A stretch of 32,171 nt of DNA from Candidatus Bathyarchaeota archaeon (GTDB lineage Archaea > Thermoproteota > Bathyarchaeia > TCS64). The stretch covers positions 1-32,171 of the forward strand of contig JAGTRB010000018.1 in assembly GCA_018396865.1 (NCBI GenBank), written 5' to 3'. Below the pieces are notes generated by a model. It saw nothing but the letters and a program-made list of their open reading frames with translations, did not search any database and was not told where the DNA came from. Shown piece after piece: positions 1 through 32,171 of this stretch; positions within the stretch are counted from its first letter, which is position 1; each line of letters begins with the position of its first letter. A program made the position numbers and the translations under genes.

Positions 1-116
1 GGACGGCGTCGGAGGGGAGCCCATCCGCCAGGGACCTCAGAGTAGCGGTCATACCAGCATCAACAAAGACCTTCAGGAGACTCCCAGCGGAGGAGATAGA
101 GAAGTATCTGAAGTAG
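1..116 (+). CDS. 3' end of an unidentified protein gene
   Basis: The frame starting at base 3 is open from the window edge to a TAG at 114-116 and encodes 37 residues ending in PAEEIEKYLK. The sequence shows alternating hydrophobic residues (RVAVIPAS) then a charged helix, which looks like the C-terminus of a folded cytosolic protein. Another frame is also open to base 138, but its composition is less protein-like. I do not recognise the family. It points toward the S25e gene, about 110 bases downstream, and its role cannot be deduced from this fragment. Confidence 0.5.
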   Translation, partial: TASEGSPSARDLRVAVIPASTKTFRRLPAEEIEKYLK

Positions 117-229
117 TGAGCTCATGGAAATTTTGATGTGTTTCAGTTTGAAGCACTTTCAGGATTTTAGGGTCTAGGAATATCGCGTCAAGTTTATCAG
201 TCTCCCATATGGCAGATATTTTGATTTGC

Positions 230-535
230 ATGCCTCAGAGGAAGAGCTTGTCTCAGATGGAGAAGCAGCAGGAGGTTAAGAAGGGGGCTGAGAAGAAGGC
301 TGAGAAGAAGTCTGAGAAGGTTATTGGCTCCCTCGAGATTCCAGACTTTGAGAAGAAGGAGGTTCTTGACCAGTTTAGGCGTATGGGTGCGATCACCCCC
401 AGCGAGGTAGCTATTCAGTTCAACATAAAGGTCAGCGCTGCCAAGAGGCTCCTCGAGGAGCTGAGGAGGAGGAAGATAGTCGATCTGGTCTCTGGTGGCC
501 ACAACCTCAAGATATACACCCTCTCTAAGAGGTAG
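230..535 (+). CDS. rps25e: 30S ribosomal protein S25e
   Basis: Archaeal/eukaryotic-type small-subunit protein S25e, an rRNA-binding component of the 30S head. After a Lys/Glu-rich N-terminal tail the winged-helix core is plain: a helix with EVLDQFRRMGAITPSEVA, then VSAAKRLLEELRRRKIVDLV, then a C-terminal strand with LKIYTLSKR. A frame-consistent ATG exists at 209, but the start at 230 (MPQRKSLSQ) gives the usual archaeal N-terminus, and the TATA-like AGTTTATCAG at about 191-200 would place transcription start near 221, after the 209 ATG. The length (101 residues) fits the family. Its stop overlaps the tail of the convergent cyclophilin-like gene by 11 bases. Confidence 0.93.
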   Translation: MPQRKSLSQMEKQQEVKKGAEKKAEKKSEKVIGSLEIPDFEKKEVLDQFRRMGAITPSEVAIQFNIKVSAAKRLLEELRRRKIVDLVSGGHNLKIYTLSKR

Positions 536-923
536 TCCTCTCTATCCTGACGCGGGATCCGCTGGGGATGCCCTCCATCACCTCTAGCCCCTCGACTATT
601 CTTCCGATCCTGTTGACAGGGTTCGGCGTAGTGGTGGATACTAGGTATACGCTTATGGAGTCTCCCATGGGCCAGTAGGCTATGGTTCCCTCTTCGACCC
701 TCCTCACGGGCTTCTCCTCCCCCCTCTTGATCCCTATTATTATGGAGATCCCTCCATCTATCCTATGGGCTCTTCCATCGATGGGGAGCCTCCTCAGTAT
801 GGTCTCCACAGTTAGGGGGGCATAGATCCTAACCAGCTCCCCTCTCGCCTCTGGGCTCGAGTTCAGGTCTGGGAAGGATATTCTTATGGGGATCCTCGAT
901 AGGCTTCTTGACAAAATCTCCAT
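525..923 (-). CDS. Cyclophilin-like fold protein (DUF369/TM1367-like)
   Basis: 132-residue protein of the small cyclophilin-like beta-barrel family found in archaea and Thermotoga. Visible family features are an N-terminal beta segment, the APLTVETILRRLP helix in the middle, and the core EEGTIAYWPMGDSISVYLV followed by TTTPNPVNRIGRIVEGLE. It ends with the strand GSRVRIERT. The family resembles cyclophilin A structurally, but its ligand is unknown and it lacks the usual peptidyl-prolyl isomerase active-site arginine context, so isomerase activity should not be assumed. The gene is convergent with S25e and has its own TATA box about 35 nt before the ATG. Standalone gene; no operon partner seen. 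Confidence 0.8.
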   Translation of the reverse strand: MEILSRSLSRIPIRISFPDLNSSPEARGELVRIYAPLTVETILRRLPIDGRAHRIDGGISIIIGIKRGEEKPVRRVEEGTIAYWPMGDSISVYLVSTTTPNPVNRIGRIVEGLEVMEGIPSGSRVRIERTTS

Positions 924-954
924 TTATTACATCTAAACTAATAGGTGGGAGAGT

Positions 955-969
955 GATAAAAGTCTTTGG
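955..969 (-). promoter_or_regulatory. TATA/BRE promoter of the cyclophilin-like gene
   Basis: On the minus strand the sequence reads CCAAAGACTTTTATC, a purine-rich BRE followed by an archaeal TATA box. It would give a transcript starting about 10 nt before the ATG at 923. Confidence 0.5.
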
Positions 970-1057
970 ATCTGCTTTAATTAATCATCAATATTCTATG
1001 TAGTCGATTTCTCCTTCTTATTAGTTTTATATGGTGATCGAGATATCATTGGTTGTG

Positions 1058-2734
1058 TTATTTGTCGTTAGATCCTTTTTCCCTTTCTTTAAGCTTATTC
1101 TCCAGGCTCGCCTTCACGAATCCATAGTATGGTGGGGAGGGGCTCCAGGGCCTGCTCTTGAACTCCGGGTGGAACTGTGTGGCCATGAAGAAAAGGTTCC
1201 TTGGAAGCTCTATTATCTCAATCCTCTCTCCATCCGGGCTCCAGCCAGAGAAGACGACTCCGGCCTCCTCCAGCATCTTCCAGTATGCTGGGTTTACCTC
1301 CCATCTATGCCTGTGGCGCTCATGGATCAGCTCGGAGCCGTAGAGCCTGTGGGCCATGGTTCCGGGTTTGATCCGCACCGGGAGGGAGCCCAGCCTCATG
1401 GTTCCACCTATATCGGTCAACCCTTTCTGTTCCGGTAGTAGGTCAATGACTGGATGGGGCGTCTTGGGATCGCACTCGGTGGAGTGGGCCCCCTCGAGGT
1501 TTAATAGGTGGCGGGAGATCTCCACGATGCTCAGTTGAAGGCCGTAGCAGATCCCGAGGAATGGGATGTCTCTGGTTCTGCAGTACTCTATCGCCCTTAT
1601 CTTCCCCTCTGTCCCCCTCTCGCCGAATCCACCTGGGACGAGGACCCCGTCGAAGTCGCTTAGGATCTCGACCCTGGAGGGGTCCTCCTCGAAGACCTCA
1701 GCCTCTATCCATGATATCTCAGCCCTGCATCCTGAGGCGGCAGCGGCGTGCCTCAGGGCCTCATTCACGCTCACATAGCAGTCGGCCAGGCCCGCGTACT
1801 TTCCGCACATGGCTATCCTCACAGTCTCCTTTGGCGCCTCGAACCTCTCCACCATCCTCCTCCACTCCGTCCACTCAGCGTTCCTTCTGGTGAGGCCTAG
1901 ATATTCGCATAGGAGGCCTCCCATGCCCTGCTCCTCTAGTACTAGGGGGAGCTTGTAGATGGGGTTCACATTTATCGAGGAGAATACGGCCCTCTCCTCG
2001 ACGTTGCAGTATAGGGCGATCTTCTCCCTCTGCTCCCTCTGGAGGGGTCCAGCCTCACACCTGGCGACGATGACATCCGGCTGGAGACCTATAGACCTCA
2101 ACTCCTTCACGCTGTGCTGTGTCGGCTTCGTCTTAGGCTCCCCAACAGCGTCGAGCACTGGGACAAGGGTGACGTGGACCAGGAGGGTGTCCCCCCTCCT
2201 CTCCTCAAGCCTCATCTGCCTGAAGGCCTCTAGGAAGGGCAGCCCCTCAATATCCCCGACGGTCCCTCCAGACTCTATGAGGAGCACATCTACACCCGTC
2301 TTAGAGGCCACCAGCCTTATCCTGCGCTTTATCTCGTCGGTTACATGGGGGATTATCTGGACACAGCGGCCTAGATATCCCCCCTGTCTCTCCCTCCTTA
2401 TTATATCCTGGTATACCTGGCCTGAGGTTATATTGTTCAGCCGCGTCAGCTCGATCCCGAGGAACCTCTCATAGGCCCCTAGGTCCATGTCCGCCTCGTA
2501 CCCGTCATCTAGGACGAAGACCTCTCCATGGATGTAGGGGTTCATGGTCCCCGCGTCGACGTTAAGGTAGGGGTCGCACTTGACCGCGCTCACGGTGAAG
2601 CCTCTGCTCTGAAGCATCTTGCCTACAGAGCATGTGACCATCCCCTTGCCCAGGCCGCTCATAACCCCGCCCGTGATGAAGATATACTTGGTCAACTGGG
2701 AGCCACAAATAGTTCGATGTCGGGAGGGCGTCAT
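1058..2734 (-). CDS. pyrG: CTP synthase (glutamine-hydrolysing)
   Basis: Converts UTP to CTP with ATP and glutamine, the last step of pyrimidine nucleotide synthesis. The N-terminal synthase domain opens with KYIFITGGVMSGLGKGM (P-loop, residues 16-32) and contains CDPYLNVDAGTM, ESGGTVGDIE and GEPKTKPTQHSVKELR. The C-terminal class I glutamine amidotransferase has PGGFGERG, the nucleophile Cys396 in FLGICYG, and the His522/Glu524 pair in FHPEF. All catalytic parts are present; 558 residues is slightly long. The ATG at 2734 adds about 13 residues not typical of the family; an in-frame TTG at 2695 directly before TKYIFITGG may be the true start. Only 15 bases separate it from apgM upstream, so the two are probably co-transcribed. 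Confidence 0.97.
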   Translation of the reverse strand: MTPSRHRTICGSQLTKYIFITGGVMSGLGKGMVTCSVGKMLQSRGFTVSAVKCDPYLNVDAGTMNPYIHGEVFVLDDGYEADMDLGAYERFLGIELTRLNNITSGQVYQDIIRRERQGGYLGRCVQIIPHVTDEIKRRIRLVASKTGVDVLLIESGGTVGDIEGLPFLEAFRQMRLEERRGDTLLVHVTLVPVLDAVGEPKTKPTQHSVKELRSIGLQPDVIVARCEAGPLQREQREKIALYCNVEERAVFSSINVNPIYKLPLVLEEQGMGGLLCEYLGLTRRNAEWTEWRRMVERFEAPKETVRIAMCGKYAGLADCYVSVNEALRHAAAASGCRAEISWIEAEVFEEDPSRVEILSDFDGVLVPGGFGERGTEGKIRAIEYCRTRDIPFLGICYGLQLSIVEISRHLLNLEGAHSTECDPKTPHPVIDLLPEQKGLTDIGGTMRLGSLPVRIKPGTMAHRLYGSELIHERHRHRWEVNPAYWKMLEEAGVVFSGWSPDGERIEIIELPRNLFFMATQFHPEFKSRPWSPSPPYYGFVKASLENKLKEREKGSNDK

Positions 2735-2749
2735 AAACCCTTCGAGGGT

Positions 2750-3982
2750 TCAGCTCCCGAATAGCTCCATCTTCCCGAGGAGGTCTAGGATGATGGGCAT
2801 GAGGTCCTTGCCCCTGATCCTCCCCAGCCCTCCCCTCGCGCAACTCCTCTCGGAGAAGGAGTCCACCCCGTCAGCCCTAACCTCAGGCCCCTTCAACGCC
2901 AGTGGAACAGGGTCGCCGACATGCTCCTTTGCCCTTGTGCTCGTCGTATGGTCAGCCGTTATCGCCATGTAGGTCTCACTCCAGTCTACCTTCTCCAGGA
3001 GGTAGCCGACCATCGAGTCTATCTTCTCTATCACCTTTATCTTTAGATGGGGGTCTCCGTCGTGGCTCGCGTTATCCGCCCCCTTGACGTGGAGGTAGAT
3101 CAGATCGTATTCCGGCAGGATTCTCTCCACGACCCTGGCCTTTGAGAGAGCGTCTGTGTCAACCCCTCCTGTGGCTCCAGGCGCCGTGTATAGGTCGAAC
3201 CCCGCCGACCTGCAGGCCCCCCTAACCGTGGGAGTGACGGCTACGCAGGCCCCCCTCAGCCCATAAGCCTCACTCAGGGGTTTAACGACGGGGGGCTCTC
3301 CGGCTCCCCTGAGCAGGACCGCGTTGACTGGGGGTAGGCCCACCTTCAGCCTCTCCCTGTTTAACGGGTGGCGGCTCATCATCTCCCTAAGCAGCCGGGT
3401 CAGCTCATTTACGATCTCAGCGGTTCTTTTCGCCTCCTGAGACCCGTCCAAGGGCGTGGAATTCAAGATCTTCATCCCATCCCTGTGGGGGTCGGTGTCC
3501 GAGATCCTCCAGCTTAGCCCCTCTCCCCTGAGGACAACGGTGAGCCTGTGGCCGAGGGTCGGAAGGACTTTCACCTCCACATCGGGATGAGAATCCAACC
3601 GGATGTCTGAGAGGTAGTCGGAGAAGATAGATCCCTCAACCCTCCCCGCCCTCCTATCCACCACGACCCCCCCATCATCGACGTAGGCGAAGTTCCCCCT
3701 GAAGGCGACATCTCCGGGCCTCACATCTATCCCTGCGCCGAGGGCCTCGAGGGCGCCCCTCCCCCTGTAGCTCTCTAATGCGTCATATCCTAGGAGGGCT
3801 AGGTTTGCGGCGTCGCTTCCGGGAGGCCTTCCTGGGCTGATGACATCCATGATCCCGCATATCCCCTCTCTCGCTACAGTGTCCAGGTTCCCCTTCTCAG
3901 CTGCTTCCAGTGGAGTTCTACCCAGGAGGCCTTTGAGAGGCCTATCAGCTAGTCCATCTCCCACGACGATGATGGCCTTCAT
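2750..3982 (-). CDS. apgM: 2,3-bisphosphoglycerate-independent phosphoglycerate mutase, archaeal type
   Basis: Interconverts 3- and 2-phosphoglycerate in glycolysis/gluconeogenesis with divalent metals; alkaline-phosphatase superfamily. The start MKAIIVVGDGLADRP carries the first metal-binding Asp. Then come GSDAANLALLGYD with the phosphorylated Ser, YLHVKGADNASHDGD and AITADHTTS with the remaining metal ligands. The frame extends upstream to 4036, but the ATG at 3982 is preceded by GGTGGAAGCAGG and gives the usual N-terminus and length (410 residues). It is the first gene of a probable apgM-pyrG transcript. Confidence 0.95.
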   Translation of the reverse strand: MKAIIVVGDGLADRPLKGLLGRTPLEAAEKGNLDTVAREGICGIMDVISPGRPPGSDAANLALLGYDALESYRGRGALEALGAGIDVRPGDVAFRGNFAYVDDGGVVVDRRAGRVEGSIFSDYLSDIRLDSHPDVEVKVLPTLGHRLTVVLRGEGLSWRISDTDPHRDGMKILNSTPLDGSQEAKRTAEIVNELTRLLREMMSRHPLNRERLKVGLPPVNAVLLRGAGEPPVVKPLSEAYGLRGACVAVTPTVRGACRSAGFDLYTAPGATGGVDTDALSKARVVERILPEYDLIYLHVKGADNASHDGDPHLKIKVIEKIDSMVGYLLEKVDWSETYMAITADHTTSTRAKEHVGDPVPLALKGPEVRADGVDSFSERSCARGGLGRIRGKDLMPIILDLLGKMELFGS

Positions 3983-4077
3983 CCTGCTTCCACCATTCTC
4001 TAGGAGGTTATCAAGCTGATGTCTAGGGCGGTCCATTATTAAAGTGGTTGTGCCTCTTGACCCCTACTATTTCCCCT

Positions 4078-4095
4078 TCGATCATATAAAGTCAT
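4078..4095 (-). promoter_or_regulatory. Probable promoter of apgM-pyrG
   Basis: On the minus strand GACTTTATATGATCG is an archaeal TATA box with an A-rich BRE before it. Transcription would begin near 4060, giving a leader of roughly 75 nt before the ATG at 3982. A second TATA-like CACTTTAATAATGG at about 4036-4049 could serve a shorter leader. Confidence 0.4.
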
Positions 4096-4273
4096 TTTAA
4101 GGAGGGCCTAGAAAGGTTCGTTACCGATCCATTATGACCTCAAACCCCCCATATCGGGTTTAACCATGACTTGAGGGTGTGAGACTCCTTTGGGTTCTTC
4201 TAGAACATGAGATAGCCAAGAAGATAGAGGAAGCGAAGAAGGGAAGATAGACTTAATTCTTAATTGACTTAAT

Positions 4274-5074
4274 TCAGCGTCTACGCTTGGACCCTAAAAG
4301 GCTGAGTAGGATTATGAAGATTATGGCCGCGAGGATGTCGAGGTCTATTGAGATCGGCTTGTGTGGTACCTGTCCTGGGAGTGAGCCGGAGGAGCCTATG
4401 ATATGGGCGGTCCATCCTCCATCCCTGAAATCCGGAGGTGTCCAACCGAGAGGATTGGACTTCCCAGTGGCTTCAACCCAGATCCATCCCGCCTCCCTGC
4501 CGTCGCCTGGGATATCCCAGTAGAGGTTCGCGTTGGGGTATTCTGGAAGCCAGATCAGAAGGGCTGCGTGCTCTAATGCGTCTACAATGGCGACCTCGAA
4601 ACCCGCACCGATATAGATCGCGCCGCAGAGGAAGGCCATATCCTCACAGTCCCCAATCGCCTTGATCCCCCTGACCTCATCGAAGGCATGGGCCATCTCG
4701 TCGGCGTTCCAGGCCCATTCCTCTTGGGGAACGCCGTTCCTCACCACATGGTCGCCGTCATAACCATACTCGGTCCATCTCTGAACATACCTCAGAATGG
4801 CGACAGCCCTCTCATTCTTGCTCGGATACCTCTCCCGAAACCTCTCACCTATGCTGTAGGCTAGCTCCTTATACTCGCCGAGGGACTCGTAGATGAGTTT
4901 TGGAAGAAAGCCATCGGGACCTCCATAATAATTCCTGTTTATTCCAAAGTTGTCATACCAGGCTCCACCTCTACGGGTGAAGCTCGATGCCGGGACGCAG
5001 CAGGCTCCCCGAGTAGATGATGAGGTCACGATAAGAAGTATCAGAAATGAGATGAAGCAACGAGCATGATTCAC
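4274..5074 (-). CDS. Secreted, membrane-anchored transglutaminase-like protein
   Basis: 266 residues with a GTG start preceded by GGGGGA at good spacing. Residues about 6-23 form a signal peptide, and residues 245-262 a C-terminal membrane anchor followed by KRRR, so the catalytic domain should face outside. The transglutaminase-like catalytic triad is visible: Cys143 in KAIGDCEDMAFLC, His169 in ALEHAALLIWLP, and an acidic residue at Glu201 in WIWVEATGK. The preceding helix NERAVAILRYVQRWTEYGYD is typical of archaeal members. Such proteins are usually thought to be peptidases or amidases; the substrate is unknown. It lies 14 bases after a four-helix membrane protein in the same direction, so the two probably work together at the cell envelope. 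Confidence 0.82.
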   Translation of the reverse strand: MNHARCFISFLILLIVTSSSTRGACCVPASSFTRRGGAWYDNFGINRNYYGGPDGFLPKLIYESLGEYKELAYSIGERFRERYPSKNERAVAILRYVQRWTEYGYDGDHVVRNGVPQEEWAWNADEMAHAFDEVRGIKAIGDCEDMAFLCGAIYIGAGFEVAIVDALEHAALLIWLPEYPNANLYWDIPGDGREAGWIWVEATGKSNPLGWTPPDFRDGGWTAHIIGSSGSLPGQVPHKPISIDLDILAAIIFIILLSLLGSKRRR

Positions 5075-5088
5075 GAAGTTTCCCCCAG

Positions 5089-5643
5089 CTATCCAATTGG
5101 GATGGATAGACTTGCGAAGATTATGAATCCCAGGAAGACCTCATAGCAGAATAGGAAGATCCCTATGGATAATGGACGCTTGTTTATGTCATCTAGGTCT
5201 ACGCCGAAGGGTTCTAGCCTTGCAAAGATGAGGTAGAAAAGTCCGCCGAAAAACAGGCTTACAAAGAAGCTTAAGATAACAATAATTAGCCTCTGGAGGT
5301 TGAAGTATGCTCCTATCATCACAGACTGGGAGAGGAAGAAGGGGTTAACCATGGAGCCATAAACCACTAGGCCAGCGTAGATGAAAAAGCCACCGACAAA
5401 TAGACCAGTAGCAATCGGGTCCCCCCTTATGCTCTCAAACTCCCTAACCCCAGTTGTAAGAAGCGTGATGCTTCTGATTCCAATGAAGCCAATAATAAGA
5501 CAGACCATGCTCGAGACGAAAGCACGGAGAAACCACAAGCCTAATGCAGCTAGGAACTCGGAACCCGCCACCGCTACACCCTCACTGAGAATGCTATGAT
5601 TGAGGTGGCGGATATAACTCTTTGTAGGTTGAGCCCAATCCAC
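5089..5643 (-). CDS. Four-helix membrane protein, unknown function
   Basis: 184 residues with about four hydrophobic helices (approximately residues 28-62, 78-96, 116-142 and 158-180) and short charged loops (GVREFESIRGD, ARLEPFGVDLDDINKR). I do not recognise a family. The annotated GTG at 5643 lies only a few bases from TATA-like sequences (TTATATAG and TTTATAGC at 5645-5661), so the true start may be the in-frame GTG at 5571, which has GAGGGTG just upstream and would give 160 residues. It immediately precedes the secreted transglutaminase-like gene and is probably in the same transcript. Confidence 0.65.
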   Translation of the reverse strand: MDWAQPTKSYIRHLNHSILSEGVAVAGSEFLAALGLWFLRAFVSSMVCLIIGFIGIRSITLLTTGVREFESIRGDPIATGLFVGGFFIYAGLVVYGSMVNPFFLSQSVMIGAYFNLQRLIIVILSFFVSLFFGGLFYLIFARLEPFGVDLDDINKRPLSIGIFLFCYEVFLGFIIFASLSIPIG

Positions 5644-6062
5644 TATATAACGCTATAAACTTCGAGTAGAGGTTAGAATAGTAGACCCATAGATGGCTCA
5701 CTTCCAATGATGAAAATTGAATTTTAGCTTCCTCTATAGTCCTCGTCTATAGTAGTGGCCTGAAGTTTGAGAGACTGGTCTCTTCAATTGTAAATGCGGG
5801 TTCTTTGATGAGGGAAAATGAAAGGTCATTAGAGAAGCAATAGTCCTAGATAAAATATCTGAAAGAATTGCCACCACGGTGCTCCCGATTATCTAGATAT
5901 GCTATACATAAAAATCTTCGAGATATCAGGAATGAAAATGTTTGAAGAATAAAAAAATCCCAAGGCTAAGAAAGTAGTATAAGAACCACTTCATTATTTT
6001 TCATGGTTCATCTAAAACCTGGGAAGTGATTTTGAATATAAGGCCGTGATGGCGATAAATAT
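5644..6062. other. AT-rich intergenic stretch, no assigned gene
   Basis: About 420 bases without a recognisable gene. The left edge carries the probable promoter of the membrane protein gene. On the plus strand, bases 5827-5895 read as a short coding-like frame (VIREAIVLDKISERIATTV, then stop) without a start; it may be a relic but I cannot place it. Confidence 0.3.
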
Positions 6063-6319
6063 CTACTTCTCTTTTGCTATCACGACTTCGTTAGCCTTTA
6101 TTACAGCTTCAACTTTGCTCCAACAGCCTTGCTCATCCTATTTAGATAGCTCCAGATAATATATCTTTGGAACATTCCGAGCCTCTGAGCAGCCCTCGAT
6201 AGGGATCTTTCCTCCATTATCGCCTCCAGTATATCAGCCCCTCCACGGCCGAGGATTGGCCTCCCTCCCCTCTCCAGCCAGACCTTCACCGCTGGCCTGA
6301 TCTCATCTAGGGTGCTCAC
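6063..6319 (-). pseudogene. Decayed ModE-type regulator: HTH domain followed by out-of-frame TOBE tail
   Basis: From a GTG at 6319 (preceded by GGAAGG) the frame encodes a ModE/LysR-like winged-helix DNA-binding domain: GGRPILGRGGADILEAI, then ERSLSRAAQRLG and YIIWSYLNRMSKAVG. Intact homologues continue with a wing and often a molybdate-binding TOBE/Mop domain. Here the frame stops at 6101, but the next frame reads SKVEAVIKANEVVIAKEK up to 6063, the last strand of a TOBE domain. So the DNA between the HTH and the TOBE end has been lost and the junction is out of frame. Known members sense molybdate/tungstate and control its transport. The remaining 72-residue HTH might still be made, but lacks ligand sensing. 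Confidence 0.65.
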
Positions 6320-6611
6320 ATGTAACCCTTCCAAGGTTAAGCTTATAAACAGAGAAGAAAACCGATGTACACAACTAAACATAACGGTAAAGGCCCTGTA
6401 TGGAGAGATCTAAGAAGATCACCATCATAACCTTCACAATGTATACTCACCCTAGACTCGAGGTCTCAATGATATTCAAAGCATCATCGATCCAAGCAAC
6501 CTGAAGCTCCGTAAAATCAAATCAACAAAATCTCAAGCAACATTTTAGACAAACTAAAATTGTTTGTCTCTTTCACTCTGCATCAAATTAGCAAATAAGG
6601 TGATCCCAATT

Positions 6612-7049
6612 TTAAAAATTTAACATCCTTAAACTCCTAACATAATTTGAGAAATCTCCTTTTAACCTTGAAATAAGATCCTCATCAGCAGTATACATAA
6701 AAGTATTCCTCATAACTGCGAGAGATATGTATGAAGCATCATAAATAGTTATATCATTATAAAACATTATCTCAACAGTTTTCCTAGAATATTCCCCCTT
6801 AAGAGAATATAGATCAAATGAATATGCATCTAAGGCTTCAGAGATCTCTCTCAACTCATTTTCAGAGAAGAGCTTCTTATAATATAATGCATTTAAGATT
6901 TCAAAATTGATTATTTCAGGAGCTAAAATCCTTATTTTCCCATCGATATACATATCCCTGATTTTTATAGCCTTATTAGAGTATTCCTCATCTACAAACC
7001 ATTTTACCACTACACTTGCGTCAACTATTAATTCTGGAATATCTCTCAT
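6612..7049 (-). CDS. vapC: VapC-type PIN-domain ribonuclease toxin
   Basis: 145-residue PIN domain, expected to be a Mg-dependent endoribonuclease. The four acidic positions are visible: Asp10 in LIVDASVVVKW, Glu50 in NFEILNAL, Asp104 in TIYDASYISLA, and Asp122/Asp124 in YTADEDLI. It overlaps the upstream RHH antitoxin by 29 bases, the normal VapBC arrangement. The pair is clearly more AT-rich (many AAA, ATA and AAT codons) than the flanking genes, which suggests recent acquisition. Confidence 0.9.
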   Translation of the reverse strand: MRDIPELIVDASVVVKWFVDEEYSNKAIKIRDMYIDGKIRILAPEIINFEILNALYYKKLFSENELREISEALDAYSFDLYSLKGEYSRKTVEIMFYNDITIYDASYISLAVMRNTFMYTADEDLISRLKGDFSNYVRSLRMLNF

Positions 7050-7263
7050 TTCTAAACCACCTTATTATCTCCTCAGCTTTAGCCTCTCCCTTACTTGCTC
7101 TCCTAATCCTCTCATTAATTAATATAGCCTTTGCTAAATTCTTTTTCCTCTCCTCCTCAATTTTCGTCTTTATGGCGTTCCTAATATACTCACTCCAATT
7201 TAACCTCACCTCTTTCATCATCCTCCTAGTCTCCTCATCGATCCTTATCGTAATTACAGTCAT
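7021..7263 (-). CDS. vapB: VapB-type ribbon-helix-helix antitoxin
   Basis: 80 residues. The N-terminus MTVITIRIDEETRRMMKEV gives the RHH beta strand and first helix, with NWSEYIRNAIKTKIEEE as the second helix. The C-terminal AEEIIRWFRNERYS should wrap the toxin. This C-terminal pattern (EEIIRWFRNER) recurs in the RHH antitoxin at 19213-19467 (EELVRWIREER), so the two pairs are paralogous. A strong TATA box ends about 20 nt before the ATG, so the mRNA is probably leaderless and the dimer probably represses this promoter. Confidence 0.88.
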   Translation of the reverse strand: MTVITIRIDEETRRMMKEVRLNWSEYIRNAIKTKIEEERKKNLAKAILINERIRRASKGEAKAEEIIRWFRNERYSRINS

Positions 7264-7282
7264 ACAAGTAATACTGTCAATC

Positions 7283-7304
7283 TTGTATATATAAGCCTTT
7301 CGAA
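7283..7304 (-). promoter_or_regulatory. Promoter of the RHH/PIN pair
   Basis: On the minus strand CGAAAGGCTTATATATACAA is a textbook BRE plus TATA box. Its centre is about 26 nt before the ATG at 7263, predicting a leaderless transcript. Confidence 0.7.
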
Positions 7305-7471
7305 AAAAACATTATGATGCCCTCTATGACATGGATTGGTTTATGCCTCCTCGGTTTTAATTGGTGGATCCCTCCCGCATCCCCCAGAAAATACCGGAGT
7401 TTAGTAAAATGTTCATTTCAGGGGAGATGCTATCGATTAAAACTCGTCTTCAAGGATCTAGCCCTCTCTTG

Positions 7472-7999
7472 TTACCATTTGAAGCGCCGACGTCCGAGCG
7501 TCTCCCCGCGTGGACCCTGCATTTCTGGGGATCTCGACCAGTGCTCATGGACGATCCTCCACACATCCCCGCTTTTCGCGAGGACGGCGGTCACCCTAGA
7601 TCTCAGATCGAAGTCCCTATCCCTTATGGTCCCTCGGTATCTGATGGTGAAGGCTGCCAGGGCCGCGTCGCCAAGGATGTTAATTTTCCAGTTCATAGTC
7701 TCGTAGGTGTACTCCTTGAGGACCCGAAGGGCCTCTGCCTCCCTCTCTAGGGCCTCGGGTCCCTGGAGCTCGTATGGAGGCCAGTCGTCGAACTTCGTGT
7801 ACCTCTCCCTATCAACAAGGTTGGAGATAGCCTCGGGATCCCTCCTCTTGATCCCCTCTATCCTCCCTATAATGACCGACTTCACAGCGGCCTCGGGCGT
7901 TCCTGGGGGGTACTCCAGCTCCTTGAGCCTCGCCCCGCAGCGCCTGCAGAAGTTGTCGGTCTCCCCCACCTCAGCCCCACAGCTAGGACAGTAAGGCAT
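7472..7999 (-). CDS. Zinc-ribbon plus NTF2-like domain protein
   Basis: 175 residues. The N-terminus is a zinc ribbon with Cys4, Cys7, Cys18 and Cys21 (CPSCGAEV...FCRRCGA). Residues about 33-160 look like an NTF2/SnoaL-like cone: a helix with EAAVKSVIIGRIEGIKRRD, then DDWPPYELQGPEALEREA, then strands TYETMNWKINILGDAALAA and FDLRSRVTAVLAKSGD, ending in WRIVHEHWS. This layout matches DUF4440-type proteins, which bind or turn over small ligands; none can be named here. It is divergent from the MATE transporter gene, with its own promoter about 26 nt upstream. Confidence 0.72.
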   Translation of the reverse strand: MPYCPSCGAEVGETDNFCRRCGARLKELEYPPGTPEAAVKSVIIGRIEGIKRRDPEAISNLVDRERYTKFDDWPPYELQGPEALEREAEALRVLKEYTYETMNWKINILGDAALAAFTIRYRGTIRDRDFDLRSRVTAVLAKSGDVWRIVHEHWSRSPEMQGPRGETLGRRRFKW

Positions 8000-8021
8000 C
8001 AGGAAGACGACACACGAGGCT

Positions 8022-8037
8022 GGATATATCGTTTCCT
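8022..8037 (-). promoter_or_regulatory. Promoter of the zinc-ribbon/NTF2-like gene
   Basis: On the minus strand GGAAACGATATATCC (BRE plus TATA) is centred about 27 nt before the ATG at 7999, consistent with a leaderless transcript. Confidence 0.6.
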
Positions 8038-8094
8038 CCCCAAGCCGGGAGATAACCCCGTGAGGACCGGGGTTTAAAGAATCTCCTCATAAAT

Positions 8095-8110
8095 GAAAAG
8101 CCTTAATTAT
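8095..8110 (+). promoter_or_regulatory. Promoter of the MATE transporter gene
   Basis: GAAAAGCCTTAATTAT has a BRE followed by a TATA box centred about 31 nt before the ATG at 8137, giving a leader of only a few bases. A second candidate (GGGTTTAAAGAAT) lies near 8071-8083. Confidence 0.5.
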
Positions 8111-8136
8111 CCCTCGTGTCCGATGAGTGAGAATCC

Positions 8137-9540
8137 ATGGCCGAAGAGATCGATGAGGCTCAGGAAGCCTACGCCATAGGGAAGTATAGGGATAGGGTAG
8201 TCAGTGGGCCTATATTCCGCACCCTGCTATGGCTTGGGGCTCCCCTCCTCCTCAGCCATCTGATATTTGTGGCCTACCATGTCCTCGACGCCTACTGGCT
8301 GAGCCTCTATGGGGAGGTGACCGTGGCGGTTCCAAGGCAGGTCTGGCCGGTTATAATGCTCTTCCAAGCCCTCCTCAACGGATTGACCGCCGCCTGTATG
8401 AGCATCGTCTCCCAGTATATTGGGAGCAAGAACTATAGGGAGGCAAGCCTCTCAGCCTCCAGGTTCTTCACCGTGACATTCATCACCGGAGCAGCCCAGT
8501 GCATCCTCCTCCTATCGCTGAGAGAGTACATCTTCACCTGGGTGATATCCACCCCCCGGGAGATATTCGAGGATATGATGAAGTACTCTGCTGTCATATC
8601 CTTCGATGTCTTCTTCAACTGCATCTCCTTCACCTACCTAACCCTCCTCCAGAGCGTTGGGGACACGAAGAGGCCCGCATTGATAAACGGCATAGCGGTG
8701 GGGATAAACACCCTCCTAGACCCCTTCCTTGTGCTGGGAATAGGCCCCTTCCCGAGGCTAGGGGTTATCGGCGCCTCAGCGACAGATGTTCTAGGGAAGA
8801 TAATATCGATAATCGGATTAACCTATATCTTAAGAAAGAGCTACCCAGAGCTCAGGGTATGGTTCACAAGGGACATCAACCTAGAATGGGTCAGACTCGT
8901 CCTAAGGATAGCCATACCAGTCATGGCCTTAGGGTTAACAAATGGTTTCGCCTTCCTTGCACAGCTGAGGATAATCAACCTCCTCGGGATAGTCGCAGCC
9001 ACAGCCTACTCTATAGGATTCGTGATAATGGACATAGTCGACGGGGCCCTATGGGGCCTGAGCGGGGCCAACTCGATAATGGTAGGGCAGAACCTAGGAG
9101 CTGGGAATAATATGAGGGCGAGGGAGATCTCATACAAGACCGCCCTCCTACTCTTCGGCCTTGTGGCCGCAGGCTCAGCCCTGGTCTACCCGGTGAGGGT
9201 AACCCTGGTCGAGGCCTTCGCCCAGGATCCGAACATAATAGCCGAGGCTGAGCTCTTCCTCAGAACCCTCCTGCCAACCCTCCCCTTCTTCGGCATCTTC
9301 ATGATAGCCATGTCCACTGGGAGGGGCTCGGGCCACACCACATTTCCAACCCTAATAGGGATACTCAGGCTCTGGGCGGTAAGGGTGGGCCTGGGATACC
9401 TCCTAGCCTTCCCCATGGGGATGGGAACCCTAGGAGCATGGCTCGCCATATCCCTAAGCAATATCGTCGGAGGGATCATCGCGATAACTTGGATAAGGTA
9501 TGGGGGATGGGCGAAGGCGGTCATAAAGAAGAAGGCCTAG
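8137..9540 (+). CDS. MATE family multidrug/cation antiporter
   Basis: 467 residues with about 12 hydrophobic helices arranged as two similar halves, the MATE hallmark. Diagnostic stretches are WLGAPLLLSHLIFVAYHVLD in the first helix, SIVSQYIGSKNYREAS after helix 3, LQSVGDTKRPALINGIAVGIN around helices 5-6, the second-half equivalent GQNLGAGNNMRAREI, and the late STGRGSGHTTFPTLIG. These proteins export drugs or metabolites in exchange for H+ or Na+. A 20-residue charged N-terminal tail precedes the first helix. The gene stands alone; the substrate cannot be read from sequence. Confidence 0.93.
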   Translation: MAEEIDEAQEAYAIGKYRDRVVSGPIFRTLLWLGAPLLLSHLIFVAYHVLDAYWLSLYGEVTVAVPRQVWPVIMLFQALLNGLTAACMSIVSQYIGSKNYREASLSASRFFTVTFITGAAQCILLLSLREYIFTWVISTPREIFEDMMKYSAVISFDVFFNCISFTYLTLLQSVGDTKRPALINGIAVGINTLLDPFLVLGIGPFPRLGVIGASATDVLGKIISIIGLTYILRKSYPELRVWFTRDINLEWVRLVLRIAIPVMALGLTNGFAFLAQLRIINLLGIVAATAYSIGFVIMDIVDGALWGLSGANSIMVGQNLGAGNNMRAREISYKTALLLFGLVAAGSALVYPVRVTLVEAFAQDPNIIAEAELFLRTLLPTLPFFGIFMIAMSTGRGSGHTTFPTLIGILRLWAVRVGLGYLLAFPMGMGTLGAWLAISLSNIVGGIIAITWIRYGGWAKAVIKKKA

Positions 9541-9606
9541 GAGACCAAGTCTAAGCGCCGTCAGAATCAAAATTTTCCCTTTTAAATAGCAAGTGCTCTC
9601 ATTATC

Positions 9607-9837
9607 TTAGTATACTCTTCTGGCTGTTAGACGCCATCCTACCGAGATCATGTTATCTACCGCGTCTCTTACCTGACCCCTCGAAAGCCTTCTTCTATAT
9701 AAAAGCCTAAAGAGGAGATAAATGGTCCCATGAGTCTCTACCCCGTAGAGGCACGAGGTTCCCCTAGCGATGCTCTCATCAACAATGGCTATGCCCCCGA
9801 ATTCTTTCGCCAGAGCTAGAACCTGGATCTCCGCCAT
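9607..9837 (-). pseudogene. C-terminal half of a DUF3368 PIN toxin
   Basis: 76 residues matching only the C-terminal half of DUF3368-type PIN proteins: EIQVLALAKEFGGIAIVDES, then VETHGTIYLLFRLL, then DAVDNMISVGWRLT. The N-terminal half, which carries the first catalytic Asp and the central Glu, is absent, and a TGA lies in frame five codons upstream of the ATG. No antitoxin gene lies next to it. I read it as a truncated toxin gene; expression of the short piece is possible, but nuclease activity is unlikely. Confidence 0.7.
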
Positions 9838-9933
9838 ATGAAGGCTAAATCACAGGAAGAAAGCGTTGAGTTTTAATTTTTAAATAGAGATCCGACCTTC
9901 TTCACTTTAGTTAAGCCTCTTTTTCTCCTTTCT

Positions 9934-10398
9934 TTATATCTCCACTAAATATTTTTCAAAGTTAACTACAACGAATTTTTTACCTCTTCGCTCGATTTTA
10001 TGTCCTTCACTTTCCAATATTATCTTTTGTGCCTCCGCTCCTCCAGGATATTTTTCGTTTATTATTCCTCCCTCTTTCAGTGTTCTCCAGTATGGGGTGA
10101 TATCTTTCTCTCCTTCTTCTCTTGCCTCTTCTGCTGCTCTTGCTGCTATACAGGCAAAGATTCCTGTGGTTATGGGACAGCCAATAGTGGTATTATGCTT
10201 TCTAGCGAGCATCTCACGGATTCTATTTATGGTGATGAGTTTTCCCCTAGGAACCCTCCTCATGATCTCATCAACCTCCCTGGGAGCCGGAATAACAACA
10301 GTCCCCTCACCCCACCTCTTCCTCATCTTCTCCGTTATCTCAACTACCCTAGGCAGATCTCTATCATTTGCAAGCTTCTCCCTCCAAGACCTTTTCAT
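9934..10398 (-). CDS. MGMT/alkyltransferase-like DNA-binding protein lacking the acceptor Cys
   Basis: 154 residues from the ATG at 10398 (preceded by GGGGTGG; an in-frame ATG 9 bases upstream gives 157). It has the C-terminal fold of O6-alkylguanine-DNA alkyltransferase: the HTH with GKLITINRIREMLARKH, then TTGIFACIAARAAEE, TPYWRTLKEGG, and YPGGAEAQKIILESEGHKI. The position of the catalytic PCHR motif is occupied by PYWR, so alkyl transfer to cysteine should be impossible, as in ATL proteins that flag alkylated bases for repair. Cys77 and Cys86 lie elsewhere in the domain. It follows the ferritin-like gene by about 40 bases in the same direction. Confidence 0.75.
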   Translation of the reverse strand: MKRSWREKLANDRDLPRVVEITEKMRKRWGEGTVVIPAPREVDEIMRRVPRGKLITINRIREMLARKHNTTIGCPITTGIFACIAARAAEEAREEGEKDITPYWRTLKEGGIINEKYPGGAEAQKIILESEGHKIERRGKKFVVVNFEKYLVEI

Positions 10399-10437
10399 AC
10401 ATCCCACCCCGCTACATTTCTATTCATTGATCTGGCC

Positions 10438-10941
10438 TCATGGAGGCTGGATGAACATGTACTTCTGGGCTAGGGAGAGGTACTCATCCATGCTTGTCTC
10501 CTCCCTGTCGAGAAGGACAGCCAACCTCGTCAGCATGGAGTGGTGCCTCCTCTCATCCTGGAGGAGGTATCCTAGAAGCTCAGCAACCCGATCATCCCTA
10601 ACAAGCTCCAGAATCTTCTCGAGCCTCCCTATCATCTCCTCCTCCACCCTTATGTGCTGCCTGACTGACTGGGCCAGCCTTAGGGCCGTCATGGTATCCA
10701 TCTCCATCTTGACTGGGACGGCTCCGGCCTCCACACCGGCCAAGGCCCCGCAGAGGGCTGCATGCTTATGGGAGTCATATATGATGCTCTCTATGACCGC
10801 CGAGGCAAGCCTGTTTTGAGTGGCTTCGAGGGTTGGTCTAAGCCTCTCCACATGTGAGAGCTCAAGCTTCCTCTGCTCCTCCAGCAGCTCGACTAATCTA
10901 GACATATAAACATGATAGAACCCCTCATCATTTAAAGCCAT
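10438..10941 (-). CDS. Ferritin-like (rubrerythrin-type) four-helix protein
   Basis: 167 residues, almost all helix. Carboxylate/histidine motifs typical of a di-iron four-helix bundle are visible: an Glu51-containing helix ending in YDSHKHAAL (His58, His60), HIRVEEEMIGRLEKI (Glu100/Glu101), and QDERRHHSML (Glu130, His133). The acidic/His pattern DERRHH matches the second ExxH of ferritin-like proteins. Likely roles are iron handling or peroxide reduction, but no rubredoxin domain is present. It probably heads a transcript with the alkyltransferase-like gene downstream. Confidence 0.7.
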   Translation of the reverse strand: MALNDEGFYHVYMSRLVELLEEQRKLELSHVERLRPTLEATQNRLASAVIESIIYDSHKHAALCGALAGVEAGAVPVKMEMDTMTALRLAQSVRQHIRVEEEMIGRLEKILELVRDDRVAELLGYLLQDERRHHSMLTRLAVLLDREETSMDEYLSLAQKYMFIQPP

Positions 10942-11001
10942 CTCTAGAAGGTTTGAGTTAAGTTAGCGAAACAGAAGGTATCTCGAATTTGATGGAGAAC
11001 T

Positions 11002-11256
11002 TTAATGTATGAACTTCCTGACCGTCTTAAGGGCCTCGAGGAAGGCTCCACCTCTCTCGGTCAACCTGTAAACCTTCCTATCACCCATATCCTCCTCTTT
11101 TAAAAGGCCCTTGGAAACTAGGAAGTCCACCATCTTCTTGCTCCTGTCAACGGGCAGCTGAGCGCTGTAAGATATTCTCGTTATAGTTGTGGAACCCTTT
11201 CTCCTAACAGCATCCAATATGTCAAGATATATTTCATATCTATTTCTTTTCTTCAA
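11002..11256 (-). CDS. Winged-helix transcriptional regulator (HTH_45-like)
   Basis: 84 residues, TTG start. The order RYEIYLDILDAVRRKGSTTITRISYSAQL, then VDFLVSKGLLKEE, then YRLTERGGAFLEALKTV is that of the small archaeal winged helix of the HTH_45 type (Pfam PF14947). These are single-domain DNA-binding proteins, probably dimeric, often next to the genes they control. It lies 34 bases after the bactofilin-like gene on the same strand, which suggests co-transcription and regulation of that gene or its promoter. Confidence 0.8.
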   Translation of the reverse strand: MKKRNRYEIYLDILDAVRRKGSTTITRISYSAQLPVDRSKKMVDFLVSKGLLKEEDMGDRKVYRLTERGGAFLEALKTVRKFIH

Positions 11257-11290
11257 ACAGGATCACTTAAAACATTGTTGGAATAATTAT

Positions 11291-12622
11291 TTAGATTGGA
11301 GCATCCGGCAGTGAACTTACCTTTTTAGGCTCTATAGCGAAATGCACATTTTCTTCGCTTCTCAATTCTTCAATGTATTGAGTTTCTCCCAATATTCTAC
11401 AATGCCTTTCTAAGTATATTTTTTTGGCGTATATGTTCTTTGCGCTGGATCTTTCCTCCATTATTAGGAGCTCGGCGAAGATATCCTCTGCCTCAGACCC
11501 CTCCTCCAGATTGACCTCCCTCGCCACGGCAACCCCCCTTATCCTCCCCTTCCTCCCTATCCTGACCCTATCAGCCCTAGTGCCCTCGCGGGTTGAGATT
11601 CTCCCCCCCACATCCACCGATTCAGCTGCTGTCACTCGGTAGGCCTTTAAATCGCCGCCGACCTCTATAGACCCTGCCTCCACCCTTCCGTCCACCTCGG
11701 CCAATCCCCCTATATCAAGTTCCCCTGACAGTTTGAGGTGCCCATTGACTCTCAATCTTCCCCCCACGTTTATCTCATCGCCCTCGGCATCGCCGGTTAT
11801 GCTCACGGAGCCCCCCACATCTATCTCCCTGAACGTTATTCCCCCGTCAACATGCAGTCTTCCGCCGACGCTGATCTTGTCCCCCTTGCATCCTCCCGAG
11901 AGTCTAACGGTTCCACCCACATCGATAGAGCCGAAGCATAGAGGCTTGCTGGAGTTGAAGGTCCCACCGACCTTGATCCTATCCCTTACTTCTCCACCAG
12001 CTATCTCAGCCGTCCCGCCGACATCGATATCCTCTGAGATGACCTCGCCCTCGGATCTGAGCCTCCCCCCAACCCTGATCCTATCCATCTTGATCGGGCC
12101 CCTTCCATGGAAGTATCCTCCCACCTTCAGCTGGGAGCCTACTATGGATCCCTCAACCCTGACCGAGCCTCCGACGTCGACGGTTCTCGCCTCTATATCC
12201 CCAAGAGCTTCGAATGACCCGCCCACCTCTATCTCCTCAGCCCTAACTTTCCCGCCTATCCTCAGCCTTTTACCCGACTTTACGGTTAAGGAGCTCAGGT
12301 CTCTCCCAACGTCGAGCTCAAACTCGACCCTGATATCCTTGGAGGTGAGGTTACCACCCACGGATAGGGAGCCCCTCTCAACCCTGACCGACCTATCAAT
12401 GAGCATGTCACCCCTCACGGTTATCTCGCCCCCCCTCCCCCTGAGTGAAAGGGCGGAGACACTGCAGTTTAGTACGCAGTTACCCTCACAATCTATCATT
12501 CCGGAGACCACTAATCCTTGAGGGCCCTTAGCTTCAACAGTAGCGCCGTCGGCTAAGAAAAGGTCCCCCTGCACCTTATCCAAGATGGCGGTGGAGCCCG
12601 GGGGGATCCTAACTCCGCTCAT
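11291..12622 (-). CDS. Bactofilin-like polymer-forming beta-solenoid protein
   Basis: 443 residues. Almost the whole protein is a repeat of short beta segments with the recurring motif I-x-V-G-G-x-[hydrophobic] (about 15 copies, e.g. IDVGGSVSITG, IRVGGRLRSEG, IKVGGTFNSS), spaced about 18-20 residues, alternating with less regular D/E-containing turns. This is the pattern of right-handed beta-helices of the bactofilin/DUF583 group, which self-assemble into filaments without nucleotide. No signal peptide or membrane helix is seen, so it is cytosolic. At 443 residues it is 2-3 times the common bacterial bactofilin length. The last 60 residues (from EEVN-like EREVNLEEGSEAED onward) leave the regular pattern. 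A regulator follows in the same direction. Confidence 0.82.
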   Translation of the reverse strand: MSGVRIPPGSTAILDKVQGDLFLADGATVEAKGPQGLVVSGMIDCEGNCVLNCSVSALSLRGRGGEITVRGDMLIDRSVRVERGSLSVGGNLTSKDIRVEFELDVGRDLSSLTVKSGKRLRIGGKVRAEEIEVGGSFEALGDIEARTVDVGGSVRVEGSIVGSQLKVGGYFHGRGPIKMDRIRVGGRLRSEGEVISEDIDVGGTAEIAGGEVRDRIKVGGTFNSSKPLCFGSIDVGGTVRLSGGCKGDKISVGGRLHVDGGITFREIDVGGSVSITGDAEGDEINVGGRLRVNGHLKLSGELDIGGLAEVDGRVEAGSIEVGGDLKAYRVTAAESVDVGGRISTREGTRADRVRIGRKGRIRGVAVAREVNLEEGSEAEDIFAELLIMEERSSAKNIYAKKIYLERHCRILGETQYIEELRSEENVHFAIEPKKVSSLPDAPI

Positions 12623-12653
12623 AGACCGAACCTCAAAACACGCAGATGAATAT

Positions 12654-12668
12654 CAATATAAACCTAAG
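12654..12668 (-). promoter_or_regulatory. Promoter of the bactofilin-like gene
   Basis: On the minus strand ACTTAGGTTTATATTG holds a TATA box centred about 37 nt before the ATG at 12622, giving a leader of about 10 nt. Confidence 0.5.
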
Positions 12669-12842
12669 TCACATAAAGAGAACTCAAAATTAAATCACAA
12701 GATGTTACCGAAACTAGGAAAATCACAGAGAATATTCCGATCTTACAATTTTTTTTAACTCCATTATCTATTAGGACTTCCCGATCCAGGCCGAAATGCT
12801 TTTCATCATACCATCCGTGTTCATTCCAGCTGGGACGCAGCT

Positions 12843-13514
12843 ATGGAGATAAGGAAAGTTGAAATAATCCTCCTCGGATTAACTCTTCTCCCATTCATCA
12901 CAGGTGTTTATTTCTATCCTCACATGCCTGAGAGGATGGCCTCCCACTGGAATATTGGGGGTGAGGTTGATGGATACCTGCCAAAATTCTGGGGGCTATT
13001 TTTAATTCCTTTCATCCTTCTTGGACTTGTTTTGATCTTCATCTCCATTCCAAGGATCGACCCTTTGAAAGCAAACATTGAAAAATTCAGAAAATATTAT
13101 GATGTATTTATTATAATATTTTTTATATTCATGTTTTCCATTTATTCTCAAGTGATCCTGTGGAATCTTGATTTAAAAATAAGCCCCAATGCGACTATTC
13201 CGATAGGGCTCGGGCTATTATTTTTCTATATAGGTATTCTCTGTGAGAATTCTAAGCAAAATTGGTTTATCGGGATCAGAACCCCCTGGACCTTGAGCAG
13301 CGAAAGAGTATGGGAGAAAACCCATAAACTAGGTGGAAAGTTATTTAAAATAGCTGGGATCTCTGCTCTCTTCGGAGCATTTTTCCAGAGTTATGCATTA
13401 TTTTTCATTCTTGCTCCTGCGATTTTAGTTTCAATATGTAGCATGATATATTCATACTTAGAATATCAAAAAGAGATGAAAACACGAGATGTATCTGGAA
13501 GCTCCCTCAGCTGA
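12843..13514 (+). CDS. SdpI/DUF1648 family membrane protein
   Basis: 223 residues with about six hydrophobic helices. The N-terminal DUF1648 part has YFYPHMPERMASHWNIGGEV and DGYLPKFWG, and the C-terminal SdpI-like part has WFIGIRTPWTLSSERVWEKT followed by HKLGGKLFK. Both blocks in this order define the SdpI group, best known as the immunity protein against the SdpC killing peptide in Bacillus; most archaeal members have no known killer peptide. No candidate toxin peptide gene lies next to it. Codon use is more AT-rich than in the bactofilin-like gene. Its promoter is probably the CGAAATGCTTTTCATC stretch about 40 bases upstream. Confidence 0.85.
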   Translation: MEIRKVEIILLGLTLLPFITGVYFYPHMPERMASHWNIGGEVDGYLPKFWGLFLIPFILLGLVLIFISIPRIDPLKANIEKFRKYYDVFIIIFFIFMFSIYSQVILWNLDLKISPNATIPIGLGLLFFYIGILCENSKQNWFIGIRTPWTLSSERVWEKTHKLGGKLFKIAGISALFGAFFQSYALFFILAPAILVSICSMIYSYLEYQKEMKTRDVSGSSLS

Positions 13515-13647
13515 ATCCTTGAAGATGTATAACATCAGATAAAGGGGCTCAATGGACCTTCCAAAATCATCTTAGATAACCTTTTTACCAAAAACCTCCT
13601 GACATCTTAATAATTTATCACAATCTCTAATGAAATTCTAAATGGCA

Positions 13648-13668
13648 CTCGAAAAAACTTATATTTTA
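13648..13668 (+). promoter_or_regulatory. Promoter of the microprotein/retropepsin-like module
   Basis: CTCGAAAAAACTTATATTTT has an A-rich BRE followed by a TATA box centred near 13662. Transcription would start near 13689, a few bases before the TTG of the 41-residue frame at 13696, which supports that start. Confidence 0.55.
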
Positions 13669-13695
13669 TGATGCGATTCATATAACGATACTTAT

Positions 13696-13821
13696 TTGAC
13701 TAGGATTGGCAGTTTGAGCCTATTTACATACAAGCGTATCGGTAGGGTATACAGCGTAGAGGTTCTTAAGAGGATGTTAGAGGGGTCGGATAGTGCCAGT
13801 AAGGGTGAGGGTGAAAATTAA
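13696..13821 (+). CDS. 41-residue basic microprotein (RIG...RIGR motif)
   Basis: TTG-started short frame that overlaps the start of the retropepsin-like gene by 29 bases. The protein begins LTRIGSLSLFTYKRIGR, continues VYSVEVLKRMLEG, and ends in a polar tail. It is worth calling because the second, decayed copy of the module at 23690 has the same frame in the same place (LRRIGKIKSLGVHRLGR, aligned without gaps), with the same overlap onto its partner. A promoter sits at the right distance. The basic N-terminus followed by a helix could be DNA- or partner-binding, as in antitoxins, but no known fold can be named. Confidence 0.5.
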   Translation: MTRIGSLSLFTYKRIGRVYSVEVLKRMLEGSDSASKGEGEN

Positions 13822-14128
13822 GAGCCTTATGGGTCTGAACCCTGTTGCCTCCATTGAAACATGCTCACTCTTAAACACAGGGTATACGGGGGCTTCACCC
13901 GAAGTAATACTTCCAGCGAAATTAGCAGAGAAGCTGGGTTTCTGGCCTCCTCCCAACGAGTCAGTGGAATCCACGTATGACACTGCAGGAGGCCTGGCAA
14001 GGTTCTATGCCCATTTCGTCATCGGAGAGATGGGGATCATAATCTTAAATGCCTATAAGGGATTCTGGAGGTTTGAGAGCGACCCACCAGAAAGGGTTAG
14101 GCATGGAAAGAGGCCTGAATTTTGGTAG
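13793..14128 (+). CDS. Retropepsin-like (clan AA) protein with Asn in place of catalytic Asp, internally shortened
   Basis: 111 residues, GTG start inside the upstream microprotein frame. The first half follows the retropepsin pattern: beta strands, SLLNTGYTGASPEVILP (normally D-T/S-G with an Asp), then LAEKLGFWPP and ESTYDTAGG. The active-site Asp is Asn. The second half jumps from YAHFVIG straight to EMGIIILNAYKGFWRFESD, whereas the relative at 23733 has about 35 more residues at this point (ELILGDGPPIKASAYVTILP and following). So this copy seems to have an in-frame internal deletion and may be nonfunctional or reduced to a binding role. Protease activity is not expected. Confidence 0.6.
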   Translation: MPVRVRVKIKSLMGLNPVASIETCSLLNTGYTGASPEVILPAKLAEKLGFWPPPNESVESTYDTAGGLARFYAHFVIGEMGIIILNAYKGFWRFESDPPERVRHGKRPEFW

Positions 14129-14290
14129 TTCTCTAATCTAGCTCCAATATACATCTTCCTAAGAGCAACAGATGATATAATTCTAAGAGCGTTTTCGACA
14201 GTATCTTTGCATTAAACTTTCAGGCTTCATCATAGCATTGAGCTTTTATGGCAAAGGCATTAGGGTCGATTGCCTCCGGATTCTCGGCTT

Positions 14291-14782
14291 TCATATCTTC
14301 GTCTCTCCTCTATACATGGCCAAGAGCTTCATCATGTTGCTAACTGTGATAGCTAGGCCGACTGAGATGATGAATCCGGCTAGGAGCCCCAACCACTTTA
14401 TCGCCTCATTCACCAAGAGATGGAGGAAGAACCCCATCATGAGCCAGAAGGCGGTCGCCGAGGCTGTTCCAGCCTTCATGTTAATGGGTTCATCTTGGAT
14501 AAATCTGAGGATGAATATGAATATCTGGAAGCCTCCATAGGCTAGGCAGAACTGCATCGCCGTGGTGAAGAGGGAGGTGTGGCTCTGCGGCTGTCCGGGT
14601 ACGGGGAATAATATCTCCCCATCAATCCTTTCGAGCCTGAAATCCCTGAAGAACCTGACCAGATCCGCCGGCAGGCTGGGGTTCAGCATCCATAGAACCC
14701 CCAGCAGGAGCAGGAGATATCCGAAGGAGATGAGGCCCAACTGCCTCCTTAATCCTCTACCTCTCTCCCCCCAACCCCCCAT
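14291..14782 (-). CDS. Membrane protein with four predicted helices, unknown
   Basis: 163 residues. A basic N-terminus (ERGRGLRRQ) precedes a first helix (LGLISFGYLLLLLGVLWML), followed by an extracytosolic-looking loop with FFRDFRLERIDGEILFPVPG. Three further helices lie at about residues 74-93, 105-125 and 128-150, ending in MMKLLAMYRGETKI. No family is recognised. It is divergent from the radical SAM gene and shares the intergenic promoter region. Confidence 0.65.
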   Translation of the reverse strand: MGGWGERGRGLRRQLGLISFGYLLLLLGVLWMLNPSLPADLVRFFRDFRLERIDGEILFPVPGQPQSHTSLFTTAMQFCLAYGGFQIFIFILRFIQDEPINMKAGTASATAFWLMMGFFLHLLVNEAIKWLGLLAGFIISVGLAITVSNMMKLLAMYRGETKI

Positions 14783-14811
14783 TGTAGGTCTCCCGAAGAT
14801 ATAGATTATCT

Positions 14812-14842
14812 GCCCTTTAAAACTGGTTGCCGATATATATTC
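14812..14842. promoter_or_regulatory. Divergent promoters between the membrane protein and radical SAM genes
   Basis: Plus strand: TTGCCGATATATATTC at 14826-14841 with TATA near 14836 puts transcription start near 14862, which excludes the upstream ATG at 14857 and supports the radical SAM start at 14893. Minus strand: CCAGTTTTAAAGGG at 14812-14825 serves the membrane protein gene with a leader of about 10 nt. Confidence 0.5.
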
Positions 14843-14892
14843 ACTGCTGCCCTTAAATGCTTGAGTGGAGCCCTATTCCCGCAGGGGAGTCC

Positions 14893-16314
14893 ATGAGAGT
14901 CATCTTCGTAGAGCCACCTAAGGATGTCTGGTTTGTGATGGGGGAGTATCTCCCACCACCATACGGGATAATCCAGCTAGCCGCATACCTCGAGAGGGAG
15001 GTCAAGGATGTAGAGGTCGAGGTGCTTGACTGCAACGCTGAGGGGTTGGATTGGAGGGGCCTAGAGAGACACATAGAATCATATGAGCCGGACATCCTGG
15101 CCTCCAGCTCGCTCGCCACGTGCAACGCCTACACAGTCGCTAGAACCCTCGAGACCGCCAAGAGGGTGAACCCAGAGATCCTGACTGTGACTGGAGGCCA
15201 GCACTTCACCGCGACCGCCCAGGAGAGCCTAGAGGCCTACCCCGAGATAGACGTTATAGTGAGGGGGGAGGGGGAGGAGACCCTTAAGGAGCTCGTCATG
15301 GAGGCCAAGAACCCATCACACCTTCAAGGGGTGAGGGGAATCTCCTATAGGCATGGGGATAGGATAATCCACAACCCGTCTAGGCCTCTCATCCAGGACC
15401 TGGAAACCCTTCCATACCCGGGATATCACCTCGTCGAGCATCTAGTCCATAGATACCACTTCGCAGCCATGGCCGGATCAAGAAACCCTTACGCATTGAT
15501 AGAGGGGTCTAGGGGGTGCTCACACTCGTGCACCTATTGCACCCAGTGGCGCCACTGGCATGGAGCCTGGAGGGCGAAGACCCCGAGGCGCATCGCGGAA
15601 GAGATGGAGTACTGCTACGGGAACTATGGATGCAGGTTCATCTGGCTCACGGACGACAACATAGGATCCGGGGAGAGGCTGGGGAAGATAGCGGATGAGA
15701 TCCTGACAAAGGGGCTTGGGGATCTCATGTGGTTCACCCAGGCTAGATGCGACGACATAGTGGATGGGGAGAGATATCTGCCTAAGCTGAGGAGGTCGGG
15801 CCTGAGATGGGTCCTCCTAGGGGTGGAGAGCCCAGACCAGCCCACCCTAGACGGCTATAGGAAGGGGGTGAAGGCGGAGGATTCTAAGAGGGCCGTCGAG
15901 CTGCTGAAGAGGAACGACATAGCAGCCCACACCATGTTCATAATAGGCCATAGGAAGGAGACTGAGGAGTCCCTGTCAAAGCTCAGGGAGTTCGTGAATG
16001 AGCTGGACCCAGACCTCGCAATATTCACCATCCTAACCCCCTTCCCGGGGACTGAGATCTACGAATCGGCGAGGAGGAACGGGTGGATTGAGGACTATAA
16101 CTGGTCCCACTACGATATGATCCACGCCATAATGCCAACGGAGACCCTTACCCGAGCCCAGGTTCAGCAGGAGCTATACAACTGCTACAGGAGCTTCTAC
16201 GGCTCATGGAGTAGGAGGATCAGGGGGTTGATATCCCTTAACGAGCTAAGGAGGAGGGTCTACCAGTACATGTGGAGGAGAGGCATAGTTGAGGGGCTGA
16301 GGGCCCTCCTCTAA
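14893..16314 (+). CDS. B12-binding-type radical SAM protein
   Basis: 473 residues from the ATG at 14893, which has GGGGAG five bases upstream. The N-terminal 130 residues form a cobalamin-binding-like Rossmann domain (MRVIFVEPPKD, GIIQLAAYLER, EILTVTGGQHFTATA, IDVIVRGEGEETL), but without the DxHxxG motif of base-off B12 proteins. The radical SAM core has GSRGCSHSCTYCTQWRHW with the CxxxCxxC 4Fe-4S ligands (Cys209, 213 and 216 in this numbering), then WLTDDNIG, WVLLGVESP and FIIGHRKETEESL. This BchE/HpnP-like architecture serves methylations, cyclisations and lipid or cofactor changes; the substrate is not readable. A membrane protein gene follows after 10 bases. Confidence 0.9.
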   Translation: MRVIFVEPPKDVWFVMGEYLPPPYGIIQLAAYLEREVKDVEVEVLDCNAEGLDWRGLERHIESYEPDILASSSLATCNAYTVARTLETAKRVNPEILTVTGGQHFTATAQESLEAYPEIDVIVRGEGEETLKELVMEAKNPSHLQGVRGISYRHGDRIIHNPSRPLIQDLETLPYPGYHLVEHLVHRYHFAAMAGSRNPYALIEGSRGCSHSCTYCTQWRHWHGAWRAKTPRRIAEEMEYCYGNYGCRFIWLTDDNIGSGERLGKIADEILTKGLGDLMWFTQARCDDIVDGERYLPKLRRSGLRWVLLGVESPDQPTLDGYRKGVKAEDSKRAVELLKRNDIAAHTMFIIGHRKETEESLSKLREFVNELDPDLAIFTILTPFPGTEIYESARRNGWIEDYNWSHYDMIHAIMPTETLTRAQVQQELYNCYRSFYGSWSRRIRGLISLNELRRRVYQYMWRRGIVEGLRALL

Positions 16315-16324
16315 GGTGAGAATA

Positions 16325-17041
16325 ATGGAGAGCTTGGGGACCCGGCTCCACCTCCCGGCCCTAGCCTTATCCCTCTCAGGATTAGCTATGGTTCTTCCCC
16401 TCACCATCCACCATCATGGGGCCGACGGCCTCCCCTGGAGGAAACCCCTAATAGGCTCGATCCTTTTAGCGGTCTGCCTACTGGGTATATCCGCCGCCCT
16501 ATTCCCAAGGAGATGTTCAAGAATCCCCCATTCAGCCAAAAGGGGAGGGATTAAATCCCCTGAAGAAGAGGGGAGAATTCAAAGCTCGACCATCGGCATC
16601 AAAGGCCATCATCCCGAATGCGGGAGGTTCAAAGCTCACACCATAAACATTTTTGGAAGAACCCTCTGCGCAGCCTGCACAGGGCTGCTCCTAGGAGCCT
16701 TCCTCATCCTCCCCGGAGCACTCCTATACTTCTTCCTAGGATGGAACCTCTCGCGAGGCCTCTGGGCCCTGTTGATCGGAGAGGTGGGGGTCGGCCTTGG
16801 CCTATTCCAGATCATGTTTAAAGGATACACCAGGCTGTTGGCGAACGCCCTCTTCGTCGCGTCATGCCTCATCATCCTGGTCGAGGTCGACTCCGTTACA
16901 GAGAATACGATAATCGGCCTGTATGTAATGGCATTGATAATGTTCTGGCTCTACACTAGGGTGATGATCTCGAACTGGGATCATGTGAGGATCTGCGGGG
17001 CCTGCAGATCCCCATGCACAGGTGCACGGAATCTGAGGTGA
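16325..17041 (+). CDS. DUF2085-like membrane protein with Cys/His motif
   Basis: 238 residues from the ATG at 16325, which has AGGTGA five bases upstream; a GTG at 16316 is in frame. Two N-terminal helices (about residues 8-30 and 44-60) are followed by a polar segment and then GHHPECGRFKAHTI plus FGRTLCAACTGLLLGA, the Cys/Arg-containing motif of DUF2085-type membrane proteins. Four more helices follow. The C-terminus has CGACRSPCTG, a further Cys cluster. Three His (HHH) lie in the first loop. It lies directly after the radical SAM gene and is very probably translated from the same message, so it may hold or present the substrate at the membrane. Confidence 0.72.
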   Translation: MESLGTRLHLPALALSLSGLAMVLPLTIHHHGADGLPWRKPLIGSILLAVCLLGISAALFPRRCSRIPHSAKRGGIKSPEEEGRIQSSTIGIKGHHPECGRFKAHTINIFGRTLCAACTGLLLGAFLILPGALLYFFLGWNLSRGLWALLIGEVGVGLGLFQIMFKGYTRLLANALFVASCLIILVEVDSVTENTIIGLYVMALIMFWLYTRVMISNWDHVRICGACRSPCTGARNLR

Positions 17042-17042
17042 T

Positions 17043-17369
17043 CTATCTGCGGCGTGAACCTAAGATGGCGCCTATGATGATGAACACCCCGAGGATTATG
17101 ACAGCGATCGGCCACCAGGGTATCGTTATCTGGTAGAGTTCCTTCAGGAGGAGGCTAAGGCCGGCTAGAACGATTATCAGGCCTATCGCCAAACCTACAA
17201 CCGAGCTCCCCCTAGGGATACCGAAGCACTCCCCCTCGATCCTCTCACGGGGGTTGACATCCCTGCTTCCCACCTCACCCCTATGGGGAAGATATAAAGG
17301 AGCTCCGCAAATGGAGCAAAACTTGGCATCATCTTCATTCTTGGCGCCGCACCTAACACAATAAACCAT
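17043..17369 (-). CDS. Zinc-ribbon protein with two C-terminal membrane helices
   Basis: About 108 residues from the ATG at 17369 (a TTG at 17390 is in frame, but lies too near the TATA-like CCTTAAGG at about 17401-17408). A zinc ribbon with four cysteines (YCVRCGAKN and FCSICGAPL) is followed by a polar linker and two hydrophobic helices, SSVVGLAIGLIIVLAGLSLL and PWWPIAVIILGVFIIIGAIL, ending in RRR. The second helix pair resembles the LiaF/DUF5668 membrane motif. Function unknown. It is convergent with the DUF2085-like gene, with 1 base between the stops. Confidence 0.75.
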   Translation of the reverse strand: MVYCVRCGAKNEDDAKFCSICGAPLYLPHRGEVGSRDVNPRERIEGECFGIPRGSSVVGLAIGLIIVLAGLSLLLKELYQITIPWWPIAVIILGVFIIIGAILGSRRR

Positions 17370-17482
17370 TCCTCTCAGCTCAATAGTCAATAAGATATAC
17401 CCTTAAGGCTTTTCCTAGAATGGGAGATAAATTAAGGCTCAGGCTTAGATCATCATGATATCAAGGGGTGGCGGAGATTTAG

Positions 17483-17638
17483 CCTGGGAAACATGTCGCC
17501 CTGATCCCCCTCCCGCAGGATCCCTTAAAGGCCTTGAGGGGCTCGGTAAAGTTCAAACGCCCCATAAAAGAGATCATCCTTGAGGTTAGAGAGGAAGAGA
17601 GAATACACGAGGGAGCCCTGAAGAGGATCGGTGAGTGA
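17483..17638 (+). pseudogene. Decayed AbrB/MazE-type antitoxin
   Basis: The 52-codon frame encodes only the C-terminal part of an AbrB-type VapB: GKHVALIPLPQDPLKALRGS, then KEIILEVREEERIHEGALKRI. The N-terminal swapped-hairpin DNA-binding part is missing and a TAG closes the frame at 17480-17482. The reading frame ends in a TGA that overlaps the GTG of the downstream toxin relic by the usual few bases, confirming that this was a VapB-VapC pair. Confidence 0.65.
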
Positions 17639-18062
17639 GCATCTTGGAACGCTATTGCTTGGACACATACGCCATTCTAGCATTTATTGGTGGAGAGCCA
17701 GGGGCTGAGGTGGTTGAGAGAGCCTTCACAGAGGCCTTGAAAGAAGGGCTGAGATCTATATGAGCACGGTCTCCCTGGATGAGTTCGTCCTCTCAAGGGA
17801 GTTGGGAAATGAAATGGCAGACAGGAAATACCTCGAGCTTAAAACCACTGGGATTATATTCGTATCACCCGATGAGGAGACCGCTCTGCTGGCTGGGAGG
17901 CTGGAAACAAAGTACTCAAGGGAGAAAAGAACCCTTGCGCTGGCCGACGCCTACTGTCTAGCAACGGCCTTGAAGGAGGAAGCAAAGATAATCACGGGAG
18001 ACCCAGAGTTCTCCCCCGTTACAGAGTGTGAGGTTATATGGGTGGCATCCAATACCATTTGA
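17635..18062 (+). pseudogene. Frameshifted VapC PIN toxin
   Basis: From the GTG at 17635 the frame encodes the PIN N-terminus ERYCLDTYAILAFIGGEPG (Asp of the first motif present) and stops at 17763. The next frame, starting near 17758, carries the rest: YMSTVSLDEFVLSREL, ALADAYCLATALKEEA and IITGDPEFSPV, ending at 18062. Together they make one complete PIN domain of about 140 residues broken by a single-base shift near 17755-17760. The 100-residue second piece has its own ATG at 17760 but lacks the first catalytic Asp. The antitoxin upstream is also decayed, so the pair is dead. Confidence 0.75.
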
Positions 18063-18261
18063 GGCCCGCGTTGGGACACTAACATACTCACCTGTCTTCT
18101 CGAGGTCTAGAACCCTACATCAGTGAGATTGAAGATCTCCTTAACCCCTTAAAACTTGAGGACATTACACTCCTCCTAAATTAAAAGATTCAAATTGAGA
18201 AGCGATACATGTTCTTAGTTTGGTATAAGTTTGATGATTTTAAATTTGAAAGTAAAGATGG

Positions 18262-18507
18262 CTATACCGGTTTAATGAATTTCTTTCCAAATGTGAATAG
18301 TAGCCATGCGATGATGCCGTAGAAGACTCCGTTAAATACTGCGATGGCAAGTCTTGTCGCTGGAATCCCACGCACGGGATAATCGATTTCAGGTACCTCC
18401 AGAAGCCCGTAGATCGATCGTCCGGGAGGGATTGTAGGAACATTTAATGTTACTAGGAGCATTATGATAAAGGCTGTGAGGAAGACGATGGCCCCCTCTC
18501 CCCTCAT
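18262..18507 (-). CDS. Small two-helix membrane protein, unknown
   Basis: 81 residues. GGGGGA eight bases before the ATG is a good ribosome site. Helices are AIVFLTAFIIMLLVTLNV near the N-terminus and LAIAVFNGVFYGIIAWLLFT near the C-terminus, joined by a conserved-looking loop (TIPPGRSIYGLLEVPEIDYP). It ends FGKKFIKPV, so both ends are probably cytosolic. A TATA-like ACCTATATTC lies about 40 bases upstream of the start. No family is recognised. Confidence 0.6.
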   Translation of the reverse strand: MRGEGAIVFLTAFIIMLLVTLNVPTIPPGRSIYGLLEVPEIDYPVRGIPATRLAIAVFNGVFYGIIAWLLFTFGKKFIKPV

Positions 18508-18588
18508 TAACCATCCCCCTTGTACAATGGTTTGGTGATAGAATATAGGTCTTTTTTAAGGCCGACCTAGAAGAGCTTGGGGACGATT

Positions 18589-18616
18589 GCTTTCAATCCC
18601 CTTCATGGGATTTTCC
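18589..18616 (-). repeat. CRISPR-repeat-like element, left copy (inverted)
   Basis: On the minus strand it reads GGAAAATCCCATGAAGGGG then ATTGAAAGC. The 3' end ATTGAAAG is the typical archaeal CRISPR repeat end. Its partner lies at 18732-18759 in opposite orientation; no array is present. Confidence 0.4.
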
Positions 18617-18731
18617 TATCGCCTCCGATAGTTTTTGGATCTTCCGCCTAGAGGGGCTTTCTCCTTGGCGGTGAGACCCGAGATAAAGACCCCATCGAGA
18701 CAGGGGGCAAGAAAGACCTCGGCTACAATGA

Positions 18732-18759
18732 GAAAATCCCAATAATGGGAATTGAAAAG
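18732..18759 (+). repeat. CRISPR-repeat-like element, right copy
   Basis: Reads GAAAATCCCAATAATGGGA then ATTGAAAAG. It matches the left copy at roughly four of every five positions; the first ten bases (GAAAATCCCA) are identical. The 115 bases between the two copies contain short hairpins (TATCG...CGATA and CCGCC...GGCGG). Confidence 0.4.
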
Positions 18760-18790
18760 AGGATCGCTTTTTTGGAGAGGTGTTCTGTAC

Positions 18791-19255
18791 TTATCGCTTT
18801 ATAGTGAAGTCTCTTAGGAGGACTATTTCGGTTATGTTTTCCCCTCTACTTTTAAGTTCATCGTCGGCTGTGATGAGCTTTGCGGCCATCCTCTTCGAGA
18901 GTTGGAGGTATGCCGAGTCGTATATGGTTAGTTTGGATGTGGTGGCTATCTCTAGGATCTCTGCTTGGTCGCCCCAGCCTATCGCAGTGATTTTGAGGCC
19001 GAGTTGTCCGAGGGCCTTCAGGGCCTCGGCTCCCTCGCTGAGGTTGATCACCCCTCGGGATATCGCCCTCGATATAACGGAGGCCACCTCGTAGGGGAGG
19101 AGGGGTGGCGCGTATGCCTCTACCTCTCCCGAGGCTATCTTCTCCATGAGGCCTCTTGCCTCAGCCTCCCAGGGCTCCCCAGGGATGATCCACTTGGCTG
19201 CTACGCTGGCGTCTATGACCACTCTAGGCCTCTCCGCCTCTCTTCCCTTATCCAC
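18791..19255 (-). CDS. vapC: VapC-type PIN-domain toxin
   Basis: 154 residues. PIN acidic residues: Asp15 in VVIDASVAAKW, Glu56 in LLPYEVASV, Asp113 in TIYDSAYLQLS and Asp131/Asp132 in LITADDELK. It overlaps the RHH antitoxin by 43 bases. The organisation and antitoxin C-terminus are the same as in the AT-rich pair at 6612-7263, but this one has the GC level of its surroundings, so it is the older or better adapted resident. Confidence 0.9.
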   Translation of the reverse strand: MDKGREAERPRVVIDASVAAKWIIPGEPWEAEARGLMEKIASGEVEAYAPPLLPYEVASVISRAISRGVINLSEGAEALKALGQLGLKITAIGWGDQAEILEIATTSKLTIYDSAYLQLSKRMAAKLITADDELKSRGENITEIVLLRDFTIKR

Positions 19256-19467
19256 CTCACAAGCTCCTCCGTAGGCACCTCGCTCGCCCTCCCACGGATC
19301 TCGTCCAAGACCCTCATCGCGTTCCTGGAGATCTCGGCCCTAACCTTTGCCTCTATGGCCCTCCTGAGGTAATCGCTCCAGTCCACGTCAACCCTCCGCA
19401 TCTGCTCCCTCAACTCCCTCGGAACCTTCACCGAGACATTGACCAGCTCACCCAAATGCCTCACCAA
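19213..19467 (-). CDS. vapB: VapB-type ribbon-helix-helix antitoxin
   Basis: 84 residues from TTG 19467 or GTG 19464. VNVSVKVPRELREQMRRVDV gives the RHH strand and first helix; DWSDYLRRAIEAKVRAEI the second helix; PTEELVRWIREERR the toxin-binding tail. The TATA box is centred about 27-30 nt upstream, so the message is probably leaderless. Confidence 0.87.
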   Translation of the reverse strand: MVRHLGELVNVSVKVPRELREQMRRVDVDWSDYLRRAIEAKVRAEISRNAMRVLDEIRGRASEVPTEELVRWIREERRRGLEWS

Positions 19468-19490
19468 AATGTAATCTGAATAAGGGCTAC

Positions 19491-19506
19491 CATATAAGAT
19501 TACAGA
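19491..19506 (-). promoter_or_regulatory. Promoter of the RHH/PIN pair
   Basis: On the minus strand CTGTAATCTTATATGG is a BRE/TATA centred near 19495; transcription would begin at about 19468, one base from the start codon. Confidence 0.6.
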
Positions 19507-19656
19507 TCAGCATGGCTCTAAAATGGTTCCTAATAGCCCTAGCCACCCAGGGACTTCAAAGGCTTCGAGTTATAATAGAAATTTCAAATAGGGAATTTGA
19601 AGGTATGTATTTTGCCTATAATTTTTATTCGGTCAGGCTGATCCTTTTGATTTTCT

Positions 19657-20094
19657 CTATGTATCTATTTTTGTATCAATTATGAGCTTTCCGACGTCGA
19701 CTCCAGGGATCTCTGTTATCTCCTCATAGAAGTAGTTTGCATGAAGGTGGAGAATCCTATCGTTGTAATCCTCAGTCAGATCAAGCTTTTTGACCTACTC
19801 ATCTCCCAATGCAAGCCTATAGAAGTCCCTTGTCCTTCCTAATCCTCTCACAACTTCAAACTTTGCCCTTGAATGGAGTAGGGCATCGGTAGCCCTAGCT
19901 GTGGCGCCCCAGGCATTCTAAGCGGCCTTCCTCAACCTCCCGACTCAAGCTCTTTTAAGGCCTCCTATACCAATGCTGTGACCTGCTCAGAGGGGGCCTC
20001 CCCCTTCTCGCGTCTTCAGCCACATACAAGCCTCAAGAGCCTTCAAATAAGGGGGTTGATCTAAGATTTTAGATTTCTGCAGATGCCGAAGCAT
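19657..20094 (-). pseudogene. Decayed PaREP1-family gene
   Basis: Reading from an ATG at 20094: RHLQKSKILDQPPYLKALEA, then (after a shift) SEQVTALV-stop-EALKELESG, then (after another shift) RKAA-stop-NAWGATARATDALL, LALGDE-stop, and finally DRILHLHANYFYEEITEIPG and VGKLIIDTK. At least three in-frame stops and two frameshifts are visible. The A..AWGA.A.A..AL and LHANFYE-like blocks are those of PaREP1 (PF05942), a multicopy family of Pyrobaculum and related thermophiles with HEPN-like helical structure. The remaining bases to either side (19507-19656 and 20095-20348) hold no gene that I can support, though 20095-20172 includes a short coding-like frame. Confidence 0.65.
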
Positions 20095-20348
20095 CTCATC
20101 CTTAGAAGAGAGGGATTAAACCACTCTGTCTTCGCTCCCAGGGCCTTCTCCAGACTCATCACGCTGACAGATTTTCATGGAAACACCTAGAGCCATCTCG
20201 ATCCTCACCTCTAAAAGTACAGACAGGAAATATAGAAATGGTTTCAACTACCTGAAGATATGTGATGGAAGGCTGTCGAAGGAATTGAGATAGGTGGCAG
20301 TTCTCAAGGACGCCAGATTTTTTAAGAGGCCTGAGAGAGCCTGACTAG

Positions 20349-21383
20349 GTGTCAAAAACGACCCTACCAAAGGGCTGGCTCCCCCTGGATGGGGACACCA
20401 TCGCAACGAGGGAGGGCTTTATATTCAACGTCTTCGGATATGAGCATCCCGAGAGCCGTGTATTCGCCTTCCTGAAGTACATCCCTTCAAAGTATAGAGA
20501 GCTCTTCAGGGTTCGCCTCCTGGGGAGAACCTGGAGGCTTGGGGAGGATGAGCTCCTCAGGGCTGAGAGGCTCTACACGGCCGAGAACTACAAGGCCTTC
20601 CTGACAACCTTCAAGGAGAATTTCCCAGATTACATCTACTACTGCCCATTTAGGATGAAAGAGGTGATCAGCGTCCCCCTAGACCGTGTAGTGGAGGTCT
20701 ACTGTCCCAGGGAGAGGCTCAGAAGCCTGTTAGAGGATGAGGCGAAGGACCCTCTCCAGAGAAGCGCCCAGGACCTGATTGAGCTGCTCTCCGAGGAGTC
20801 TAAGGTTCCCGTAGAGGATTTCGGGATCCATGGCTCCATAGCCATGAATATGCACACAGCCCAATCGGACATCGACCTAGCTGTATATGGAGGCCAGAAC
20901 TTCAGGAAGGTCGAGGCCGCTATAGATAGGCTGGCTGGAGATGGGACCCTGAACTACATCTTCAAAAACCGCCTCGATATAGCCAGGAGATACAGGGGGA
21001 GGTTTCGGGGAAGGATATTCATGTACAACGCCACCAGGAAGCCTGAGGAGATAAAATCTAGGTATGGAGAACACAGGTACATCCCCCTCTACCCCGTCAA
21101 ACTACGTTGCAGGGTCAGAGAGGACGGGGAGGCTGTCTTCCGACCCGCGACCTATGGCGTCGAGAGCATAAAGCCTCTAAACGGCTCAGCCCTCCAAAGC
21201 GGGTTGACCCCGGGGGTCGTCGTCTCCATGATGGGCTGCTATAGGAATGTGGCTAGGAGGGGCCAGGAGATAGAGGTTTCAGGGATGCTTGAGAGGGTGG
21301 AGTGCATAGAGACGGGCAGGGTTTATCATCAGGTGGTCGTGGGCTCTGCAACGAGCGAGGAGGAGTACATCTGGCCCCTCTAA
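20349..21383 (+). CDS. Nucleotidyltransferase-domain protein, first tandem copy
   Basis: 344 residues, GTG start about 25 nt after a TATA-like TTTTTTAAGAG, so leaderless. The N-terminal domain (residues about 10-115) starts DTIATREGFIFNVFGYEHP. The Pol-beta-type nucleotidyltransferase core is at about residues 150-215: DFGIHGSIAMNMHTAQSDID with the GS motif and the DxD metal ligands (SDIDLAVYGG). The C-terminal region (about 225-344) is mainly beta. This three-part layout is a known archaeal family of unassigned function; minimal nucleotidyltransferases usually transfer AMP or other NMPs to RNA or protein. The next gene is a diverged paralogue. Confidence 0.8.
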   Translation: MSKTTLPKGWLPLDGDTIATREGFIFNVFGYEHPESRVFAFLKYIPSKYRELFRVRLLGRTWRLGEDELLRAERLYTAENYKAFLTTFKENFPDYIYYCPFRMKEVISVPLDRVVEVYCPRERLRSLLEDEAKDPLQRSAQDLIELLSEESKVPVEDFGIHGSIAMNMHTAQSDIDLAVYGGQNFRKVEAAIDRLAGDGTLNYIFKNRLDIARRYRGRFRGRIFMYNATRKPEEIKSRYGEHRYIPLYPVKLRCRVREDGEAVFRPATYGVESIKPLNGSALQSGLTPGVVVSMMGCYRNVARRGQEIEVSGMLERVECIETGRVYHQVVVGSATSEEEYIWPL

Positions 21384-22459
21384 GCCTCAGGGATAGGGAT
21401 GCCATCATAACCCGGGAGGGGCTTATCTTCAGGGTTCTGGGCTATACACATCCGCAGGAGGGCTACATATGCGATCTAGAGTACGCCCCGGAAGGCGTCT
21501 ACAGATCTGAGGATTCCAGGGCATATAGGACCGAGGGGGAGAGGGTCTACTACAAGTTCTATGGGGATGAGGGGTGGGGCTTCATCCAAAGGGGGTTTCC
21601 AAGGTACATGGTCTTCCTCCAGCCCCTTGGGAGAAGGGTTCTTGGGGTGAGGGGAACCGACATCGGAGGGGTGAAGAGGCCTGAGGAGGCCCTGAGAAAA
21701 CTCCTAGAATGCGGATCCAAAGACGAGCTAACAGGAGCTCTTGAGAGGTTGATGGAGATCGTTATTGAGGGCTCGGCCATATCAGCCCAGGAGTTCGGGG
21801 TCTTCGGCTCAATCCTCCACGGCTTCTACAACCCAAGATTATCGGACCTAGATATGGTCGTGTATGGGAGGGGGACTCTGGAAAGGTTGAGAGAACTCCT
21901 TCGGGAGCTGTATATGGGTGGAGGATCGAGGCTCTCAAACGAGTTTGAGAAGGATGAATCTGTGGCTGGGAAGAATTGGCGCTTCAGAAACATAACTCCA
22001 AAAGAGTTTGTATGGCATCAAAGGAGAAAGATGATCTATGGGATATTCCACGATGAAAATGCTGGAAGGGATATAAAGTTTGAATTTGAACCAGTTAAAC
22101 TGTTCAGCGAGATAAAAAATGAGTATAATGAATTAAGGAGGGTAAAATGGGATGGGTGGGTTAGAGCCCTTCTAAGGGTTAGGGACGACTCAGAGGGCCC
22201 CTACATGCCCTCAGTATACCATGTCGAACCCTTGGAGATATTGGAAGGTCCTGAGGTCGATGATGTTGAGAAGGTGGTCTCCTACCTAGAGGAGTTCAGA
22301 ATGCAGGCCTGGAGGGATGAGGTCATATATGTGGAGGGGAACCTCGAATGGGTCGAGACGCGAGGAGGGGAATATCACCAGATTACACTAACCTATGGAC
22401 CCAGATATTATGAACAGGTCATCAAACTAGCCGAGATGGGAGCTTCCCAGACTGATTAA
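21302..22459 (+). CDS. Nucleotidyltransferase-domain protein, second tandem copy
   Basis: Paralogue of the preceding gene with the same layout: AIITREGLIFRVLGYTHP at the N-terminus, FGVFGSILHGFYNPRLSDLD plus MVVYGRG at the nucleotidyltransferase core (GS and DxD kept), and IKFEFEPVKLF in the C-terminal part. Similarity to copy 1 begins only near base 21374, at the stop codon of copy 1. The only standard start upstream is GTG at 21302, giving 385 residues and an 82-base overlap; a CTG at about 21371 is the alternative. Two paralogues fused this tightly suggest tandem duplication and a joint or heterodimeric role. Confidence 0.75.
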   Translation: MHRDGQGLSSGGRGLCNERGGVHLAPLSLRDRDAIITREGLIFRVLGYTHPQEGYICDLEYAPEGVYRSEDSRAYRTEGERVYYKFYGDEGWGFIQRGFPRYMVFLQPLGRRVLGVRGTDIGGVKRPEEALRKLLECGSKDELTGALERLMEIVIEGSAISAQEFGVFGSILHGFYNPRLSDLDMVVYGRGTLERLRELLRELYMGGGSRLSNEFEKDESVAGKNWRFRNITPKEFVWHQRRKMIYGIFHDENAGRDIKFEFEPVKLFSEIKNEYNELRRVKWDGWVRALLRVRDDSEGPYMPSVYHVEPLEILEGPEVDDVEKVVSYLEEFRMQAWRDEVIYVEGNLEWVETRGGEYHQITLTYGPRYYEQVIKLAEMGASQTD

Positions 22460-22601
22460 ATCCCAAGACAGTATGGTCTGCAACCCCATCCATGAGGAGC
22501 ATCCTCAAAATACTCCTTCTACCTCTCAGGCTCCTCACCGCTCCTCCCAAGGGTTATACCTCCACCTTAACATCCTGCAGATTGCTCTCAACAGCTAGGA
22601 G

Positions 22602-22617
22602 TCAAAAGCTTTAATTG
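22602..22617 (+). promoter_or_regulatory. Promoter of AbrB/PIN pair
   Basis: TCAAAAGCTTTAATTG has an A-rich BRE and a TATA box centred near 22613, about 25 nt before the GTG at 22637; predicts a leaderless message. Confidence 0.5.
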
Positions 22618-22636
22618 TGGGAAATTTTCTCAAATT

Positions 22637-22885
22637 GTGGGAATGTCTATAGTAGAGGTGGATGAGAAGTATCGCATAACCCTGCCGAAGGAGGTGCGAA
22701 GGTCCCTAGTCCCGCTGAAGGGCAGGAAAGCCTATATTGTCGGAGCCGGCGACGTCGTGGTGGTGAGGATCCTCGCCTCAGACCCCTCGGAGGCCCTAAG
22801 GGAGATACTCGGGGACTTCACCTTCGACAGGAGGAGTAGGGAGGAGGCGGAGAGGTGGCTGCTGGAGCAGGTGAGGAGTACCTAG
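22637..22885 (+). CDS. vapB: AbrB/SpoVT-type antitoxin
   Basis: 82 residues from GTG 22637 (or 80 from ATG 22643). The swapped-hairpin DNA-binding motif SIVEVDEKYRITLPKEVRRS is at the N-terminus, followed by KAYIVGAGDVVVVRILASDP. The acidic/basic helix DRRSREEAERWLLEQV is the toxin-binding tail. It overlaps the PIN gene by 31 bases, as in standard VapBC pairs. Confidence 0.88.
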   Translation: MGMSIVEVDEKYRITLPKEVRRSLVPLKGRKAYIVGAGDVVVVRILASDPSEALREILGDFTFDRRSREEAERWLLEQVRST

Positions 22886-23301
22886 TAGAGACGGACTTCC
22901 TGTTTGGCCTCAGGGCTGGAGACCGTAACTTCGAGGCCGTTGTTGGAGCGCTGAGAAGATGTAAGAGCGGAGCCATCAAGCTCTCGGTCCCCTCATCCTC
23001 GGTGGTTGAAGCGAGGGCTGTATTGTACTCAAAGGGCCTAAAGCCCAATGAGGTTGAAGTGGCGCTAGGGCTGATGGGCGCCAAGCTCGCGGAGAACGAC
23101 GTCATGGACTTCATCCAGATCGAGCTTGCTGACGCGGTCTATGCTGAGAGGCTCAGGATCGAGAACCCAAACCTCGGCTTCTTCGACTCCCTCCACGCGG
23201 CCGCTGCGGCGAGGAGGGGGAAACTCCTGCTGACCTCTAACAAGGCTTACAAAGGGATAACAAGCCTCAAGGTCAGGGATCTCAGCGATTTTATTCCTTA
23301 G
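22855..23301 (+). CDS. vapC: VapC-type PIN-domain toxin
   Basis: 148 residues from GTG 22855. The PIN motifs are Asp14 in YLVETDFLFGL, Glu52 in SSSVVEARAVL and Asp111 in GFFDSLHAAAAA. The last acidic position is weak: the segment LLLTSNKAYKGIT has Asn129 where an Asp is usual. Activity may therefore be reduced, though some PIN proteins tolerate this. It follows the AbrB antitoxin with an overlap. Confidence 0.85.
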   Translation: MAAGAGEEYLVETDFLFGLRAGDRNFEAVVGALRRCKSGAIKLSVPSSSVVEARAVLYSKGLKPNEVEVALGLMGAKLAENDVMDFIQIELADAVYAERLRIENPNLGFFDSLHAAAAARRGKLLLTSNKAYKGITSLKVRDLSDFIP

Positions 23302-23462
23302 AGGTTTCACATAGGGATACTATATGTCCATTAAGGATTAGGATCCAGCCTCTCCAGCCTGAAATCGGAGGGTTGGTCGAGATTCAGATAGCATAGCCTT
23401 AGGTAGGAAATACCAAATGAGTATATACTGAAATAGGTATGAGAGTATGAGTTAAGACGAGC

Positions 23463-23546
23463 GTAAGTATTGACGGTAAGTTGTGGCGTAGGATAAAGGA
23501 GAAGGCCGCTGAGGAGGATGACCAGGCTTTGCTCATCTCTGCCTGA
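23463..23546 (+). pseudogene. Relic of an RHH antitoxin
   Basis: A 27-codon open stretch encodes VSIDGKLWRRIKEKAAEEDD, the strand and first helix of a CopG/RHH antitoxin. It is preceded by a TAA and cut by a TGA before the second helix. No PIN partner follows. The surrounding bases 23302-23462 and 23547-23689 hold nothing else I can support. Confidence 0.4.
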
Positions 23547-23689
23547 GCCTCAACCCTCCGGGAGAGCAAATTCTGTGAATGGACCTAGCGGTTCTTCTTT
23601 CTCGTAGGTCAGGTTTTTCAACTGCGACGGCCCTCGCCTTGTTAAGCTGTGTTTATTTCCCCCTGTCCTCAGGTTTCTAGGCGGCTGGT

Positions 23690-23773
23690 TTGAGGCGGAT
23701 TGGGAAGATTAAGAGCCTTGGAGTGCATAGGCTTGGCCGTAAGGGTGAGGCTGAGGATAGGGTCCGGGAATAG
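23690..23773 (+). pseudogene. Second copy of the microprotein frame (shortened)
   Basis: TTG-started 27-residue frame starting LRRIGKIKSLGVHRLGR and continuing KGEAEDRVRE. The first 17 residues align without gaps with those of the 41-residue protein at 13696 (nine identities or conservative changes around the two RIG/RLG cores), but the helix VYSVEVLKRMLEG is missing. It overlaps the retropepsin-like relic start by 41 bases. It is probably inactive. Confidence 0.45.
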
Positions 23774-24157
23774 GGAGGCTCTCTTCTCCGCCTTGGTAAA
23801 TAGTGGATTTGAGGCTGATGAGCCCCAGCTCATCCTCCCATATCGCTTAGCTGGGGTTCTCGGCCTATCCTAAGCGGGAGCTAGTATTGAGGATTTCAGC
23901 ACGGCCGGTGGTGGAAGGGTCTCGGGCTACCGGTTATATGAACCCCTCGAGGTTGAGCTGATTTTGGGCGATGGGCCTCCCATTAAAGCCTCAGCATATG
24001 TGACGATCCTTCCAGGTGAGAACGAGGCCATAATGAGTGACCACCTAGCCTCCCAGCTGGGAATAATCATCCTAGACCCATACAGGGGGACTGGTGCCTC
24101 ACCAACGAGCTAGTAGTTAGGAGGAGGCCCACGGCAAAGCCTGAAGAATGGAGGTAG
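23733..24157 (+). pseudogene. Decayed retropepsin-like (clan AA) gene, full-length version
   Basis: From TTG 23733: AVRVRLRIGSGNREALF, ALVNSGFEADEPQLILPYRL, a TAA after GVLGLS, then ASIEDFSTAGGG, EVELILGDGPPIKASAYVTI, ASQLGIIILDPYRG, then a frameshift to DWCLTNELVVRRRPTAKPEE. One internal stop and one frameshift kill the gene. It keeps the central part missing from the 13793 gene, and shows the same Asn for Asp in the active-site motif (NSG). The match in gene order and motif identifies both as one family. Confidence 0.65.
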
Positions 24158-24161
24158 AACG

Positions 24162-24293
24162 GTGAGGATCGTAAAGGCTCTGGAGATCTGCCAGCTCTAG
24201 GCATGTGAACTTATATGGAGGGTTAGGCCACAAAAGCGTGTTGAGGGAGCCATAAAAGATGTTGATAGATTCATGGAGAAGAGATTGATATAG
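24162..24293 (+). pseudogene. Short third frame of the retropepsin-like module, with internal stop
   Basis: A 43-codon frame from GTG 24162, four bases after the retropepsin-like relic. It reads VRIVKALEICQL, a TAG, then ACELIWRVRPQKRVEGAIKD and VDRFMEKRLI. The helix-rich charged tail resembles the C-terminus of small regulators. It may be a third component of the module that has no intact counterpart after 14128. Assignment is inference. Confidence 0.35.
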
Positions 24294-24305
24294 GTTTTTA
24301 GGATA

Positions 24306-24324
24306 GAAAGCCTTTTATTATAAT
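24306..24324 (+). promoter_or_regulatory. Promoter of AbrB/PIN pair
   Basis: GAAAGCCTTTTATTATAATT has a BRE and TATA region centred near 24316; transcription start would fall at about 24340, at the start codon. Confidence 0.5.
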
Positions 24325-24338
24325 TCATTATAATTTTG

Positions 24339-24593
24339 ATGGTGTTCTATTTGGCCATCGAGGCTAAGGTTAGGAGAATAGGGACGAGCCTAGGCATTAT
24401 AATTCCCAAGGAGAGGCTCGAGGAGTTAGGGGTTGGGGAGGGGGATGTGATTGTGATCCCTAGGATTGAGAAGCCGGTGAAGAATGTGAGAGGGATCTTA
24501 AGAGGAAGGGGCTTCGCTTTTGAAAGGGAGAAACCAGATAGGGAGGAAGATATCGAAGCCGCGTTAAGAGAATCTAGAGGTCTGAAAAGGTGA
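24339..24593 (+). CDS. vapB: AbrB/SpoVT-type antitoxin
   Basis: 84 residues from ATG 24339 (TTG 24336 and TTG 24351 are in frame). The swapped-hairpin motif AIEAKVRRIGTSLGIIIPKE is clear and is followed by ELGVGEGDVIVIPRIEKPV. The C-terminal REEDIEAALRESRGLKR is the expected toxin-wrapping segment. It is four bases from the PIN gene. Confidence 0.88.
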   Translation: MVFYLAIEAKVRRIGTSLGIIIPKERLEELGVGEGDVIVIPRIEKPVKNVRGILRGRGFAFEREKPDREEDIEAALRESRGLKR

Positions 24594-24597
24594 ATGG

Positions 24598-25011
24598 ATG
24601 GAGGGCCAGGCTGGTCGAGTGGTGGTGTTCGACGCTTATGCATGGTGTGAGTATGTAGTAGATGGACCTCACGCCGAGACCGTCGCTCAAGCCCTGCAAT
24701 CCGCTTATCAAGCCCTGACCCCAGCCTCAGCACTGGCAGAGGTTAGGGAAGCTCTAGAGAGGCATCAAGTTGAGCCCAGTGTAATCAAGGATATAATGGA
24801 GTTTATCAGGGCTAGAAGCCAAGTGGTGAACATAGATGTCGATGTGGCAGAGAAGGCTGGAGAGGTTAACTTTCAGATGAAGAAGAGGGCCAAGGGCTGG
24901 GGTATGCTCGATTCCTTTGTCTACGCTGTGGCCCTCTTAAAAAAGGGGTGGGTTTTAACAGGTGACACCCACTTCAGGGATTTAGCCAACGTCATCTACA
25001 TCGGAGAGTGA
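24598..25011 (+). CDS. vapC: VapC-type PIN-domain toxin
   Basis: 137 residues, ATG with AAAAGGTGA just upstream. PIN residues: Asp12 in VVVFDAYAWCEY, Glu48 in SALAEVREAL, Asp105 in GWGMLDSFVYAVAL, Asp123 in VLTGDTHFRDL. All four are kept. Directly follows its AbrB antitoxin. Confidence 0.9.
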   Translation: MEGQAGRVVVFDAYAWCEYVVDGPHAETVAQALQSAYQALTPASALAEVREALERHQVEPSVIKDIMEFIRARSQVVNIDVDVAEKAGEVNFQMKKRAKGWGMLDSFVYAVALLKKGWVLTGDTHFRDLANVIYIGE

Positions 25012-25092
25012 GGGCTCTCGATATTCTCTATCATATATCTAAACAAGCCCTTGGTTGAATTCCCGAAAATACCTGAGAGAGAACTTCGATAA

Positions 25093-25344
25093 CCGAGTGG
25101 TGGAGGCACGCCAAGCCAGGATCTTGAGCTTTCCAAGGTCACGCCCATCAGTATTGAGGTCGCTCTAAAAGCCGCAGAGCTGGACATCGATCTAAGGGAG
25201 AGAGCAAGGAAGATAGGGATCGGGGAACCAAGCCTCCTCGACGCCATAGTTCTGGCAACAGCCATGGTCTTAGATGCAAGTCTGATAACTGAAGATGAAC
25301 ACCTCAAGGGAAGGCCTGATGTGATCTGGATAGGAGGAGGATGA
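25093..25344 (+). pseudogene. C-terminal part of a PIN toxin
   Basis: 84 codons open between a TAA at 25090 and a TGA at 25342, with no usable start. It encodes the back half of a PIN domain: SIEVALKAAELDIDLRERAR, EPSLLDAIVLATAMVLDASL, and ITEDEHLKGRPDVIWI, including the third (LLDAI) and fourth (ITEDEHL) acidic positions. The first Asp and the central Glu segment are not found in any frame upstream, so this is a truncated toxin. Confidence 0.65.
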
Positions 25345-25441
25345 TATGCTTGCTAGCGATAATTTCAACCTTAAAGCTGAAGGATAAGAAAGGTTTGGAA
25401 AACACCGCTGTTTCTTTTTTCTTCTCATAGTAATTGATTAG

Positions 25442-25558
25442 ATGTTTAACAGGTATTGGAAGAGAAATATATTGGGTGCGGTTGCTGTAATAGGATATTG
25501 TGGCATCTGCTGTGACTTTTGCGGATGTGAAATGTATTTCAGAGATGGCGAAGGGTGA
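25442..25558 (+). CDS. Short Cys-rich frame, DUF3795-like N-terminus
   Basis: 38 residues with ATG start: MFNRYWKRNILGAVAVI, then GYCGICCDFCGCEMYFRDG. Five cysteines in eleven residues in the order YCGICCDFCGC resemble the N-terminal metal-binding motif of DUF3795 proteins (YCG-x-C-x-x-C), but the remainder of that family is missing, so this is either a microprotein or a relic. No clear ribosome site. Confidence 0.35.
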   Translation: MFNRYWKRNILGAVAVIGYCGICCDFCGCEMYFRDGEG

Positions 25559-25639
25559 AGGAGAGATTCTTCGCCCTCTATGGGGGGTTCTCCATCCTCT
25601 AATCGGTTTCTGGCTTTGGAATGCTTGAGGGGTGATCGC

Positions 25640-25654
25640 TATAAGGTTTATATC
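25640..25654 (+). promoter_or_regulatory. Promoter of VapB/VapC pair
   Basis: TATAAGGTTTATATCG is a TATA box centred near 25650. Start would fall at about 25676, three bases before the GTG at 25679, supporting that start over the long upstream extension. Confidence 0.5.
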
Positions 25655-25678
25655 GCTGAGCCAGTATATCGTTGTATA

Positions 25679-25915
25679 GTGATATCTTTGAAAAGATATG
25701 CAACGATATCTGTCCCACTAGAGGTTAAGAGGCTCCTGGAGAGGGTTAAGGGGGGAGAGGAGTGGGGCGACTTCCTCCTGAACCTTTACAATGAGGTTCA
25801 AAGGCTGAGGGGTGAGAGGGCGTTCCAGGAGTTGGCGGGCATGCTGACTGAGAAGGACCTGAGGAGCATCCTTGAGTCGAGCAGGGAGTTCAGGGAGGGG
25901 TTCAGGCTCGGATGA
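25679..25915 (+). CDS. vapB: VAPB-family antitoxin
   Basis: 78 residues from GTG 25679. VISLKRYATISVPLEVKRLL is the N-terminal strand and helix, and GGEEWGDFLLNLYNEVQRLR the second helix, the pattern of the archaeal VAPB antitoxin family (PF02697-like). The tail EKDLRSILESSREFREGF binds toxin. The frame extends further upstream, but the TATA position excludes it. Its TGA overlaps the toxin ATG (ATGA). Confidence 0.8.
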   Translation: MISLKRYATISVPLEVKRLLERVKGGEEWGDFLLNLYNEVQRLRGERAFQELAGMLTEKDLRSILESSREFREGFRLG

Positions 25916-26256
25916 GCATCCTAGACACCGATGTGATAATAGAGATGTTGAGGGAGAAGAGGCATGTGGAGGGAGCCATCTCGATCATAACCCTCATAGA
26001 GTTCCTGAGAGGACTGGAAAAAGAGAAGAGGGCTAGGGCCAAGAGGTTGTTGGAGGAGAGCTTCAAAATATTAAACCTTGATAACGAGGTTATAGAGATC
26101 TACTGTACCCTATACCAGAGACTGAGAGAGATGGGCAGCCCAATACCGGACGCCGATCTGCTCATAGCTGCGACAGCCATCTCCCACCGCAAAGCCCTGA
26201 AGACGAGGGACGAAGATTTTGAAAGGTTGAAACCCTTAGGCCTAGAGCTGGCATAA
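25912..26256 (+). CDS. vapC: VapC-type PIN-domain toxin
   Basis: 114 residues, small PIN domain. Asp5 and Asp7 in ILDTDVIIEML, Glu30 in TLIEFLRGLE, Asp80/Asp82 in GSPIPDADLLIAA and Asp100/Asp102 in LKTRDEDFERL. All catalytic positions are kept. ATGA overlap with the antitoxin implies translational coupling. Confidence 0.92.
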   Translation: MSILDTDVIIEMLREKRHVEGAISIITLIEFLRGLEKEKRARAKRLLEESFKILNLDNEVIEIYCTLYQRLREMGSPIPDADLLIAATAISHRKALKTRDEDFERLKPLGLELA

Positions 26257-26735
26257 AAGAACCGGGATTTTGCCTGCTCCTGAACCATAAGCGTTCATGA
26301 GCCTCCTTCGATGTAGGTAGAATCGGCAATAGAGCGAAACGTCTTACTCTCAACTAAGTGGTTTCTGAGGGGCTCCATAATCTCATAAGGATGTGGTCGG
26401 CCTTTTGATGTCCATGAAGATCCTTAGCTTAAACACGGGATCCCTGTGCTTGAGGAGCCATGATGGTATATACTTAGAGGGAGGGGGGAGGGGGTAGGAT
26501 CTGTTTGAGGAAAAATAGGCGTGAAGTTTGGATCAATGATTGGGTCAAGAAACTAATCAATATCTGTGAGATCCAGACCTAGTAGCTCGGGGTGAAGAAC
26601 ATAACAGAATTATTATGGCTTGTTCACCATGTTGTGGTTGTTGCTGAGGCAGCAGAGGAAATGGGGAGGTGGATCAGAAGGGCTTAACTCCGAGGGCTAA
26701 CCTGTGAGTACTGGGATGAATGAAGAAGGGGGAGC
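26257..26735. other. Intergenic stretch without an assigned gene
   Basis: About 480 bases. Short coding-like pieces are visible on the plus strand (for example EVWINDWVKKLINICE near 26528-26575, and VVVVAEAAEEMGRWIRRA near 26635-26687), broken by stops. They may be relics of a TA gene but are too short to place. Confidence 0.3.
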
Positions 26736-27164
26736 TTAAAGTTGCATTAATTTCAAGTCTGGGTTTATGCTTCTTATGTCCTCTTCCTTGAAGGCCTCTA
26801 CTATCCTCCTGTCTATTGTTGCTATGCCTTCACAGTGATGGAGGGCCGTTGATAATATTATGGAGTCTAGGAGGTCGGTTAGAACCCTCCTTATCCTGGC
26901 TGCTGACTCCATGACTCTCCTGTCGGTGATGGGGATCCTCTCTAGGTTGTAGTAGGCAGCCTCCACCCCCTCAACCAGGTCTTCGATGGATATGAGGCCA
27001 TCCAAAAGATACTTAGCCCCCTTCGCGTAGAGCTCAAAGATCTGGGCCTCGCTTATGATTATCTCATGCTCCCTTAGGGCTCTTCTTATAGCTTCCTCGC
27101 TAACCTCTCTAACCTTGATCTTGATGAGGGGCATCAGGTATGTTGTGTCAAGGAGGAGCCTCAC
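26736..27164 (-). CDS. vapC: VapC-type PIN-domain toxin
   Basis: About 142 residues from GTG 27164, which has CTTGAGG upstream and starts directly at the PIN strand VRLLLDTTYLMP. Acidic positions: Asp of LLLDTTY, Glu of IISEAQIFEL, Asp of LTDLLDSIILST, and Asp of GIATIDRRIVEA. An in-frame start eight codons earlier exists. Overlaps the AbrB antitoxin by about 17 bases. Confidence 0.85.
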   Translation of the reverse strand: MRLLLDTTYLMPLIKIKVREVSEEAIRRALREHEIIISEAQIFELYAKGAKYLLDGLISIEDLVEGVEAAYYNLERIPITDRRVMESAARIRRVLTDLLDSIILSTALHHCEGIATIDRRIVEAFKEEDIRSINPDLKLMQL

Positions 27165-27390
27165 CCTCAAGCCTCCTTGAGATTTCACCCCTCAGCCTCA
27201 GGTCCTCCTCCAAGCTTATCTCGACCTTAGGCTTTCTGGACAAGGCCTCATCAAGTCTTAGGGGCTTCCATAGGATCAGCTGGTCCCCCCTTACCTCAGC
27301 GAGGAGCCTATCTCCTGGCTTCAGGCCGAGCCTCTCCCGCAACTCCTTAGGCGTATAGATCTCGCCCTTCCGACCAATCAGAATCTCCAA
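27148..27390 (-). CDS. vapB: AbrB/SpoVT-type antitoxin
   Basis: 80 residues, TTG start. EILIGRKGEIYTPKELRERL is the swapped hairpin, followed by GLKPGDRLLAEVRGDQLIL. The tail ISLEEDLRLRGEISRRLEGE binds toxin. Probably leaderless from a TATA-like CTTTAAAG about 35 bases upstream. Confidence 0.85.
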   Translation of the reverse strand: MEILIGRKGEIYTPKELRERLGLKPGDRLLAEVRGDQLILWKPLRLDEALSRKPKVEISLEEDLRLRGEISRRLEGEAPP

Positions 27391-27421
27391 GACTATCTGA
27401 AATATCCACCCAACACTACGG

Positions 27422-27447
27422 CTCTTTAAAGTGCATATAAAAATTCT
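27422..27447 (-). promoter_or_regulatory. Promoter region of AbrB/PIN pair
   Basis: On the minus strand, TTTTTATATGCACTTTAAAG contains two TATA-like elements. The nearer (CTTTAAAG, centre about 27427) places start near 27401, 11 nt before the TTG at 27390. Confidence 0.4.
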
Positions 27448-27539
27448 CCATTAAGCAGATCCCCTCTCCAGGACTATCTCGCCGGTTTCAGTCTGTTAAT
27501 TAATGTTATCGCCGGGGCTAGACCCGTTGGCTTGATGAT

Positions 27540-27552
27540 CATGTTTAAATCT
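27540..27552 (+). promoter_or_regulatory. Promoter of RHH/PIN pair
   Basis: CATGTTTAAATCTA has a TATA box centred near 27547; start would fall at about 27573, so the ATG at 27576 is leaderless. Confidence 0.5.
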
Positions 27553-27575
27553 AATTGTAAATTTTTTTAACAACA

Positions 27576-27845
27576 ATGGTTGAGCGGAGTGTTGTCATAC
27601 CTGCGGTGAGGATCCCCCGCGAACTCTGGCTCTACTTGGAGGAGATTATGAAGAGGAAGATGTTCTCCTCTAAGGCTGAGCTTGTGAAGGATGCTCTAAG
27701 GGAGTATGTCGCCCGGAACCGGGAACTCCTACACGACTTTGAGATCCTCTCCGCGACCGTCGAGCTCAAGAAGGGGAGGCTTGAGGATGAGGAGAGGGAG
27801 AGAAGGTTGCTCGAGTGGCTTAGGGAGCTACGCTCTGGACACTAG
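27576..27845 (+). CDS. vapB: Ribbon-helix-helix antitoxin
   Basis: 89 residues. SVVIPAVRIPRELWLYLEEI gives the strand and first helix; MFSSKAELVKDALREYVARN the second helix with the RHH turn. The tail contains a long charged helix (KKGRLEDEERERRLLEWLRE). It overlaps the toxin frame by about 59 bases. Confidence 0.85.
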   Translation: MVERSVVIPAVRIPRELWLYLEEIMKRKMFSSKAELVKDALREYVARNRELLHDFEILSATVELKKGRLEDEERERRLLEWLRELRSGH

Positions 27846-28215
27846 TGTCCTCCTCCATCATCGCTACGCGCCGAGCGATTTGACCGAGGCTCTGATAAGT
27901 TCGGGCATCATCAACCTTGTCACCCTATCCGAGGTCCTCTACATCGTATGCAGGGGCGAGGATTCCTCCAAGGCTCTCTCATATGTGGAAGAGCTGGCTG
28001 AGAAGGGCAGGCTGGCTCCTTCTGAGAGGGTGGCCCCGGTGGCTGGACAGTTCAAGTGCCGCTTCCCAGTCTCGTTGGCTGACGCCTGGGTTCTCGCCAC
28101 GGGTAAGGTTATGGCTCTCCCCTGCCTCTTCGCCCATAGGGAGAGGGAGCTCGTCTCGCATATCACAGCTATTGGCAGGGAGGTGGAGGTGCGCTTTCTC
28201 GACGAACTCCTCTGA
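27787..28215 (+). CDS. vapC: VapC-type PIN-domain toxin
   Basis: 142 residues from ATG 27787, inside the antitoxin frame (an earlier in-frame ATG at 27706 would give 169 residues). PIN motifs: Asp in SYALDTSVLLHH, Glu in VTLSEVLYIVCR, Asp in PVSLADAWVLATG. The fourth position reads LFAHRERELVS, with His/Glu where Asp is usual. The start is uncertain; the PIN fold begins only at residue about 14 of this call. Confidence 0.82.
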   Translation: MRRGREGCSSGLGSYALDTSVLLHHRYAPSDLTEALISSGIINLVTLSEVLYIVCRGEDSSKALSYVEELAEKGRLAPSERVAPVAGQFKCRFPVSLADAWVLATGKVMALPCLFAHRERELVSHITAIGREVEVRFLDELL

Positions 28216-28250
28216 GCATGAATATTAAAAAATGAATAAAGGAAATTCGA

Positions 28251-29330
28251 TTATATTTCCGAGGTTATTAGGAGGTTTCGGAGCATTGGGTCCTCCACTC
28301 TATAGGTTCCATGATCCTCCTTTATCAGCATGGCTGCCTTGAGGCTTTCTAGGGCGTTTCTCACGGTTGCATCATTCACCGGGTAGCCCCTTCTTGCCTC
28401 TATCGCTGCCTTGACCTCCCTCCACCGGGCTGAGGTGGCTGCGACCTTCAGGACTGCTATGTGGGTGGTTCTATCCCTTTCCTGTAGGAAGTGCTCAAGC
28501 TCATCCCTAACTATTTTCATCCCCTCTGAGACCGTTTCTTCTAGGGCCCTTTCATGGGGCATCCTTCTGACCGCGACGTTGTTCCCATATAGGGTGAGCC
28601 ATCCAGGCACTCCTCCAAGTTTGTCTATGGCCTCTCTTATCCAGCTCTCCTTGAAGGGGATGCGGTACTCTTGGAACCCCTTCCTTAGGAACTCGGCTGC
28701 GGTCTCCTCTGGGAATGGTTGGAGGTATAGCCTGGCTGGCGCCCTGCCGTAGAGGGGTGATGTCGATTTGGGTTCTAGGAGGGTCTTCATAAGGCCGAAC
28801 ATGGAGCCTGTGAAGATGAAGATGATGTTCGGGTATGTGTTGAATATTCTGGCTAGGAGTTTCAATAGGTGGCCTGATATGGCTGAGAGTTCCTGAGCCT
28901 CATCCAGCTCTATGACATAATCCTCGGATTGTCTTCCTAAAGCTGAAAATAGATCTAGTAGAGTGGTCATGGGCTTTCTGGATATTGATATTGTTATGCC
29001 TCCTGGACCGAAGGATATTCCCTCGATCCTTTCAGCGAAATCCTTTATCTTATTCCATATATTTCTATCTTCATTTATTCCATGTGCAAGGGCATTTAGT
29101 AACCCATTTACTCCCTTAACTCCCCAGAGATTTACATAAATGGTTCTTACATTCATACCTTCCAGCCTCTTATTAGTTGCCTTGATTATGCTGGTTTTGC
29201 CGACCATTCTAGGGCCGAGGATCGCCGTCCACCTCCGCTCCCTGACCAAGCTGATGAGTTCCTTCATCTCCCTATCCCTTCCGAAGAGTTCTCTTGGAGA
29301 CTCCTTGGGATTGAGGCTGAAGAGCGGCAA
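28251..29330 (-). CDS. Archaeal STAND-type ATPase (ATPase_2) with C-terminal winged helix
   Basis: 359 residues, TTG start. P-loop ILGPRMVGKTSII (residues 38-49) and Walker B DYVIELDEAQEL (137-148), followed by the sensor FIFTGSMFGL, place it in the archaeal ATPase family PF01637. The C-terminal part (about 250-355: VLKVAATSARWREVKAAIEA, VNDATVRNALESL, YRVEDPMLRNLLI) is the winged helix typical of the family. These proteins resemble MalT/AP-ATPase-type signalling switches; many occur near mobile or TA genes. Two tandem palindromic units occupy the leader, with the ribosome site GGGGG inside the proximal one. Confidence 0.9.
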   Translation of the reverse strand: MPLFSLNPKESPRELFGRDREMKELISLVRERRWTAILGPRMVGKTSIIKATNKRLEGMNVRTIYVNLWGVKGVNGLLNALAHGINEDRNIWNKIKDFAERIEGISFGPGGITISISRKPMTTLLDLFSALGRQSEDYVIELDEAQELSAISGHLLKLLARIFNTYPNIIFIFTGSMFGLMKTLLEPKSTSPLYGRAPARLYLQPFPEETAAEFLRKGFQEYRIPFKESWIREAIDKLGGVPGWLTLYGNNVAVRRMPHERALEETVSEGMKIVRDELEHFLQERDRTTHIAVLKVAATSARWREVKAAIEARRGYPVNDATVRNALESLKAAMLIKEDHGTYRVEDPMLRNLLITSEI

Positions 29331-29363
29331 CTTAACCCCCTTAAGTACTTAACCCCCTTAAGT
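29330..29363. repeat. Two perfect tandem 17-bp palindromic units abutting the ATPase start
   Basis: The 17-mer ACTTAACCCCCTTAAGT occurs twice without gap at 29330-29346 and 29347-29363. Each unit has perfect 6-bp arms (ACTTAA/TTAAGT) around CCCCC. On the minus strand the nearest unit supplies GGGGG five bases before the TTG. Upstream a TATA-like GGTTTAAGG lies at about 29367-29376. This has the layout of an operator controlling the ATPase gene. A separate near-perfect 20-bp palindrome (CTAGATAATGAATAATCTAG) sits at 29398-29417. Confidence 0.65.
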
Positions 29364-29655
29364 TCCCCTTAAACCTAACTGGCCCAACCCGCTAAATCTA
29401 GATAATGAATAATCTAGCTATGAAGATTGGGCTTGATAGCTTCTTGAGATCTTTCCTGAGGAGATTCTGGGAAATGTATTGTTTGGACCGGGGGGTTTGG
29501 GCTTGGTCAAGATAATCTCTCTTTTTATTTCTATGCTGGATTTCCATGTTCATCTGTTTTGAGCTATTTATTTTTAATCTGGAGTTTAATTCTTGAGTTT
29601 TAACCAGTATCTTAGACAAAAAGGTTAAATTATTTACCAAGGAGAAAATTTTGGC

Positions 29656-31737
29656 GTGAAGTTGAAGTCAAGGGTTATCCTTTTGGGAGCGGTCTTTCTA
29701 GCCTTGATTCTCTCCTCTCCCAGTCCTGTTTGGATGGTGGGTTGCCAGGTGGCTGAGCCTTTGAGGCTGAAGGTTTTTGTTGGTCCCCCAAAGGTTCCCG
29801 CTGATAACAGTGTCCACGAGATCATCTATATCCAGCTTCAGGATTCTAAGGGGAGGCCTGCTAGGGCTCCTGAGGATGTTTTGGTTCATCTCTCTTCCTC
29901 CGCATCTCACGTCGGCTCTGTTGAGGCTGAGGTCACCATACCTAAGGGTCATAATTATGCTGTCGCCAAGTTTCATACCACTTATACTCCTGGTTCTACG
30001 GTGATCACGGCTGCCGCTCTGGGTTATGTGACGGGGCAGGCGACCATGACCACCACCGGTCCGGTCCCTGTTAAGCTGGTTGTCTATGCCTCTCCCGCGG
30101 TTCTTCCCCCTGACGGTGGGGTCTATGAGGCTATTGTGGTTCAGCTCCAGGATGAGGGTGGCACTCCGGCTAGGGCTCCTCTTGGGGATGTATGGGTCAC
30201 CCTCTCATCCTCGAATACGACGGTGGGCTCCTGCCCTTCGATGGTGGTGATCAGGGCTGGGGAGACCTTCACAAGGGTCCCCTTCTATGCTGGGTTGTCT
30301 CCTGGGACGACGGTGATTACGGCGATGGCCTCCGGCTATGCTTCTGGTCAGGCTACTGTGAAGACTGAGGCTTCGGAGGATGAGCCTAAGGCCTTGAAGG
30401 TTTTCACTGCTCCCCTCAAGGTTCCTGCTGAGGGAGCTGCTTATGAAGCCATCATGGTCCAGCTCCAGGATGCCAGGGGGAGGCCTGTTAAGGCGTCTCT
30501 GGATATCAGGGTTGACCTCTCCTCCTCCAACCTCCAGGTTGGGGGGGTGGATGCGAGTGTGGTGATCTATGGGGGGAGGTCCTGCGCATTGGCCAGGTTC
30601 ATCTCAACCTTCAGGGCGGGAAGCACAACGATAACCGCGGCCTCCATGGGCTATATGAGCGGCCAGGCCTCCATCACGACGGTCGGGCCGATCCCCTCGA
30701 AGCTTACGGTCTACCCTGCCTTGCCAGGACTTCCGGCTGATGGGAACTCCTCCAACATCATCGTCGTCCAGCTCCAAGATGCAGGCGGCTCCCCGGCTAG
30801 GGATCCTGAGGGGTTGGTCCAGGTTGACCTCTTCTCCAGCCAGAGCGAGGTCGGCTGGGTTACCCAGAGGGTCTACATCCCCTATGGGGGGACCTACGCC
30901 ACCGCTACCTTCAACTCCACATATACCCCTGGAACCACATCCATAACCGCCATCTCAGCTGGGTACTCCTCGGGTCAGGCCTCCTTGACCACCCACCTGA
31001 TAGACCTCTTCTCATTAAAGCTCAACCTCACCGTCGAGCCTTCTATGGTTAATGCGAGTGACAAGGTGAATGTGAGGGTTTATGTCTCCTATGAGGGGAG
31101 GCTCCCGGCTAAGGGGGCTACTGTGACCCTAGCCTCAAGCCATGGCGGCAGCTTCACGAAGGTTGTTGAGGAGGGTAATGGGTACTACACCTCTACCTAC
31201 ACGGCCCCCAACGTGCTCCAGAAGACCACATGCAGGATAACGGCGAATGCGACTAAGAAGGGATACCTCGATGGTAATGGAACTGTGGAGGTGGTGGTGA
31301 ACCCCGTCTTCTATAAGGGGAGCCTGACTATCCATGTCGCGGACACGGATAACAACCCCCTAGCCGGAGCGGTTGTGGCCTCCTTGACCCAGCCTCCAGG
31401 ACAGCAACCCTTGAAAGGTACGACGGATGAGAAGGGGCGGGTCACCTTCACCGACATAATAGCCGGAGCCTACAGGTTCCAAGTGAACATGACGGGCTTC
31501 GACCCACAGGAGGCGGAGTTCACCGTGAGGGCTGGAGGCTCCCTCTCGGCCACGGTCAACCTCCCCAGGCCCCCATCCCCCCTCCAAACCCTCATGACCT
31601 TCCCCTACATCCTGATCCCCATAGGCGCAGCCGCCGGGGCTGGGGCGGTGATCATCCTCCTCTGGAGGCGTAGAAGAGCCAAGGAGGTCCCTGAAACCCC
31701 TGAAGAGGAAAAGGAGGAAGAGGAGGAGTTTCTCTAG
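29656..31737 (+). CDS. Large cell-surface protein with Ig-like repeats and C-terminal membrane anchor
   Basis: 693 residues, GTG start with AGGAG about 12 bases upstream. Signal peptide at residues about 5-28 (VILLGAVFLALILSSPSPVW). Four Ig-like repeats of about 100-105 residues follow at about 36-134, 139-237, 246-343 and 349-446, each opening with K/V-x-PADG-x-x-Y/HEIIV-x-QLQD and closing G-Y-x-x-GQA-x-x-TT. Then a different Ig-like domain (about 455-550, with TLASSHGGSFTKV), a carboxypeptidase-regulatory-like domain (about 556-635, GAVVASLTQPPG, GRVTFTDIIAGAYRFQVN), one membrane helix (650-670) and an acidic tail. Several Asn-x-Ser/Thr sites suggest glycosylation. Likely an S-layer-associated or adhesion protein; it precedes a pilin gene. 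Confidence 0.88.
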   Translation: MKLKSRVILLGAVFLALILSSPSPVWMVGCQVAEPLRLKVFVGPPKVPADNSVHEIIYIQLQDSKGRPARAPEDVLVHLSSSASHVGSVEAEVTIPKGHNYAVAKFHTTYTPGSTVITAAALGYVTGQATMTTTGPVPVKLVVYASPAVLPPDGGVYEAIVVQLQDEGGTPARAPLGDVWVTLSSSNTTVGSCPSMVVIRAGETFTRVPFYAGLSPGTTVITAMASGYASGQATVKTEASEDEPKALKVFTAPLKVPAEGAAYEAIMVQLQDARGRPVKASLDIRVDLSSSNLQVGGVDASVVIYGGRSCALARFISTFRAGSTTITAASMGYMSGQASITTVGPIPSKLTVYPALPGLPADGNSSNIIVVQLQDAGGSPARDPEGLVQVDLFSSQSEVGWVTQRVYIPYGGTYATATFNSTYTPGTTSITAISAGYSSGQASLTTHLIDLFSLKLNLTVEPSMVNASDKVNVRVYVSYEGRLPAKGATVTLASSHGGSFTKVVEEGNGYYTSTYTAPNVLQKTTCRITANATKKGYLDGNGTVEVVVNPVFYKGSLTIHVADTDNNPLAGAVVASLTQPPGQQPLKGTTDEKGRVTFTDIIAGAYRFQVNMTGFDPQEAEFTVRAGGSLSATVNLPRPPSPLQTLMTFPYILIPIGAAAGAGAVIILLWRRRRAKEVPETPEEEKEEEEEFL

Positions 31738-31897
31738 AAGCCTTAATCCTGAGCTGCGAAGTTGGAATGGATTTTGGGAGCTGATTGATAGGTTGGATTT
31801 TGGAATTGGGATCGGTGTCTATCTATAACCTTCAATTAATAATAAATCATTTGATCGATAACAATCTTCTTTAACAAGGCTCCTTAACAAATCAGAA

Positions 31898-31936
31898 ATC
31901 TTTATCTATATCATAAATACAATTTACATATAAATG
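31898..31936 (+). promoter_or_regulatory. Promoter region of the pilin gene
   Basis: AGAAATCTTTATCTATATC at 31894-31912 is a BRE/TATA candidate with start near 31932; a second AT-rich candidate, TTACATATAAATG at 31924-31936, would start near 31957. Only the first leaves the downstream hairpin intact in the mRNA. The preceding bases 31738-31893 hold nothing else I can support. Confidence 0.4.
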
Positions 31937-31949
31937 GGAAATGAGGCCA

Positions 31950-31974
31950 TTCCCCATTGGAGGTGAATGGGGAA
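31950..31974 (+). promoter_or_regulatory. RNA hairpin holding the Shine-Dalgarno of the pilin gene
   Basis: TTCCCCATT (31950-31958) and AATGGGGAA (31966-31974) are perfect 9-bp arms around the 7-base loop GGAGGTG. The loop is a near-ideal anti-16S sequence and the TTG start follows at 31977. A stem of nine pairs, including four G-C pairs, could hide or expose the site. Confidence 0.6.
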
Positions 31975-31976
31975 AA

Positions 31977-32171
31977 TTGGGGATTAGGGATAGGAGGGGT
32001 GTCAGCCCGGTCATCGCAACCATCATAATCGTCGCCATCGCCATAGTCATGGCCCTAGCAGTCGCCTACTGGATGCTCGGACTAGGAGGAGCCTTCACAA
32101 GATTCGAAAAACTAGAATTCCAAAGTGCATACGTCACGACAGAAACAACTAGCACTAATAACGAGATTTTC
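31977..32171 (+). CDS. Archaeal type IV pilin-like protein, 5' part (runs off the window)
   Basis: Class III signal peptide pattern: short charged head MGIRDRRG, then VSPVIATIIIVAIAIVMALA as the hydrophobic helix (pilin_N, PF07790-like). Cleavage by the PibD/FlaK peptidase would follow RRG. The mature part reads VAYWMLGLGGAFTRFEKLEF and is cut by the window end. The TTG at 31977 gives the expected short head; an in-frame ATG at 31941 would add 12 residues and encode through the hairpin. Such pilins serve surface adhesion or assemble into pili. The neighbouring Ig-repeat surface protein fits an envelope locus. Confidence 0.85.
   Translation, partial: MGIRDRRGVSPVIATIIIVAIAIVMALAVAYWMLGLGGAFTRFEKLEFQSAYVTTETTSTNNEIF

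Follow-up and report, generated by a model that had tools for sequence, protein, structure and literature searches.

A degraded pair of microprotein and retropepsin-like genes in a Bathyarchaeota contig, with intact relatives across the Thermoproteota

The sequence analysed here, referred to as the window, is a stretch of 32,171 nt from a Candidatus Bathyarchaeota archaeon (GCA_018396865.1, contig JAGTRB010000018.1, positions 1 to 32,171). On its forward strand, positions 13696–13821 form an open frame of 41 residues with a TTG start, and translation of this frame agrees with the RIG...RIGR microprotein described in an initial annotation of the same DNA. Translation and the family alignment place two tandem strand motifs within it, RIGSL at 13702–13716 and RIGRV at 13735–13749, the second lying 11 codons past the first, and a spacing of 10–11 codons is the most frequent one among the 139 two-motif loci of the family presented below. 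The microprotein frame runs for exactly 29 bases (13793–13821), as previously claimed, into a retropepsin-like gene on the same strand that was recognized by profile and tblastn matches, starts with GTG and encodes 111 residues (13793–14128). An Asn codon at 13874–13876 (LLNTG) occupies the catalytic-Asp position of this gene, which is an invariant column of the alignment. The TATA box that had been assigned to the microprotein corresponds to a TATA-like element at 13659–13669 (+ strand, TTATATTTTAT), 27–37 nt 5′ of the TTG, and its position implies that a leaderless or nearly leaderless transcript would begin at the microprotein. DNA alignment with the nearest relatives, L054 (genome G216) and L045 (genome G248), reveals that both keep the microprotein along with its TTG start, and that both have a TTTATA-type counterpart of the TATA-like element at the equivalent place. 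The same alignment reveals that the retropepsin-like gene of the window has lost 105 nt in frame, equal to 35 residues of the fold, with the deletion junction at 14009–14012.

A second pair in the same order and on the same strand was reported previously as decayed, and inspection of the three-frame translation bears this out. The microprotein frame of copy 2 (23690–23773; locus L005 or L026) is open over 27 residues and carries RIGKI and RLGRK motifs 11 codons apart, and translation and profile matches identify its partner (23733–24157) as a pseudogene, interrupted by an in-frame TAA at 23871 and frameshifted further on. What the initial annotation had not recognized is that the first copy is degraded as well, so that neither copy in the window is an intact module. 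Intact modules are found elsewhere in the same 1.83-Mb genome, at G000:C1:73814 (L002) and G000:C3:104005 (L003). The window also contains about seven VapBC-like pairs with varied antitoxin types within 22 kb (6612–7263, 18791–19467, 22637–23301, 24336–25011, 25580–26256, 26736–27390 and 27576–28215), for six of which the PIN domains were confirmed. A further PIN-domain frame at 17760–18062 matches the Pfam model over its C-terminal two thirds only and is probably a truncated VapC. Next to the VapBC cluster are two related genes that overlap each other (20349–21383 and 21302–22459) and carry nucleotidyltransferase-like GSI...D.D motifs.

How general is the upstream microprotein? Among 169 distinct family genes with enough upstream sequence, 139 are preceded by an open reading frame with two copies of the motif [R/K/F][I/V]G[H/R][I/M], compared with none in a reverse-strand control and three in Markov shuffles, which rules out a chance origin of the pattern. 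When frames with a single motif or a variant of it are included, an upstream frame precedes all 149 full-length genes examined, although in one of these (L137) only a truncated motif frame is kept and the gene's own C-terminus is frameshifted. The two frames overlap at 125 of the 139 two-motif loci and are free of overlap at the other 14, and a single frame relation between the genes is common to 120 of the 139. The product of the first gene is a cationic microprotein of ~25–45 residues consisting of two tandem short β-strand motifs, and it is basic (net charge +7) where its partner is acidic (−3). In one subfamily (L057, L061, L143 and L147), an acidic two-repeat peptide (LLTLMEEEDLLLTLV) replaces the basic RIG motif; the retropepsin-like proteins that follow this acidic repeat are those with AIANSGF[VI]G.EPE (L057:1501, L061:715, L143:4408 and L147:4948, minus strand). 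In general, microprotein subfamilies track those of the retropepsin-like protein, and pairwise distances of the two partners correlate (Mantel r 0.66, with none of 2000 permutations as high), as would be expected for any two linked and co-inherited genes. Two sister species differ in the number of near-identical 30-nt units encoding a RIGHIYPLRR repeat, with two copies in one and three in the other (L009, G001:C15; L010, G002:C83), and the sequences indicate a recent coding tandem-repeat expansion. Natural in-frame fusion of the microprotein to the retropepsin-like domain was observed in the single case of L021, a truncated pseudogene.

The microprotein frame is protein-coding and under purifying selection. 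For 51 independent pairs, and restricted to the region outside the gene overlap, dN/dS of the microprotein core equals 0.15 (bootstrap 0.12–0.20), as opposed to 2.10 and 1.41 in the other two frames, and codons outside the search motif yield 0.32 (0.23–0.43). Differences are distributed over the three codon positions as 132, 117 and 375, and synonymous Arg and Gly codons are used. Absence or interruption of the frame in most relatives, or a lack of codon constraint, had been named beforehand as results that would speak against the microprotein; the frame is instead found in nearly all relatives and is clearly constrained. The layout of the module suggests how both proteins may be expressed. 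TATA-like matches, counted for 63 ATG-started microproteins, fall at −40 to −26 in 32 of 62 instances, and a Shine–Dalgarno-like motif situated inside the microprotein frame precedes 119 of 139 retropepsin-like starts, compared with 28 of 168 random upstream 13-mers. These features suggest a leaderless or short-leader message in which the microprotein comes first and the start of the retropepsin-like gene is reached from within the microprotein frame, and co-transcription of the pair would follow from this layout and the TATA position.

The second gene is predicted to encode a single-domain retropepsin-fold protein. The AlphaFold2 model of the intact paralogue L002, built from an 85-sequence alignment, has a mean pLDDT of 95.4, and when the PDB was searched with this model by Foldseek, the top matches were all HIV-1 protease (best E 1.9e-6, with a TM-score of 0.71 on the target) and 232 matches fell below 0.001, so the clan AA or retropepsin-like label given earlier stands. 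A search of PDB sequences with the family profile gave no match, and the fold was recognized only through structure. L002 and L003 have no Pfam or NCBIfam match; weak matches to TIGR03698, a clan AA aspartic protease family, occur in 14 of 85 members (best E 3e-6), are lacking for L002, L003 and the window copy, and reach the curated cut-off in none of 61 relatives. At the catalytic-Asp position, 166 of 171 members have Asn, three have Ser, one has Glu and one has Asp, and the D[ST]G catalytic signature of clan AA aspartic peptidases does not describe the family. Substitution of Asn for the catalytic Asp indicates that the partner is probably not a protease. The one relative seen with a catalytic Asp (IADSGF) is a partial copy at L175:8163–8330 (plus strand).

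Within the class, the retropepsin-like family profile detects members in 19 of 257 genomes; across the Thermoproteota it does so in 96 of the 398 genomes sampled. A single genome can have as many as 13 matches, and fragments are numerous. Named carriers include Caldivirga sp. MU80, Vulcanisaeta distributa, Desulfurococcales, Pyrodictiaceae, Thermofilum, Methanodesulfokora and Bathyarchaeota, mostly thermophiles, and because at least two carriers are other than metagenome bins, a binning artefact is excluded. Two modules were also observed on a contig labelled bacterial (L146, QNBE01000004.1, from a WOR-3 bacterium bin), which is probably misbinned archaeal DNA and would otherwise represent transfer to bacteria. 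Searches of IMG/VR and of phage and plasmid collections gave no relatives at the sensitivity used, and a viral or plasmid origin was set aside on this basis.

The initial annotation had proposed that the two genes move and are selected as a unit, and the evidence agrees that the pair is one unit. A microprotein profile returned 27 matches in 16 of 20 family-bearing genomes, all 27 directly adjoining a retropepsin-like gene (four of these placements were confirmed only by reading the locus, and some neighbours are frameshifted), and no matches in 15 genomes without the family; taken with the overlap and upstream-frame counts given above, co-occurrence and overlap of the pair are as had been anticipated. 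In addition, the module L002 is an insertion of ~580 bp relative to the sister species G001 and G002, which are collinear on both sides and carry no module. The insertion, which adjoins a methyltransferase gene, starts 5′ of the TATA box and ends near the stop of the retropepsin-like gene, and no evident target-site duplication was found there. Together with the purifying selection described above, these observations establish an obligately linked, conserved, protein-coding pair that moved as a unit in at least one case. Beside the empty site, G001 and G002 have a catalytic clan AA gene (DSG, TIGR03698-like; L249:2189–2485, minus strand, and L250), and G000 retains DNA of ~72–73% identity at that place. 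In the empty-site comparison for the window copy, its flanking genes were not present in the sister genomes.

Where might the microprotein motif come from? TIGR03698-like DTG or DSG relatives in the same genomes have no upstream two-motif frame, apart from one spurious match. These catalytic relatives start with segments that resemble the microprotein, such as MGHIWVKVRV, LGHVWVKVKI, VGHIYVEAV, MGYVRVRGT and SLGFIRVKF, which can be summarised as M/L-G-H-I/V-W/Y-V. The motif match lies ~22–26 residues before the Asp, whereas the Asn family begins at about −22, so that the segment falls just ahead of the point at which the dead protein starts. When scored with a matrix built from microprotein motifs only, the N-terminal zones of the catalytic relatives rank above N-termini of unrelated neighbouring proteins (p 7.6e-5), above internal windows of those neighbours (3.4e-6) and above internal windows of the Asn-bearing family (3.6e-8), with the reservation that a strong match (score >7.5) is found in only 7 of 25 catalytic relatives and the rest match loosely or not at all. 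The corresponding region of HIV protease is its N-terminal dimer-interface strand.

The window locus is best read as a decayed copy of a mobile cassette of two genes that is widespread in Thermoproteota. We hypothesize that the microprotein of this cassette is a detached and duplicated N-terminal strand that now acts in trans, a reading to which we give slightly less than an even chance. An N-terminal strand, probably of the dimer interface, would have separated from an ancestral retropepsin-like protein, and the usual frame relation of the two genes fits a split by ancestral frameshift. Duplication of the strand would then have generated the two-motif microprotein, which would act in trans with one copy of the motif for each protomer of a dimer. 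Supply of the strand in trans is suggested by the resemblance of the motif to the segment with which catalytic relatives begin and by homology to HIV protease. The two products would form one complex, and that complex may be a peptide-dependent binding protein. The opposite net charges of the partners fit this reading, whereas the loose or absent match in most catalytic relatives and the subfamily with an acidic repeat in place of the RIG motif count against it. The broader claim is that such cassettes make up a hitherto unrecognised class of mobile archaeal module, possibly for addiction or defence, in which a tandem-duplicated microprotein takes the place of the N-terminal dimerisation strand of a dead retropepsin and thereby completes it; we consider this rather less likely than not.

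Other explanations of the microprotein are to be weighed against this one. One alternative hypothesis makes it a pseudo-substrate or inhibitor seated in the dead retropepsin's peptide cleft, much as substrate peptides sit in HIV-1 protease D25N, the retropepsin-like protein being a binder that sequesters peptides. The Foldseek matches include an inactive D25N HIV-1 protease in complex with a peptide, the partners are oppositely charged and the motifs have an extended hydrophobic-Gly-basic character, all of which suit a cleft ligand; however, the motif is closer to the segment at the N-terminus of catalytic relatives than to unrelated sequence, which favours the strand position. In a monomer read-through model of L120, with stops modelled as Gly and sequences unpaired, AlphaFold2 left the microprotein unplaced (pLDDT 34–47) beside a confident domain, and a model of this kind says little for or against binding. 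We judge the cleft hypothesis quite unlikely. Could the upstream frame instead be no more than a leader that serves the retropepsin-like gene by translational coupling or as a control element in DNA or RNA? Its start just 3′ of TATA elements and the Shine–Dalgarno-like motifs inside it would fit such a role, but the codon analysis rules out a DNA or RNA element in place of a protein, amino-acid conservation is strong and frame-specific with synonymous Arg and Gly codons in use, versions without overlap exist in other frames and there is no Rfam match near the window copy, which leaves the leader hypothesis highly improbable. A last proposal concerns the Asn itself, which might be a latent catalytic residue that deamidates to Asp in hot surroundings and slowly generates an active protease. 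Deamidation of Asn-Ser and Asn-Gly is established chemistry, nearly all members read N-[S/T/A/G]-G and the named members are mostly from hot habitats; nevertheless, the Asn-Thr found in 27 of 149 is slow to deamidate, and the position is conserved as Asn and not as a mixture of Asp and Asn, so that we regard deamidation as barely credible.

Does the pair act as a toxin–antitoxin module, in which one partner curbs growth unless it is bound and neutralised by the other? If so, the toxin would more probably be the retropepsin-like protein, with the microprotein as its antitoxin. The small overlapping two-gene operon, its patchy spread in many decayed copies and the insertion of a full module as a unit at L002 are all consistent with such a function, and two features of type II systems, namely two small linked genes and mobility with patchy multicopy spread, are present. 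Moreover, 13 short or broken retropepsin-like genes retain an intact microprotein, and the reverse is seen for one of 149 full-length genes (L137), but with gene length taken into account this asymmetry is not significant, and contig ends may explain some of the short copies. The loss of the catalytic residue also argues against a toxin, and we know of no toxic activity for the retropepsin fold, which counts further against it. Antitoxins are often orphaned, whereas here neither gene occurs alone. Searches of Pfam, NCBIfam and PADLOC gave the family no significant match to a domain of toxins or antitoxins, and the lack of any PADLOC match tells against the function. The initial annotation had also placed the pair in or near a VapBC island, and this holds for the window, which has many VapBC pairs with copy 2 among them, but not for the module in general: 148 proteins neighbouring other modules fall into 121 Pfam families, led by PaREP1 (5) and HEPN (4), with no PIN family in the top 25. 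A general linkage to VapBC is therefore not supported by this census, and the VapBC cluster of the window, while real, looks incidental to the module. On balance, a toxin–antitoxin function is considered unlikely, though it stays in contention.

To the extent covered by domain libraries and the open-access literature, no description of such a pair was found, and a cassette of a microprotein and a dead retropepsin has apparently never been described. A 2009 survey of type II systems does not mention an aspartyl protease pair (PMC2701414). If the reading of a dead retropepsin completed by a separately encoded strand is correct, it describes a system of two genes, multicopy and phylum-wide, of which one falls below annotation size while the other encodes a classic drug-target fold that has lost its active site. 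Such a system would offer a testable case of a homodimer interface strand turned into a separate gene and would add a new candidate to the mobile addiction or defence modules of archaea. Among known proteins, the single-domain prokaryotic clan AA aspartic protease of TIGR03698 (clan_AA_DTGF) is alike in fold class and length, whereas the module protein has Asn in place of the catalytic Asp and is missing the N-terminal segment, which is apparently encoded by the microprotein. HIV-1 protease and the retropepsins (MEROPS family A2) share the fold, but the module protein has no catalytic Asp, is not part of a polyprotein, has a microprotein partner and is longer (139 versus 99 residues). VapBC and other type II toxin–antitoxin systems are likewise small, overlapping, mobile and multicopy two-gene operons of archaea, whereas the module has no PIN, RHH or AbrB domain. 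MNT-HEPN systems resemble the module in that they, too, are mobile cassettes of two genes and are plentiful in thermophilic archaea (PMC2701414), but their folds are unrelated to those of the module, and HEPN is only an occasional neighbour of it.

Follow-up and report, generated by a model that had tools for sequence, protein, structure and literature searches.

The leader of a type IV pilin gene at the end of the window (i.e., the whole stretch of DNA that was analysed, 32,171 nucleotides long) can fold into a perfect 9-bp hairpin that holds the ribosome-binding site in its loop, and this hairpin is, with a probability of about one in two, peculiar to one gene copy, having arisen by small insertions in an ordinary pilin leader and having at most a modest effect on translation. 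The view that it is a dedicated temperature switch is not supported by the calculated folding. Cis-acting RNA switches described from archaea are, to our knowledge, few, and a switch at this place, if true, would offer a simple means to choose among pilin paralogs; the evidence at present favours the copy-specific hairpin, the role of which is putative.

The preliminary description of this leader had proposed 9-bp perfect arms, the loop GGAGGTG and a TTG start at 31977, and all of these agree with the sequence (Table 1): the right arm is followed by AA and then by the TTG (31977-31979), so that the stem ends 2 nt before the start. The ribosome-binding site that was placed in the loop is a full one, since the 16S gene of this genome has the 3′ end GGATCACCTCCTTA, which is complementary to GGAGGTGA. 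The gene had also been named correctly: its product has the class III signal peptide and the hydrophobic N-terminus of archaeal type IV pilins and matches Pilin_N (PF07790) in a profile search with 27.5 bits against a cut-off of 25.2. As the window is an entire contig (C18), the gene runs off its end and is incomplete. The TTG aligns with the GTG or ATG of homologues; the pilin might instead begin at an in-frame ATG at 31941, in which case the hairpin would be part of the coding sequence, and an ATG at 31934 could serve as the start of a frame of 10 codons with its stop inside the ribosome site. The order of Ig-like protein and pilin is common to the window, to contig C36 of the same genome and to genome G001, and on contig C19 only the C-terminal part of the Ig-like protein is present before the pilin. 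3′ of the C19 pilin there are genes whose products, judged from sequence rather than by profile, resemble a secretion ATPase and a TadC-type platform protein.

Table 1. Features of the pilin leader and its surroundings in the window.
Feature	Positions	Strand	Sequence	Basis and remarks
Ig-like repeat surface protein, 693 aa, upstream of pilin	29656-31737	+		Pfam Invasin_D3 and CarboxypepD_reg; homologues and gene order
Candidate promoter 1, TATA-like	31896-31911	+	AAATCTTTATCTATAT	Motif score 5.2 at 31896; shares ATCTATAT with paralogs
Candidate promoter 2	31919-31935	+	ACAATTTACATATAAAT	Placed, relative to the signal peptide, where the TATA element of 19 related pilins usually lies
Segment 1, alternative partner of left arm	31933-31943	+	AATGGGAAATG	10 of 11 bases complementary (repeat search)
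Left arm	31950-31958	+	TTCCCCATT	Read from sequence; with 31948-31949 forms segment 2
Loop	31959-31965	+	GGAGGTG	Read from sequence; conserved in genus homologues
Ribosome-binding site	31959-31966	+	GGAGGTGA	Complementary to own 16S 3′ end; first 7 nt are the loop
Right arm (segment 3)	31966-31974	+	AATGGGGAA	Read from sequence; lies in the 6-nt insertion relative to paralogs plus flanking bases (alignment)
Pilin gene from TTG, truncated by contig end	31977-32171	+		Pilin_N; homologues start at aligned GTG or ATG

A mutational origin confined to this copy is argued for, in the first place, by the comparison of leaders. Two further pilins of the same type are encoded in the genome (on C36 and C19) and homologues are found in G001 and G002 of the same genus (the homologues named in records are deposited mainly as Candidatus Bathyarchaeota); in the leader alignment both arms are absent from all four, which retain GGAGGTG 4-5 nt before GTG or ATG. 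The same origin is indicated by two AATGGG-like insertions in the window copy, one of 6 nt between the ribosome site and the start, and one of 8 nt upstream. The latter is less certain, and it speaks against the mutational reading that this insertion rests on a poorly alignable stretch. The spacer from GGAGG to the start codon is 13 nt in the window copy versus 7 nt in the paralogs, which is atypical, given the modal spacing of 7-9 nt at strong ribosome sites of the genome, and this also points to a copy-specific change, as does the fact that the arm pair CCCCATT..AATGGGG, searched for as the mark of a regulon, is found at one place only in three genomes of the genus and the pairing of segments 1 and 2 likewise. 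An ordinary leader with a ribosome-binding site would have gained AATGGG-type insertions in one gene copy and with them the hairpin, the stem of which would set the ribosome site in a loop and fill the unusually long spacer. If the whole stem is transcribed, it would most likely merely lower initiation on the window paralog, an effect that would be constant and modest at most.

The arms had been expected not to vary without compensation if they control translation. Such uncompensated variation is seen in the two paralogs and the two same-genus homologues, which lack both arms and show none of the compensatory changes of a conserved cis-regulatory RNA, and none of the four is a proven orthologue of the window copy; by DNA search, homology in relatives starts only at the ribosome site or later. 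The pilin gene differs from the two paralogs by dS of 0.56-0.84 and dN of 0.05-0.07, and owing to this strong divergence the missing hairpin in the paralogs is a stronger argument against a trait of the family than against a function in the window copy. With dN far below dS the gene is under purifying selection, which speaks against the mutational reading; decay of the gene was considered and rejected, since the frame is open and dN so low.

How unusual is such a stem? Hairpins with arms of at least 9 bp and loops of 3-10 nt are common, as 34 were counted in a 442-kb sample of the genome, on which all genome statistics are based, versus 22.5 in Markov sequence, and two lie within the window. 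Stems around the ribosome sites of 65 other genes of the genome have 1-6 bp, and those in other pilin leaders tested have 1-7 bp, so that none of the other ribosome sites examined has a stem as long as that in the window, which stands against a purely mutational reading. The per-gene probability of a 9-bp stem that encloses the ribosome site was about 2e-4 with generic flanks and 5e-5 with shuffled flanks, and it rose to 0.014 with flanks drawn from a local Markov model, which preserves their G and C runs. By our arithmetic, chance is expected to give roughly 0.1-0.3 genes with such a stem per genome, and therefore a single case in a large scan is no proof of function.

The hairpin had been taken as a translational control of pilin synthesis, i.e., a thermometer or a protein-binding switch. 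What stands of this claim is the anatomy, since a stem that ends 2 nt 5′ of the start and holds the ribosome site in its loop could affect translation. In the ROSE and fourU RNA thermometers the ribosome site is part of a helix that opens near growth temperature; the window shares with them a hairpin at the ribosome site near the start, but here it is the loop that contains the site, and the stem is predicted to persist. The nearest-neighbour model gives -12.4 kcal/mol at 37 °C and -5.4 kcal/mol at 70 °C for the hairpin, which in the context of the leader is extended by three extra pairs to the start codon. Neither the ribosome site nor the start codon is sequestered by pairing in this model, in which the site is mostly unpaired and the start codon is partly paired (about 0.6-0.7). 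The probability of the stem shifts merely from 0.99 at 60 °C through 0.97 at 70 °C to 0.93 at 80 °C, and no melting is predicted across 57-83 °C, which adds to the case for the copy-specific reading. The QZM and JZ samples, which contain relatives, come from hot springs of 56.9-83 °C according to their paper. A hairpin that melts at growth temperature and thereby permits pilin synthesis would suit such habitats and the position at the ribosome site; with an exposed site and a stem 93-97% formed at 70-80 °C it is highly improbable, and the regulatory interpretation of the preliminary description is, overall, weakly supported.

The left arm has a further possible partner that the preliminary description did not mention, since it can pair with 31933-31943 at 10 of 11 bases. 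This third segment was found after the fact and is treated as a lead, which may reflect either a bistable switch or small repeated insertions. Pairing of segments 1 and 2 (-10.1 kcal/mol) and of segments 2 and 3 (-13.1 to -15.4 kcal/mol) is mutually exclusive at 37 °C, and in modelled growing transcripts the former is favoured until 31970 and the latter from 31972. In a bistable translational switch, RNA would begin at about 31932, segment 1 would pair first with segment 2 and leave the ribosome site free, and segment 2 would later pair with segment 3 and enclose the site and spacer, with the choice of state left to a protein, a ligand or the speed of transcription. The order of folding suits this design, and so does candidate promoter 1, which would start the RNA at segment 1. 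Two exclusive helices, of which a riboswitch-like leader would need one to affect the ribosome site, can be drawn, and they are rare by a strict count: an alternative 10/11 partner was found for no other hairpin of the 442-kb sample and for none of 409 Markov hairpins (p 4e-5 with local composition), a coincidence that speaks against a purely mutational reading. With a less strict count of contiguous stems, in which G-U pairs are allowed, p is only 0.09. Moreover, segments 2 and 3 win at equilibrium at every temperature from 25 to 80 °C, the arrangement is absent in the paralogs, was noticed post hoc and comes without a known ligand or protein, so that a bistable switch is unlikely.

Whether the complete stem is present in the RNA depends on the transcription start. 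Transcription in archaea starts about 26 bp from the TATA centre, a general offset, rather than one measured here, that was used for the predicted 5′ ends. Candidate promoter 1 would yield an RNA from near 31932, at segment 1, and candidate promoter 2 one from near 31956, inside the left arm; the former ranks better by the motif derived from the genome sample, the latter by distance in 19 relatives. A promoter model based on tRNA genes was dropped, as the sample holds too few of them. An RNA start downstream of 31950, which had been named as an event that would remove one arm, is therefore predicted by candidate promoter 2 and not by candidate promoter 1. If transcription starts within the left arm, the RNA hairpin never forms and the pilin has an ordinary short leader of about 20 nt; in an RNA from 31955 no more than 4 bp of the stem are left (-0.9 kcal/mol). 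In most of the 19 relatives the TATA element is spaced from the signal peptide just as candidate promoter 2 is, which makes this alternative a tenable one, yet candidate promoter 1 has the better motif score and has ATCTATAT in common with the paralogs, and such a start is on balance doubtful. A promoter element, CATAATCCATTTATTAA, is strongly shared upstream of pilins among the 19 relatives (e.g., leaders L010, L012 and L018) and in exact form is absent from the window's genus.

The repeat may also act as DNA. Two or three half-sites AATGGGGAA would straddle the transcription start, a bound regulator would block transcription and the RNA hairpin would be a by-product. The perfect 25-bp inverted repeat adjoins both predicted starts, a further half-site lies at 31933 (spacings 17 and 16 bp), and the predicted start of the homologous pilin in two other genera likewise has an inverted repeat, though one with different arms. 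Such an operator is nevertheless rather unlikely, as the exact arms are single copy in the genome, so that no regulon is visible, and single half-site matches with one mismatch occur in the window mostly at chance level.

The repeats of those other genera weigh against a purely mutational reading. The homologous pilins of G013, in one genus of the family, and of G005, G015 and G011, in another (leaders L006, L010, L017 and L024, respectively), have an inverted repeat, TAATCC/GGATTR, that is weaker than the one in the window yet conserved and that holds the ribosome site in its loop, some 20-45 nt 5′ of the aligned pilin start. A search of these four and 252 other genomes gave the full pattern once in each of the four and nowhere else. 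Its arms are identical across the four genomes, and the loop and upstream flank vary; no compensatory change in the arms was seen among the four, and the left arm coincides with the predicted start of transcription, so that the pattern could be due to promoter constraint. As in the window, the homologous pilin is preceded by an inverted repeat whose loop contains the ribosome site, and the spacer is long, but the arms are unrelated to those in the window, of 5-7 bp and weak at 70 °C. A bistable leader that toggles one pilin paralog between a free and a loop-enclosed site, and whose design recurs with other sequence in related genera, appears quite improbable. A hairpin common to pilin leaders was rejected, as the only other long stem has 7 bp (L006) and the remaining ones have at most 5 bp. 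In L006 (~1490-1501) ACG is aligned where the g4 pilins have their GTG start, and the G013 pilin frame has no ATG, GTG or TTG before the signal peptide, which suggests either a near-cognate start or a sequence error.

A ribosome-site GGA in a hairpin loop is also found in bacterial leaders under CsrA control, including that of flagellin (hag), which like the window concerns a surface-filament gene (PMC7652899). Hairpins selected by CsrA, however, mostly have four or fewer contiguous pairs (PMC7652899), compared with nine in the window. CsrA (PF02599) had no match in the window's genome or in four relatives, where positive controls matched, and thus the protein of CsrA-type translational repression was found encoded in none of the five genomes. 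No close archaeal precedent was found among the titles and abstracts retrieved by literature searches.

Elsewhere in the window, three PIN-domain proteins, possibly toxins of toxin-antitoxin pairs, are encoded within about 6 kb (22855-23301, 24598-25011 and 27706-28215). Two adjacent, slightly overlapping frames with nucleotidyltransferase domains occupy 20349-21383 and 21302-22459, and a bactofilin-like domain protein with a weak adhesive-domain match is encoded on the minus strand at 11291-12622.
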